From positions 1-64,000 of the forward strand of contig CACOAO010000001.1 of NCBI GenBank assembly GCA_902625215.1: 64,000 nt of DNA, written 5' to 3'. Source of the stretch: an uncultured SAR116 cluster alpha proteobacterium. GTDB taxonomy: Bacteria > Pseudomonadota > Alphaproteobacteria > Puniceispirillales > Marisalimonadaceae. Both the position numbers and the translations under genes were made by a program. Shown piece by piece: positions 1 to 64,000 of the stretch. The notes beneath the pieces are model-generated. The model had not been told where the DNA came from and searched no databases. It saw nothing but the letters and a program-made list of their open reading frames with translations. Numbering within the stretch: the stretch's first letter is position 1; each line of letters starts with the position of its first letter.

Positions 1-951
1 ATGTTGATGATCAAACCAATAAAAATACTTGTCCTCATACTTTTTCTATTTTCATCAAATTTTGCTGCTTCCCAATCAATTGACGGTCTTCAAGAAATTG
101 TAAAAATTCAACAGGATAAAATTTCAAATTTAGAGGATAATCTAAAAAGGTTAATTGGCTCCATAGAAGAGCAATCAAATATTAATAAATCTAGCAATAC
201 TTCTAAATTAGTTGAAAGTCAGATTAATGACATTAATCAGAAATTATTATTACTAGAGAATAATTTAAAAAATATAACAAACTTAGCATATAACTTAGAG
301 TTTTCACTTAAAAGAATTGAACGTCATTTAGAGTTATCCTCAATTCAAGAAAAGGCTAGTCCTTCAAATGTTACAAATTCTAGTAAAAATAAATATGAGG
401 TAGTAAAGAAGCCTCAAATAAAACAGAAAAGCTTAGACGCAAAAACTGAAGGTGTATTAGGCTTTATAAAGGAATCAGATAATAAAAATGAGGTAGCTAA
501 AGACCAAGTTGTTAACAATCAAAATAATAAAATTAAAAACAAATCTTTGTTACCAGACGGAACAGCTGAAGAAAATTTTAATTACGCCTTAGACCTCGCG
601 AGTCAACTTGACTTTGAAAGTGCTGAAAAAGCATTTAAAGAATTCTTAAAGACACATAAAGATAGTAAGAAAGTTGCTGATGCACAATATTGGTTGGGTA
701 GAGTATATTTCGCACAAAAAAAATTTGAGGAAGCTGCCATTGCTTTAGCTGAGTTTAATAGTGTTTTTCCAAATGATCCAAGGTTTCAGGAAACTACATT
801 ATTAATTGCAGAATCTGCTGTTAACTTTGCTCCAAAGGATCAGTTATGCGATATTTTAAATCAATCGCTTGAATTTATGGTTAATCCATCCGACAAATTT
901 GTAAAAAGGATTAATATTCTTAAAAACAAAAATCAGTGCACTACTGGATGA
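1..951 (+). CDS. cpoB: Cell division coordinator CpoB (YbgF), Tol-Pal associated
   Basis: Periplasmic protein that in the known family links the Tol-Pal system to peptidoglycan synthesis during constriction. Residues 1-24 form a signal peptide (lysines, then a Leu/Ile/Phe core, then an Ala-Ala-Ser end). Residues about 27-110 are rich in heptad-like Leu/Ile/Asn/Lys and look like a coiled coil, about 111-185 is a polar linker, and about 187-300 carries TPR-like repeats, as in YbgF. The first ATG is at the window edge; ATG at base 7 is an equally good start, and an upstream start cannot be excluded. The stop overlaps the tilS start. In relatives tolB and pal lie just upstream, outside this window. 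Confidence 0.85.
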   Translation: MLMIKPIKILVLILFLFSSNFAASQSIDGLQEIVKIQQDKISNLEDNLKRLIGSIEEQSNINKSSNTSKLVESQINDINQKLLLLENNLKNITNLAYNLEFSLKRIERHLELSSIQEKASPSNVTNSSKNKYEVVKKPQIKQKSLDAKTEGVLGFIKESDNKNEVAKDQVVNNQNNKIKNKSLLPDGTAEENFNYALDLASQLDFESAEKAFKEFLKTHKDSKKVADAQYWLGRVYFAQKKFEEAAIALAEFNSVFPNDPRFQETTLLIAESAVNFAPKDQLCDILNQSLEFMVNPSDKFVKRINILKNKNQCTTG

Positions 952-2240
952 TCCCAAGCTTTAATAATCACTTTAATAAATTATTAAAAAGACTCAACAG
1001 TAATAATAATTTTATTCTGGGTTTATCTGGTGGCAAAGATTCAATGTCTTTATTACATTTAATAAAAAATTTTATAGATGATGAAAGAAATGTCTCAATA
1101 AAATGTATGCCTATTATCATTGATCATAACATCAGAAATGTATCTGAAAAAGAAGCGAAAGAAGTTAAGAAAATTTCTCAAAGTCTTGGTTTTGATACCA
1201 AAATAAAAAAAATAAATATGAATAAGCCTAATGGTAATATTCAAAATTGGGCAAGAAAGCAAAGAAGATTTATACTGCATCAAAAATGCTTAGAATTATC
1301 TGCAAATTTAATATTGGGGCATCACTTTGACGATCAAGCAGAGACGTTGTTTATGCGCATGACAAAAAATTCTGGTTTAGCTGGTCTCTCAGGAATGAGT
1401 GATATTAGTTCATGGAATGGTGTATTTATTCTAAGACCTCTTCTTTTTTGTAAAAAAAAACAGATTGAAAATTTCGTTAGAGATAAAGAAATTCCTTATT
1501 TCGAAGATATCTCAAATAACAATCATAAATTTGAAAGAGTAAGGACTAGATTTTATTTAAATTGCATTAACAAACATATATGGCCCAATATTTCAGGAGA
1601 TCTTAATCACTTCGGCAATTTAAATTCCGATTTATTAAAAAAAACTAATTATCATTTTAATAGTTGGGCAAAAAAAAATATTATTATACATGAAGCTGGA
1701 GCTGTAAGAGTTGATTATGATAATTTAAAGACTATTTTTAAAAAATCTTATTTATTTGCCGTTGGAATAGTTGGAAAAATTATTCAAACTGTTGGGGGTA
1801 AAGAATATTCTCCAAAAAGAAAAAAAACACATGATCTACTATCCTCAATATTTACAAAAAAAATCAAAAAGAAAACTCTTGGAAATGTGAATGTCTCTTT
1901 TAGTCAAAGTTATCTCTTTTTTGTTAGAGAAAATAGAAACTTAAATTTTGATATTAAAATAGAAAAAAATAAATACTATATATTTGATGGAAGGTTTTTA
2001 ATTAAAAGTTCACTCTCCGGAAAGCTTGTCAAGAATGAAAATAGCGATTTGATAGTTCCGGATTATAAAAATCCTTTTCATGAATATAGTTATTGGATAA
2101 ATAATTCAATTCCTTACCTAGAAACTCTTGAAGGAAAGACTATTAAACCCCACATATATAAAATAAATGAAAATTCTAATTTAAGTAAAGGTATAGAAAA
2201 TTGTTTCAATCTTTATCTGATCAATAGATTTTCTATGTAA
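948..2240 (+). CDS. tilS: tRNA(Ile)-lysidine synthase TilS
   Basis: Converts C34 of the CAU-anticodon isoleucine tRNA to lysidine using ATP and lysine, so that it reads AUA; this matters in an AT-rich genome where AUA is common. The PP-loop ATPase motif SGGKDS is at residues 27-32, and the segment [10 protein letters not shown] follows in the N-terminal domain. The length of 430 residues suits the long form with a C-terminal tRNA-binding part, which is lysine-rich and divergent here. A GTG at 936 is in frame, but ATG at 948 forms an ATGA overlap with the cpoB stop and is preferred. The order cpoB-tilS-ftsH is conserved in Alphaproteobacteria. Confidence 0.93.
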
Positions 2241-2265
2241 ACATCTTTTATTAAAAAGGACAATA

Positions 2266-4197
2266 ATGAATAATTTTGGAAAAAATATAGCTGTTTGGAT
2301 AATAATATCACTAGTTTTAGTTGCAATATTTAATGTTTTTCAAGGTGGATCTTCTCAAAATCAAGGAAATGTAATTGCATATTCTGATTTTTTAACAAGA
2401 GTTAATTCAGGAGATGTTAGAGAAGTTAGTATTAAAGGAGATAAAATATTTGGCACATCAAGTAGTGGAGTACCTTTTTATTCATTTATTCCCAAAGAAG
2501 AAGAATTAGCAAATAAGCTTTCTGAAAAAGGTATTAAAGTTACCTCAGAACCTGATGAAAGTAGTATGCCAGGAATTTTGTCAGTTTTAATCTCTTGGTT
2601 TCCAATGCTTTTATTTATAGGTGTTTGGATATTCTTTATGAAACAAATGCAAGGTGGTGCCAAAGGAGCTATGGGTTTTGGCAAATCTAAAGCTAAACTT
2701 CTTACAGAACACAGAGACAAAGTTACATTTAAAGATGTTGCTGGTATTGACGAAGCTAAAGCTGAATTGGAAGAAGTTGTAGAATTTTTAAAAGATCCAA
2801 GTAGATTTCAAAAGCTTGGTGGAAAAATACCAAAAGGTGTTTTGCTTGTTGGTCCTCCAGGTACGGGTAAAACATTACTTGCAAAAGCTGTTGCTGGAGA
2901 GGCAGGTGTCCCGTTTTTCACTATTTCAGGTTCAGATTTTGTTGAAATGTTTGTTGGCGTGGGTGCTTCAAGAGTAAGAGATATGTTTGAGCAAGGAAAG
3001 AAAAACTCTCCTTGCATCATATTTATTGATGAAATAGATGCGATGGGAAGACATAGAGGTGCTGGATTAGGTGGTGGTAATGACGAAAGAGAGCAGACAC
3101 TTAATCAACTTTTGGTAGAAATGGATGGTTTCGAAACTAATGAAGGTGTAATTTTAGTTGCTGCAACTAATCGTCCAGATGTTTTAGACCCTGCTTTATT
3201 AAGGCCCGGTAGATTTGATCGTCAAGTTGTAGTACCAAACCCTGATATGATTGGTAGAGAAAAAATTCTCAAGGTTCATATGAAAAAAGTTCCACTTTCT
3301 TCAGATGTCATCCCAAAAACACTAGCGCGAGGTACACCAGGTTTTTCTGGTGCCGATTTAGCAAACTTAGTCAATGAAGCAGCATTGTTGTCGGCTAGAA
3401 AGGGTAGAAATAATGTTAGTATGGTTGAATTTGAAGAAGCTAAGGATAAAGTAATGATGGGGTCCGAAAGAAGATCGATGGTAATGACTGAGGAAGAAAG
3501 AAAACTTACGGCTTATCATGAAGCAGGTCATGCTGTTGTTGCAGCTTATTCACCGGCTAGCGATCCAATACATAAGGCAACAATTATACCTAGAGGCAGA
3601 GCTCTTGGAATGGTTATGAGATTGCCTGAAGGTGATAGAGTTTCAATGGCTAAAGATAAACTTTATGCAGATCTTAGGGTAGCTTGTGGGGGTAGAATAG
3701 CAGAAGAAATGATCTTTGGTAAAGATAAAGTTACCACAGGCGCAAGTTCAGACATTAGAATGGTTACCGACATTGCTAGAAGAATGGTAACAGAATGGGG
3801 TCTTTCAGATAAGCTTGGTTTTTTAGCTTACGAAGCAAATGAACAGGAAGTCTTTCTTGGTAGATCAGTATCTCAGCAAAAAAACGTATCGGACAACACT
3901 GCTTCTATTGTTGATGAAGAAATCAGAAGAATTGCAGATTCTGTTTATTTAGATGCCCAAAAAATGCTTAAAAAATATTCCAAGCAACTAAAAAGAGTAG
4001 CTGAAGCATTACTTGAGTATGAAACATTAGATGGAAAACAAATAAAAGATATATGTAAGGGTCTAAACATTTCTATTTCAATAACGAAGTCTGACGAAAA
4101 AGACGACGCTCCAAAGGCAAAAAAACCAAAGAAAAGAGCTGGTATTCCTTCTACAACTGCTAAGCATACAATTGTTACTAACGAAATAGATAATTAA
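2266..4197 (+). CDS. ftsH: ATP-dependent zinc metalloprotease FtsH
   Basis: Membrane-anchored AAA+ protease that degrades misfolded membrane proteins and regulators; in other proteobacteria it turns over sigma-32 and LpxC, both of which are encoded in this window. Two membrane segments (about residues 8-25 and 107-126) flank a small periplasmic domain. The Walker A motif GPPGTGKT is at 196-203, followed by Walker B (IIFIDEID), the second region of homology ending in RPGRFDR, and the zinc-binding HEAGH at 418-422. The length of 643 residues is normal. AAGGA lies about 5 bases before the ATG. The C-terminal tail is lysine-rich. Confidence 0.98.
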
Positions 4198-4226
4198 CAA
4201 TATTTAAAAATTTCATAGGTTAATGT

Positions 4227-5363
4227 ATGGCCTTTGTAAAAAAAACAAGATATTTGCTAGCACCGCCATATTGCAAATCAGTTGAAACTTTTATTATCCC
4301 TATAACTGGCTCACCTTCTGAAGCTTTAGGTGGCTTAAATTTAGCTGGCGGCTGGAGGTATTTCAAAAACTTAAGAATTATCCAAAAAAGAAATAACTCT
4401 TTTGTAGAAGTTATTATGAGCATTAATGAATTTATAAAAGTTGCTAAAAATTTCAGTAAAACTTCCTTAACCGAAGCCGAATTTCAAATAGAAAATTTAG
4501 TAATCAATAGAGTGCCTTTTGCAAGCCTTAATATGTCAAAACCACACATAATGGGTGTAATTAATATAACACCAGATAGTTTTTATAAAAACAGCCAAGT
4601 TAAAAATTTAAAACGACTTACTAAAATCTTTTATGAAATGGTTAACAATGGCGCTTCGATTATAGATATTGGAGGTGAGTCAAGCAGACCTGGTGCAGAA
4701 AAAATTTCTGTAGTGGAAGAAAAACAAAGAGTTGTAAGACCAATAGAACAGCTTAAAAATTGTAAAATAAATTCTTTAATTTCTTTAGATTCTCGAAATT
4801 TGTCTACAATGAAAGTTTGTCACAAAGTTGGTGTTGATATATTCAATGATATCACTGCATTTAAGGAAAAAAACAAAATTAACTTTATTACGAAAACATT
4901 CTCTCCAATAATAATTATGCATATGCAAAAAGAACCTATTAATATGCAAATAAACCCTAAATATAATTTTGCTCCTATTGATATTTATAAATTTTTTTCA
5001 AAAAAAATTACTGATTTGATTCAAGCTGGTGTAAAAAAATCAAATATAGCTATAGATCCAGGAATTGGATTTGGTAAAAGTTTATCTGATAACTTGAATA
5101 TTCTAAAATATTTACCAATTTTTCATGGTTTAGGTGTCCCTATCTTGATTGGAGCTAGTAGAAAATCACTTATTGATGAGATTACAAATGATGATTATAA
5201 GTTCCGTGGAAAAAATAAAAAGAATATAAAACCAAGTAAAAGGTTGAGTGGCTCTTTAGCTTTTGCTATTCATGCTAATAAGAGTGGTGTCCAAATATTA
5301 AGAACTCATGATGTATTTGAAACAAACCAGGCTTTGATTTGTCACAATTCAGTTAATTTATAG
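4227..5363 (+). CDS. folP: Dihydropteroate synthase, N-terminally extended
   Basis: Joins 7,8-dihydropterin pyrophosphate and p-aminobenzoate to make dihydropteroate in folate synthesis. The TIM-barrel core begins near residue 105, with the pterin-site motif NITPDSF at 113-119 and GESSRPGA at 150-157; the later GASRKS segment is also present. The first ~100 residues are extra relative to the E. coli enzyme and contain a LAGGW motif at 39-43; I recall similar extensions in alphaproteobacterial FolP. An AGG lies 6 bases before the ATG. glmM begins 7 bases after the stop, so the two are probably co-transcribed. No sulfonamide-resistance interpretation is made. Confidence 0.93.
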   Translation: MAFVKKTRYLLAPPYCKSVETFIIPITGSPSEALGGLNLAGGWRYFKNLRIIQKRNNSFVEVIMSINEFIKVAKNFSKTSLTEAEFQIENLVINRVPFASLNMSKPHIMGVINITPDSFYKNSQVKNLKRLTKIFYEMVNNGASIIDIGGESSRPGAEKISVVEEKQRVVRPIEQLKNCKINSLISLDSRNLSTMKVCHKVGVDIFNDITAFKEKNKINFITKTFSPIIIMHMQKEPINMQINPKYNFAPIDIYKFFSKKITDLIQAGVKKSNIAIDPGIGFGKSLSDNLNILKYLPIFHGLGVPILIGASRKSLIDEITNDDYKFRGKNKKNIKPSKRLSGSLAFAIHANKSGVQILRTHDVFETNQALICHNSVNL

Positions 5364-5370
5364 GTAATAC

Positions 5371-6750
5371 ATGATACAAACAACATTTAGTAGTAATCAA
5401 CGTTTATTTGGCACTGATGGTATAAGAGGTACTGTTAATAAAGACAAAGTTACTGCTTTAATGGCTGTAAATTTAGCTATGGCTGCTGGTGAATATTTTT
5501 ATGGAAAAGCTGGAACCAAGAGATCAAGAGTATTAATTGGCAAAGATACTAGGTTATCTGGATACATGCTTGAACCAGCACTTGTTGCTGGATTTACTTC
5601 CGTAGGTCTGGATTCTATTACTACTGGTCCACTTCCTACGCCAGCTATAGCTCATTTAACTAGAGTCCTAAGGTGTGATTTAGGAGTAATGATTTCAGCA
5701 TCACACAATCCTTACCAAGATAACGGCTTAAAATTATTTGGCGCAGACGGATTTAAATTAAATGATAAGGTTGAAAATGAAATTCAATCAAGAATGATCA
5801 GTGGTCCTACCCTCGCAAAGTCAGAAAATTTAGGTAAAGCAAGACGAATGGAAGATGCAATTGGTAGGTACTCTGAATTTGTAAAACAAATATTACCTAA
5901 ACACGAAGATTTAACCTCTCTGAAGGTGGTTTTAGATTGTTCCAACGGTGCATCATACAAGGTTGGTCCTGAGGTGTTATTTGAACTTGGAGCTGATTCT
6001 GTTGTGATTGGAGCAGAACCCAATGGTAAAAATATAAATTTAGATTGCGGTGCGATGTATCCAGGAAAGATGGCCAAAATTACAAAACTAGAGAGCGCAG
6101 ATTTAGGTATAGCACTTGATGGAGATGCAGATAGAGTAATTTTTTCTGATGAAAATGGTGAAATAATTAATGGTGATCAAATCATTGCAGTTTTAGCTAG
6201 AGAGATGCAAAACAATAATGAATTAATTGATAATCAAGTTGTTGGTACTTTAATGTCTAATTTAGGATTGGAAAATTATTTAAATAATTTAAATATAAAA
6301 TTCCACAGAACAAATGTAGGTGATCGTTATATCTTGGATAAAATGATCAAATCTAATTCTAAACTTGGAGGTGAGCCATCTGGGCACATATTACTTTATG
6401 ATTTTGCTAAAACAGGTGATGGGTTGCTAACAGCAATTAAAATATTATCTCTCCTTAAAAAATCAGGTTTAAAAGCTTCTGAATTTTTAAGACCATTCAA
6501 CCCAATACCTCAATCGTTAAAAAATTTAAAAAATATAGATAAAAGTGTTCTATCAAATAAAAATATTATTAGTTTAGTTGAAAAACAGCAGAAAGAATTA
6601 GGAAAAGAAGGCAGAATTTTGTTGCGACCGTCTGGAACAGAAGATTTAATTAGAATTATGGTTGAGTGTACTGACTTAAACCTTATAAATGCCACTATTG
6701 AAACTATTTCCAAAGCTATAATAAAAGAAAATGATGACAAGAAGAGTTAG
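5371..6750 (+). CDS. glmM: Phosphoglucosamine mutase GlmM
   Basis: Interconverts glucosamine-6-phosphate and glucosamine-1-phosphate, feeding UDP-GlcNAc for peptidoglycan and lipid A. The active-site loop SASHNP carries the phosphoserine at residue 111, the magnesium loop DGDADR is at 250-255, and the phosphate-binding RPSGTE is at 419-424. The length of 459 residues is typical of the family. It sits 7 bases after folP, and its last 20 bases overlap thiD, so folP-glmM-thiD look like one transcript. It supplies precursor to the mur genes found in the same window. Confidence 0.97.
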   Translation: MIQTTFSSNQRLFGTDGIRGTVNKDKVTALMAVNLAMAAGEYFYGKAGTKRSRVLIGKDTRLSGYMLEPALVAGFTSVGLDSITTGPLPTPAIAHLTRVLRCDLGVMISASHNPYQDNGLKLFGADGFKLNDKVENEIQSRMISGPTLAKSENLGKARRMEDAIGRYSEFVKQILPKHEDLTSLKVVLDCSNGASYKVGPEVLFELGADSVVIGAEPNGKNINLDCGAMYPGKMAKITKLESADLGIALDGDADRVIFSDENGEIINGDQIIAVLAREMQNNNELIDNQVVGTLMSNLGLENYLNNLNIKFHRTNVGDRYILDKMIKSNSKLGGEPSGHILLYDFAKTGDGLLTAIKILSLLKKSGLKASEFLRPFNPIPQSLKNLKNIDKSVLSNKNIISLVEKQQKELGKEGRILLRPSGTEDLIRIMVECTDLNLINATIETISKAIIKENDDKKS

Positions 6751-7558
6751 TAATTTATCTAAATCTGTTTTAATCATTGCAGGTTCTGATCCCAGTGGAG
6801 GAGCTGGAATTCAAGCTGATTTAAAAACTCTTACATCTCTTGGTGTCTACGGTATGACAGCGATAACTGCACTTACAGAACAAAACACCAGAGGTGTATC
6901 AGGAATATTTGAGATTCCTCTAGATTTTGTTGTAAAGCAGATTAATTGTTGTTTGTCTGATATTGGGGCAAATGCAATAAAAATTGGAATGATGCATAAT
7001 GCAGGTTTGATAGATGGGGTATATAAAGCACTCAAAAATAATGAGATAATAGGTAATGATAAAATAAAAATAGTTCTTGATCCAGTAATGGTTGCTAAAG
7101 GAGGACACAGATTACTCCAGGAAGAGGCTATATATTCATTAAAAAATTTTATAAAAATGACTAATCCTGTGTTAACACCAAATATTCCTGAGGCTGAAAT
7201 ATTGACAGGAATAAAAATTAATAATTTGTCCGATATGAAAACTGCTGGAGAAAAAATGATTGATTTGGGTGCTAATTTTGTTGTTTTAAAGGGTGGACAT
7301 ATGAATAAACCAACCATGTCGGATTTATTAATTGGTAAAGAAATTTTTTACCAAATAGACACAAAAAAAATAGAAACTAATAACACTCATGGTACAGGTT
7401 GTACAATGGCTTCAGCACTGGCAGCTGGACTAGCTAAATCTCTTAATATTAAAGTAGCTTTCCAAAAAGCACATTTTTATGTAAATCAAGCTATAATAAC
7501 ATCACCAAAATTTGGTAATGGACACGGTCCAATAAATCATTCCTTTAATATTAATTAA
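6731..7558 (+). CDS. thiD: Hydroxymethylpyrimidine/phosphomethylpyrimidine kinase ThiD
   Basis: Phosphorylates HMP and HMP-P to HMP-PP for thiamine diphosphate synthesis. It is a ribokinase-fold protein: the substrate-binding segment GSDPSGGAGIQAD is at residues 18-30 and the anion-hole motif NTHGTGC ends in Cys224. The start is one of two adjacent ATGs (6731 or 6734) inside the end of glmM, a 20-base overlap that implies translational coupling. The 3' end overlaps the convergent GST-like gene by 8 bases. No other thiamine gene or TPP riboswitch is visible nearby, so whether it serves synthesis or HMP salvage cannot be told here. Confidence 0.95.
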   Translation: MMTRRVSNLSKSVLIIAGSDPSGGAGIQADLKTLTSLGVYGMTAITALTEQNTRGVSGIFEIPLDFVVKQINCCLSDIGANAIKIGMMHNAGLIDGVYKALKNNEIIGNDKIKIVLDPVMVAKGGHRLLQEEAIYSLKNFIKMTNPVLTPNIPEAEILTGIKINNLSDMKTAGEKMIDLGANFVVLKGGHMNKPTMSDLLIGKEIFYQIDTKKIETNNTHGTGCTMASALAAGLAKSLNIKVAFQKAHFYVNQAIITSPKFGNGHGPINHSFNIN

Positions 7559-8216
7559 TTTGTTTATTAGCTATTTTAAGAAGATTTTTATACCACTTAT
7601 ATACAGGGTCTTCATTATCTAATAAATTGCACGAACTACAAACATTTACCCATTTAAAATTTCCAAAAAAAATACAATCCTCTATTCCAGGTTTCTTACC
7701 AGATATAAAACCATTATTAATTATTATTTTTCTAATTGGATCAATTGATTTTCTAAACTCTTTAATAGAGGATGAAATAAACGGTTGAAATTTAGTAATT
7801 GGCCCATTTATTCTTTCTTCTCTTGTCTTTAAATAATATTCAATATCATTTCCTTCTAAAACATTTGGTATTTCATGAGCAATAATCTTAAATAAGATTG
7901 GTAACAATTGTTTGGAAGTCCATAAATATAAAAAATATGAAAAATTTTTTGATGAATTATTTATAAAAATTTTTTTCTCAGGATAGTTATGGTCTAACCA
8001 ATTAATTATATTCCATGAATCAGTCACAAATCTATCTTTGTACTTTAATATAGGAACTAATGTTTGTTTAGAAAAAGCAATCTTATCTTTGTCAATAAAT
8101 CTTATAGGAATGGTTGTAAATTTTATATTGTTTTGAATAAGACACAACTTTATATTCCAACATGGAGGACTAAATCTTAGATCATTTTTTCCAGATAAAT
8201 CGTATAGCTCAAGCAT
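7551..8216 (-). CDS. Glutathione S-transferase-like protein
   Basis: Predicted soluble thiol transferase. Residues 1-80 look like the thioredoxin-fold GST N-terminal domain, with a SPPCWN segment at the usual active-site turn, a VPILKYKD strand containing the cis-proline, and a TDSW motif for glutathione contact. The remainder is an all-helical C-terminal domain. The SPxCW pattern resembles LigE/LigF-type beta-etherase GSTs more than plant-type enzymes, but the substrate is not known. The length of 221 residues is normal. The gene stands alone, convergent with thiD (8-base overlap) and divergent from serC. Confidence 0.75.
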   Translation of the reverse strand: MLELYDLSGKNDLRFSPPCWNIKLCLIQNNIKFTTIPIRFIDKDKIAFSKQTLVPILKYKDRFVTDSWNIINWLDHNYPEKKIFINNSSKNFSYFLYLWTSKQLLPILFKIIAHEIPNVLEGNDIEYYLKTREERINGPITKFQPFISSSIKEFRKSIDPIRKIIINNGFISGKKPGIEDCIFFGNFKWVNVCSSCNLLDNEDPVYKWYKNLLKIANKQIN

Positions 8217-8254
8217 TTGCTTTAAGGATCCTTTTATTATATTGACTTTTGAAA

Positions 8255-8320
8255 AATAACCTTTATTTAAATCGTGGGTTATTGCTTCCCAACAAGCAAT
8301 AAAATTATTATGAGGTTAAT
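8255..8320 (+). promoter_or_regulatory. serC leader RNA with alternative stems (serC-motif-like)
   Basis: Three mutually exclusive pairings are visible. Bases 8255-8261 (AATAACC) pair perfectly with 8277-8283 (GGTTATT). Bases 8279-8287 form a 9 bp hairpin with 8294-8302 around the loop CCCAAC. Bases 8255-8262 can also pair at 7 of 8 positions with 8313-8320, which contains the AGG of the ribosome-binding GAGG (8312-8315). Formation of the second hairpin would free the 5' strand to cover the ribosome site. A 'serC motif' is a known candidate regulatory RNA upstream of serC in Alphaproteobacteria; that this is the same element is inference. The ligand is unknown, and the transcription start is not resolved. 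Confidence 0.5.
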
Positions 8321-9481
8321 ATGATAAGACCGTTAGTCAAGCCAATTCGTCCAGAATTCTCTTCAGGACCTTGCGCAAAAAGACCTGGTTGGTCTTTAAA
8401 AGTATTAAAAAAAAGTTCGCTTGGTAGATCACATAGACACAAAATTTGTAAAAATAAATTAAAAGAAGTAATTGAGCTATCTAAATCTATATTAAATATT
8501 CCAAATGATTATATAGTAGGTATAGTTCCTGGATCTGATACTGGTGCCATAGAGATAGCTATGTGGAATCTTTTAGGTCCAAAACGAGTCACAATCTTAG
8601 TATGGGATAGTTTTGGAGCAGACTGGGCTAAAGATATTAAATTACAATTAAATCTTAAAGATCTTGATATTATAAAAGAAGATTATGGAAAATTACCAAA
8701 TCTAAATAGTTTGGATTTCAAAAGTGACATAATATTTAATTGGAATGGTACTACAGCAGGTGTTTGTGTTCCTAATGGAAACTGGATTAAAAATTCACAT
8801 GATAGTTTAACAATATGTGATGCAACTTCAGCAGCTTTTGCAATGGATATTGATTGGTCTAAATTAGATGTAGGTACATTTTCATGGCAAAAATCACTCG
8901 GAAGTGAAGCTGCTCATGGTATGATTGTTCTTTCTCCCAAAGCTGTTCATAGAATAAACACACATAATCCTAATTGGCCAATACCAAAATTATTTCAATT
9001 AAAAAAAAATAATGAAATAAATTTAGATATTTTCTCAGGTTCAACAATAAATACACCATCAATGATTTGTGTTGAAGATTTTTTAGATGTACTTAATTGG
9101 TCAAAAGGAATAGGCGGTTTAGATGAATTAATTAAAAGGTCAAAGGATAATTTAAATATAATTAAAGATTGGGTTTCTTCATCTACCTGGGTAGATTTTT
9201 TGTGTGAAGACCTAAAAAATTTATCAAACACATCAATATGTTTGAAACTAATAGACCCTAAACTAATAAACCAATCACTTGAAACAAAAAATATAATAGA
9301 AAAAAACATAATTAATTTGTTAGAAGAAAACAATGTAGCATTCGATATAGGGAGTTACAGATCTGCGCCTCCTGGATTAAGAATTTGGGGTGGACCTACA
9401 GTTGATAATGAGGACATAAAAAAACTATTACCTTGGTTAGACTGGGCCTATTATAAATCATTAAGTGATCTAAATATTTAA
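8321..9481 (+). CDS. serC: Phosphoserine aminotransferase SerC
   Basis: PLP enzyme that converts 3-phosphohydroxypyruvate plus glutamate to phosphoserine, the second step of serine synthesis. The PLP lysine is Lys191 within SWQKSLGSEA, and an SSGPCAKRPGW segment near the N-terminus matches the alphaproteobacterial/archaeal-type SerC. The length of 386 residues fits this longer subfamily. GAGG lies 5 bases before the ATG and is the site that the leader RNA could mask. serA follows after 21 bases, so the pair forms an operon for the first two pathway steps; serB is not in the window. Confidence 0.94.
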   Translation: MIRPLVKPIRPEFSSGPCAKRPGWSLKVLKKSSLGRSHRHKICKNKLKEVIELSKSILNIPNDYIVGIVPGSDTGAIEIAMWNLLGPKRVTILVWDSFGADWAKDIKLQLNLKDLDIIKEDYGKLPNLNSLDFKSDIIFNWNGTTAGVCVPNGNWIKNSHDSLTICDATSAAFAMDIDWSKLDVGTFSWQKSLGSEAAHGMIVLSPKAVHRINTHNPNWPIPKLFQLKKNNEINLDIFSGSTINTPSMICVEDFLDVLNWSKGIGGLDELIKRSKDNLNIIKDWVSSSTWVDFLCEDLKNLSNTSICLKLIDPKLINQSLETKNIIEKNIINLLEENNVAFDIGSYRSAPPGLRIWGGPTVDNEDIKKLLPWLDWAYYKSLSDLNI

Positions 9482-9502
9482 CTATTAATTGAGGATTTGG
9501 AA

Positions 9503-11089
9503 ATGCCAAAAGTTTTAATTAGTGATAAATTAAGTGAATCTGCTGTAGATATTTTAAAAAAAAATAAAATTGAGGTATCTTATTGTCCAGGTTTGAGTCA
9601 TGAAGAGTTATTAAAAAAAATTGATAACTATGATGGATTAGCTATTAGATCTGCTACAAAGGTCACTGAAGAAGTTTTAAAAATTGGCAAAAAATTAAAG
9701 ATTGTAGGTCGTGCTGGTATCGGAACAGATAATATCGATAAAATTGCAGCTACAAAAAATGGTGTAATTGTAATGAACACACCATACGGAAATGCTGTAA
9801 CTACAGCTGAACATGCTATAGCTCTCATGATGTCACTTGTTCGAATGATACCTCAGGCTGATAACTCTACTAAACAAGGGAAATGGGAAAAATCTAAATT
9901 TAACGGAACTGAAATAAATGGTAAATATTTAGGATTAATTGGTTGTGGAAATATTGGATCCATTGTAGCTAGTAGAGCTATAGGGTTAAAAATGAAAGTT
10001 CTAGCATATGATCCATTCCTTACACAAGAAAAAGCCTTTGAAGTAGGTGTTGAAAAAGTTGATTTGGAATATTTATTAAAGAATTCTGACATTATATCTT
10101 TACACACACCTCTTACTGATGACACTAAGAATATAATCTCATCTGAAGCAATAAGTATAATGAAAAAAGGATCAAGGATAATAAACTGTGCTAGAGGAGG
10201 TTTGGTTGACGAAGTAGCCTGCAGAGCAGCTTTAGAAACGGGACATATAGCTGGCGCAGCTTTTGATGTTTTCACTGAAGAACCTGCTAAAGAAAATATT
10301 TTATTTGACGCTCCTAATCTAATAGCTACACCACATTTAGGTGCAGCAACAATAGAAGCACAAGAGAATGTTGCTATCCAAATAGCTCAGCAAATGTCTG
10401 ATTATTTAAATACAGGAGCTGTGGTAAATGCTCTAAACTATCCAAGTGTATCAGCTGAGGAGGCACCAATTTTGAAACCTTATGTTAAGTTAGCCTATTT
10501 AATGGGATCTTTCTTAGGACAGGTTACACAAGAAGGTATATTGAGTGTTAAATTAGAGTTGGAAGGTAAAGCGTCAAATATTCAGGATGTTCCCCTAATG
10601 GCTAGTTCTCTAGTAGGTATTTTGGAACCCACATCTGCTGCGGTAAATAATATTAGCTCAGCATCAATAGCCTCCAGTAGGGGTATAAACTTATCAACGA
10701 TTAAGCATGAAAGACGGTGTGATTATGAAACTTTGCTTAAAATTTCCATTCAACATGATAAAGGTCAAAGAACAATTTCAGGCACTTTAATTGCCGGCAA
10801 CAAACCAAGAATTGTAAATATTCAAGGTATTTCAATTGAATCAGAATTCCCAAAGAATGCTCTATATTTAAGAAATTATGATAAACCAGGTTTCATAGGA
10901 GATTTAGGTAATAAACTAGGAAATAATAATATTAACATCGCATCATTTTATTTAGGACGTCGAAATGTAGGAGGAGAAGCTATTGCATTGGTAGAGATAG
11001 ACGGAAAAATTGACGAAAAAATAATATCCGAAATAAGAAATTTACCACAAGTTGCAAGAGTAAATTCAATCAATTTTGAAGGTAAATAA
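9503..11089 (+). CDS. serA: D-3-phosphoglycerate dehydrogenase SerA
   Basis: NAD-dependent first enzyme of serine synthesis. The N-terminal catalytic domain is interrupted by the Rossmann domain with GCGNIGS at residues 147-153; the catalytic Arg231 (CARGG) and His278 (TPHLGAA) are present. A middle ASB-type domain and a C-terminal ACT domain (about 455-528) make this the long form, in which ACT domains can bind serine for feedback control. GAGG at 9491-9494 is 8 bases before ATG 9503, so I prefer this start to the in-frame TTG two codons upstream. An 80-base AT-rich gap without visible structure separates it from hisZ. Confidence 0.97.
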   Translation: MPKVLISDKLSESAVDILKKNKIEVSYCPGLSHEELLKKIDNYDGLAIRSATKVTEEVLKIGKKLKIVGRAGIGTDNIDKIAATKNGVIVMNTPYGNAVTTAEHAIALMMSLVRMIPQADNSTKQGKWEKSKFNGTEINGKYLGLIGCGNIGSIVASRAIGLKMKVLAYDPFLTQEKAFEVGVEKVDLEYLLKNSDIISLHTPLTDDTKNIISSEAISIMKKGSRIINCARGGLVDEVACRAALETGHIAGAAFDVFTEEPAKENILFDAPNLIATPHLGAATIEAQENVAIQIAQQMSDYLNTGAVVNALNYPSVSAEEAPILKPYVKLAYLMGSFLGQVTQEGILSVKLELEGKASNIQDVPLMASSLVGILEPTSAAVNNISSASIASSRGINLSTIKHERRCDYETLLKISIQHDKGQRTISGTLIAGNKPRIVNIQGISIESEFPKNALYLRNYDKPGFIGDLGNKLGNNNINIASFYLGRRNVGGEAIALVEIDGKIDEKIISEIRNLPQVARVNSINFEGK

Positions 11090-11169
11090 ATAAAAATTCT
11101 TTTTAAGATTAATTAGATACATTTAAAACTTTAGTATATAAAAAGATATTTCATAATTTAGGTGATAGC

Positions 11170-12309
11170 ATGACAGGTTCACAAATTCAAAAAGGATTAT
11201 TACCTGCAGGATTAAGTGATATTCTTTATCCTAAAGCCCAGATTCAAGCAAAAAAAATTGAAAATTTGTTAGATGTATTTTCTAATTATGGATACTTAAG
11301 AGTTAAGCCTCCCTTGGTTGAATACGAAGAAACTTTATTATCTGATGGACCGGGCAATGTATTGAAGGATTCTACTTTTAGAATAATGGACCCTTTGTCA
11401 CAAAAAATGATGGCATTGAGATCAGATGTAACAGCTCAAATATCTCGAATAGCCTCCACAAGATTATCTCACATATCTCGTCCACTCAGATTATCTTATT
11501 CTGGAGATGTTTTAAGAGTAAAAGGAGACAGTTTTAATACTGAGCGTCAAAAAACACAAGTTGGTGCAGAATTAATTGGACTAGAGAATGAATTTTGTGA
11601 TGCTGAAATTATTCTCATTTGTTTAAAAGCACTTAAATCTATTGATATTCAAAATATAACAATTGACATAAATTTACCTTTTTTAAGAGAGTATTTTCTT
11701 AAAGATCTATCATCCTCTTTAAAAGAAGAAATTAACCAGGCAATAGATTTGAGAGACAAAAAAGCTTTAAAAAAGTTAAAGTTTAAATCTTCTAAAATTG
11801 TGCTAAATCTTATGGAATCTGCTGGTGATTATGCACTTGCTTCTAAATTATTAAGTAAATTAAGCCTAGAAGGTTATTTTAATGAGGTAAGAGATTATTA
11901 TTTAAGAGTAATTGGTATAGTCAATAAAAATATTTCATCTGTCAAAATTTCGATTGATCCACTTGAGAATAGAGGATTTAATTATCACACTGGCCTTTCC
12001 TTTACAGTTTTTTCTGAAAATTTAAAAGGTGAAATCGCTAAAGGTGGTAGATACAAAACTTTAAATGGCGAGACAGCAACTGGATGTACAATTTATACCG
12101 AAAAAATTTATTCTAATTCAAAATCTAGTTTAGATAAAAGTTTAGTGTATGTCCCATATCTTAATATAAATGAAGCAGATCAAATTATTAACAAAGGTTA
12201 TAGAGTTGTTTTTGGAAACAACTTAAATACTGATATAAAACAAGATGCTCTTAATCTAAAATGTGAATTTATTTGGGAAAATAAAAAAATTGTCAAATTA
12301 GAAACTTAG
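11170..12309 (+). CDS. hisZ: ATP phosphoribosyltransferase regulatory subunit HisZ
   Basis: Catalytically inactive paralogue of histidyl-tRNA synthetase that partners short-form HisG in the first step of histidine synthesis. The class II synthetase-like motifs are present: motif 2 region around RLSYSGDVLR and a GVGAE-like segment (QVGAELIG). The enzyme is shorter than HisRS and lacks a clear anticodon-binding domain. It lies immediately upstream of purA, a neighbourhood usual for HisZ in Alphaproteobacteria. A divergent HisS cannot be fully excluded, but the 379-residue length and the context argue against it. AGGTGA precedes the ATG. Confidence 0.88.
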   Translation: MTGSQIQKGLLPAGLSDILYPKAQIQAKKIENLLDVFSNYGYLRVKPPLVEYEETLLSDGPGNVLKDSTFRIMDPLSQKMMALRSDVTAQISRIASTRLSHISRPLRLSYSGDVLRVKGDSFNTERQKTQVGAELIGLENEFCDAEIILICLKALKSIDIQNITIDINLPFLREYFLKDLSSSLKEEINQAIDLRDKKALKKLKFKSSKIVLNLMESAGDYALASKLLSKLSLEGYFNEVRDYYLRVIGIVNKNISSVKISIDPLENRGFNYHTGLSFTVFSENLKGEIAKGGRYKTLNGETATGCTIYTEKIYSNSKSSLDKSLVYVPYLNINEADQIINKGYRVVFGNNLNTDIKQDALNLKCEFIWENKKIVKLET

Positions 12310-12321
12310 CTAACAAATTAA

Positions 12322-14540
<2,219 letters not shown>

Positions 14541-14610
14541 ATTGATACTCCATTCATTTGATATAATATTTTTTTACTTTATTTAAAGGTTTTATACAAA
14601 TTTTTATGAT

Positions 14611-15624
14611 TTATAACTGTAAATTTTCAATAAGTACAGAAATGTCTTTTGGAAGTTTGCTTTGAAACTCAATATATTTGTTACTAATTGGGTGGTTGAA
14701 GGATAATTTTGTGGCATGAAGAGCTTGTCTCCTAAAAGACTTAATTAACTTATTTTTTTCTTTAAGGATTTTATTCTTAAAGTTTTTTTGTGAAGGTGAA
14801 TTTCCATACAAATCATCTCCAACAATACCATAACCTAAATCTGACATATGAACGCGAATTTGATGTGTCCTACCTGTTTCCAGTTTACATTCAATTAAAC
14901 TTGCAAAAGGTGGATAGACATTTAAAATCTTCCATTTTGTAATAGCGGATTTTCCTTTTTGAGTAATGGCCATTTTTTTTCTATTTAAAGAGGATCTTCC
15001 AATAGGTTTGTCAATTATACCTTCATGAACTGGATGCCCCCACACAACAGCATTATATCGTCGATCTAAATCATGATTAAAAAAAGTTTTAGATAGTTTT
15101 GTATGGGCAACTTCTGTCTTTGCGACTACCATTAAACCGCTTGTATTTTTATCTAATCTATGAACTATACCCGGTCTTTTAACACCGCCAATTCCGTGGA
15201 GACTTTTTCCACAATGATAAAGAAGAGCATTAACAAGCGTGCCATTGGGAGATCCAGGTGCTGGATGTACAACCATACCTGCCTTTTTATTTATAACTAC
15301 TATCGAATCATCTTCATAAACAATATCCAATTTTATATTTTCCGGTAAAGGAATGGGATCTTTTGGGGTAGGCAATACAAATTGTATTTTATCGCAATTG
15401 CGAACTTTAAATGAAGGATTATCTACTATTTTACCATCAACTTTAAGAAATCTACTTTCTATTATACTTTTTACTCTACTTCTCGAAAATGAAAAATTAT
15501 TTAAATTTAGTTGTTGTTTTGTTGGCTCACATACTTTAATAGCTTCAGTTATCCACGTATCAAGACGTTCATGAGGTAAGTTAAAGTTTTTCACTAGAAA
15601 TGAAATTTTTATAGGAATTGTCAT
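14611..15624 (-). CDS. rluD: 23S rRNA pseudouridine synthase RluD/RluC family
   Basis: Isomerises specific uridines of 23S rRNA. An S4 RNA-binding domain occupies about residues 18-85, and the catalytic domain holds GIVHRLDKNTSG with nucleophile Asp158, followed by RTHQIRVHM. The length is 337 residues from ATG 15624. A TTG at 15645 would add seven residues but has no ribosome site. The ATG shares two bases with the start codon of the divergent gene, so its promoter must lie inside that gene. Linkage to rpoH is typical of Alphaproteobacteria. RluD and RluC cannot be separated by eye. Confidence 0.9.
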   Translation of the reverse strand: MTIPIKISFLVKNFNLPHERLDTWITEAIKVCEPTKQQLNLNNFSFSRSRVKSIIESRFLKVDGKIVDNPSFKVRNCDKIQFVLPTPKDPIPLPENIKLDIVYEDDSIVVINKKAGMVVHPAPGSPNGTLVNALLYHCGKSLHGIGGVKRPGIVHRLDKNTSGLMVVAKTEVAHTKLSKTFFNHDLDRRYNAVVWGHPVHEGIIDKPIGRSSLNRKKMAITQKGKSAITKWKILNVYPPFASLIECKLETGRTHQIRVHMSDLGYGIVGDDLYGNSPSQKNFKNKILKEKNKLIKSFRRQALHATKLSFNHPISNKYIEFQSKLPKDISVLIENLQL

Positions 15625-16021
15625 GCCAAATTTATTTAACTCCAAAACTGATAAAACATCTTATATTCAGTCTAATATAAAGGTTATAAAAATTATTGCT
15701 ATCATTTTAGGTTTGTTAATAATTATTGGTTTAGTTATTCTTTTTTGGGGATTAGCTAACAGTTTTAGTAAACAAAAAAATGATAAAAAAACAAGTAGTA
15801 AAATTATTAAAATAAACCAAGATTTTACAAATAAATTTGATTTCCATGAACCTGCTGATGCACAACTTATTTCATCTTCTTTGGGGCCTGATAATCAAGT
15901 TTTGTTAAGATATCTTTATAAAGGAAAAAATACATTAATAATTTTAGACGTTAATACAAAACAAGTTAGGTCAATAATAACTTTAAAAAAAGGCAATGAT
16001 AATTTTAACTTTAAAAAGTGA
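15623..16021 (+). CDS. Small single-pass membrane protein (DUF6476-like)
   Basis: A 132-residue protein with a lysine-containing N-terminal arm, one strong transmembrane helix (about residues 23-46, Ile/Leu/Gly-rich) and a polar domain of mostly beta character (LLRYLYKGKNTLIILD, QVRSIITL). The topology is probably N-in with an exported C-terminal domain. The function is unknown. I recall a small membrane protein of this design (DUF6476) divergent from rluD in other Alphaproteobacteria, and assign it on position and layout only. AGGA at 15612-15615 is 7 bases before the ATG and lies inside rluD. The threonine aldolase gene follows 21 bases later. Confidence 0.7.
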   Translation: MPNLFNSKTDKTSYIQSNIKVIKIIAIILGLLIIIGLVILFWGLANSFSKQKNDKKTSSKIIKINQDFTNKFDFHEPADAQLISSSLGPDNQVLLRYLYKGKNTLIILDVNTKQVRSIITLKKGNDNFNFKK

Positions 16022-16042
16022 TTAATTTAGATAGTATACGAA

Positions 16043-17101
16043 ATGTCAAAAAGTAAAATTCTCATAGGTACTGATACAATATCAGGAGTTGCTCCTCAGC
16101 TGTTAGAGGCAATTTCAAAAGCTTCTAAAATTAAAACATTACCTTATGGAAATGATGTTTTTACTAAAGATTGCGAAGAAACAGTAAAAAATATCTTCGA
16201 AAAAAATGACTTAGAAATAGTACCAATGATGTCTGGAACAGGCTCAAACTCTCTTGCACTTTCATCTTTTCTACGTTCCTACGGAAGTGTAATTTGTCAC
16301 ATAGACTCTCACATAAATAAAGATGAAGGAGGGGCTCCGGAGTTTTTTTCAGGAGGAGGTAAATTAATTAATATATCAAACTCTCTTGGGCGACTTAAAG
16401 CTAAGGATATAGTAACAAAGATTGAAGAAATAAATTTTAAAGGTAGATTAAATCCTGTCTTATCTGGTGTTTCCATAACACAATTAGCTGAAAATGGAAC
16501 TCTATACACCACAAACGAAATAAGTAAAATTAGTGAAATTTGTAAAAAAAATAATCTTTATCTTCATATGGATGGAGCAAGATTTGCAAATGCATTAATA
16601 TCGCAGAAATCTATTACTCCTGCTCAAGCCACATGGAAACTTGGAGTAGATTGTTTGTCCCTAGGTGCAACAAAAAATGGTGCTTTAGCAGCAGAGCTCA
16701 TAATATTTTTTAATAAAGCGTTGGCTAGTGAAGCAAAATATATTATTAAACAAACTGGACACGTAATTTCTAAAACTAGATTTGTTTCTGCTCAGTTAAA
16801 TGAATGGTTTAAAGATGGATTATGGCTAAAATTAGCAAAAACAGCTAATGAAAATGCTATTTATTTAAGTAATAAATTATGCAAATTTAGTGAATTTAAA
16901 CTTGTTTATCCAACTCAAGGTAATGAAATTTTTTTAGAGATGACTAAAGTATCTTATGATAAAATACTTGAAATGAACATTTTCCCCAACTTATGGAGCA
17001 AGGTTGGTAATGATCGTACAATAGTTAGATTTGTCACTTCATTTGAAACAACAACGAGTGAAATGGATGAAATTATTCGTAGATTAAAAACTTTTTTTTA
17101 A
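16043..17101 (+). CDS. ltaE: Low-specificity L-threonine aldolase
   Basis: PLP-dependent fold-type I aldolase that cleaves threonine/allo-threonine to glycine and acetaldehyde. Visible landmarks are the PYGND segment near residue 35, SGTGSN at 64-69, HMDGAR at 175-180 (Asp177 binds the PLP nitrogen) and the Schiff-base Lys211 in LGATKNG. The length of 352 residues is typical. It may provide glycine; many streamlined marine bacteria have unusual glycine needs, but that link is inference. It ends 4 bases before the convergent YggT-like gene. Confidence 0.88.
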   Translation: MSKSKILIGTDTISGVAPQLLEAISKASKIKTLPYGNDVFTKDCEETVKNIFEKNDLEIVPMMSGTGSNSLALSSFLRSYGSVICHIDSHINKDEGGAPEFFSGGGKLINISNSLGRLKAKDIVTKIEEINFKGRLNPVLSGVSITQLAENGTLYTTNEISKISEICKKNNLYLHMDGARFANALISQKSITPAQATWKLGVDCLSLGATKNGALAAELIIFFNKALASEAKYIIKQTGHVISKTRFVSAQLNEWFKDGLWLKLAKTANENAIYLSNKLCKFSEFKLVYPTQGNEIFLEMTKVSYDKILEMNIFPNLWSKVGNDRTIVRFVTSFETTTSEMDEIIRRLKTFF

Positions 17102-17105
17102 TTTC

Positions 17106-17480
17106 TTAAATACCATAATTTAAATTTATAGCGATGTTTAAAAACATTGATTTTATTTCTGTGAATAAATCTTTTTCAAAAGTAAAAGCAAATTTTCCAA
17201 TGTATAAGTATCCTATAGATAATGGTAAAATATATAACCTAATCATAAAAATTAGCCAAGCTAGGTAAAGCGGTATTATTGGTTGTACAATAAAACCAGG
17301 TGTAATTCTGATTGTGATATTTATAATTGGTTGGACAATCCTATTGATAAGTCGAAAAAAAATAAAATTATTATTTTCGCTTAAAAATAAATTAAATATA
17401 AACTTCATTAACAAAATAAACATTAAACATGCTAAAAGATAGTCAACTCCTAAAAGCCATATGGGAAAGGTATTCGTCAT
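17106..17480 (-). CDS. YggT-like inner-membrane protein
   Basis: A hydrophobic 124-residue protein with two or three membrane segments. The central segment INRIVQPIINITIRITPGF resembles the amphipathic RxxxPxxxxxRxxxP pattern of the YggT family, found near division or transport genes in many bacteria; its molecular role is not settled. I take ATG 17480; a TTG at 17495 is in frame, but neither has a clear ribosome site. The gene is divergent from ettA across a 109-base, almost pure A/T spacer in which no particular promoter stands out. Confidence 0.6.
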   Translation of the reverse strand: MTNTFPIWLLGVDYLLACLMFILLMKFIFNLFLSENNNFIFFRLINRIVQPIINITIRITPGFIVQPIIPLYLAWLIFMIRLYILPLSIGYLYIGKFAFTFEKDLFTEIKSMFLNIAINLNYGI

Positions 17481-17589
17481 ATTTTCATAATACAAATAAT
17501 ATACAAATTGAAAATTATAATTTTAAATATTTTACTAATTAATTTATAATTAAATATAATCATTTTAATAATATAATTTTGAGAGAAAT

Positions 17590-19269
17590 ATGAATAATCC
17601 ACAATATATCTTCTCGATGTATAAATTAAGTAAGGTCTACTCTGGGGGAAAACAAGTAATTAAAGATATGAGTTTGTCTTTTTTGCCTGGAGCTAAAATA
17701 GGTGTACTTGGAGGCAATGGAGCAGGTAAATCAACTTTATTAAAGATTATGGCAGGTATTGAGAGTGAATATAATGGTGAAGCAAAATTAGCTGATGGAG
17801 TTAAAGTAGGCTATCTTGCTCAAGAACCGGAACTAAATAATAGCTTGAATGTTTTTGAAAATATAATGGAAGGAATGACTGAAGCAAAACAACTTGTTGA
17901 TGACTTTAATGCTATTTCTCTAAAATTCTCAGAGGATTTAAGTGATGATGAGATGGATCAAGTCATTGCAAAGCAAGGTGAGTTGCAAGAACAAATTGAC
18001 AATATGGATGCATGGGATTTAGATAGAAAAGTAGAGATAGCTATGGATGCATTGAGTCTTCCTCCAGCAGAAGCAAAAATAAATCATTTATCTGGTGGAG
18101 AAAAAAGAAGAGTTGCTTTAGCTCAACTACTTTTATCAAATCCTGATTTTCTGTTGTTGGATGAGCCAACTAATCATTTAGATGCACTGTCTGTGGCGTG
18201 GTTGCAAAGATTTCTTCATGATTTTCCAGGTACTGTTGTAACCATAACACATGATAGATATTTTTTAGATGAAGTTGCTGGTTGGATTTTAGAATTAGAC
18301 CGTGGTGAAGGTATTCCTTATAAAGGAAACTATTCTGGTTGGCTTGAACAAAAACAAAAGCGACTTGAACTTGAAGGTAAGGCTGAAGAAGCTAGAAAAA
18401 GAAAGCTTAATGAAGAATTAGAATGGATTAAGGCATCACCTAGAGCAAGACAAGCAAAATCAAAAGCTAGAATTACTTCTTATGAAGAATTGGTCTCGAA
18501 AGAACAGAAAAAAGAAATTAATACTGGGAACCTTGTATTACCACCTGCACCTAGACTTGGTAATGAGGTAATTACTTTCAAAAACGTTAGCAAGTCCTTT
18601 GATGACAAATTATTAATAGATAATCTTAGTTTTAAACTTCCCCCAGGAGGAATTATAGGTGTAATTGGAGCAAATGGTGCAGGCAAGACTACACTATTTA
18701 GATTAATAACTAAAGAAGAAGAACCTAATAATGGAGAAATTATAATTGGCGAAACTGTAAGTTTAAATTATGTTGATCAATCAAGAGATGATTTAAAGCC
18801 AGACCAGAACGTATGGCAATCTATTTGTGATGGATTAGATCAAATACAGATTGGTAAAAAAACTTTACAAAGTAGAGCCTATGTTAGTCAATTTAATTTC
18901 AAAGGATCTGATCAACAAAAAATTGTAAGTCAGTTGTCTGGTGGAGAAAGAAATAGAGTGCATCTTGCAAAGATGTTAAAAGATCCGGGTAACGTTTTAC
19001 TTTTGGATGAGCCGACTAATGACCTTGATGTAGATACATTAAGAGCATTAGAAGAAGCAATTCTTGATTTTTCAGGATGTGTAGTTGTTATTTCACATGA
19101 TAGATGGTTTCTGAATAAACTTGCCACACATATTCTTGCTTTTGAAGGTGGAAGTCATGTAGAATGGTTCGAAGGTAACTATCAAGATTATGAGTTAGAC
19201 AAAAAAAGAAGATTAGGTGAAGAAGCACTTAATCCAAAACGATTAAAATATAAACCAATATTAAGGTGA
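17590..19269 (+). CDS. ettA: Energy-dependent translational throttle protein EttA
   Basis: ABC-F ATPase that binds the ribosomal E site and tunes the first elongation steps to the ATP/ADP ratio. Two ABC domains are present: Walker A at 41-49 (GGNGAGKST) and about 360-368 (GANGAGKTT), and signatures LSGGEKRRVALAQ and LSGGERNRVHLAK. A charged linker and an arm insertion lie between and within them. There are no membrane segments. The N-terminus (QYIFSMYKLSKVY) and the length of 559 residues are characteristic of EttA rather than Uup. It overlaps the convergent mlaC by 9 bases. Confidence 0.95.
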   Translation: MNNPQYIFSMYKLSKVYSGGKQVIKDMSLSFLPGAKIGVLGGNGAGKSTLLKIMAGIESEYNGEAKLADGVKVGYLAQEPELNNSLNVFENIMEGMTEAKQLVDDFNAISLKFSEDLSDDEMDQVIAKQGELQEQIDNMDAWDLDRKVEIAMDALSLPPAEAKINHLSGGEKRRVALAQLLLSNPDFLLLDEPTNHLDALSVAWLQRFLHDFPGTVVTITHDRYFLDEVAGWILELDRGEGIPYKGNYSGWLEQKQKRLELEGKAEEARKRKLNEELEWIKASPRARQAKSKARITSYEELVSKEQKKEINTGNLVLPPAPRLGNEVITFKNVSKSFDDKLLIDNLSFKLPPGGIIGVIGANGAGKTTLFRLITKEEEPNNGEIIIGETVSLNYVDQSRDDLKPDQNVWQSICDGLDQIQIGKKTLQSRAYVSQFNFKGSDQQKIVSQLSGGERNRVHLAKMLKDPGNVLLLDEPTNDLDVDTLRALEEAILDFSGCVVVISHDRWFLNKLATHILAFEGGSHVEWFEGNYQDYELDKKRRLGEEALNPKRLKYKPILR

Positions 19270-19911
19270 TTTATTCTTATTCATCTTTTGTAACAAAATG
19301 TCGAAGCTACCTCTGTTTTTTCTTAAAATAGATACAGCTTCGTCTTTTTGAGAACTTATTAATGATATGCCTTCTATTTCTAAATCAAGAATAAGAAATG
19401 ATCCATTTTTGTTTGCTGCTAATTTCCACAAAAGATTTACATCAGGCTTTTTTTTGTTTGGGTCTTGAATTAATCCTCTAACATAAACTAGTTTCTTACC
19501 CCTTCTTTCAGATTTTGATGGCTTATAAGATAATGTTGCAAGAGTATTTAAATGTTCTTCTGTTGTTAGAACTATTTGTTTTAACAAGGCAGCTTTATAC
19601 ATTTCTTTTTGTTTTTTAGATGCCTTTTTCCAAAAAGTCCCAGTTGTGGCTTTGCTCATAAAATCAAGATTAATATATTTTTTTATTAATAATTCAATTT
19701 TTAAAGATCTCTCAATGGGTGCTAGTTTTATAGTATTTATAGCATGCGCTTGAGCTTCTTTAATCATTTGTTGAATAGTAGCTTCACCCATTTCAACATT
19801 ATCTGAAAAAGATTTAGAAATATTAACATTAAAAATTAAAAAAATTAAAAATGTATAATTTAAAAACTTACTTATTTTTTTACTAATCCAAAAGTTTTTC
19901 AAACTCTTCAT
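19261..19911 (-). CDS. mlaC: Periplasmic phospholipid-binding protein MlaC
   Basis: Shuttles phospholipids between the outer-membrane MlaA complex and the inner-membrane MlaFEDB transporter. From ATG 19911 the protein has a signal peptide (Lys-rich start, core YTFLIFLIFNV, cleavage near residue 35) and then the Ttg2/MlaC domain, with FMSKATTGTFWKKAS and a C-terminal DLEIEGISLI segment. The open frame extends upstream to 20058, but those starts lie deep inside mlaA and would spoil the signal peptide. The chosen start overlaps mlaA by 29 bases. No mlaFED genes are in the window. Confidence 0.87.
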   Translation of the reverse strand: MKSLKNFWISKKISKFLNYTFLIFLIFNVNISKSFSDNVEMGEATIQQMIKEAQAHAINTIKLAPIERSLKIELLIKKYINLDFMSKATTGTFWKKASKKQKEMYKAALLKQIVLTTEEHLNTLATLSYKPSKSERRGKKLVYVRGLIQDPNKKKPDVNLLWKLAANKNGSFLILDLEIEGISLISSQKDEAVSILRKNRGSFDILLQKMNKNKSP

Positions 19912-20623
19912 CCAAGTTATTATTTTTATTCTCAATATATTTTTTACTGTAAATTTCATTTCGTCTATTTTGCAGATAAAAAGATCTAATTTTGATATAG
20001 GGATCAGCTGAAAGATAAATGTTGTCGAGTGTTTTAGACATATTACTTCTCTTGTCAATTATATTAATAGGAATTTCAGCTAAGCTCAAATCATCAAGTG
20101 AATTGGAAGATAAAGTTGCCATATTTTGTCTGTCTAGTATAGTTCCAGTTAAATCCCTAGTCGTTTTTGGTCCAATTAAGGGCACCATCAAAAAGGGTCC
20201 TTCTGAAACATTTAACCTAGCAAGGGTTGATCCAAAATCTCTCTTTTTAATAACAGTTTCGCCTTTGTCTAGATCATAAAAACCTAAGGTAAGCCCATTT
20301 AATAGAAACTTAGCTGATGCTAAAATCGTATTTTCCATATCTGTTTGTAGAGCGCTATTAATTATAGTATTAGGCGTATCTATCCATTCAAGATGATTAC
20401 TAACACCTGATCTGATTTTTGCAGGAACTTTTTTGACATAAGTTTTGCTTATTGGTGATATTATTTCCTGATCTACATATTTATTAAATTGAAATACATT
20501 TCTATTTATTTTTTCGAATGGATCTTTATTTTCAGATGCAAACTTAGTAGAATTTGAGCACCCATTTAAAATAAATAAAGCTGTTATGAATTTTACAAAT
20601 ATAAATTTATTTTTTTTAGTCAT
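19883..20623 (-). CDS. mlaA: Outer-membrane lipoprotein MlaA (VacJ)
   Basis: Removes misplaced phospholipids from the outer leaflet of the outer membrane and passes them to MlaC. The signal peptide ends in a lipobox with the acylated cysteine at residue 22 (LNGC). The family core follows: DPFEKINRNVFQFN, SNHLEWIDTPNTIINS and the DFGSTLARLNVSEGPFLMVPLIGP region. The length of 246 residues is normal. It is the first gene of an mlaA-mlaC pair, divergent from uvrD across a 138-base spacer. Confidence 0.95.
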   Translation of the reverse strand: MTKKNKFIFVKFITALFILNGCSNSTKFASENKDPFEKINRNVFQFNKYVDQEIISPISKTYVKKVPAKIRSGVSNHLEWIDTPNTIINSALQTDMENTILASAKFLLNGLTLGFYDLDKGETVIKKRDFGSTLARLNVSEGPFLMVPLIGPKTTRDLTGTILDRQNMATLSSNSLDDLSLAEIPINIIDKRSNMSKTLDNIYLSADPYIKIRSFYLQNRRNEIYSKKYIENKNNNLDEEFEKLLD

Positions 20624-20705
20624 GAAATGAATACGCGTTAATCAATTAAATCATAATTTTATTATTATTAATTTATTAAATTTGTACAAGTTAAACCACT
20701 AATAT

Positions 20706-20720
20706 GTTAAAAATATGTTA
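20706..20720 (+). promoter_or_regulatory. Possible LexA-like direct repeat upstream of uvrD
   Basis: The 10-base unit AATATGTTAA occurs twice, at 20701-20710 and 20711-20721 with one extra base, giving GTTA-N7-GTTA. The alphaproteobacterial LexA site is GTTC-N7-GTTC, so the spacing matches and one base per half differs. The position, about 40-55 bases before the uvrD start, suits an operator. In such A/T-rich sequence this could be chance. Confidence 0.25.
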
Positions 20721-20761
20721 ATATAGTTCTTAAATTCTTTATAATTAAATATAAAAAAATT

Positions 20762-22999
20762 ATGACCCAATTCTATAATCATCAAGCATATATAGACCTT
20801 AATGATTCCCAAAAAGAGGCTGTGAAAAATCTTGATGGCCCTTTATTAGTGCTTTCTGGCGCAGGAACAGGAAAAACCAGAGTTCTTACTGCAAGACTAG
20901 CAAACTTATTATATAGTAATAAGACTAAGCCATGGAATATTCTTGCAGTAACTTTCACTAATAAAGCTGCAAAAGAAATGAGAATCAGACTTGAAAGTTT
21001 AATTGGGCCATCAGCAAACTCGGTGTGGTTAGGTACCTTCCATTCAATAGCTGCTAGAATATTACGAGAAAATGCAGAAGTTGTAGGTTTAAATTCAAAT
21101 TATACAATTATAACTCCAGATGATCAGACTAGGCTTCTAAAACAAATAATGATTGATCAAGAAATTGACATTAAAAAGTTTACTCCAAAAGCAATGTCTA
21201 ATTTAATTAGTTCTTGGAAAGATAAAGGTTATAAACCAGATGACATAAATCAATCAGATAATGATTTCTTTGCTAATGGTAAAGCAATAAATATATATAA
21301 AACTTACCAGTCAAGATTAGTAACTTTAAATTCTGCTGATTTTGGTGATTTACTGTTATATAATTTAACTATATTTACTGAAAATTTAGATATATTAGAA
21401 AAATATCAATCTAAAATTTTATATTTTCTAGTTGATGAATATCAAGATACTAATACTATTCAATATTTATGGCTTAAATTATTTGCAAACAAGTCTCAAA
21501 ATATTTGTTGTGTAGGGGATGATGATCAATCTATTTATGGTTGGCGTGGTGCACAAGTTGGAAATATTTTAAAATTTGAAAAGGATTATACTTCAGCAAA
21601 GGTAATAAAATTAGAAGAAAATTACAGATCAACTGGCCGAATACTAGAGGCTGCTAACAGTATAATTGCCAATAATAAAGAAAGGTTAAGTAAAAAACTT
21701 AAAACTTCTTCTGGAGATGGAGACAAAATTGATTTAATTTCTGTCTGGGATGGCGTTGAAGAAGCTAAAATAACTAGTTTAGAAATTGAAAATTTATACT
21801 CATGTGGTTTTAGATATGACCAGATAGCTGTTTTAGTTAGAGCAGGGCACCAAACCAGATATTTTGAAGAAAGATTTGTAGATATCGGTATTCCGTATAA
21901 AGTAATTGGAGCAAAATTCTACGAACGTTTAGAAATTAGGGACGCTTTAGCTTATTTGAGAGTTGTTCAGCAACCTAACGATGATTTAGCTCTAGAAAGA
22001 ATAATAAATGTTCCAAAAAGAGGATTAGGTACAAGTACAACCAGTTTAATACACTCATACGCAAAAAAAAATAATATTTCTTTTTTTTCAGCTTCTCAAG
22101 AATTGTTAATGACTGATGAGTTAAGACCCAATGTAAAAAGAACATTACAAAATTTAATAAATCAATTTATTGACTGGAATAATCATAATAAGGAAATTTC
22201 TCATACTGACTTGGCTTTAAAAGTTCTTGAAGAATCTGGGTATATAGACCACTGGCAAAATGAAAATTCGATTGAAAGTGAAGGTAGATTAGAAAATTTA
22301 AAAGAGTTGATCAATGCTATGAGTGGTTTTGATAATTTATCAGGATTTTTAGAGCATATATCATTAGTTATGGATGGAGATAATGAAGCTGAAGCAGGTG
22401 AAGTTTCTTTAATGACTTTACATGCTGCAAAGGGACTTGAATTTGAGGCTGTTTTTCTTCCTGGATGGGAAGAAGGTATGTTCCCAAGCCAGAGATCAAT
22501 TGATGAATTAGGCTTATCAGGCCTGGAAGAAGAAAGAAGGTTAGCTTATGTAGGAATTACGCGAGCAAAAAAAAGACTTTTTATAACCTTTGCGGCAAAT
22601 AGACAAATTCATGGCTTATGGCAAGGGTCAATACCATCAAGATTTATAAGTGAATTACCAAAAAAAATTATTAATGAAAATATTGAGGGAAATCTTGGAG
22701 CAGATGTGTCGAGCTATAATCAAATTGATTTTGATTTATCATCAAACAATTCTTCATATGGACCAGGATTTCTGAGAGCAAAACAGAACGGCATTAGAGG
22801 TCTTAATGTTTACAAAAATTCTCAATTTGAGAAGAATGTATCTAGCGTCAATTTAAATCTTAGTGTTGGCCAAAGAGTCTTTCATCAAAAATTTGGCATG
22901 GGTTTTATTATTTCTTCAGATGGAGATAAACTAAATATAAATTTTGATAAAGCAGGTGAAAAGAAAGTAGTATCTAGTTTTATTAAAATAATAGAATAA
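20762..22999 (+). CDS. uvrD: DNA helicase UvrD/PcrA family
   Basis: Superfamily 1A 3'-5' DNA helicase acting in nucleotide excision and mismatch repair. Walker A is at residues 32-39 (SGAGTGKT), Walker B reads LVDEYQDTN, motif III is GDDDQSIYGWRGA, and late motifs include LMTLHAAKGLEFEAVF and RRLAYVGITRAKKRLF. The C-terminal end (about 695-745, VGQRVFHQKFGMGFI) is the Tudor-like domain that contacts RNA polymerase in UvrD/PcrA, which argues against Rep. The length of 745 residues fits. prmA starts 11 bases after its stop. Confidence 0.95.
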   Translation: MTQFYNHQAYIDLNDSQKEAVKNLDGPLLVLSGAGTGKTRVLTARLANLLYSNKTKPWNILAVTFTNKAAKEMRIRLESLIGPSANSVWLGTFHSIAARILRENAEVVGLNSNYTIITPDDQTRLLKQIMIDQEIDIKKFTPKAMSNLISSWKDKGYKPDDINQSDNDFFANGKAINIYKTYQSRLVTLNSADFGDLLLYNLTIFTENLDILEKYQSKILYFLVDEYQDTNTIQYLWLKLFANKSQNICCVGDDDQSIYGWRGAQVGNILKFEKDYTSAKVIKLEENYRSTGRILEAANSIIANNKERLSKKLKTSSGDGDKIDLISVWDGVEEAKITSLEIENLYSCGFRYDQIAVLVRAGHQTRYFEERFVDIGIPYKVIGAKFYERLEIRDALAYLRVVQQPNDDLALERIINVPKRGLGTSTTSLIHSYAKKNNISFFSASQELLMTDELRPNVKRTLQNLINQFIDWNNHNKEISHTDLALKVLEESGYIDHWQNENSIESEGRLENLKELINAMSGFDNLSGFLEHISLVMDGDNEAEAGEVSLMTLHAAKGLEFEAVFLPGWEEGMFPSQRSIDELGLSGLEEERRLAYVGITRAKKRLFITFAANRQIHGLWQGSIPSRFISELPKKIINENIEGNLGADVSSYNQIDFDLSSNNSSYGPGFLRAKQNGIRGLNVYKNSQFEKNVSSVNLNLSVGQRVFHQKFGMGFIISSDGDKLNINFDKAGEKKVVSSFIKIIE

Positions 23000-23010
23000 T
23001 ACACATAGTT

Positions 23011-24000
23011 ATGGATTTATGGTCAGTCAGAATTATTGTAAAGGATAAGTTCAAAGAATTATTTTCTGAATATTTTGAAAATTTTGATGGATATATGTCA
23101 TCTAGTTTATTTCAGGATAATGATTTGAATTGTAAATATGATATAGATAAGCCTTATAATTTATCAACAAACAAATTAGGTGAGTTTCATCTAAATAAAT
23201 ACTGGATATTAGAAATTATTCTTAATATTAAACCTGACAAAAAATTTATAAAAACCAAACTTAATTTCCTTGCTAAACAATTTAAACTAAATGAATTTTA
23301 TGTTTATAAAAAAAAAAATAATGATAAAAATTTTTTAAATAAAATTTACATATCCAAAATTATTAATAAAGATTGGCTTAAAGAAAATAGATCATCATTT
23401 CCGTCTATAATTATTGATAACTTTTATATTTATGGTTCTCATATTAAAAAAGAATGCTCTGAAAATAAGATACCAATTAAAATAGATGCGTCCTTTGCAT
23501 TTGGAACTGGATCTCATGAAACTACAAGGAGTTGCTTAAATTCTTTAACTTATCTATCAAAAATTTATAATCCAAAGTCAGTATTAGATTACGGTTGTGG
23601 AACTGGAATTCTTGGAATAGCGTCAAAAAAAATTTTTAAAAATAATAAAATTACCTTTGTTGATATAGATATAAATGCATTAAAATTAACAAAACAAAAT
23701 CTTAGATTAAATAACATTATTAGCAGAGAAATCTTACTTTCTAAATCAAACACAATGAAAAATTTCAACAAAAAAAAATATTATGATTTAATTTTTGCTA
23801 ATATTCTTTTTGGTCCTTTAACAAGTTTAGCACCTAGACTTAAATTTATCTCAAAACCAAATTCATTTATAGTTTTATCAGGGCTTTTGAGTAATCAAAT
23901 CACAAATATTGTTAATAGATATAAAATGTTTGGGTTTAAATTGAAAAAAAAAATTATTATAAATGGGTGGGGAACAGTAATAATGAGACGTCAATTTTGA
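23011..24000 (+). CDS. prmA: Ribosomal protein L11 methyltransferase PrmA
   Basis: SAM-dependent methyltransferase that modifies ribosomal protein L11. The divergent, Lys/Asn-rich N-terminal half corresponds to the L11-recognition domain. The catalytic half has the PrmA hallmark FGTGSHETTRSCL, then motif I DYGCGTGILG from Asp193, and the ANILFGPL segment that stands in for the usual NI(L/V)-type motif IV. It lies between uvrD and pepP in a tight unit (11 and 14 bases). Confidence 0.92.
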   Translation: MDLWSVRIIVKDKFKELFSEYFENFDGYMSSSLFQDNDLNCKYDIDKPYNLSTNKLGEFHLNKYWILEIILNIKPDKKFIKTKLNFLAKQFKLNEFYVYKKKNNDKNFLNKIYISKIINKDWLKENRSSFPSIIIDNFYIYGSHIKKECSENKIPIKIDASFAFGTGSHETTRSCLNSLTYLSKIYNPKSVLDYGCGTGILGIASKKIFKNNKITFVDIDINALKLTKQNLRLNNIISREILLSKSNTMKNFNKKKYYDLIFANILFGPLTSLAPRLKFISKPNSFIVLSGLLSNQITNIVNRYKMFGFKLKKKIIINGWGTVIMRRQF

Positions 24001-24014
24001 TTAGAGAGTAAAGT

Positions 24015-29492
<5,478 letters not shown>

Positions 29493-29496
29493 TATA

Positions 29497-30327
29497 TTAT
29501 TCAAAAATGTTTTTTATATAACTTATAATTGATGATTCAGAACTTTTTGTGTGATTAAGTCTAGATTTATTTTCAAATAAATTTTTACTTTTTTTCGTCC
29601 AAGTATTATTAGGAAAATTATAATTAAGTAATGCACTACTCTTAATTGCTTCTTCCTTTAGACCAATTAGTAAAAGTGCTTCACTTAATCTATAAAGAGT
29701 TTCAGGAATAACATAACTATTTTGGTAATTCTTTAATATAGATTTAAATCTTCTTATTGAACTCGCTGGGGCACCTTTTTTTAAATAAAATTTTCCAATA
29801 ACCAACTCATTCTTAGCAAGGGAATTTTGTAAATATTGAATTTTCAAATTTGAATCTTTTGCATATCTAGTATTTGGGTATTTTGTAACAATCAATTTAA
29901 AATAGTTAAGAGCTTTAATTGATAAACTAGGATCTCTACTTTCACTAGAAACTTGAGAATAATAACACATAGCTAATAAATAATGTGCATATTGTGTAAG
30001 TTCACCTCTAGGGTTCATTTCTATATAGGAAACTAATTTTTTTGTTGCTTTTTCTATTTCATTATTTTGAAAATTTGAGTAGGCAGACATTATCTCTGAT
30101 TTTGATGATAAATTAGAAAAAGGATGATTAAGTAATAAATTATCAAATTCTGACGTTGCTCTATTAAAATTCCCTTCTCGAAGGGATGTTAAACCTTTTG
30201 AGTATATTTCAACATCAGATAGATTGGGTGTTTTTACATTTTCTTTAATGTAGCCACAACTTGAAAATAAAAGCAAAATTGAAAATATTTGTAATTTTAT
30301 CAAATATTTTTTTGCAAAACACATCAT
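29497..30327 (-). CDS. bamD: Outer-membrane assembly lipoprotein BamD
   Basis: Essential lipoprotein of the BAM complex that inserts beta-barrel proteins in the outer membrane. The signal peptide ends at lipobox FSSC with the acylated Cys24. TPR-type repeats follow (GLTSLREGNFNRATSEFDNLL, YFKLIVTKYPNTRYAKDS), matching the five-TPR BamD fold; the C-terminus is Ser/Asn/Lys-rich. The length of 276 residues is normal. The 91-base spacer before it, after lpxC, is A/T-rich without clear signals. Confidence 0.92.
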   Translation of the reverse strand: MMCFAKKYLIKLQIFSILLLFSSCGYIKENVKTPNLSDVEIYSKGLTSLREGNFNRATSEFDNLLLNHPFSNLSSKSEIMSAYSNFQNNEIEKATKKLVSYIEMNPRGELTQYAHYLLAMCYYSQVSSESRDPSLSIKALNYFKLIVTKYPNTRYAKDSNLKIQYLQNSLAKNELVIGKFYLKKGAPASSIRRFKSILKNYQNSYVIPETLYRLSEALLLIGLKEEAIKSSALLNYNFPNNTWTKKSKNLFENKSRLNHTKSSESSIISYIKNIFE

Positions 30328-30418
30328 AATTATTTTTTCTAATAAATAAACTGTAACTTAATTTTATTATGAATAATCTTGTTTGTATATCAAAAAACAC
30401 GATATCATTTATACATCG

Positions 30419-31375
30419 TTAAGCTACATACGAGATATTTTGTAATGAATTATTACTTTTAACAAAACCTAGAAAATTATTATTTGAAGCAGTTTCTTCA
30501 ATGATATAATTTTCTTTGTTTTTTATAATTTCTTTAATGAGTTTCTGATTTAAGTTATGACCAGGTGCGTGACAATCAATTCGCCCAACTAGAGGCATGC
30601 CCAACAAATATAAATCACCAATACAGTCTAAAGTTTTATGTTTAATAAATTCTTTTTCCATTCTTAGACCATCTGGATTTAAAATTTTATATTTATCAAC
30701 TACTATAGCGTTATTTAAAGTGCCGCCTATAGCAAGTCCTGCAGTTCTCATTTTTTCAATGTCTTCATGAAGCGTGTAAGTTCTGGCCATAGATAAATTT
30801 TTAATGAAATTGTTTATTGTATGACTATAAAAATATTCAGAATATCCAATAACAGTATCAGGGTAATTAATAGAAATATTTATAGATAAACTATCTGAGG
30901 GAGTAACTGAAATAAATCTGTCTCCACTTTTTACTTCAACTCTTTTTAGAATTTTGAAAAATTTCTTTTTATTATTAAGAATTTTAATACCTGCATTAGT
31001 AATTTTTTTAACATATTCATGTGAGCTACCATCTAATGCTGGTAATTCAGAAGAATTAATTTTTACAACAACATTATCTATGTCTAATGCATTTAAAGCC
31101 GCCATTAGATGCTCTATAGTTGATACAGAAACACCTCTTGAATTTTTGATTTTAGTACACAATCTAGTATCAACTACATTGTCAATGATAGCCTTAATAG
31201 TATTATCATCTTTTAGGTCTGTTCTTTTGAATATTATTCCAGTATTAACCTCAGCTGGTTCTATAGTCATGGATACAGCTCTACCATTATGGACACCAAC
31301 GCCAGAAAAATGAATTTTCTTTTTTATTGTTTTTTGTAAACTAATATGTGTAATTTGGTTGTTAATATAATTCAT
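30419..31375 (-). CDS. lpxC: UDP-3-O-acyl-N-acetylglucosamine deacetylase LpxC
   Basis: Committed step of lipid A synthesis: zinc-dependent deacetylation of UDP-3-O-acyl-GlcNAc. The zinc ligands are His89 (STIEHLMAAL), His246 and Asp250 (HKTLDCIGD), and the catalytic His273 (GHNLN) keeps the E. coli spacing (H79, H238, D242, H265). GAGG lies 8 bases before the ATG. A weak hairpin (31388-31393 with 31403-31408) sits in the spacer just upstream. Its position after ftsZ is as in E. coli. Its level may be set by FtsH proteolysis, as known in enterics. Confidence 0.97.
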   Translation of the reverse strand: MNYINNQITHISLQKTIKKKIHFSGVGVHNGRAVSMTIEPAEVNTGIIFKRTDLKDDNTIKAIIDNVVDTRLCTKIKNSRGVSVSTIEHLMAALNALDIDNVVVKINSSELPALDGSSHEYVKKITNAGIKILNNKKKFFKILKRVEVKSGDRFISVTPSDSLSINISINYPDTVIGYSEYFYSHTINNFIKNLSMARTYTLHEDIEKMRTAGLAIGGTLNNAIVVDKYKILNPDGLRMEKEFIKHKTLDCIGDLYLLGMPLVGRIDCHAPGHNLNQKLIKEIIKNKENYIIEETASNNNFLGFVKSNNSLQNISYVA

Positions 31376-31456
31376 ACTTAATACCTCAAGAGTATATTTA
31401 TAACTCTTTTACATTAAATACAAATCACATATAATTACCAAATATTTCAATTTACA

Positions 31457-33073
31457 TTAATTTGCCTGTCTTCTCAAAAAAGCAGGTATTTCTAAAACTT
31501 TTTCGTCAATCTCTTTATCTTCTTGTTCTATTTCCGTTAGATCAATTTGATGATTTTTTACTATGCTTTTCCTCTCAGAGTTAAATAGATCTAAGTTATT
31601 GGAGCTATTTTCTGATGTTTCTAAATTTTTATCTTGATTAAATAGCATTTCATTTGTTTCATTGTTTTGAGACTTTTGAACGCTAATATCAAAGGACGAA
31701 TCTTCACCTTTCTCGTTAAAATCTTCTTCTTTAATTAAATCATTTGTTAATTTTAAATTAGGGTCTAATTTAAGATCGTTTGTTTTATCTTTCACAAAAA
31801 AAGAAGACATGCGATTGAATATAGATTGAGTTTTAGATTGTGTATATTGATTATCAGGTTTATTTTCAAAAATTGACTTCAACTCGTCATTTTTAATTTC
31901 AGAATCTGAATATCCTACATTTTTAATATTCATATCTACATTATTAGTTTCTAACTTATTTATCTCAGTTTCTAAATCGGTTTGATCAATGCTACAATTT
32001 TCCAAATCTTCTATGTGATTGTCCAAAATTTCCTCTTCCATTACACCATTAAGCTCATCTTTATCTAAATTTGGATCTTGATTTACATTTTCTAATATAT
32101 TTTGATCTTTATTTATTCCAGTAGCTACAATAGAAACTTTAATTATACCCTCTAAATTATTATCAATAGATGAACCAAATATTATATTTGCATTCTCATC
32201 TACTTCATTTCTAATTTTACTTGCTGCTTCATCTACTTCAAATAAAGACATATCTGGCCCTCCTTGAATGTTTATTAAAATAGATTTTGCTCCTTTAATG
32301 TTTGTATCATCTAAAAGAGGATTATTTAGGGCTGCCTGTGCTGCGTCTTTAGCCCTATGTTCTCCTGAGCTTTCCCCTGTTCCCATCATTGCATTACCCA
32401 TATTACCCATTACGGTTTTGATGTCAGCAAAATCTAAATTTATCATTCCGGGATTTGTGATTAAATTTGTTATACCGCAAATGCCTTGATATAGGACGTC
32501 ATCAGCCATTTTAAAGGCTTCGGCAAAAGTAGTTTTTTCATTTGCAATCCTGAATAAATTTTGATTTGGAATTACTATAAGAGTATCAACATTTTCTTTT
32601 AATTCAGATAGACTTTTTTCTGCTACATCCATTCGCTTTTTCCCCTCAAAATCAAAAGGTTTAGTTACTACTGCAACCGTTAATATACCTTTTTCTCTAG
32701 CTGCTTCTGCAATAACGGGAGCGGCTCCAGAACCTGTTCCTCCGCCCATACCAGTAGCTATAAATAACATATTAACATCACTTAATTCTGCTATTATCTC
32801 CTCTTTTGATTCGTCTGCTGCTTTTCTTCCAGTTTCCGCATCAGATCCAGCTCCAAGTCCTGATGTTATGTTTTTACCAAGTTGTATTTGCCTGGTCGTA
32901 AGACTTCTAGACAATGCTTGTCCATCAGTATTAGCTACAATGAAATCGATATTTTCTATTTTTTCATTGATCATTGTATTTACTGCATTACCTCCAGCAC
33001 CTCCAATTCCAATTACAGATATTTTAGGTTTTGAGTTGTTTATATTTTCTGGTATTGAAATATTAAGAGTCAT
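31457..33073 (-). CDS. ftsZ: Cell division GTPase FtsZ
   Basis: Tubulin homologue that forms the cytokinetic ring. The signature GGGTGSG is at residues 110-116, with FGSSID and [11 protein letters not shown]-type loops in the core (about 15-325). A ~200-residue Asn/Asp/Glu-rich linker follows, then the C-terminal peptide IPAFLRR that binds FtsA and other partners. At 538 residues it is much longer than E. coli FtsZ (383), as in many Alphaproteobacteria with long linkers. A strong site, AAAGGAGAG, lies just before the ATG. ftsA ends 45 bases upstream. Confidence 0.98.
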
Positions 33074-33118
33074 TTTTCTCTCCTTTACTAAGTTTATTAA
33101 GTTAAAATTAAAGTTAAT

Positions 33119-34375
33119 TTATAAATTCTGATCAAACCAATTACCTAACTTTCCAAAATATTTTAATATTCCTCCCTCCATTTTTTGTAAGTTGAAATTT
33201 TTTTCTTTTTCTAGACTTTTAATAAGTAACCCTGTCAAACAAGCAAAAGAGGGTGTTTGAACAATTTCTGGCAAGTCAATTAAACCAATAGGTCTTCCAA
33301 TTCTTACGTTGGTTTTAAAGTAATTCGAGGCAAATTCACGAATATTGCCTAAATTGGCCCCACCACCACATAAAATTACCTTATTAATATAATTTGAATT
33401 AGGTTTTAGTTTACTTAATCTTTCTTGAACAAGCTCAAATATTTCTTCAATTCTAGGTTTGATTATTGCAGTTAGCATGGCTTTTGGTATCTTTTGCGTA
33501 ACTAAGTCTCCTTGTTCAGATATAATTGGTATGTCAAGGTTTATATATTCGTCAGTTTCATGGGAAAGAGTAGAGCCGTGTAAAATTTTTACTTTTTCTG
33601 CATCTTCTGATTTTGTTCCCAAGCCTCTAACTATGTCACTAGTAATATGTAAACCTCCAAGTGGTATACAGTCTGAAAAAATTATTTTATTATTTAAGAA
33701 TACTCCAACACTTGTTATGTTTGCCCCAAGATCTATTATCACAGCACCATTATTTCGTTCATCTTGTAGTAATGTTGATGTGCCTGATGCTTCAGCACTA
33801 ATAAAGAATTTTTCAACAGATAAGTGACATAAATTTACAGCACTAGAGAGATTTTTAATTACTGATTTTTGACCGTAAGTATAGTTCATCTCGGCAGTAA
33901 GAGTGTTTGTAAATATTCCAATAGGGTTATCTACACTAGTACTATTATCAACATAATATTTTATTACTGATGAAGATAATATTTCGTAGTCATCAATTTG
34001 ATAATTGTTTTTAAATTTAAGTATTTTTAATATATCATTCTTCTCAATTCTTCCATTTTCTATTTTTAAATTATTTCTGAAAATTTTTGTAATTGGTCTA
34101 CCACCTGAAAGATTGCATATAACTTTATTGATATTAAAACCTGCCATGGTTTCAGCACTTTCAACGGCTCTAGCAATTGAATTTGCAATTTCTTTCATAT
34201 CAGTTACTTGGCCATTTGAAATTCCAAGAGAAGCATGTTGTCCAAAGCCAAGAGCTTTTATCTGAACATTATTACTCTTTACAGGGGTCCCAATCAAACA
34301 TGATACTTTACTATTACCAATGTCTATCACAGTTAATACATTTTTAGATTTATTTATAGTATTCATAACTGTCAT
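33119..34375 (-). CDS. ftsA: Cell division protein FtsA
   Basis: Actin-fold ATPase that tethers FtsZ to the membrane and recruits later divisome proteins. The phosphate-1 motif VIDIGNSKVSCLIG lies near residue 17, adenosine-contact segments such as CGGGANLGNI occur near 340, and the last ~17 residues (GILKYFGKLGNWFDQNL) form the amphipathic membrane-targeting helix. The length of 418 residues is normal. The ATG overlaps the ftsQ stop as ATGA. Confidence 0.96.
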   Translation of the reverse strand: MTVMNTINKSKNVLTVIDIGNSKVSCLIGTPVKSNNVQIKALGFGQHASLGISNGQVTDMKEIANSIARAVESAETMAGFNINKVICNLSGGRPITKIFRNNLKIENGRIEKNDILKILKFKNNYQIDDYEILSSSVIKYYVDNSTSVDNPIGIFTNTLTAEMNYTYGQKSVIKNLSSAVNLCHLSVEKFFISAEASGTSTLLQDERNNGAVIIDLGANITSVGVFLNNKIIFSDCIPLGGLHITSDIVRGLGTKSEDAEKVKILHGSTLSHETDEYINLDIPIISEQGDLVTQKIPKAMLTAIIKPRIEEIFELVQERLSKLKPNSNYINKVILCGGGANLGNIREFASNYFKTNVRIGRPIGLIDLPEIVQTPSFACLTGLLIKSLEKEKNFNLQKMEGGILKYFGKLGNWFDQNL

Positions 34376-35199
34376 GGGTTTATCTTTTTAAAAATTAGAT
34401 TTTTATCTAAGTTAATTTTACCAAGAATTTGATTAGAGTTTCTGAGATCTATTTCTGTTAGGTAAAGGCTTAGTATGTTGAATTTTTTATGAAGGTATAC
34501 AACCTTTTGCCATGCGTTTTCTACGTTTTTGCTTGGCAATTTAATAGTAAGACCCTGATTAAAATGTAAATCCCATCGTCTTTCATTTACAAATGTTAGA
34601 GACCAGATATTTTTAATAAAATTTCTCTTAGAACTTAATATATTTAAAATTGAGTGAACATTTTTATGTGCATTTTGTCCAATAATGATAGGTAGATTAT
34701 TCTTGAATTTCTCTAAATTCTTTTCAAAAATTATATCACCGGATTTAGTAATTAAACTATTCCCATATCTATTTTGCCATATAGCAATTGGTTTTTTTTC
34801 AGTTAAAAATACTTTAATAGTGTTTGGATAAATTATTTTTATAGATGCTTTTTTAATCCAAGTATTATCCATGATATTTCTATAAATATTTTTAATATTT
34901 ACGTTAAAAATATTTATATTATTGTTGGTGCTAATAATTTTAATAATGTCATTTTTATCAAGATGATTTACACCTAAAACTTCAATATTTTTAATTATAA
35001 AACCATTATTTATTAAAATTTTATTTAAAAAGTTAAACGTTGTTTCCGTGAATGTGTTGTTAATTTTAGGTAACAAATAAAAGCTTGTAATTAATATAAA
35101 TAAAATTAGAAAAAGCAACTTTTTGTGAACATTTTCTAATATGGTCATCTTGTTCTTAAAGCTTACAAAGTTGATTTTATCTAATTTTAATATCAGCAT
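34372..35199 (-). CDS. ftsQ: Cell division protein FtsQ
   Basis: Bitopic divisome protein linking early and late division proteins. A cytoplasmic tail precedes one transmembrane helix (about residues 27-45, LLFLILFILITSFYLLP). A POTRA domain follows (IKNIEVLGVNHLDKNDIIK), then the FtsQ beta domain (KKPIAIWQN, LTEIDLRNS). The length of 275 residues is normal. It overlaps ddl by 7 bases and ftsA by 4. Confidence 0.92.
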   Translation of the reverse strand: MLILKLDKINFVSFKNKMTILENVHKKLLFLILFILITSFYLLPKINNTFTETTFNFLNKILINNGFIIKNIEVLGVNHLDKNDIIKIISTNNNINIFNVNIKNIYRNIMDNTWIKKASIKIIYPNTIKVFLTEKKPIAIWQNRYGNSLITKSGDIIFEKNLEKFKNNLPIIIGQNAHKNVHSILNILSSKRNFIKNIWSLTFVNERRWDLHFNQGLTIKLPSKNVENAWQKVVYLHKKFNILSLYLTEIDLRNSNQILGKINLDKNLIFKKINP

Positions 35200-36125
35200 T
35201 CGTAGTTAGCCTCCTCTAAGAGGATCTTAATCATATCATTCATATTAATGCCGCAATAAGCAGCTTGTTCAGGACTCAAAGATGTCTTTGTCATTCCTGG
35301 CTGAGTGTTAAGTTCAAGCATATACAATTTTTCACTATTAACATCATATCTAAAATCTGTACGTGAAATTCCTCGACAACCAATAATCTGATGTGCCTTT
35401 AAAGCCCATGAGAGAGCTTTTTTATAAATAACTTTTGGTATGTCTGCAGGAATTTTATGACTTGAACCATTTTTATCATATTTTGCTTTGTAATTATAGA
35501 ATTCTTTATCGTTTAAAGTCGTGATTTCAGTAACACATAATGGATTTTCTTTTAAAACTGTGACGGATAATTCTTTAGAACCTACAAATATCTCTGCCAT
35601 TAATTGTTTTTTATTTAATTCATTAATATAAGGAATTTTATTTCCTTTCTTAATAATATTAACTCCAACTGAACTACCTCCTTTAATTGGTTTAACTACA
35701 AATCTACCATTATAATCTACTTCAAAAAATTCCCCGTTATTTTTAATTTGTAATGTTTTTGGAAAGTAAATTGGATCATTAGAAAACTTTGTTGCATCAG
35801 TTATAATTCTTTTAAAGTTTACCTTATTCATTGCAATAGATGAGGTTGCAACACCAGAATGTGTATATGGCATTTCTAGTAAATTCAGTAATCCTTGTAT
35901 TGAACCGTCTTCTCCATAATCTCCATGCAATGCATTAAAACATATGTCTGCATTAACTTTGGTTAAACTAGAAATGTTAGTTTCGGCGATATCTACTTCT
36001 GTAATCTTGCAACCTATTTGTTTTATTGCTTTTGCACATTCTGTTGCAGTGTATAGAGACACTTCTCTTTCAGAGCCATTTCCACCTTTCAATAGTAAAA
36101 CATGCATGTTTTCGTAGGGTTTCAT
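35193..36125 (-). CDS. ddl: D-alanine--D-alanine ligase Ddl
   Basis: ATP-grasp ligase that makes D-Ala-D-Ala for peptidoglycan. Landmarks are GGNGSEREVSL near the N-terminus (equivalent of GGxSxExxVS), HGDYGEDGSIQGLLN, the serine-containing loop KPIKGGSSVGV and the C-terminal LELNTQPGMT. I take ATG 36125 because it forms an ATGA overlap with the murB stop; an ATG nine codons upstream (36152) lies inside murB. The length is 310 residues. Confidence 0.96.
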   Translation of the reverse strand: MKPYENMHVLLLKGGNGSEREVSLYTATECAKAIKQIGCKITEVDIAETNISSLTKVNADICFNALHGDYGEDGSIQGLLNLLEMPYTHSGVATSSIAMNKVNFKRIITDATKFSNDPIYFPKTLQIKNNGEFFEVDYNGRFVVKPIKGGSSVGVNIIKKGNKIPYINELNKKQLMAEIFVGSKELSVTVLKENPLCVTEITTLNDKEFYNYKAKYDKNGSSHKIPADIPKVIYKKALSWALKAHQIIGCRGISRTDFRYDVNSEKLYMLELNTQPGMTKTSLSPEQAAYCGINMNDMIKILLEEANYEC

Positions 36126-37015
36126 TTTTTGCCCACTCTTTCTATTTCCCATTTGAGTTTAATACCAGTGTCTTCATAAACTTTTTGTTTTACTTTTTTT
36201 CCTAATTGTTCAATTTGACGAGCTTTTGCATCTTTAAGATTAACTATAAAGTTACAGTGTTTTTCTGAGATCATTGCATCTCCATTTTTCAAACCTCTAC
36301 ATCCAGCTTGATCTATTAGTTTCCAAGCTTTTTGACCAATTGGGTTTTTAAAAGTGCTTCCTCCTGTCTTGACCCCAACTGGTTGTGCACTTTTCCTAGA
36401 AAGGATAATTTTTTTCATTTTGTCTCGTATATTTTTGTCAGTGTCAGTTGACGTTTTGAACCTAGCAGACAAAAATATCCACTCGTCTTTAAGTCCAATT
36501 TTTCTATACTTCATGTCTAAATCTTCATTGGTAAATGTTTTATATTCCCCATTATGATTGACGGCTTTCACATCTATCAATACATCTTTAAATTCAGAAC
36601 CAAACGCCCCTGAATTCATTTTAATTCCACCACCAATTGTACCAGGAATTCCAATTAAAAACTCAAGTCCACTTCTACTATGATCTCTGGCAAAGCGAGC
36701 TACTTCAGCGTCAAAAGCACCACAATTAGCTGTGATCAAACCGTTTTTATCAATGCTAATTTTATTAAGCTTACTAGTAATTAGAGTTACACCATCAATG
36801 CCATTATCCCTTACCAGCAGATTAGATCCAGCGCCCATAGTGAATAATTTATAATCACTTGGTTTTACTTTCAAAAATTTTTCTAGAGATTTTTCTTCCT
36901 CGGGAATATAAAGAATTTCTGCATTCCCCCCGACGCCAAACCACGTATATTTAGCTAGCTTCTGATCAGCATATATATTTTCTAAAAAATTATTTCTAAA
37001 TATATCTATCTTCAT
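36122..37015 (-). CDS. murB: UDP-N-acetylenolpyruvoylglucosamine reductase MurB
   Basis: FAD enzyme that reduces UDP-enolpyruvyl-GlcNAc to UDP-MurNAc with NADPH. The FAD-binding segment has TWFGVGGNAE and GAGSNLLV, the catalytic serine lies in KTGGSTFKNP, and a late NFIVN segment precedes the C-terminus. The length of 297 residues fits the type II form (as in Staphylococcus and Alphaproteobacteria), which is shorter than the E. coli enzyme. It overlaps murC by 20 bases. murA is not in the window. Confidence 0.96.
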   Translation of the reverse strand: MKIDIFRNNFLENIYADQKLAKYTWFGVGGNAEILYIPEEEKSLEKFLKVKPSDYKLFTMGAGSNLLVRDNGIDGVTLITSKLNKISIDKNGLITANCGAFDAEVARFARDHSRSGLEFLIGIPGTIGGGIKMNSGAFGSEFKDVLIDVKAVNHNGEYKTFTNEDLDMKYRKIGLKDEWIFLSARFKTSTDTDKNIRDKMKKIILSRKSAQPVGVKTGGSTFKNPIGQKAWKLIDQAGCRGLKNGDAMISEKHCNFIVNLKDAKARQIEQLGKKVKQKVYEDTGIKLKWEIERVGKK

Positions 37016-38411
37016 TTTTTAATACTTCTTCTAAACTATTAGCGATTTTTGTTATAGATCCAGCTCCAAGACAAATTATTAAATCGTTAGGTTTTATTAT
37101 GTTTAGTAATTTTTTTGCTAAAAGATTTAGATCTTCTATGTACAAAACATTTTTATGTCCATAATTGGTCAATCCTTTTTCTAAATTGCTACTCTCATAA
37201 TTTTTTATAGGGGTTTCTCCAGCCGCATAAACATCGAGAAGTAAAACAGTATCAGCATTGTTAAACGAGCTACAAAATTCATCAAATAGATCTCTAAGTC
37301 TGCTATATCGATGGGGTTGAAAAATTGCTATTATTTTGGTTTCAGGTGCTAATAATCTCGCAGCAGATAATGCTGAATTTATTTCTACAGGATGATGGCC
37401 GTAATCATCTATAATTGTGATATTTTTATAATTACCAACCTTTTGAAATCTTCTTTGTACACCAGTAAAATTTTTTAAAGTATCTTTAATTTTCGATAGT
37501 GGAATTTTTAATTCTATTCCCGTGGCAATTGTTGCTAATGCATTTTGAATATTATGCATTCCAATCATAGAAAATTCTATTTCGTGAATATTTTCCTCAT
37601 ATTCTTTATTCTTTCTGATATGCAAAGAAAATTTCATTCTGTTATTTTCATAAGATATATTCGTTGCCCTTATATCTGCATTTGCTGCCATTCCATAAGT
37701 TATAACTTTTTTATTTTCTAATTTTGATATCAATCTTTGTGTTCGATGATTATCAATGCATAAACAAACAAAACCATAAAATGGGATTGACGATACAAAA
37801 TTATAAAATGCGTTTTCTAAATTATCTTCGTTTTTATGATAATCTAAGTGCTCTAAATCAATATTAGTAATAATTGCAGCTGTTGGATTTAATTTTGCAA
37901 AACTTCCATCACTTTCATCCGCTTCTACAACCATCCATTCGCCATTACCAAGTCGTGCATTACTATCAAGTGAGGAGATAATGCCTCCATTTATGATGGT
38001 TGGATCCATTCCATTCTCTTCAACCATTTTAGCTATTAAAGAGGTTGTTGTTGTCTTACCATGAGTTCCTGCTATTGCAATTGACTGCTTTAAACGCATT
38101 AATTCACCCAACATCTCAGATCTATGAACAATTGGCAGGAACATTTTTTTTGCTGCAATATATTCTTCATTTGTTTCTGGAATTGCAGTAGAGACAACTA
38201 TTATTTTAGCATCATCAACATTTATTTTTTTTTGCCCTATATAGACTTTAATACCTAACTTCTCTAGTCTATCAGTATTACTACTTTTATTGATATCACT
38301 TCCTTGAACACGATATCCAGATTGAAATAAAATCTCTGCGATTCCACTCATGCCAATTCCTCCAATACCAATGAAGTGAATTATTCCAAGATTTTCTAGT
38401 CTCTTTAACAT
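36996..38411 (-). CDS. murC: UDP-N-acetylmuramate--L-alanine ligase MurC
   Basis: Adds the first stem-peptide residue, L-Ala. The N-terminal Rossmann-like motif is FIGIGGIGMSGIAEIL, the ATP loop is AGTHGKTTTTSL near residue 115, the Mur central motif includes EADESDGSF, and the C-terminal domain has DDYGHHPVEI and FQPHRYSRLRDL. The length of 471 residues is normal. It overlaps murG by 7 bases and murB by 20. Confidence 0.97.
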   Translation of the reverse strand: MLKRLENLGIIHFIGIGGIGMSGIAEILFQSGYRVQGSDINKSSNTDRLEKLGIKVYIGQKKINVDDAKIIVVSTAIPETNEEYIAAKKMFLPIVHRSEMLGELMRLKQSIAIAGTHGKTTTTSLIAKMVEENGMDPTIINGGIISSLDSNARLGNGEWMVVEADESDGSFAKLNPTAAIITNIDLEHLDYHKNEDNLENAFYNFVSSIPFYGFVCLCIDNHRTQRLISKLENKKVITYGMAANADIRATNISYENNRMKFSLHIRKNKEYEENIHEIEFSMIGMHNIQNALATIATGIELKIPLSKIKDTLKNFTGVQRRFQKVGNYKNITIIDDYGHHPVEINSALSAARLLAPETKIIAIFQPHRYSRLRDLFDEFCSSFNNADTVLLLDVYAAGETPIKNYESSNLEKGLTNYGHKNVLYIEDLNLLAKKLLNIIKPNDLIICLGAGSITKIANSLEEVLKNEDRYI

Positions 38412-39583
38412 AAAATTTTTAGTTCCTTTTTTGAATCTTGTGTCATTTCTAAAATTATCTCTGACAATGTGTCTGAAGCCGTTTTTCTTTTTCTTAAATT
38501 TGATAATCTCTTAGATAAATCTCTCAGTTTTTTTCTTGTAGAAATAAGTTTCTTTTGATTTCTGAAAATATCTATTATTAAATTTTGTAAATCGGTTTCA
38601 CTATTTTTCTTTTGATCAAAAATCCAGCAGCAGTTATTTGTTTCAAAAAATTTAGCATTTTCAAATTGATGATTTTCAAATGATTTTGGTAACGGAACAA
38701 ATATTGCAGGTTTACAAGAGGCTAGTATTTCAGCGACTGAAGATCCTCCCGAACGAGTAATTATTAAGTGTGAAATTTGAAACTTACGGTAAATATTTTG
38801 GAAAAAACTAGAAACTTCTGCTTCAATTTTGTGTATCTTATAATTATGTTTTACTCTCTCTAAATCTTCTATTCTTACCTGCTGTATAATCTTAATATTT
38901 TTTTTAATTTCTACTGGTAGTGTGCATATTATAGAAGTTAATTCCTTAGAAAAATATGATGCTCCAAGACTTCCACCATAGATTAAGATAGTGAAAGTTT
39001 TATTTGAAGTTAATTGATTAAAATGATTATTACCAATTTCTTCAAACTCTTTTCTCACAGGGTTCCCAGTAAATATAATATTTCTAACATTTTCAACTTT
39101 TTTGGTTTTTACAAACGATAAAGCTAACTTATTTGAGATGTAACTAAGTAATTTGTTACCTCTTCCCATAACGGCATTTTGTTCATGTATAATTGATGGA
39201 ATAGCACACATTTTAGCAGCCAGCATTGGAGCTACTGTAGGATAACCCCCAAAACCCATGGCCAAATCTGGTTTTTGGATGATCACAATTAATATCGATT
39301 TTATTAGTGATACAACAAGTTGGAATAAAGAATTTATTTTATTTATTATTTTTTTATTACTTGGGCTCGTTACTTTATGACAAAAAATCTTATAATTTAG
39401 TTTCTCTTTTTCCAAAAAACTTTCGTAATATCCTTTTCCTCTTACATCAGTTATAATAAGAAAATTATAATCTTTCATTTTGCTAATGAGAGTTAATGAT
39501 GGATATATGTGGCCTCCTGTCCCACCAGCAACAAACATAAGAATTTTTTTTCTTTTGCAATTTTTTATATCATTATTTGTCAT
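38405..39583 (-). CDS. murG: UDP-GlcNAc--lipid I transferase MurG
   Basis: Peripheral glycosyltransferase (GT28) that converts lipid I to lipid II on the inner face of the membrane. The glycine-rich loop GGTGGHIYPSL is near residue 20, GFGGYPTVAPMLAA and EQNAVMGRGNKLL follow, and the donor site includes ITRSGGSSVAEIL. The length of 392 residues is slightly above the usual ~360 because of a lysine-rich N-terminal stretch and C-terminus. It overlaps ftsW by 11 bases. Confidence 0.95.
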   Translation of the reverse strand: MTNNDIKNCKRKKILMFVAGGTGGHIYPSLTLISKMKDYNFLIITDVRGKGYYESFLEKEKLNYKIFCHKVTSPSNKKIINKINSLFQLVVSLIKSILIVIIQKPDLAMGFGGYPTVAPMLAAKMCAIPSIIHEQNAVMGRGNKLLSYISNKLALSFVKTKKVENVRNIIFTGNPVRKEFEEIGNNHFNQLTSNKTFTILIYGGSLGASYFSKELTSIICTLPVEIKKNIKIIQQVRIEDLERVKHNYKIHKIEAEVSSFFQNIYRKFQISHLIITRSGGSSVAEILASCKPAIFVPLPKSFENHQFENAKFFETNNCCWIFDQKKNSETDLQNLIIDIFRNQKKLISTRKKLRDLSKRLSNLRKRKTASDTLSEIILEMTQDSKKELKILC

Positions 39584-40703
39584 ATATTTCTTTTCTGAAT
39601 GGATCTAAAGGGTTACTTCTTTTTGTTAAAGATAAAATTATTCCAGCTGTTATAGCAGAAGCTAGTAAAGATGAGCCACCATATGATAAAAATGGTAAAG
39701 TCATTCCTTTCGTAGGAATAAGGTCTGTATTACTAGCCATATGGATCAATGATTGAAAACCAAATTGGAAAGCAAGGCCCCCTACAGCTAAAATAAAAAA
39801 AAGATTATTATTATACATTGTATAGTAAAAGGCTCTTATAATTATTAGGCCATAAATTATAATTATAACACTGCATATTAATGCACCATATTCTTCTGCA
39901 GCGACAGCAAATACAAAATCTGAGTGGGCGTCTGGCAAAGATTTTTTATAAAAACCTTCGCCTGGACCTTTCCCCCAAAAACCTCCAGACTCAAATGATT
40001 GTAAGGATTTAGATACCTGATAGGTTTTACCTTCAAGGAAATTATTTATTCTTATTTTAACATGATCAAAATGTTGATATGAAAAAATCATAAATATTGG
40101 GAAAGCCATTATTAAGCATAAAATAACAATTAATGGTATTCCTGTAATAAATAATTGGAAACCCCATGTAAACATCATTACAATCGTCATACCTAAGTCA
40201 GGCTGTAACAATAATAATGTTGAAATTAAAATTATTGATGCAATTGACCACATCCAACCAGGAAATCTTGTTTTTTCAATCCATAAAGATAATAGCCAAG
40301 CATTAAAAACCACATATAATGGTTTGCCTATTTCACTTGGTTGAAAACTGAAGTCTCCTATGAAAAACCATCTTTGCGCTCCTTTTATTTTCTCTCCGTC
40401 AAATAAAATTATAAAGAGAAGTAAAGTAATAATTATAATACCTAAAATACAAATTATTTTAGTTTGTCTTTCATTTAATATTGAAAAGAAAATTATTATC
40501 GGAATACTAAAAGCTCCGTAAAGTATGTGCCTAATAGTGAAATAATGTGAAGGAATATTTAAATTTTCTGCTAGATGTTGGCTTGATGCCATTACTAAAA
40601 ATATACCAAACATTATTAATATAAAAAATGAAGTTAAAAAATATCTATCTATTGTCCACCACCAAAGTGCAAGGTGAGATCTGTCTGAACGTGTGATGTT
40701 CAT
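39573..40703 (-). CDS. ftsW: Peptidoglycan glycosyltransferase FtsW (SEDS)
   Basis: SEDS-family polytopic protein that polymerises septal glycan strands with FtsI. About ten hydrophobic segments are visible. SEDS landmarks are KGAQRWFFIGDFSFQPSE, the large extracellular loop with FWGKGPGEG and LPDAHSDFVFAVAAEE, and a late LPFLSYGGSSLL. FtsW is favoured over RodA/MrdB by position in the cluster. The length is 376 residues. The ATG overlaps the murD stop as ATGA. Confidence 0.95.
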   Translation of the reverse strand: MNITRSDRSHLALWWWTIDRYFLTSFFILIMFGIFLVMASSQHLAENLNIPSHYFTIRHILYGAFSIPIIIFFSILNERQTKIICILGIIIITLLLFIILFDGEKIKGAQRWFFIGDFSFQPSEIGKPLYVVFNAWLLSLWIEKTRFPGWMWSIASIILISTLLLLQPDLGMTIVMMFTWGFQLFITGIPLIVILCLIMAFPIFMIFSYQHFDHVKIRINNFLEGKTYQVSKSLQSFESGGFWGKGPGEGFYKKSLPDAHSDFVFAVAAEEYGALICSVIIIIYGLIIIRAFYYTMYNNNLFFILAVGGLAFQFGFQSLIHMASNTDLIPTKGMTLPFLSYGGSSLLASAITAGIILSLTKRSNPLDPFRKEIYDK

Positions 40704-42025
40704 TTTATTAAACTTTCACTCAATTGTTGATTAACTATTTCTTTAAATCTATTTCCTCTATCTTCAAAGTTTCTATATTGGTCAAAACTAGCTGCAGATG
40801 GAGATAATAAAATTACATAATTTTTTAGATTGGAAATTGATGCATTTTTTAGAGCAAGTTTAGTTGCTTTTTCTAATGATAAACAATTATGTATCTGCAA
40901 ATCTTTTTTAAACTTTGAAATTTCTTTACAGAAAAAGTCTGTTGATTTTCCTATTAAAAAGACTTCTATAACTCTATCTAAAAATTTTTTAGCCTCACCA
41001 ATACCACCTGATTTGGGTTGACCTCCTGCAATCCAAAAAATATTTTCAAACGATTTTAGAGCAGCAGCAGTAGATTCGCCATTAGTAGATTTACTATCAT
41101 TAATAATTTTAATTCTATCAGTAACATACAAAGGTTCCATTCTATGGGGCAACCCTTTAAAATTTTTTATAGCAAAACTAATCTTTTTAAGATTTACATT
41201 TAGATGTTTAGCTATTGAGACTGCTATAGATCCATTAGATGCGTTGTGAGCCCCTTTAAGATAGTCATTATCATTAACAAAATTGAAAGTTTCATCTTCT
41301 TTTACTTTTATTATATTTTTGTTTTTAAACTTCTTCTCACTTAATATCTCATTCAGATGCTTGTTATCGGCGTTTAAAATAAATGTTCCATTTCCTTTTA
41401 AAAAATTTATAATTTTGAGTTTAGAAAGTTTATAATTTTCAAAAGTTTCATGATAGTCTAAATGATCTTGAGTAATATTTGTTATTGTAGCCAGATCTAG
41501 ATTTAATTTTTTTGCACCATCTAATTGATAGCTTGATAATTCCAGAATTATAATACCATGCTTTCCAGGGTCTTTAATTTCACAGGCAGGAAAGCCATAA
41601 TTTCCACCTATTACACACTTAATTTTATTATATTTTAATATATGAAATAATAATGCAACTGTTGTAGATTTACCATTAGTGCCAGTTATTCCAACTATTT
41701 TAGCTTCTGGTTTGGTTTCGAAAAATAAATCAAGTTCGTTAATAATTTTAACTTTGTTTTTAATTGCAAGCTGAATGGCTAGGTGTTTATTTTTTGCATT
41801 TATTGGTATACCGGGACTAACAACTAATGTAGTTAAGGTTTTCCACGGCCAATATATATAATTTTTCCAACTATTTTTTTTAATAAAATTTGGCTTGTCC
41901 TTTTTGTCATCGAAGATGAATATATTTGCTCTTGAACTTACTAGAATTTTAGCTGCAGCCATACCTGATAATCCTGCTCCTAAAATTCCAACATTTTTAT
42001 TTTTATAAGAACTAATACTAATCAA
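40700..42025 (-). CDS. murD: UDP-MurNAc-L-Ala--D-glutamate ligase MurD
   Basis: Adds D-glutamate to the stem peptide. The N-terminal domain begins NVGILGAGLSGMAAAKIL; the ATP loop is ITGTNGKSTTVAL; NITQDHLDYH and PHRMEPL follow in the middle domain; and KSTNGESTAAAL is in the C-terminal domain. The start is a TTG at 42025 with AAGG six bases upstream. The only nearby in-frame ATG would fall within the conserved Rossmann motif, so TTG is required. The length is 441 residues; mraY ends 4 bases upstream. Confidence 0.96.
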   Translation of the reverse strand: MISISSYKNKNVGILGAGLSGMAAAKILVSSRANIFIFDDKKDKPNFIKKNSWKNYIYWPWKTLTTLVVSPGIPINAKNKHLAIQLAIKNKVKIINELDLFFETKPEAKIVGITGTNGKSTTVALLFHILKYNKIKCVIGGNYGFPACEIKDPGKHGIIILELSSYQLDGAKKLNLDLATITNITQDHLDYHETFENYKLSKLKIINFLKGNGTFILNADNKHLNEILSEKKFKNKNIIKVKEDETFNFVNDNDYLKGAHNASNGSIAVSIAKHLNVNLKKISFAIKNFKGLPHRMEPLYVTDRIKIINDSKSTNGESTAAALKSFENIFWIAGGQPKSGGIGEAKKFLDRVIEVFLIGKSTDFFCKEISKFKKDLQIHNCLSLEKATKLALKNASISNLKNYVILLSPSAASFDQYRNFEDRGNRFKEIVNQQLSESLIK

Positions 42026-42029
42026 TTTA

Positions 42030-43118
42030 TTACCTTAGTTTAAGTGAAGAAATGCCTATTAAAGCCAAAATTACAGCAATGATCCAAAATCGTATTACTA
42101 TTGTAGATTCTGCCCATCCTTTTTGTTCAAAATGATGGTGTAAAGGTGCCATTCTAAATATTCTTTTACCTGTAAGTTTAAATGACAAAATTTGTACTAT
42201 TACAGACACTGTTTCTAATACAAACAGACCTCCAATTATAACTAATACTAATTCATGCCTTGATGCTGACGCAGTTACCCCAATTACTCCGCCTAGAGAT
42301 AATGAACCAGTATCTCCCATAAAAACCATAGCTGGTGGTGCATTAAACCATAAGAAGCCTAGCCCTGATCCTATAATAGCACCTAATAAAACTGTTATTT
42401 CACCAACGCCTGGAATATAATTTAATTGCAAATAATTGGAGAAATTTATATTTCCAACTACATAAGCTATTACCGCTAGTGAACCTGCAGCGATCATTAC
42501 TGGCACTATTGCCAAACCGTCAAGACCATCAGTTAAATTTACAGCATTAGATGAACCTACAATGACTAAGATTGTAAAAGGGATATAATAAATACCTAAA
42601 AATAAAATACTGTCTTTTAAAAAAGGAATTGATAATGTGTTTTGTAAATGTTCTGGTGTATTACCTGAAAGCATCCAGGCTGCAAGAAAAGCTATAAAAA
42701 GCTGAGGAATAATTTTTTGATAACTTCTTAAGCCACTACTATTCATCCTTGATACTTTCAACCAGTCATCGAGAAGACCAATAACACCAAAAAGTATAGC
42801 CACACCCAGCACAACCCATATATATAAATTATCTAACCTAGCCCACAAAATTGTTGAAATTGAAAAGGCTAAAAGTATTAATAAACCTCCCATAGTAGGT
42901 GTGCCAGATTTGAAAATAATGTGATTTTTGGGACCATCTTTCCGAATTGGTTGCCCTTTTTTTTGTGATTTTTTCAAAAGAGATATAATACTTGGACCAA
43001 AAATAAAGCTAATTAGTAATGAGGTCAAAAGAGCACCGATCGTTCTAAAAGATATGTAATTAAACAAATTAAGGGGTTGAAAGTGGATAGTATAATTTAA
43101 TAAAAGATCAGGCAGCAT
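42030..43118 (-). CDS. mraY: Phospho-MurNAc-pentapeptide transferase MraY
   Basis: Membrane enzyme making lipid I from UDP-MurNAc-pentapeptide and undecaprenyl phosphate. About ten transmembrane helices are visible. Landmarks are GTPTMGGLLIL, LLDDWLKVSR, NLTDGLDGLA (with magnesium-binding aspartates), MGDTGSLSLGG and the histidine-rich APLHHHFEQKGW. I place the start at ATG 43118 (MLPDLLLNY...), which gives a normal 362 residues and an 11-base overlap with murF; the longer open frame runs into murF. Confidence 0.97.
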   Translation of the reverse strand: MLPDLLLNYTIHFQPLNLFNYISFRTIGALLTSLLISFIFGPSIISLLKKSQKKGQPIRKDGPKNHIIFKSGTPTMGGLLILLAFSISTILWARLDNLYIWVVLGVAILFGVIGLLDDWLKVSRMNSSGLRSYQKIIPQLFIAFLAAWMLSGNTPEHLQNTLSIPFLKDSILFLGIYYIPFTILVIVGSSNAVNLTDGLDGLAIVPVMIAAGSLAVIAYVVGNINFSNYLQLNYIPGVGEITVLLGAIIGSGLGFLWFNAPPAMVFMGDTGSLSLGGVIGVTASASRHELVLVIIGGLFVLETVSVIVQILSFKLTGKRIFRMAPLHHHFEQKGWAESTIVIRFWIIAVILALIGISSLKLR

Positions 43119-44523
43119 TGGAATTCTCCTGAATAATATTTTTAAAAATTGGTATAAGTTTCCAGAGGCCAGTGCCATTTGAGCCTTTTAAAAGAATTAT
43201 TTGATTTGGTTTAATAAATTGTCTTATGTCTGTGGTTAATTGATCGATTTCAAAGTATGAACGACAATTTATTGATAAATTTAATTTGTCATTTATTTTA
43301 TTTGTGTATTTCCCCACCGTTAACAACAAATTTGGATTTATGCTTTTTATTATTGGAACAAGATCTAAATGTATTTTTGTTGAACTTTTACCTAACTCAA
43401 GCATATCGCCAATTATTACTACAGCTTCTAATTCATGATGTTTTATTCTTAAATTTTTAAAATTGTAGAGAGCAGCTTTCATTGAAGAAGGATTAGCGTT
43501 ATAACTATCGTCAATTATAATTGTTTTTTGTTTACTATTAAAATTAATTATAAGCTTTTCACCTCTTCCAGATAGAGGCTTTAGCTGACTTATGAGTTTT
43601 GTAATTTTTTTAGTTGGGAGTTTTAATTCTTTGATGACAGAAATAGAAGCAATTACATTCTCAGCTTGTGTCGTATTTAAATATTTCAAATGCCAATTCT
43701 GTATTTTATCATAACAAATTGTTGATCCTTCTTTTTCGTTAATTAAAGTTATGATTTGTGTGTTTGAAATTTTAGCATGCCCAAATAGATGAATTTTAGC
43801 GTTAACTTTTTTTGCTTCAGTTATTAAAAAATTTTTCCAAATATTATCTGAGTTTATAATGGCAATACCATTCTTTTCTAAACCTAAGAAAATTTCACTT
43901 TTTGCTCTGGCAATCTCTTTTTCATTTTTAAAATTTTGTATATGAGAATTTGACACATTAGTGATTAGTGCAATATTAGGTTTTGCAATTTTAGTTAATT
44001 CTCTAATTTCACCAATATTATTCATTCCTAATTCTAGAACACAAAAATTAAAATTATGAGGTAATCTTGACAATGTTAGAGAAAGTCCAATTATATTATT
44101 ATTATTTCCAAATGTTTTATGAGTTTTACCAAATTGATTTAATGCATTTGATAAAATGTAGTTAGTACTAGTTTTGCCGGCACTACCGGTAATTCCAATA
44201 GTAATTCCTCTAAATCTATTTCTTGCATATTTACCAATATTTATTAAAGCTTGTTTTGTGTTATTTACAAACAAACCGTTAAACTTTTTAGCTATTTTAA
44301 TATTTGAAACTAATACCCCACATGCACCTTTTGATATCGCAGATTCTATGAAATTGTGACCATCAAAGTTTTCTCCAATAAGGGCTATAAATAGTTCACC
44401 TTTTTTAATGGTTCTGTCGTCTATGCTTATCCCATGAATATTTTCAAAATTATCTAAAAAATTTGAAGTTGGATCTTTTCCTTTGCAAGCCATCATTAAA
44501 TCATGTTTTGTCCATAATGGCAT
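43108..44523 (-). CDS. murF: UDP-MurNAc-tripeptide--D-Ala-D-Ala ligase MurF
   Basis: Adds the D-Ala-D-Ala made by Ddl to complete the UDP-MurNAc pentapeptide. The N-terminal domain has SIDDRTIKKGELFIAL and GENFDGHNF; the ATP loop is GITGSAGKTSTNYIL; the C-terminal domain has IDDSYNANPSSMKAAL and VIIGDMLELG. The length of 471 residues is normal. Its ATG shares one base with the murE stop. Confidence 0.96.
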   Translation of the reverse strand: MPLWTKHDLMMACKGKDPTSNFLDNFENIHGISIDDRTIKKGELFIALIGENFDGHNFIESAISKGACGVLVSNIKIAKKFNGLFVNNTKQALINIGKYARNRFRGITIGITGSAGKTSTNYILSNALNQFGKTHKTFGNNNNIIGLSLTLSRLPHNFNFCVLELGMNNIGEIRELTKIAKPNIALITNVSNSHIQNFKNEKEIARAKSEIFLGLEKNGIAIINSDNIWKNFLITEAKKVNAKIHLFGHAKISNTQIITLINEKEGSTICYDKIQNWHLKYLNTTQAENVIASISVIKELKLPTKKITKLISQLKPLSGRGEKLIINFNSKQKTIIIDDSYNANPSSMKAALYNFKNLRIKHHELEAVVIIGDMLELGKSSTKIHLDLVPIIKSINPNLLLTVGKYTNKINDKLNLSINCRSYFEIDQLTTDIRQFIKPNQIILLKGSNGTGLWKLIPIFKNIIQENSNAA

Positions 44524-46028
44524 TATTCAGCTACCCACGATTTTTCAATATTCTTGATAGTCTCCTTTGCTACCGTATAGTCATCAAAAGGAAGTGTTTC
44601 CATACCAACTGTTTGAGAGGTTTCATGACCTTTACCAGCAATAAGTAAAAAATCATTTTTCTGTAATTTAGAGATAGCATAATTAATAGCTTTATTTCTG
44701 TTTGGTATTTCCTCTGCATTTGGGCAGCCCTCTAAAATATCTTTTCTAATATTAGATGGAGACTCAGATCTAGGATTGTCATCAGTAACTATTACTAAAG
44801 AAGAAAATTCTTTTGCAATCTCTCCCATGGATTTTCTTTTCTCTTTATCCCGATCACCACCACAACCAAATAATGTAATAATTTTTTGTTTAGCTATTTT
44901 TTTAATTGAATTTAAAACATACCTCAAAGCCTCTGGGGTGTGTGCGTAATCAATTATAATCATTGAGTTATTGTATGTGGCTGAAATTAATTCCATTCTC
45001 CCACGAGCAGGCTTTAGGTAGCTAATTGACTTGAATATTAGATTTGCATCAATTCCTAATGCTATACATATAGAAGCGGCGGCAACTACGTTATATGATT
45101 GGAACACACCTATCATGCCAATTGTAGAATAGTAAGTTTGATTATTGTACTCTAAAACTAAATCAATATTCTGATTATTTTGTTTTATAGAATTTATTTT
45201 AACATCTGCGTCTGAACTTTTTCCAAATGTAACGATAATATGCCTGCTGTTTTTGATTTCATTAAGAAGTCTTTTACCAAATTCATCGTCAATATTAATA
45301 GCTACAGCAGAATTATTTTGAAGTATCTTAGTAAAAAGTCTTTTTTTACAGTGAAAATAATTTTCAATATTTTTATGATAATCTAGATGATCATGTGATA
45401 AGTTTGTAAATATTGCACCTGTAAATTTTACACTATCAAGTCTAAATTGATCAAGGCCATGGGACGATGCTTCTAGAGCTAAGTGTGAAATTTCCTGATT
45501 TTCTAGAGAATATAGTTCTTTGTATAATTCATCGGGGTCAAAGGTAGTAAGGTTTTGTCTTGAAGATTTAAGAAAACCTTTATTTAGAGTATTCTCAATT
45601 TTTGTTCCAAGGGTGCCCATAGATGCGGCTTTCCATCCTGCTTGAACCCATAACTGTCTACAAAATTCAACAGTCGAAGTTTTACCATTAGTACCTGTCA
45701 CTCCAATAATTTCTTTAGGTTGTTTATAATAAAATGAGGCAAGAAGTTTTGTGTAAACAAGTCTTGTTGATACTTTATTTGTAGAAATCACACTTTTATC
45801 TTCAGATTTTTCGGCAATTATGAGGAAAGCACCATTTTGTTTTGCTTCATTGATATAATCTGATCCATCAAAATGAGAACCTTTGATGGCAACAAAAATA
45901 TAGTCATTTTTAATATTTTTGCTATTTCCTGAGATTCCATTTACGTTGTGATTAAGTATTTTATCTGGAACATTTTTAAGCAAATCAGATAAAATTTTAT
46001 TATTAGATATAAGATCTTTTAACAACAT
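44523..46028 (-). CDS. murE: UDP-MurNAc-L-Ala-D-Glu--meso-diaminopimelate ligase MurE
   Basis: Adds the third stem residue. The ATP loop is GVTGTNGKTSTVEF, with LALEASSHGLDQFR and FTNLSHDHLDYH in the middle domain. The C-terminal DNPR (within TDDNPRSESP) is the motif that marks the meso-diaminopimelate-specific enzymes, so the wall is predicted to be of the usual Gram-negative DAP type. The length is 501 residues. It starts one base after the ftsI stop. Confidence 0.96.
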   Translation of the reverse strand: MLLKDLISNNKILSDLLKNVPDKILNHNVNGISGNSKNIKNDYIFVAIKGSHFDGSDYINEAKQNGAFLIIAEKSEDKSVISTNKVSTRLVYTKLLASFYYKQPKEIIGVTGTNGKTSTVEFCRQLWVQAGWKAASMGTLGTKIENTLNKGFLKSSRQNLTTFDPDELYKELYSLENQEISHLALEASSHGLDQFRLDSVKFTGAIFTNLSHDHLDYHKNIENYFHCKKRLFTKILQNNSAVAINIDDEFGKRLLNEIKNSRHIIVTFGKSSDADVKINSIKQNNQNIDLVLEYNNQTYYSTIGMIGVFQSYNVVAAASICIALGIDANLIFKSISYLKPARGRMELISATYNNSMIIIDYAHTPEALRYVLNSIKKIAKQKIITLFGCGGDRDKEKRKSMGEIAKEFSSLVIVTDDNPRSESPSNIRKDILEGCPNAEEIPNRNKAINYAISKLQKNDFLLIAGKGHETSQTVGMETLPFDDYTVAKETIKNIEKSWVAE

Positions 46029-46029
46029 T

Positions 46030-47730
46030 TTATAAGTTTGCTCCGTGATTTTTACCCCTTATCTCAAAATCTAAAAGATTATTAAAAAATTTCGATGAAC
46101 TTTCTAATTGAGGTCTTACTCCTAATATTGGAGCGACTCTTGTTACTAATTTTTTTACAATAGGTGCTGCAACCCATCCAGCAGTTCTATACCCCAAGGA
46201 AAATTTTTGACCTTTTGGATTGTCAATCATAACAGTTATAATAAATTCTGGGTTATTCATTGGAAATGCACCTGTGAATGCTACAATATTCTCTTTTTTA
46301 GAATATCCTCCAGATGGATTAATTTTTTCTGCTGTACCTGTTTTCCCTCCAATTAGATATCCAGGAGCTTCTGCTTTTTTTGCGGTGCCATTTTTATTGC
46401 TAACTACTAATCTCATTATACTTCTCATTTTTATCGAAGTTTCTTCTGAAATTATCAGCTCATTTTTTTTCTCAGTTTTTCCTCTTATTAATGTTGGATC
46501 AACTTTAAATCCACTATTAACAATAGTTGCAGTTGCAGATGCAAGGTGCATAGGTGTGATTGAAATTCCATGACCGTACGAAATGGTCATTGTACTTAAA
46601 ACTTTTTTATCCATTATGACTTGAGGTTTGCCTAACTCAGGTATTTCAAGTGAAAGCATATTCAACAAGCCAAGCGATCTTAGGTATTTTAATTGAGTTG
46701 ATGAACCAAACTTTTCAGCAATTTTTGCCGACCCAATGTTACTTGAGTGAACAATTACTTCTGGTATATTGATAGCGTAATTAAGAGGATGAAAATCATT
46801 TATAATTCTAGAAGAAACTTTAAGGGGCTTTGAAACGTCAAAAACATCGTTTTCATTTATTAAGTTACTTTCAAAAGCAATAGCAGCGGTAATTAACTTT
46901 AAAGTTGAGCCAAGTTCATAAATGCCTTTAGTAGCTTTATTGAAAAGATTTTCATTTAATATTGAATTGTAATTATTAGCGTTATAATCAGGGAGTGAAA
47001 CTACAGAAATCAACTCACCATTTTTTGCATTCATTATAATTCCTGCACCACCTTCGGCTTCAAATTTTTTTATTTGATCTAATAATAATGTTCTAGTTAT
47101 ATGTTGAATACCAGCATGAATAGAAAGTGTTAAGTCTCTGCCGCTTTGAAGTTGACTATCAAATTTTTTTTCCACGCCGGCAATACCTTTACCATCAATA
47201 TCTGTAGCACCAAGGATATGAGAAGCCAGACTATTATTGGGATAGATTCTCTTATTTATAGTTTTAATATTAAGTCCCTCTATTCCTGCACTCAATAGAC
47301 TTGCATACTCTCTTGGAGATATTTCTCTTAGCAAATTAATATGTTTTTTATTACTACTTAATTTTTTAGATAAATCTTCTTTTTTTAAGTTAGGAAATAT
47401 TTTAATTAGTTTGGTAATTGTTTGATTTTTATTTAAAATTTCCTGTGGATTTGCATATAGGCTTAATGTGCTAATTGATGTAGCTAGAATTTTTTTATTT
47501 CTATCGTAAATATTACCTCTTAAATTTTTTTGAAAAGAATTATTTTCTATCTTTGTGTAGGCAGTATTTGAAATATTCTTTTTGTTTATGCTAGCGAGTG
47601 ATATTGTTCTGTAACCAATAATTGTAAAAGACATTATTAACAACAGAGTACAAACGAGCAATTTGATTTTACGAAATTCTGATTGATTTTGTTTTCTTAT
47701 ATCCAGATCAAAAAAATCAAATATTTTCAT
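46030..47730 (-). CDS. ftsI: Peptidoglycan transpeptidase FtsI (PBP3)
   Basis: Class B penicillin-binding protein that cross-links septal peptidoglycan together with FtsW. There is one transmembrane helix (about residues 23-42), then the pedestal domain (about 60-220) and the transpeptidase domain with SxxK at 275-278 (serine nucleophile 275), SSN at 329-331 and KTG at 463-465. The length is 566 residues. The ATG forms an ATGA overlap with the ftsL stop. Confidence 0.97.
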   Translation of the reverse strand: MKIFDFFDLDIRKQNQSEFRKIKLLVCTLLLIMSFTIIGYRTISLASINKKNISNTAYTKIENNSFQKNLRGNIYDRNKKILATSISTLSLYANPQEILNKNQTITKLIKIFPNLKKEDLSKKLSSNKKHINLLREISPREYASLLSAGIEGLNIKTINKRIYPNNSLASHILGATDIDGKGIAGVEKKFDSQLQSGRDLTLSIHAGIQHITRTLLLDQIKKFEAEGGAGIIMNAKNGELISVVSLPDYNANNYNSILNENLFNKATKGIYELGSTLKLITAAIAFESNLINENDVFDVSKPLKVSSRIINDFHPLNYAINIPEVIVHSSNIGSAKIAEKFGSSTQLKYLRSLGLLNMLSLEIPELGKPQVIMDKKVLSTMTISYGHGISITPMHLASATATIVNSGFKVDPTLIRGKTEKKNELIISEETSIKMRSIMRLVVSNKNGTAKKAEAPGYLIGGKTGTAEKINPSGGYSKKENIVAFTGAFPMNNPEFIITVMIDNPKGQKFSLGYRTAGWVAAPIVKKLVTRVAPILGVRPQLESSSKFFNNLLDFEIRGKNHGANL

Positions 47731-48032
47731 TTTTTTTCACCATTATTTAATATATCTGTTGCGTCTACAAGATCTGTTAAATTCCAAATATCTGTTGGTA
47801 AAATTTCTCTTAATCCTAATTTATTTATCGCAATTTTTTCTATTCTGTCAGGACGTTTCAGATAGCTAAGTTCAGCGTTTAAAATATTTATATCTGTTTG
47901 AACAGTTTTTATATTTTTCTTAATATGACTAAGTTCTATCTCTTTTTTTGTAATGAAATGTTTAATTTGATAAAGAGAGATTCCTACAAAAAGTATTACA
48001 AAAAAAATCAAAAAAGATGGATACCTAATCAT
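47727..48032 (-). CDS. ftsL: Cell division protein FtsL
   Basis: Small bitopic divisome protein that forms a coiled-coil complex with FtsB and FtsQ. It has a short cytoplasmic tip, a transmembrane helix at about residues 6-22 (FLIFFVILFVGISLY), a coiled-coil region to about residue 60, and the conserved tail RPDRIEKIAINKLGLR. The sequence is divergent, as usual for FtsL; position between rsmH and ftsI supports the call. It overlaps both neighbours by 4 bases. Confidence 0.88.
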   Translation of the reverse strand: MIRYPSFLIFFVILFVGISLYQIKHFITKKEIELSHIKKNIKTVQTDINILNAELSYLKRPDRIEKIAINKLGLREILPTDIWNLTDLVDATDILNNGEKK

Positions 48033-48982
48033 GCAAATTCTCCAAATGAAGACGAAAAGCGTGTTCGTTTTGCAATACGTAATTTTGCAGATCTAGATCT
48101 TTTATTAATGTAAATTTCTTTTGCACACGGGAGAATAGGCTTTTTCGTTAATATTTCTAAACTTGGTTTTTTTTCTGGAAGCTCAGGTAAATGTCTAGAT
48201 AAGGATGTGTTTCGTAAACATTTATAGAAGAAATTTTTAACAATTTTATCTTCAATTGAATGAAACGAAACTACAACTAATCTACCTTCTGGTTTTAATG
48301 CTTTTTCTGCAGCTATTAATCCTTCTTCTAATTCTTTGATTTCGTCATTTAAATATATGCGAATTGCTTGGAAAGTTTTTGTTGCTGGATCTATTCTACT
48401 TTTCTTTTTTGGAATTGCACTTCTGACTATATCAGCTAATTGGCCTGTAGTTTTAATTTTATTAAATGATCTTTGATTTACAATATTTTTTGCTATTCTT
48501 CTTGAATAAACTTCATCCCCAAGTTCATAAATTATATTGGCAAGTGTATTCTCTTCAACTTGATCTAAAAAATCTTCTGCTGTTGGACCTTCTGATGACA
48601 TTCTCATATCAAGGGGACCATTTAATTTAAAAGAAAAACCTCTATCTTTGATATCTAATTGTGGACTAGATACTCCAAGATCAAAAACAACACCTGCAAC
48701 TTTGTAAATTTTAAGTTCATTTAAGAATTTACCTAACTCAGAAAATCTACCTTTCTTAAAGTAAAATCTATCTGCATGACTTTTTTTCAAACTATCTGCG
48801 AAAACTTTAGCAAGAGGATCTCTATCAATTGCAATAACTTTACAATTTTGATTGTTTAAAATGGATTTGGAATAACCTCCTAAACCAAATGTTGCATCAA
48901 CATATACCTCGTCTTTAGTTAGAGATAATCCAGTAATGACCTCATCAAGTAGAACCGGTATATGTACAACTTTATCAATCAT
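48029..48982 (-). CDS. rsmH: 16S rRNA m4C1402 methyltransferase RsmH (MraW)
   Basis: SAM-dependent N4-methylation of C1402 in 16S rRNA. It begins HIPVLLDEVITGL, has the SAM motif VDATFGLGGYSKSIL, then DLGVSSPQLD, RGFSFKLNGPLDMRM and, near the C-terminus, VSFHSIEDKIVKNFF. The length of 317 residues is standard. It is the second gene of the division cluster, 15 bases after mraZ and overlapping ftsL by 4. Confidence 0.97.
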   Translation of the reverse strand: MIDKVVHIPVLLDEVITGLSLTKDEVYVDATFGLGGYSKSILNNQNCKVIAIDRDPLAKVFADSLKKSHADRFYFKKGRFSELGKFLNELKIYKVAGVVFDLGVSSPQLDIKDRGFSFKLNGPLDMRMSSEGPTAEDFLDQVEENTLANIIYELGDEVYSRRIAKNIVNQRSFNKIKTTGQLADIVRSAIPKKKSRIDPATKTFQAIRIYLNDEIKELEEGLIAAEKALKPEGRLVVVSFHSIEDKIVKNFFYKCLRNTSLSRHLPELPEKKPSLEILTKKPILPCAKEIYINKRSRSAKLRIAKRTRFSSSFGEFA

Positions 48983-48997
48983 TTAAATATTGCTTAC

Positions 48998-49441
48998 TCA
49001 ATTCTTTTTTAAAATTAATTTAGGCGGACCTTTTTCTTTTAGGATTTCTTGAGATTTCATATATTGATTTTCATACTCAGTAGGGGACCAAATATAAAAT
49101 GATCCTCCTATGCCCATGAAAACAGCTTTATCTGAAAGACCAGCAAAGTTCATGAGAGGGTCTGGAATAACTACTCTACCATTTATATCAAATTTGATTT
49201 CAAAAGAATCTGCCATCATCATTCTTAAAAGAAACGCTTCATCAGATAAAGCGTCTAACTCATCTATAGCATCTATATATGTTTTCATTCGCGTCGAGGT
49301 GGTGCCTTCTATACATTTAAATTGTAGACTTTTAAATAAAATTAGGGTTTCATTTAATTTTTCTAAATTAACTCTAAATGACGCTGGAATAGATACTCTA
49401 CATTTTAAATCAATCTTATTATGTGAGGTTGATAAAAACAT
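48998..49441 (-). CDS. mraZ: Transcriptional regulator MraZ
   Basis: AbrB/SpoVT-fold DNA-binding protein that in E. coli and others regulates its own division-cluster promoter. Two copies of the DxxxR signature are present: DLKCR near residue 11 (followed by VSIPASFR) and DINGR near residue 89 (followed by VVIPDPL). The length of 147 residues is typical. A row of four ATGGG boxes lies about 100-130 bases upstream over a candidate promoter and is the likely target. An AGGA lies about 11 bases before the ATG. Confidence 0.95.
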   Translation of the reverse strand: MFLSTSHNKIDLKCRVSIPASFRVNLEKLNETLILFKSLQFKCIEGTTSTRMKTYIDAIDELDALSDEAFLLRMMMADSFEIKFDINGRVVIPDPLMNFAGLSDKAVFMGIGGSFYIWSPTEYENQYMKSQEILKEKGPPKLILKKN

Positions 49442-49535
49442 TGATTTTAATATCCTAAATTAAAAATAGTAAAACTGCATGAGGTCCAAACTTTAATTGC
49501 ATCTAACATTGCCTAAGCTTAAAATCTTTAACTTT

Positions 49536-49570
49536 ATGGGATAACATGGGTTTTTATGGTAGTCAATGGG
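49536..49570 (-). promoter_or_regulatory. Candidate MraZ operator over the division-cluster promoter
   Basis: On the plus strand ATGGG begins at 49536, 49546 and 49566, and ATGGT at 49556: four boxes at an exact 10-base period. MraZ is known to bind TGGGN repeats separated by 5 bases, the same period. The boxes read on the strand opposite to mraZ. On the mraZ strand a candidate promoter overlaps them: TTGACT (49566-49561), 17 bases, TATCCC (49543-49538). The next 10-base registers on both sides do not match, so the array has clear edges. Confidence 0.65.
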
Positions 49571-49620
49571 AAAATAAACCATCGTATGGTATAGTTATAA
49601 TAAATTCATTTGTTTTTAAT

Positions 49621-49963
49621 TGTGTCAGAGAGCTATAAGCCGGGTTTTGTATCAAAAATTTTGATTGTAGTTATTAATCTTGAAAATTTGTTACCAAATT
49701 TTTCTAGCGACCTACCCAAGAAACTATGTAGAAATTCAAAATATGTTTCTTCTATTTGGTCTTGCTCTAGGTGGGGTTTGCCATGCCATTTTTATCGCTA
49801 AAAATGCGGTGCGCTCTTACCTCACCATTTCACCCTTACCTTAAAGGCGGTATTTTTTCTGTGGCACTTTCCCTAGGGTCACCCCTGCTGGATGTTATCC
49901 AGCACCTTATTTCTATAGAGCCCGGACTTTCCTCTTTAAAAAGCAACTACATAGCACTCTGAC
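49621..49963 (-). ncRNA. rnpB: RNase P RNA (type A)
   Basis: Catalytic RNA of RNase P, which matures tRNA 5' ends. Read on the minus strand, the conserved GAGGAAAGUCCGGGCU lies near the 5' end, GGUAAGGGUGAAA and GUAAGAGCGCACC in the middle, and ACAAAACCCGGCUUAU near the 3' end. The termini pair as helix P1 (GUCAGAG-GCUAU with AUAGCUCUCUGAC). An 8 bp A/U-rich stem capped by a GUAA tetraloop sits in the P18 region. The length is about 343 nt. Ends are set by P1 pairing and may be off by a few bases. Confidence 0.95.
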
Positions 49964-49969
49964 GAATAT

Positions 49970-49997
49970 AAGATATAAATTATAAATTATTGGTCAA
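49970..49997 (-). promoter_or_regulatory. rnpB promoter
   Basis: On the minus strand TTGACC (49997-49992) is separated by 16 bases from TATCTT (49975-49970), which ends 6 bases before the first base of helix P1 of the RNase P RNA. Hexamers, spacing and distance to the RNA 5' end all fit a sigma-70-type promoter. Confidence 0.65.
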
Positions 49998-50050
49998 TTA
50001 AAAGTTTACTAGATTGACACATTTTAAAGTTTTGCAAAGTGATCAGAGTT

Positions 50051-50785
50051 TTAAGCATCATAATAACATTTTTTATTTTTAATTAAATCCCATGCATTAT
50101 TTATTTCTTTAAGTATGTAAGTGTTAGTTTCTATTATATCTTTAGGAATGCCTTGAGCAATTAATCTGTCAGGATGGTGTTTTATTGCAAGTGCTTTCCA
50201 TTTGTCTTTAATTTCTTCTAATGGAGTATCTATTGAAACTCCAAGTGTTTTGTATGGATTTATATTCTCATTAAGTTTTGAAGAACAGATTCTTTCAAAA
50301 TCCTGGTCTGAAAAACCAAAAATATTACTAACCTCTTTCAAATATATTTTTTCTCGGTTTGTTATTTTCCCATCTGCTTCAGCAATAATAACGAGTAAAT
50401 TTAAAAGTTCTTCTAATACAGATGAGTTTTTTTCTAATATATAAGATATTTGTTTCGCGTAAACTTCAAAACCATCGGTTGTTTTTTTTGCTTGATCCCA
50501 AAGTCTTGCAACATTTTTAATTTCATTATCTGGAACATTAATTTTTTCTTTGAAGGCTTGTATTTCGCTCTTAGTGACTTTGCCGTCAGCTTTAGCCATT
50601 TTAGCAGAAAGAACAATAACTCCAATTGTAAATCCAATTTGTTTTAATGCAAGTTCTTCTGGGAGTTTTTGTTTTGTTTTAAATTTATCAAGAGCATGTC
50701 CCGCAACTCCCCCGAGTAGTGCTCCTATCGGTCCACCAAGTGCAAATCCTGTTGCGCTGCCAATAATTTTACCCCAAATGGTCAT
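50051..50785 (-). CDS. djlA: DjlA-type co-chaperone (TerB-like plus DnaJ domain)
   Basis: Membrane-associated J-domain protein that stimulates DnaK. A glycine/alanine-rich hydrophobic N-terminal segment (about residues 7-30, with GGPIGALLGG) is followed by a TerB-like helical domain (about 50-165, with MAKADGKVTKSEI and IAEADGKITNREK, two acidic repeats) and a C-terminal J domain with the HPD motif in IKHHPDRLI. The order matches DjlA. The length is 244 residues. It lies upstream of rnpB on the same strand and divergent from the TusA-like gene. Confidence 0.88.
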   Translation of the reverse strand: MTIWGKIIGSATGFALGGPIGALLGGVAGHALDKFKTKQKLPEELALKQIGFTIGVIVLSAKMAKADGKVTKSEIQAFKEKINVPDNEIKNVARLWDQAKKTTDGFEVYAKQISYILEKNSSVLEELLNLLVIIAEADGKITNREKIYLKEVSNIFGFSDQDFERICSSKLNENINPYKTLGVSIDTPLEEIKDKWKALAIKHHPDRLIAQGIPKDIIETNTYILKEINNAWDLIKNKKCYYDA

Positions 50786-50831
50786 GATTTATCTATTACA
50801 ATTAAGATTCACTTCATTCAAGAAAATAAAA

Positions 50832-50859
50832 TTGGATTAGGTGCACAAATATGTATAAT
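50832..50859 (+). promoter_or_regulatory. Candidate promoter for the tusA-plsC unit
   Basis: TTGGAT (50832-50837), a 16-base spacer and a perfect TATAAT (50854-50859) precede the TTG start of the sulfurtransferase gene by 34 bases. This is the best consensus -10 noticed in the intergenic regions of the window. Confidence 0.5.
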
Positions 50860-50893
50860 TTATTTTTGAATCAGTAATTTCAAGGAGCTTTTT

Positions 50894-51121
50894 TTGTTAG
50901 AAGAACATGATTTTACCGGATTGAAATGTCCTCTTCCTGTTTTAAAGGCAAAAAGAGTATTGAAGAATTTAGCTAAAGGAAAAAAAGTAGTATTTATATC
51001 AGATGATCCTGCTAGCCCTATAGACTTTATTCATTTTTCAAAAAACCAAGGTTATGAAATTTCAATCACAAGCACAACAATGGGTGTGCATTATTTTACA
51101 ATGTTTAAGAATGAAACTTAG
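50894..51121 (+). CDS. TusA/SirA-family sulfurtransferase-like protein
   Basis: Small sulfur-carrier fold protein of 75 residues. The CPxP motif is intact (Cys12, LKCPLPVLK), as in TusA, which passes persulfide sulfur for tRNA thiolation or other acceptors. The rest shows the beta-alpha-beta pattern with DDPASPIDFIHF. The exact partner is unknown and other TusA-like proteins have different roles. The start is TTG 50894, six bases after a perfect AAGGAG; no in-frame ATG precedes the motif. It heads a four-gene plus-strand unit. Confidence 0.85.
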   Translation: MLEEHDFTGLKCPLPVLKAKRVLKNLAKGKKVVFISDDPASPIDFIHFSKNQGYEISITSTTMGVHYFTMFKNET

Positions 51122-51140
51122 AGCACTAGGATAATACGGG

Positions 51141-51878
51141 ATGATATTTTTAAGATCTCTATTGTTTAATATACAGTTCTATTTAGGTACGAGTATTTTA
51201 GTAACCATTTGCCTTCCATGTCTCTTATTTCCTAGAGAAGTGGTAATCTTAGTAAATAAAATTTGGTGTTCTATAATGACTAAAGGAATGAAATGGTGGT
51301 TAAATACCGAAATAAAAGTTATTGGACAAATCCCTTCAAAAAACAGGGTTGTAATTTATGCAATTAAACATCAATCAGCCTGGGAAACTGTTTACTGTAC
51401 TGATTTATTTTCAATGCCGTCAATTGTTTTAAAAAAAGCTTTAATTTTTTTACCAGTCATTGGATTATATTTTTTAAGAGCAGGGGCCATTCCTATAGCA
51501 AGAGACCAAGGTCTAAATGCACTCAGGAAAATGGGTAAAAATGCACAAAAAGCAGTAAAAGAAAATAGATCGATGATGATATTTCCTCAGGGTACTAGAG
51601 TAAATCCAGGCATCTCTTCAAAAGAAAAACCATATCTACCAGGAGTTTTTTTCTTGTATTCACAATCTAAAGTGCCTGTAATCCCTGTAGCTCATAATGC
51701 AGGATTACTGTGGCCCAAAAATAGTTTTTTTAAATATCCTAATAGACTTAGATCAAAATCTGTTACTATCAAAATTCTTCCAGAAATTCAGCCAGGATTG
51801 TCAAAACAAGAGTTTTTGACAAAATTAGAAAATATTATAGAAACTGCTTCAAACAAACTCATAAAATTGGAGAAATAG
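51141..51878 (+). CDS. plsC: 1-acyl-sn-glycerol-3-phosphate acyltransferase (PlsC family)
   Basis: Acylates lysophosphatidic acid to phosphatidic acid. An N-terminal hydrophobic segment (about residues 8-30) anchors it in the inner membrane. The catalytic motif is H77-Q-S-A-W-E82, an HX4E variant of the family's HX4D, and the phosphate-binding motif reads FPQGTR instead of FPEGTR. I recall KHQSAWET-type motifs in other alphaproteobacterial and rickettsial members, so activity is plausible. The length is 245 residues. The DUF2237 gene starts directly after its stop. Confidence 0.88.
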   Translation: MIFLRSLLFNIQFYLGTSILVTICLPCLLFPREVVILVNKIWCSIMTKGMKWWLNTEIKVIGQIPSKNRVVIYAIKHQSAWETVYCTDLFSMPSIVLKKALIFLPVIGLYFLRAGAIPIARDQGLNALRKMGKNAQKAVKENRSMMIFPQGTRVNPGISSKEKPYLPGVFFLYSQSKVPVIPVAHNAGLLWPKNSFFKYPNRLRSKSVTIKILPEIQPGLSKQEFLTKLENIIETASNKLIKLEK

Positions 51879-52286
51879 ATGGATGGATCATATAAAAAAA
51901 GAGGTGAAAATCATAAACAACTAAATGTTCTTGGTGGTGACCTTGAACCATGTAGATCTCTCAAAGATAAAAATGAAATTGTGACTGGATTTTATAGAGA
52001 TAATTGTTGTAATACTGGCTCAGATGATTTCGGTTTACATACTGTTTGTTGTATAATGACAAAATCTTTTTTGACATTTTCAAAATCAGTAGGAAATGAT
52101 TTATGCACCCCTATTCCTGAATATAATTTTAAAGGTTTAAAAGAAGGAGATCATTGGTGCCTTTGTGCTTCAAGATGGCAAGAAGCGTTTGAAGCTGGTA
52201 AAGCTCCCAAAGTAGTTTTAAGATCAACTAACATAGCAACTATTTCAGTAGTAAAATTGGAGGATTTAAAAAAATATTCTTCATAA
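51879..52286 (+). CDS. DUF2237 family protein
   Basis: A 135-residue soluble protein of a widespread family without known function. The family pattern is clear: NVLGGDLEPC, FYRDNCCNTGSDDFGLHTVC, GNDLCTPIPEY, and DHWCLCASRWQEAFEAGKAP. Many conserved cysteines suggest metal or redox chemistry, which is inference. The ATG follows the plsC stop with no intervening base, with GGAGA upstream inside plsC, so the genes are translationally linked. Confidence 0.9.
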   Translation: MDGSYKKRGENHKQLNVLGGDLEPCRSLKDKNEIVTGFYRDNCCNTGSDDFGLHTVCCIMTKSFLTFSKSVGNDLCTPIPEYNFKGLKEGDHWCLCASRWQEAFEAGKAPKVVLRSTNIATISVVKLEDLKKYSS

Positions 52287-52302
52287 TTTTAGGAGAGAAA
52301 CA

Positions 52303-52491
52303 ATGTATTTAGATCAAAAAGTTACAGTAATTTGTACAGATAAGGATACAAAAACCAATGGTAGAATTATTAGGATTTTACCAAGTGGAATAGACATAGA
52401 AGTTTCAGGTGCGATAATTAAGCTTAAAAAAACAAAGCCTAATTTATATGTGGGATCCATGGCTGGATTAGAATTTATTGTGAAAACTTAA
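52303..52491 (+). CDS. Small protein of unknown function (62 residues)
   Basis: I do not recognise the family. The ribosome site AGGAGAG lies 5 bases before the ATG and is among the strongest in the window, and the gene follows DUF2237 by 16 bases, so it is probably real. Predicted strands (KVTVICTD, TNGRIIRILPSGIDIEV, GAIIKLKKTKPNLYVGSM) suggest a small beta barrel such as an SH3-like or PilZ-like fold. It has no signal peptide or membrane helix. It ends 3 bases before the convergent bactofilin gene. Confidence 0.7.
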   Translation: MYLDQKVTVICTDKDTKTNGRIIRILPSGIDIEVSGAIIKLKKTKPNLYVGSMAGLEFIVKT

Positions 52492-52494
52492 TTA

Positions 52495-52905
52495 TTATTC
52501 AGCAACTTTAGGTAGTATATCCACAACTTTATCTACCTTGTTTTCAATTTGTTTCATGCCTGCAACATTGATGATACCACCTTCAAACACGGCAATTTGT
52601 TTATAAAGAATATCACCAGATATAATCCCATTTTCCATAATTACGATGCTATCAGAATTTATTTTGCCACTAACATTTCCGCTGACAATCAACTCAGATG
52701 ACTTAAGTGTACCTTCAACTATACCTTTTTCGTCAACTATTATTTGGTCAGCAGAAAGTTCACCAATGAATTTATTTCTTATTAAGATAGAACCTGAAGT
52801 TTTGTATTTACCTTCAAAAACGCCATCTCCATCTAATTGAGAGCAAGTTTCTAAATTTTTTACTTTATCTTTTAAAGGCGAAGAAATTCTACTAATCTTA
52901 ATCAT
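52495..52905 (-). CDS. Bactofilin-family polymer-forming protein
   Basis: Cytoskeletal beta-helix protein of the bactofilin (DUF583) family; family members polymerise without nucleotides and often organise local peptidoglycan synthesis or polar structures. The rung pattern repeats about every 17-18 residues (FEGKYKTSGSILI, FIGELSADQIIV, VEGTLKSSELIV, VSGKINSDSIVI, ISGDILYKQIAV). Disordered charged tails flank it, and there is no membrane helix. The length of 136 residues is normal. No M23 peptidase gene is adjacent, unlike in many bactofilin loci. Confidence 0.88.
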   Translation of the reverse strand: MIKISRISSPLKDKVKNLETCSQLDGDGVFEGKYKTSGSILIRNKFIGELSADQIIVDEKGIVEGTLKSSELIVSGNVSGKINSDSIVIMENGIISGDILYKQIAVFEGGIINVAGMKQIENKVDKVVDILPKVAE

Positions 52906-53075
52906 AATATACCTTACTTTTTGAATTATAATCCCCTTTACTTAAAAAATCAGCAATAGAAAAATATAACTAATTGAAAAATATATATTTTTAGAATAGA
53001 TTTTTAGAATTAATAAACAAATCTTTTTTTAGATGAGAATCAGTTTCTATAAAAAAAAACCCCGAGGCAAAAATC

Positions 53076-54005
53076 ATGATCCAACCCTTTTATGCTAGCT
53101 CTGCAATAAATCGTCACGGTGATTACAGAAGTAATGATAAATTACTAAATACCATGATTACTAAAGAAGATACTAAATTCATCCCATTCTATAATGGAAA
53201 AAATTTATTTATGGAGATTAATGAAAACATAAAGCCTGTTATTTTTAATAAATTCCAACTTAATGATTTTTTGCCCAACGGAATAAGAGATACAATTTTT
53301 TTAGGTGTTGCGAATGCCTTAAATTATATTGGTATAGATTTAAGTTCTCCTAATCCAAAATTTGATTTTTGGTTAAAAGAAAATAATGTCATTATTGATG
53401 ATTTAAGAAAATACGGCCCTATTCTAGATGATATAGATGCATCATTCTTAGCTCTTTCTAACGGGATGTTTTTTTGGCACAATACGCACAAATTCTGTGG
53501 CTCATGTGGGTTTCAAAACTTTTCAACAGAGGGAGGTTTTGTAATGAAATGTTCTAATAATAAATGTGGTAAAAGTCATTTTCCAAGAACTGATCCTGCC
53601 ATTATTACACTTATTTCTTTTCAAGATAAAGTTCTATTAGGAAGGTCTTCTAGATTCCCTGATGCTATGTATAGTACATTAGCTGGGTTTGTAGAACCTG
53701 GAGAAAGTCTTGAGCAAGCACTTGAAAGAGAGGTTTTTGAAGAGGTTGGGATAAAAGTAAAGAATATTAAATACTTCAACTCACAACCTTGGCCTTTTCC
53801 TGCATCTTTAATGCTTGGTTTTTTTGCAGAGGCGATTAACGATTATATGAAAATTGACTATGACGAAATTGAAGATGCCCATTGGTTTTCAATTAATGAA
53901 TTAAAGTCTTTGGAACATCCATCCATTAGCGGAGGTTTTAAATTACCAAGAGTGGACTCAATCGCACGCAGATTAGTCGATACATGGATCAACAGATTTA
54001 ATTAA
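53076..54005 (+). CDS. nudC: NADH pyrophosphatase NudC (Nudix hydrolase)
   Basis: Cleaves NAD(H) to NMN(H) and AMP, and in E. coli also removes NAD caps from RNA. A zinc ribbon (FCGSCG ... KCSNNKCG) precedes the Nudix domain. The Nudix box from Gly204 fits exactly (E210, R218, E219, E222, E223, G225), and the NudC-specific SQPWPFPAS follows. The length is 309 residues. GAGG lies 8 bases before the ATG. The 170-base spacer to the divergent bactofilin gene is A/T-rich and shows no convincing promoter. Confidence 0.95.
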   Translation: MIQPFYASSAINRHGDYRSNDKLLNTMITKEDTKFIPFYNGKNLFMEINENIKPVIFNKFQLNDFLPNGIRDTIFLGVANALNYIGIDLSSPNPKFDFWLKENNVIIDDLRKYGPILDDIDASFLALSNGMFFWHNTHKFCGSCGFQNFSTEGGFVMKCSNNKCGKSHFPRTDPAIITLISFQDKVLLGRSSRFPDAMYSTLAGFVEPGESLEQALEREVFEEVGIKVKNIKYFNSQPWPFPASLMLGFFAEAINDYMKIDYDEIEDAHWFSINELKSLEHPSISGGFKLPRVDSIARRLVDTWINRFN

Positions 54006-54024
54006 AAATAGTTATAAGACAAGC

Positions 54025-55089
54025 ATGATTTTTTCTCCAATCAAAATAGGAAGTCTAGAAATTTCAAATAGAATTGTTGTTGCGCCCATGTGTCAATATT
54101 CTGCTATAAATGGAGTAATGACCGATTGGCACACTCAGCACCTTATGCAATTAGGTTATTCAGCAGCAGGTTTAATAATGATTGAAGCAACCGCGGTTGA
54201 GAAGATTGGGAGAATTACACATAACTGTGTTGGAATATATGATGATAAATGCACGGATTCACTAAAAAAAAATCTTCAATTAGCAAAAACAGTTGCCCCC
54301 AACAAGTCATGTTTTGGAATTCAATTAGCACATGCTGGTAGAAAAGCCTCTACTCAAAGGCCTTGGGAGGGAAGAAGTACTCTTACAAAAGAAGAAAATC
54401 CCTGGAAAACTATATGTCCATCAGCAATACCTTTTCAAGAAACTTGGCATGTTCCAAAAGAAATGAAAATATCTGATATAGAAAGGGTTAAAAAACAATT
54501 TATTTCTGCTTCACAAAAAGCAATTGAAATTGGATTTGATTTAATAGAAATTCATGCAACACACGGTTACTTACTTCATCAGTTTTTATCTCCACTTTCC
54601 AATAAACGTAAAGATAAATATGGTGGCAATTTAGAAAATAGAATGAGATTTCCATTAGAAATTTTAGATTCAGTCAAATCTGAACTTTCTAGAGAATTCC
54701 CAATTGGTGTAAGAATTACTGGTACAGAATGGGAAAATAATGGAATTGATGAAAATGAAGCTGTGATCTTCGCAAAAGAACTAGAAAAAATTGGATGTCA
54801 TTATGTTTGTGTATCTAGTGGAGGAAATACACCAAATCCTAAAATACCAATAGGACCACATTATCAAGTTCATCTTGCAAAGAAGATTAAAAAAGACACT
54901 AAAATGGTTGTTAGAACTGTAGGAATGATAAAAGACCCAATTAAAGCAAATAATATTATTATTAATCAAGAAGCGGATATGATAGCAATGGCTAGGGCTT
55001 TTTTATCTAATCCAAGGTGGGTATGGGATGCAGCTAAGGTTTTTAATCATGATATCGAAGTTCCTCCCCAATACGCCAGGAGAATATAA
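54025..55089 (+). CDS. Old Yellow Enzyme family NADH:flavin oxidoreductase (YqjM-like)
   Basis: FMN-dependent ene-reductase. It begins with the (beta/alpha)8-barrel strand holding APMCQYSA; Cys23 corresponds to the redox-tuning cysteine of the YqjM (thermophilic-like) class. IHATHGYLLHQFLSPLSN carries the paired substrate-binding histidines, and R-rich FMN contacts (RTVG, MARAFLSNPRW) follow. The length of 354 residues suits this class, not the multidomain 2,4-dienoyl-CoA reductases. The substrate is unknown. It follows nudC by 19 bases. Confidence 0.9.
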   Translation: MIFSPIKIGSLEISNRIVVAPMCQYSAINGVMTDWHTQHLMQLGYSAAGLIMIEATAVEKIGRITHNCVGIYDDKCTDSLKKNLQLAKTVAPNKSCFGIQLAHAGRKASTQRPWEGRSTLTKEENPWKTICPSAIPFQETWHVPKEMKISDIERVKKQFISASQKAIEIGFDLIEIHATHGYLLHQFLSPLSNKRKDKYGGNLENRMRFPLEILDSVKSELSREFPIGVRITGTEWENNGIDENEAVIFAKELEKIGCHYVCVSSGGNTPNPKIPIGPHYQVHLAKKIKKDTKMVVRTVGMIKDPIKANNIIINQEADMIAMARAFLSNPRWVWDAAKVFNHDIEVPPQYARRI

Positions 55090-55095
55090 CTAATA

Positions 55096-56004
55096 TTATT
55101 TTTTTTTATCAGTTAGAATATCAACAAGCGATTTTGAATGTTCTGGAGAAAGGTTAAGTTCTTTTCTTAACTTTTCAATTTTCTTAGCTTCATCATCACT
55201 AATAACCCCATCACTTAGGGCCTCATTTATTTCAGCTTCTAAAATAGCGGCTCTTTGAGCCCTCTGATTTGCAAAAGCAGAGGCAACTATACCTGTTAAA
55301 AGTGCAACCGTGCATACACCCATCAAAGCTGTAAAAGCACCAATAACTTTGCCCAGAGGTGTAACAGGTGATACATCACCATACCCAACTGTTGTAAGAG
55401 TAATTAAACCCCACCACATTGTTTCTGGTATTGAACTAAATTTGTCTGGTTGACTTTCATGTTCAGCTATATACATCAAAGAACTAGATAAAAATAAGGC
55501 GATAAGCATTAGATACAATGCTGCACTAAAGGATCTCCAGTCAGCTTTAATAGCCGAAAAAAAATCTTCTAAAGCAGAGCTGTAATTTGATATTTTTAAT
55601 AATCTTAGTAATCTCAAAACTCTAAGCCATCTTAAATCCAAGCCACCAAAAAAATAAGGAAGAATTGATGGAATAATTGCTAGCAAGTCAACAAGACCTG
55701 TAAAACTAAAAACATATTTTAATCTTTTTACGAAACCTGAAGAATTACCAAGGTCTTCTCGTGCTGGAGCAGACCAAATTCTTAAAAGGTATTCGATACT
55801 AAAAATAACGATTGAGAAAATCTCAAATGAATAAAAAATATCTTTGTAAGCTTCACCAATATCTTTTACAGACTCTAGACAAACAGCGGTAACATTCATA
55901 AGTATTAATATGAATAAAATCGTGTCAACATACTGACTTGGCTTATCAGAAACATTACCTTTAGATAAGAGTTCACTAGTTCTCTTTTGAATTCTTAAAT
56001 ACAT
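55096..56004 (-). CDS. Voltage-gated-type potassium channel
   Basis: Six-helix ion channel subunit. Four hydrophobic helices (S1-S4) span about residues 30-160, with arginines spaced in S4 (RWLRVLRLLRLLK) as in voltage sensors. Between S5 and S6 is the potassium selectivity filter TTVGYGD. A C-terminal soluble tail of ~50 residues (EALSDGVISDDEAKKIEKLRKEL) is helical and acidic, perhaps an assembly or sensing domain. ATG 56004 is preferred: AGG lies 7 bases upstream. The in-frame TTG (56019) is less likely. Confidence 0.9.
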   Translation of the reverse strand: MYLRIQKRTSELLSKGNVSDKPSQYVDTILFILILMNVTAVCLESVKDIGEAYKDIFYSFEIFSIVIFSIEYLLRIWSAPAREDLGNSSGFVKRLKYVFSFTGLVDLLAIIPSILPYFFGGLDLRWLRVLRLLRLLKISNYSSALEDFFSAIKADWRSFSAALYLMLIALFLSSSLMYIAEHESQPDKFSSIPETMWWGLITLTTVGYGDVSPVTPLGKVIGAFTALMGVCTVALLTGIVASAFANQRAQRAAILEAEINEALSDGVISDDEAKKIEKLRKELNLSPEHSKSLVDILTDKKK

Positions 56005-56073
56005 AATTACGCCTAGCAATTTATAATAATAATCAAAACTTAACTTATATTTATATCTAATTCAGCAATTTAT

Positions 56074-56868
56074 TTATGGAGTTGCTGCAGTGAGACCGCC
56101 ATCAACTATTATTTCTGTTCCAGTAACATATTTAGCTTCGTCAGAGCATAAAAATAATACAGCATTGGCTACATCCCAAGATTCTCCCATTTTACCCATT
56201 GGCACTTGCTCATGTCTTCGTTTCACAAATCCAGCATAATCACCATCAGCATATTTGTTTGCTAACCTTTCTACTAGAGGTGTATGCATTAAACCTGGAA
56301 CCACACAATTTAGCCGAATATTTTTTTTTGCTTCAATTACAGCCGTTGTTTTAGTCATTTGTATAAGAGCGGCTTTTGAAGCACTATAACCTACTTGAGC
56401 TTTGCCTACATACCTTAATCCTGCAACTGATGATATATTTACAATGGATCCACCTAAATTTTTTTCCATAATTGGGATTACAAATTTAATACAAAAAAAA
56501 GCAGTATCTAAATTCAAAGTAAATTGTTTTTGCCATGTAAGGCTATCGATCTCTACTGGTCCTCCTGGCTCAGATTGACCAACAACATTAACTAGAATAT
56601 CAATTTTTTGATGTTTTTTCTCGATTTTCTCAAAAAATTCTTTTACTTCATCTTCATTCGACATATTTACCTTGTGAAAGGTAAAATCGTTACCTTCTTC
56701 TCTAATAAAATTAGCAGTGTTTTGCCCTGCTTCTTCATTTATATCAGTACCAAAAACTTTTGCACCTTGACGCGCTAGAAGTGTTGAAATTGCGCGGCCA
56801 TTGCCAAAACCACTCCCAATGGAGCCACATCCAGAAACTATTGCAATTTTATTTTTTAGATTAAGCAT
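56074..56868 (-). CDS. Short-chain dehydrogenase/reductase
   Basis: NAD(P)-dependent oxidoreductase with a Rossmann fold. The cofactor loop reads SGCGSIGSGFGNG (residues 12-24), an enlarged version of TGxxxGxG seen in one SDR subfamily; Asp/Glu following beta-2 (GTDINEE) suggests NAD preference. The catalytic Ser (NISSVAG), Tyr and Lys (GYSASK) are present, and the C-terminus (GTEIIVDGGLTA) is classical. The length is 264 residues. AAAGG lies 8 bases before the ATG. The substrate is unknown. Its 74-base spacer to the divergent nitroreductase gene must hold both promoters. Confidence 0.9.
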   Translation of the reverse strand: MLNLKNKIAIVSGCGSIGSGFGNGRAISTLLARQGAKVFGTDINEEAGQNTANFIREEGNDFTFHKVNMSNEDEVKEFFEKIEKKHQKIDILVNVVGQSEPGGPVEIDSLTWQKQFTLNLDTAFFCIKFVIPIMEKNLGGSIVNISSVAGLRYVGKAQVGYSASKAALIQMTKTTAVIEAKKNIRLNCVVPGLMHTPLVERLANKYADGDYAGFVKRRHEQVPMGKMGESWDVANAVLFLCSDEAKYVTGTEIIVDGGLTAATP

Positions 56869-56942
56869 TAGATAAACCTTTAGCAGTTTTATATGATAGT
56901 ATTAACATAAGGTATTTAATTTACAAGAAGGTATAAATCGTA

Positions 56943-57776
56943 ATGAAATTTTCAAAATTAGTTGCAGATAGATATGCTGAGGAAATTGATCTAGATTTTT
57001 CAAAAATCCAGGAAACAGAAACTCTTAAATCTATTTTATCAAGAAGAAGTATAAGAAAATTTTTAAACAAGCCAATATCAAAAGAACTTTTATCTTTAAT
57101 TTTAGCTGCTGCACAATCTGCTCCGTCAAAATCAAACCTTCAACAATATTCAATTTTAATAATTCAAGATCAAAATATTAAAAATGATATATCTAACTTA
57201 ATAGGAAACACCAAGTGGGCATTAACGGCGCCAATATTTTTTTTATACCTTGCAGACATAAGAAGAAATATAAAAATAACAAATGATAGAGGCTATGAGC
57301 ATAAAAATAACAATGTTGACACCTTCATGAATGGTGTAATTGACGCTGCTTTATCTATGCAATCAACTATATGCGCATCAGAGTCTATAGGTTTAGGTGT
57401 ATGCCCAATTAGTATGATCAGAAATATCATTGAAGAGGTAAAAGTTATTTGTAAATTGCCTAAAGGGGTTTTCCCTATTGCAGGTCTGGCTTTAGGTTGG
57501 CCTGATCAAAAATCAAATGTGTCTATAAGATTGCCTCAAGATATTGTAATACACTTTGATAAATATGATGAAAAAGATTTAATTCAAAAAATAAATAAGT
57601 ATGATGAACGGGTATTTAAAAAAGACCCAATTCCAGAAAATAAGCAACGTCATGTTAATCTTTATGGAGTTGCAAAAAAGGGGACTTGGTCTGAAAATAT
57701 TAGCAGACAATTATCAGTACCAGAAAGAAGTAATTTCAAAAATTGGCTAAATAAAAATGGATTTAATCTTGAATAA
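56943..57776 (+). CDS. Nitroreductase family flavoprotein
   Basis: Probable FMN-dependent NAD(P)H oxidoreductase. The N-terminal SRRSIRKFLNKPI and AAAQSAPSKSNLQQY match the FMN-binding motifs; GLGVCPISMIR and PIAGLALGWP follow in the usual order. The C-terminal ~70 residues (with KRH and GTWSEN segments) extend past the core, as in NfsA-like members. The length is 277 residues. The physiological substrate is unknown. Its 3' end overlaps the convergent hydrolase by 14 bases, the longest convergent overlap in the window. Confidence 0.87.
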   Translation: MKFSKLVADRYAEEIDLDFSKIQETETLKSILSRRSIRKFLNKPISKELLSLILAAAQSAPSKSNLQQYSILIIQDQNIKNDISNLIGNTKWALTAPIFFLYLADIRRNIKITNDRGYEHKNNNVDTFMNGVIDAALSMQSTICASESIGLGVCPISMIRNIIEEVKVICKLPKGVFPIAGLALGWPDQKSNVSIRLPQDIVIHFDKYDEKDLIQKINKYDERVFKKDPIPENKQRHVNLYGVAKKGTWSENISRQLSVPERSNFKNWLNKNGFNLE

Positions 57777-58629
57777 TATTATTTAATATCTTGTTAAATA
57801 GTGTCTCGTTTTCATACATTATCCAGTGACCTAAGTTGAATTCCACATGAAATCTCACCTCAGGATTAATAGATCTAAGTATTGTCATCCTATCCTCTAG
57901 ATAAACTCCTACACTGGCATCTTTTTCTCCCCAGATTAAGTATAAAGGTACTTCTTGCTTTTTTAAAATTTGAGCTAAAGTATTAGTTGCTGAAATTGGT
58001 CGGCTTTTAATTCGGTGATCATCAGTATTTTGTTTTTGAATATGGACCGCTATGTCATCAACTTTCAATGGGTTATGAAACATTAGTATTTCAAGATTTG
58101 TTTTATGAGCACTATAAACTTCTTGTTCAGTCATCTTTGAGTGTCTAGGGATCATAGTCCTCATTTCGCCTCTTTTGGCTCCCAAACCTCCAGGTCCTAC
58201 CAAAATTAATTTTTTGGGTGATAATTTTCTTTTAATCAATTCGTAAGATAAGTGTCCAGCAATTAAACCACCGAACGAAAAACCGCATACCAAAGGATTA
58301 TCATTTGCTGAGATTATTGTAGATAAGGTATCCGCTAAATTAGATGCAATTTTTTCTGGTGTATGAGGGAGTGTCAAATCATCTGATTCTCCAAACCCTG
58401 GCATATCAGGGATTAAAACATTAAAATTTTTAGAAAATGGTATTGCTTGTTTTATCCAATGTCTCCAACTTCCATAACCACCATGCAAAAGAACTAAAGG
58501 TTTTCCCTTACCCCAAGATCTCCAACACACTTTACCACCGTCAGAAACTAATAATTTTTTTTGGGAGTTTTTTTCAATTTCAGATAAATATTTATTATAT
58601 TTCTTAAAATTAAAATTATAATTTTTCAT
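57763..58629 (-). CDS. Alpha/beta hydrolase
   Basis: Alpha/beta-fold hydrolase of 288 residues. The oxyanion segment is HGGYGSWRHW, the nucleophile elbow GFSFGG carries the catalytic serine, and a late FNLGHWIMYE provides the histidine. A SRPIS/cap region lies between them. The closest known types by look are meta-cleavage-product hydrolases and proline iminopeptidase-like esterases, but the substrate cannot be assigned. The start is ATG 58629, six bases after GAGG; the TTG at 58653 lacks a ribosome site. Confidence 0.85.
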   Translation of the reverse strand: MKNYNFNFKKYNKYLSEIEKNSQKKLLVSDGGKVCWRSWGKGKPLVLLHGGYGSWRHWIKQAIPFSKNFNVLIPDMPGFGESDDLTLPHTPEKIASNLADTLSTIISANDNPLVCGFSFGGLIAGHLSYELIKRKLSPKKLILVGPGGLGAKRGEMRTMIPRHSKMTEQEVYSAHKTNLEILMFHNPLKVDDIAVHIQKQNTDDHRIKSRPISATNTLAQILKKQEVPLYLIWGEKDASVGVYLEDRMTILRSINPEVRFHVEFNLGHWIMYENETLFNKILNNIIQD

Positions 58630-58693
58630 TAATTGCCTCAACGTTATACTCAAAGACTAATAATTTTTTTTTTGTATATTAACAAGCATTTTA

Positions 58694-58721
58694 TTGATCT
58701 ATTAACAGTTAATAATATAAG
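58694..58721 (+). promoter_or_regulatory. Candidate promoter for the CoA transferase-crotonase pair
   Basis: TTGATC (58694-58699), 16 bases, TATAAG (58716-58721), followed 41 bases later by the CoA transferase ATG, with GGAG at 58751-58754. A five-codon reading frame (ATG 58749) ends in a TAA that overlaps this ATG as TAATG; it may be chance. Confidence 0.4.
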
Positions 58722-58762
58722 ATGAGAAAATTAAAAAAATACTTGGTAATGGAGAACACCTA

Positions 58763-59956
58763 ATGCCACATTTACCCGCATCTGATGCATTGTCACATAT
58801 TAGAGTTATTGATCTTACTAGAGTAAGATCTGGTCCGACAGCGGTAAGACAACTTGCTGATTGGGGAGCAGACGTTATAAAAGTAGAAGCTCCAGAAAGT
58901 GTTGAACCAGATGGGGCTTTAGGCGCATCAAGACACACTTCTGATTTTCAAAATTTACATCGTAACAAAAGAAGCATTACTCTTAACTTAAAAAAATCTG
59001 AGGCTATAGAAATTCTTATGAAATTAGTAGAAAAGTCTGATGTGGTAGTTGAGAACTTTCGACCAGATGTAAAGGAAAGACTTGGTATTGATTACAAGAT
59101 CTTAAAAAAAAGAAATCCAAGAATTATTCTTGCTAGCATATCAGGATTTGGTCAGGATGGTCCATATGCAAAGAGACCAGGCTTTGATCAAATTGCTCAA
59201 GGTATGGGTGGATTGATGAGTATAACTGGAGAGCCAGGCAAAGGACCAATGAGGGTAGGTATTCCAGTAGCTGATTTAACAGCAGGATTATTCTGTGCAA
59301 TGGGAATTCAAACTGCTCTTATTGAAAGAGAAAAATCTGGTCTAGGTCAATGGGTTAACACATCTTTATTGCAAGCTCAAATCTTTATGTTAGATTTTCA
59401 AGCCTCCCGGTGGCTTTGTGATAATAATGTAGCAGGACAGGCCGGTAATAATCATCCGACCAGTGTTCCCACTGGAGTTTTTAAAACTTCAGATGGTTCA
59501 ATTAACTTGGCAGTTGCAGGGGAAACAATTTGGAGACGTTTTGCTGAAGCAGTTAACAAAAGAGATTGGCTGGAAATGGAAGAATTTAAAGATGCCAAAA
59601 ATCGATTAAAAAACAGAGATTATCTAAATAGCTTAATTGAAGAACTAACCGTTACTAAATCTTCGAATGAGTGGGTTGAAAAATTAGAAAAGGTTGGTGT
59701 TCCCTGTGGCCCAATCAATTCTATAGATAAGGTTTTTGATGATCCCCAGGTAAAACATCTTGGCATAGCTCAATCTGTTGATACAATTCCTTATGGTGAA
59801 ACTGAATTAGTGGGACAACCATTTGATTTATCTCGTACTCCTAGTAGTTTAAAGCAACGTCCACCAGAAAAAGGTGAACAAAATAGTGATGTCCTCAACG
59901 AACTGGGTTTTAGTGATAAAGAACTTAATGATTTAAAAAATCAAAATATTATTTAA
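58763..59956 (+). CDS. Family III CoA transferase (CaiB/BaiF)
   Basis: Transfers CoA between carboxylic acids through an aspartyl-CoA anhydride. The catalytic Asp171 is in PVADLTAGLF; the N-terminal half has VIDLTRVRSGPTAVRQLADWGADVIKVE and NKRSITLNL, and GQDGPYAKRPGFD follows in the middle, all typical. The length of 397 residues is standard. It pairs with a crotonase-fold protein 15 bases downstream, suggesting activation and processing of one organic acid. The acid is unknown. Confidence 0.93.
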   Translation: MPHLPASDALSHIRVIDLTRVRSGPTAVRQLADWGADVIKVEAPESVEPDGALGASRHTSDFQNLHRNKRSITLNLKKSEAIEILMKLVEKSDVVVENFRPDVKERLGIDYKILKKRNPRIILASISGFGQDGPYAKRPGFDQIAQGMGGLMSITGEPGKGPMRVGIPVADLTAGLFCAMGIQTALIEREKSGLGQWVNTSLLQAQIFMLDFQASRWLCDNNVAGQAGNNHPTSVPTGVFKTSDGSINLAVAGETIWRRFAEAVNKRDWLEMEEFKDAKNRLKNRDYLNSLIEELTVTKSSNEWVEKLEKVGVPCGPINSIDKVFDDPQVKHLGIAQSVDTIPYGETELVGQPFDLSRTPSSLKQRPPEKGEQNSDVLNELGFSDKELNDLKNQNII

Positions 59957-59971
59957 TTTATAGGAAAAATC

Positions 59972-60760
59972 ATGACTGAAGAAAAAATGTTATCTCGCAC
60001 ACAAGATAGTGTTGGATATATTATTTTTAATAATCCTGAAAAACATAATGCTGTATCTATTGAAATGTGGGATGCCCTTGAAAAATTTCTTAATCAATTC
60101 AGAGAGGATAAAAATATCAGAGTTGTTGTCCTTGAAGGTGCTGGGGGTAAATCATTTGTTTCTGGAGCTGACATTTCAAAATTTGATAAAGAAAGGAGCT
60201 CAAAAGAGGCTGTATTAAGCTATAATAAGCGAACACATAAAGTTTATGAACTTCTTGAGACATTTCCTAAACCAACAATAGCCAAAATTAATGGTTACTG
60301 TATTGGTGGTGGACTAAACTTAGCTGTGTGTTGTGACATAAGAATTTGCTCTGAAAAGTCAAAATTCGCAATGCCTGCAGCTAAATTATCTCTTGGTTAT
60401 CCCTTTTCATCAATAAAAAGGTTGTTTGATATAATGGGACCTGGAATGGCTAAGCACTTTATGTTTACTGCTGAAAAAATCTCTGCAAACGAGGCCGTTT
60501 CTTGTGGTTTAGTTCAAAAGCTTGTAACTGAAGAAAATTTAGAAACCTTTGTTAATGATTATGCTTTTACAATTTCCAAAAATGCTCCTTTAACTATTAA
60601 GGCAATGAAACAAATCGGTATTGAGATTTTAAAAAATCCTTTAGAAAGGGATTTGTCTTTATGTGACCAATTAGCATCCGCATGTTTTGACAGCGAAGAT
60701 TATAAGGAGGGAAGAAAAGCATTTATGGAAAAAAGGAAGCCAAATTTCAAAGGGTTCTAG
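59972..60760 (+). CDS. Crotonase-superfamily protein lacking hydratase glutamates
   Basis: Enoyl-CoA hydratase/isomerase fold of 262 residues. The oxyanion-hole segments are present (FVSGADISKF; INGYCIGGGLNLAVCCDIRI). At the two places where hydratases have glutamates, the protein reads FAMPAAKLSLG (alanine after the proline) and MAKHFMFTAEKI (no glutamate), so simple hydratase activity is doubtful. Isomerase, decarboxylase, hydrolase or dehalogenase types in this superfamily use other residues. Linked to the CoA transferase by a 15-base gap. The assignment of aligned positions is by eye. Confidence 0.85.
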   Translation: MTEEKMLSRTQDSVGYIIFNNPEKHNAVSIEMWDALEKFLNQFREDKNIRVVVLEGAGGKSFVSGADISKFDKERSSKEAVLSYNKRTHKVYELLETFPKPTIAKINGYCIGGGLNLAVCCDIRICSEKSKFAMPAAKLSLGYPFSSIKRLFDIMGPGMAKHFMFTAEKISANEAVSCGLVQKLVTEENLETFVNDYAFTISKNAPLTIKAMKQIGIEILKNPLERDLSLCDQLASACFDSEDYKEGRKAFMEKRKPNFKGF

Positions 60761-60763
60761 TCT

Positions 60764-61669
60764 TTATATAGGATTATAATATTTGACAGCATTGTCGTGA
60801 AATAAACATTCAATTTCATTTTGTGACATCTCTGCTGTGATTTTTTTAAATCCATCATAAATTTCATCAAAACTAGCCCAGAGACTATCAACAGGGAAAT
60901 TAGATGCAAACATGCATCTTTCATATCCAAAAATATTGATGGTATCTGATATTATATTTTTATTTAATTTAACAGTCCATTTTTCACCAGGAACACAAAT
61001 ACCGGAAATTTTAATAGCTGTATTTGGTTGGTCGGCAAATTCCTCCAAATTTGCCTTCCATTGATTTAATGCATTAAAAGATCTATCAGAAGGCAGTCCT
61101 GTATGATTTAATATAATAATTGTGTCTGGAAAATCTTTTGCTAGTTGTGTTGCTTCATCAAGATGCCACCATGGAGTTTGAAGATCAAAATGTAGTTTGT
61201 ATTTTTTTAACAAAGAATATCCTTTTCTAAAAACAGGATCGTTGAGTGATCCTTTTATATTATCAAGTTTAGTGTTTGGATATTTACTTGATTTGGGCTT
61301 ATGCCTAATACTTCTTGTAAGATCAAACTTGGACTGATTTTCTAGTACTTTTTCAATATCGTTTCTATCAAACCATGCTTGTGCAACTAAAGCATTTGGA
61401 AAACCAGTCTTTTCAAACAATTTGTGAAGCCATTTAGTTTCACCAATAGGGTCGTTTGGTTCCCACTCTGTTTCCACGTGGATTGTCTTTACGATATTAT
61501 GATTTTTACTAACTTCAAAATAATCTGATATTAAAAAATTTTTACAAATAGATTTATAATCACCGTATCTAAATGGTATTTGCTTATTCGGATTCAACCA
61601 AGGGTTCTTCTTTAAACTTAAATCCCAGAAGTGATGATGAGCGTCTATAATTGGTATATCTTTCATCAT
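60764..61669 (-). CDS. Amidohydrolase-2 family TIM-barrel hydrolase
   Basis: Predicted metal-dependent hydrolase or lactonase. It opens with IIDAHHHFWD (His11 and His13 as the HxH metal motif); TIHVETEWEPNDPIGETKWL, ILNHTGLPSDRS and the late MFASNFPVDSLWASFDE match the family that includes L-fuconolactonase-like and 2-pyrone-4,6-dicarboxylate lactonase-like enzymes. The length of 301 residues fits. It is downstream of the beta-hydroxyacid dehydrogenase gene by 7 bases in the same direction. The substrate is unknown, with a sugar lactone or similar being the likely class. Confidence 0.85.
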   Translation of the reverse strand: MMKDIPIIDAHHHFWDLSLKKNPWLNPNKQIPFRYGDYKSICKNFLISDYFEVSKNHNIVKTIHVETEWEPNDPIGETKWLHKLFEKTGFPNALVAQAWFDRNDIEKVLENQSKFDLTRSIRHKPKSSKYPNTKLDNIKGSLNDPVFRKGYSLLKKYKLHFDLQTPWWHLDEATQLAKDFPDTIIILNHTGLPSDRSFNALNQWKANLEEFADQPNTAIKISGICVPGEKWTVKLNKNIISDTINIFGYERCMFASNFPVDSLWASFDEIYDGFKKITAEMSQNEIECLFHDNAVKYYNPI

Positions 61670-61676
61670 AAATTTC

Positions 61677-62561
61677 TTAAATTATTTTTGAATCATATAA
61701 TTTTATTATAGATGTTCCATCTAAGTTTTCTTTTTCGCTGTTTGTCAAAATTGTAAATAATTTTTTGGTAAGTAAAGACATAGGTATTGGTGTGTTTTTA
61801 GTTTCAGCTAATTTTGACACCATTTGTAAATCTTTTAAAATCTGTGAAGCATATCCTTTAGGTACAAAGTTTTTGTTTACCATTCTAGGAAATAAATTAT
61901 TTAACAAATAAGAACCTGCATGACCGTCAGAAAGAGCTTCTGGAATCTTACTTGCATCAATATTCCAAGCCTCAGCAAATGACACCGCTTCTGCTAATAT
62001 TGCATAATTATTTAAAACTATTATTTGATTAATCATTTTTACTATTTGTCCACATCCAGATGCCCCAAAATAAGTATATTTTGAAGATATCGCTTCTAAA
62101 ATAGGTTTAACATTTTTTACAACTTTTTCATCACCACCTACCATGATAGCAAGGTTGCCATTTAATGCTTTATCTGGGCCACCTGATACGGGTGCATCAA
62201 TCCATGATGCTCCTGTTTGTTTATTTAGCTGATTAGCAAAATTAATTGTTTCATTTGCTAAGGTAGTAGATAAATCCAAAATAATTGTATTTTCATTAGC
62301 ATTATTAACTATGCCATTTTTTCCAAAAACTACTTCTCTTACACTCTGTGTTTTATCAACACATAAAATTATTATATCATTATATTTGGATATTACAGAA
62401 GCATTTTGGATTAATTTGATATTTGACATTTTTTTTAAAGGTTCAAGATTTTCTAAATTTTTATCATATGCTTCAATTTTATAATCTAAGTAAGATAGTC
62501 TTTTAACTAGAGATAGTCCCATTAATCCTATACCTATAAATCCTAAATTTAGATTATTCAT
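61677..62561 (-). CDS. Beta-hydroxyacid dehydrogenase family (HIBADH-like)
   Basis: NAD(P)-dependent dehydrogenase related to 3-hydroxyisobutyrate and tartronate semialdehyde reductases. The Rossmann motif GFIGIGLMG is at residues 8-16, the substrate motif DAPVSGGPDKALNGNLAIMVGG follows, and the catalytic lysine lies in GQIVKMINQ. The all-helical C-terminal domain is complete. The length is 294 residues. It is the first gene of a pair with the amidohydrolase. The 139-base spacer to the divergent transporter holds no clear promoter or repeat. Confidence 0.9.
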   Translation of the reverse strand: MNNLNLGFIGIGLMGLSLVKRLSYLDYKIEAYDKNLENLEPLKKMSNIKLIQNASVISKYNDIIILCVDKTQSVREVVFGKNGIVNNANENTIILDLSTTLANETINFANQLNKQTGASWIDAPVSGGPDKALNGNLAIMVGGDEKVVKNVKPILEAISSKYTYFGASGCGQIVKMINQIIVLNNYAILAEAVSFAEAWNIDASKIPEALSDGHAGSYLLNNLFPRMVNKNFVPKGYASQILKDLQMVSKLAETKNTPIPMSLLTKKLFTILTNSEKENLDGTSIIKLYDSKII

Positions 62562-62700
62562 TTTAAACTCGTAAAAAATTGTAATTTATTTTTACATATT
62601 AACCTTAAACAGGCATGTTAGTAGCATCAATTTTTAATATTTATTTTAAAATTATAAATTTTTAAACTATAAGGCAAATTTTCCTGTAACAAAGACTGCC

Positions 62701-63573
62701 ATGATAAATAATGTTAAACTAGGTATCTTAATTATAATTCTTTCAACACTATTTTTTGCTTCTATGGATGGTGTCTCAAGATATTTAGCTGATACTTATA
62801 ATGTTTTTGTCATTAACATGATTAGAAGTTGGGTTCTAGCGTTGTTAGTGGTTTCTATTAGTCTTAGAAATAAAAATGGCATTGCAAAAGTTTTAAGAAC
62901 AAAACAACCTTATATTCAGTTCATTAGAGGATTGTTACTAACAAGTGCTATTCTTATAGGAGTTTATTCATTTACTAAGCTTGGCTTAGTACAAACACAT
63001 TCGATACTTTCCTCTTTCCCATTGATTGTTGTTGCTTTCTCGGGACCAATATTAAAAGAAAAGATTGGTATTCAGCGATGTTTAGCAGTTATTTTTGGTT
63101 TTACTGGTGTTATAATTATATTGGATCCTACAAATTATATTCTCAGCTTTGATGCAATTTTACCTGTAGTTGGTGCTTTCGTTCTAGGCTTTTATTCTAT
63201 TTTAACAAGAAAAGTTTCAGAAACAGACACATCAGAAACAAGTTTTTTTTGGGTTGCCATTGTCGGTTTCGTTGTTATGACAATTGTTGGCCCATTTTAC
63301 TGGGAGCCAATCTTATTTAATGACTGGGGTTGGATGGCATTGTTATGTGTTTTGAGTACTGCTGGTCATTTTCTTTTGATCAAGGCTTACGAAAACGCAG
63401 AAGCTAGTGTCCTACAGCCTTTTACATATTTCCAGTTGTTTTTTGCATCTATTATTGGAATATTAATATTTGATGATGAAATAACTATCTCAATTCTTTT
63501 TGGAGGTAGTATAGTTGTTGCAAGTGGCATATTTGCAGCATGGAGAACACACATAAAAAGCAAAAATAATTAG
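62701..63573 (+). CDS. EamA/DMT-family transporter
   Basis: Inner-membrane transporter of the drug/metabolite superfamily. About ten hydrophobic helices form two EamA repeats; the first begins GILIIILSTLFFASMDGVSRYLA and the second is around residue 150 onward, with the loop EKIGIQRCLAVIFGFTGVIIIL before it. The length of 290 residues is typical. The direction and substrate are not predictable. No ribosome site of note precedes the ATG. It may form an operon with the SDR gene that starts 43 bases later. Confidence 0.9.
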   Translation: MINNVKLGILIIILSTLFFASMDGVSRYLADTYNVFVINMIRSWVLALLVVSISLRNKNGIAKVLRTKQPYIQFIRGLLLTSAILIGVYSFTKLGLVQTHSILSSFPLIVVAFSGPILKEKIGIQRCLAVIFGFTGVIIILDPTNYILSFDAILPVVGAFVLGFYSILTRKVSETDTSETSFFWVAIVGFVVMTIVGPFYWEPILFNDWGWMALLCVLSTAGHFLLIKAYENAEASVLQPFTYFQLFFASIIGILIFDDEITISILFGGSIVVASGIFAAWRTHIKSKNN

Positions 63574-63616
63574 AATTAAATTTTTATTAAATGATTAGTC
63601 AATACAGGAGGTTTAA

Positions 63617-64000
63617 TTGAATAAAACTATTTTAATTACTGGTGCCAATAGAGGTATTGGTTTGGCGCTAACAAAGCTCTGTCTTAGTAAAAATTTCTTT
63701 GTTGAAGCATGTTGTAGAAATCCTGATAATTCTGATGAACTAAATAGTTTATCAAATAATAATTCTAATCTTAATATAAATGAAATGGATGTTACTAGTA
63801 CAAAAAGTATTTTGAGTGCATCAGAAAATTTAAAAAATGAAATTGACATTATGGTCTGTAATGCAGGTGTTAATAATGGTAAAGGCGATATATTTAGTGA
63901 TGAGCACAATGAAAATGCTATTAGAGAAGTAATGATGGTAAATGTTGGTGGGCCATTCTTAACAATTCAAAATCTTTATAAAAACCTCAATAAAAAATCT
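63617..64000 (+). CDS. Short-chain dehydrogenase, cut off by the window end
   Basis: Only the first 128 codons are present; the frame is open to the last base. The start is TTG 63617, five bases after a perfect AGGAGG (63606-63611). The N-terminus holds the SDR cofactor loop TGANRGIGLAL, and later the NAG motif (VCNAGVNNG) and an NVGGPFL helix typical of C-factor-like SDRs. The catalytic Tyr-Lys pair lies beyond the window. The substrate is unknown. Confidence 0.85.
   Translation, partial: MNKTILITGANRGIGLALTKLCLSKNFFVEACCRNPDNSDELNSLSNNNSNLNINEMDVTSTKSILSASENLKNEIDIMVCNAGVNNGKGDIFSDEHNENAIREVMMVNVGGPFLTIQNLYKNLNKKS

Follow-up and report, generated by a model that had tools for sequence, protein, structure and literature searches.

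The serC-serA leader, its promoter and a probable divergent promoter

The window, that is the whole stretch of 64,000 nucleotides analysed here, comes from an uncultured alphaproteobacterium of the SAR116 cluster, and the named close relatives of the locus studied are likewise SAR116-cluster alphaproteobacteria. The locus comprises serC, with serA downstream, and a GST-like gene on the opposite strand that adjoins serC in 43 of 44 relatives, one copy being a pseudogene (Table 1). The only Rfam match above cut-off in the window is a bacterial RNase P RNA of class A (49621-49962, minus strand, 302.5 bits). A match to rncO at 8266-8423 on the minus strand scored 12.6 bits, where the cut-off is 43, and was dismissed as a chance hit.

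Table 1. Genes and leader features at the serC locus, in window coordinates
Feature	Position	Strand	Basis or remark
GST-like gene	7551-8216	-	Pfam GST_N_3/GST_C_7
-35 box TTGACT, serC promoter	8242-8247	+	TTGAC invariant in 44/44 relatives
Promoter spacer, 16 nt	8248-8263	+	Between -35 and -10; includes 8255-8262
-10 box TATTTA	8264-8269	+	TA invariant in 44-leader family alignment
GGG (predicted transcript 5' end; putative pseudoknot 5' strand)	8276-8278	+	179/181 leaders
Linker UUA, 3 nt	8279-8281	+	Length 3 in 171/181 leaders
P1 hairpin UUGCUU/loop CCCAAC/AAGCAA	8282-8299	+	1059/1062 standard pairs
Loop CCC (putative partner of GGG)	8288-8290	+	Near-invariant
Shine-Dalgarno GAGG	8312-8315	+	Without conserved second hairpin
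Predicted divergent -10 box TAACCT	8313-8318	-	Complement of Shine-Dalgarno region; spacing 16
serC (phosphoserine aminotransferase)	8321-9481	+	ORF, relatives
Predicted divergent -35 box TTGACT	8335-8340	-	Inside serC codons 5-7
serA	9497-11089		Downstream of serC; Pfam hits

The serC leaders of the window's family, 44 in number, aligned easily. The earlier sequence-only reading had listed two possible -35 boxes; the one at 8242 is conserved throughout the family (Table 1), while at the other, TTGCTT at 8217, TTGAC is found in none of the 44 relatives. The -10 box has the form TAwwwA in most of the family, where the GGG starts six to eight bases past it, and class-wide the TA dinucleotide is enriched 12-13 nt upstream of the GGG. 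In 153 of 177 leaders TTGAC begins 34-37 nt upstream of the GGG, all 177 having at least TTG nearby, and the base preceding the GGG is T or C in 176 of the 177 distinct leaders. On the basis of this spacing and of the pyrimidine before the GGG we place the start at the first G, and we infer that the serC mRNA begins at the GGG, about G8276, or no more than some 2 nt away from it. Promoters were reported immediately upstream of every serC motif, and the published Agrobacterium tumefaciens serC construct starts at -46 (Corbino et al., PMC1273637). In Sinorhizobium meliloti the GGG starts 46 nt before the ATG, and the A. tumefaciens construct probably contained the GGG.

This promoter bears directly on the three-way translation switch that the sequence-only reading had proposed, in which AATAACCT (8255-8262), complementary to GGGTTATT (8276-8283) and, with one mismatch, to AGGTTAAT (8313-8320), pairs with one or the other and the hairpin acts as the toggle. 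The complementarity does exist in the window: AATAACC at 8255-8261 forms seven of seven pairs with GGTTATT at 8277-8283, or eight if the G.U pair 8262-8276 is included, and the match of 8255-8262 to the ribosome-site region 8313-8320 is seven of eight as described. However, the 5' strand sits in the promoter spacer, which carries only 0.01-0.08 bit per base at the equivalent class-wide positions, and it is probably not transcribed from the conserved serC promoter. The reading had itself taken a transcript start downstream of 8262, or a lack of compensatory changes in relatives, as decisive against the switch. The start predicted from promoter spacing lies at about 8276, so that the switch fails by the reading's own yardstick, and neither pairing is conserved or covaries above shuffles. 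Among the 44 family leaders, 71.7% of cells are paired between the 5' strand and 8276-8283 and 75.0% between the 5' strand and the Shine-Dalgarno region, with one double change each, the latter value exceeding no shuffle; at fixed positions, 59% of cells are paired within the family and 40% beyond it. The masking of the ribosome site on which the switch relied is not conserved in the window's lineage either. When 8240-8325 was shuffled with its dinucleotides preserved, an 8-mer with two 7/8 partners arose in 55 of 500 sequences (11%) and a perfect 9-bp hairpin in 12 of 1000 (1.2%), so that the hairpin stands out and the three-way complementarity does not. The folding energy of 8240-8340 is unexceptional (z = -1.09). 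We regard the three-way exchange as scarcely credible.

A second promoter appears to be read in the opposite direction. Codon 6 of serC is GTC in 42 of 43 relatives and codon 7 is AAG in 44 of 44, although the usage of these codons in the gene is 12% and 18%; at all remaining conserved Val and Lys columns of serC different codons are preferred. The minus strand reads TTGACW-N16-TAAnCT in nearly all relatives, with a predicted transcript start near 8305. GTC is missing from codon 6 in just two genomes, L045, where there is no GST gene, and L022, where that gene carries seven stops. This pattern suggests that serC codons 6-7 (GTCAAG) and the Shine-Dalgarno region double as a divergent promoter, presumably serving the GST-like gene, and the conservation of AGGTTA in the Shine-Dalgarno region would be partly explained by its second role as a -10 box. 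GTCAAG was also considered as an RNA pairing partner and set aside, since GTC is lost in just those genomes that have no GST gene or only a pseudogene of it. The serC and divergent mRNAs would be complementary to each other over some 30 nt at their 5' ends, 8276-8305, a stretch that coincides with the serC RNA element.

A covarying hairpin and a putative pseudoknot

The hairpin described by the sequence-only reading as 9 bp long (8279-8287/8294-8302) is indeed perfect in the window genome, but only its inner six to seven pairs are conserved: the two outer pairs form in only 20 of 44 and 12 of 35 relatives. The conserved part is the 6-bp stem P1, which is extendable to 9 bp (8279-8302) in the window genome. 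Over 177 distinct leaders (the family leaders and further members found with the core model, together with class-wide RF00517 matches), P1 takes 64 different stem sequences and yet holds standard pairs in 1059 of 1062 cases, against a shuffle maximum of 739. Within the window's family 14 cells are changed on both sides, a number reached by none of 500 shuffles. Across families, with the window's family and family f4 combined, six of six pairs change on both sides, and a further covariation test found 72 compensatory cells. Such covariation argues that the hairpin is a real RNA structure and the core of a divergent serC leader RNA.

The same variation speaks to a reading at the level of DNA, in which the inverted repeat TTGCTT-N6-AAGCAA, placed between the divergent promoters, is an operator bound by a transcription factor. 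The repeat does lie between the transcript start of serC and the one predicted for the divergent promoter, and most members of the window's genus share the same palindromic arms. An operator would be expected to keep its arms, whereas class-wide it is the arms that vary, through those 64 stems, and the pairing and the loop that stay fixed; the element is moreover kept in L045, where there is no divergent GST gene. We consider an operator highly improbable.

A 3-bp stem is possible between the GGG and the loop CCC. Stacked on P1, and with both linkers 3 nt long, it would have the geometry of a standard H-type pseudoknot. GGG and CCC occur together in 175 of 177 leaders, the two others having GGG/CUC (a G.U pair) and AGG/CCC (a mismatch); no compensatory GGG:CCC changes were found among the 177. 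An extension of the pseudoknot by pairing the base before the GGG with a loop A was rejected, that base being T in 93 leaders but C in 82 of 177. In small riboswitches of the H-type pseudoknot kind (preQ1-I, SAM-II, SAM-V), the loop of a short hairpin pairs with a flanking strand near the ribosome site. The putative serC core fold resembles them in size and topology and is unrelated in sequence, and its loop would pair with the mRNA 5' end, not with a downstream strand containing the Shine-Dalgarno sequence.

P1 also carries a constraint beyond base pairing. The three loop-side positions of its 5' strand are pyrimidines in 176, 173 and 177 of 177 leaders, despite which C-G and U-A pairs swap freely there, and positions 2 and 3 are without pyrimidine bias. 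In the window this loop-side tract corresponds to 8285-8287. Position +4 is C in 110, U in 46 and A in 21 of the 177 leaders, and never G.

Together with GGG as the predicted first three nucleotides and a pyrimidine at -1, the absence of G at +4 recalls start-site slippage of the pyrG kind: in the Bacillus subtilis pyrG attenuator, reiterative G addition at the start drives a leader switch, as cited in PMC4448216. In the serC leader, extra Gs at the GGG would pair with the hairpin tract YYYCCC and refold the hairpin, and a G-tract could always pair with the pyrimidine half of the stem by G-C or G.U. Both leaders start with 5'-GGG and have a hairpin that contains a pyrimidine tract, a resemblance of function only, and the serC leader differs in having no terminator and no constant +4. 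With +4 variable (C, U or A), no single nucleotide would be sensed; there is no terminator-like site at the locus, and a link between serine synthesis and the nucleotide pool is not obvious. For these reasons we hold slippage control of this kind to be very unlikely. A broader proposal, to which we give somewhat more room while still doubting it, is that the serC RNA is essentially a 27-nt 5'-terminal pseudoknot independent of any Shine-Dalgarno hairpin, in which, by an unfamiliar mechanism, the initiating GGG, templated or slipped, may act as the switch by pairing with the conserved pyrimidine tract.

Relationship to the serC motif RF00517

The serC motif is an already known kind of element, an orphan riboswitch candidate (PMC7266159), and has had that status since 2005 (Corbino et al., PMC1273637). 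The sequence-only reading had placed its structure where this motif is known and taken it for a cis-acting leader RNA of serC, which our results bear out. The check by covariance model that it called for came out two ways: the Rfam model RF00517 does not score the site, whereas a core model from held-out families recovers it. RF00517 (gathering cut-off 35 bits) matched nothing in the window at gathering and nothing near the site at E <= 5, nor anything in the organism's own 2-Mb genome or the other genomes of the window's family. Within the order its matches are confined to family f4, where they reach 70 bits; in one f4 genus, g18, scores fall to 28-33 bits, and in a further family, f3, members are mostly without the second hairpin. 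The Rfam-positive f4 leaders share the anatomy of the window site (GGG, three bases, a six-bp stem and CCCAAC) with a wholly different stem.

The held-out model (R3) was built from families f3 and f4 and from the class, with no sequence from the window's family. In the window it gave the site 33.2 bits (E 1.4e-4), the next match having 9.3 bits, and in the 2-Mb genome the site was its sole match (E 0.004). A model from members with the second hairpin only still placed the site first in the window, though weakly (13.5 bits, E 0.53), so that homology draws partly on the intermediates and on position. The graded intermediates (f4, g18 and f3) and the held-out model point to common descent with RF00517 members. 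Searches with the core model covered 136 genomes of the order and 385 of the class; all matches checked lie before serC, bar one weak chance match, and the element is usually present in a single copy per genome, at serC.

The first-stem features of the serC motif are all present at 8276-8299, namely GGG, the 3-nt linker, the 6-bp stem and the CCCAAC loop. As in RF00517 leaders, the site stands directly before serC-serA with a promoter immediately upstream, and the distance from stem to Shine-Dalgarno sequence is similar. Unlike them, it has a stem of wholly different sequence and lacks the second hairpin, which in RF00517 holds the Shine-Dalgarno sequence and has a GNRA-type loop. The variant thus fails two features that define the family, the Rfam score and the second hairpin, yet appears to share its descent and its core.

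A simple scan found a second hairpin in 110 of the 177 leaders and none in 67. Among the latter are 43 of the 44 leaders from the window's family, together with most of the SAR116 relatives in f3 and a few from other lineages. The scan is crude, since the lone positive of the window's family (L012) and a few positives in f3 are without an RF00517-type tetraloop. No conserved Shine-Dalgarno mask was found in the window's family when its leaders were folded with GGG and CCC held unpaired so as to mimic the pseudoknot. Masking by coding sequence (GGUUAAU with AUUAGUC; AGGUU with AACCU) was rejected as a set of single-genome predictions no better than synonymous shuffles, masking by the real coding sequence falling below the shuffle mean in 19 of 44 cases. 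Pairing of UAAC with GUUA around the Shine-Dalgarno sequence was also discarded, being broken in several relatives. With the second hairpin absent and no substitute mask conserved, the published Shine-Dalgarno sequestration platform does not apply in the window's lineage. These comparisons suggest that the 27-nt core carries the conserved function and is what selection keeps. After the stem, ACAU occurs in 51 of the 67 leaders without a second hairpin versus 7 of the 110 with one; the window has AAAUU there, at 8302-8306.

Possible mode of action and significance

We think it more probable than not that the serC-serA leader carries a divergent serC RNA whose core, a putative pseudoknot beginning with the initial GGG, senses a metabolite or a protein and alters ribosome loading. 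The core would be the sensing part at the mRNA 5' end, and once bound it would change ribosome loading at the Shine-Dalgarno sequence, which lies about 12 nt further on. Most relatives have the second hairpin over that sequence, and there this hairpin would relay the signal of the core. The window's lineage may have lost this hairpin or never had it, and since it is missing there, control would act through the core alone, either sterically or by way of mRNA stability.

The A. tumefaciens RNA did not respond to serine, threonine, PLP or related compounds, and after these negative ligand tests Corbino et al. proposed that a protein binds it (PMC1273637). A protein acting as PyrR does on pyr leaders, in place of a metabolite aptamer, would suit a small hairpin with a near-invariant loop that usually occurs once per genome, at serC. 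A simple hairpin-binding protein, however, would not need the invariant 5'-GGG outside the hairpin, and we rate protein binding alone as a possible but less likely account.

The variant without the second hairpin marks the indispensable part of the motif, the 5'-terminal GGG and CCCAAC hairpin of the mRNA. Searches for a ligand or protein can accordingly work with an RNA cut down to about 27-32 nt, provided that it keeps its native 5' end, and the one-sided pyrimidine tract is an added constraint on any mechanism proposed. The range of the serC motif thereby comes to include marine SAR116 lineages for which the Rfam model gives no match.
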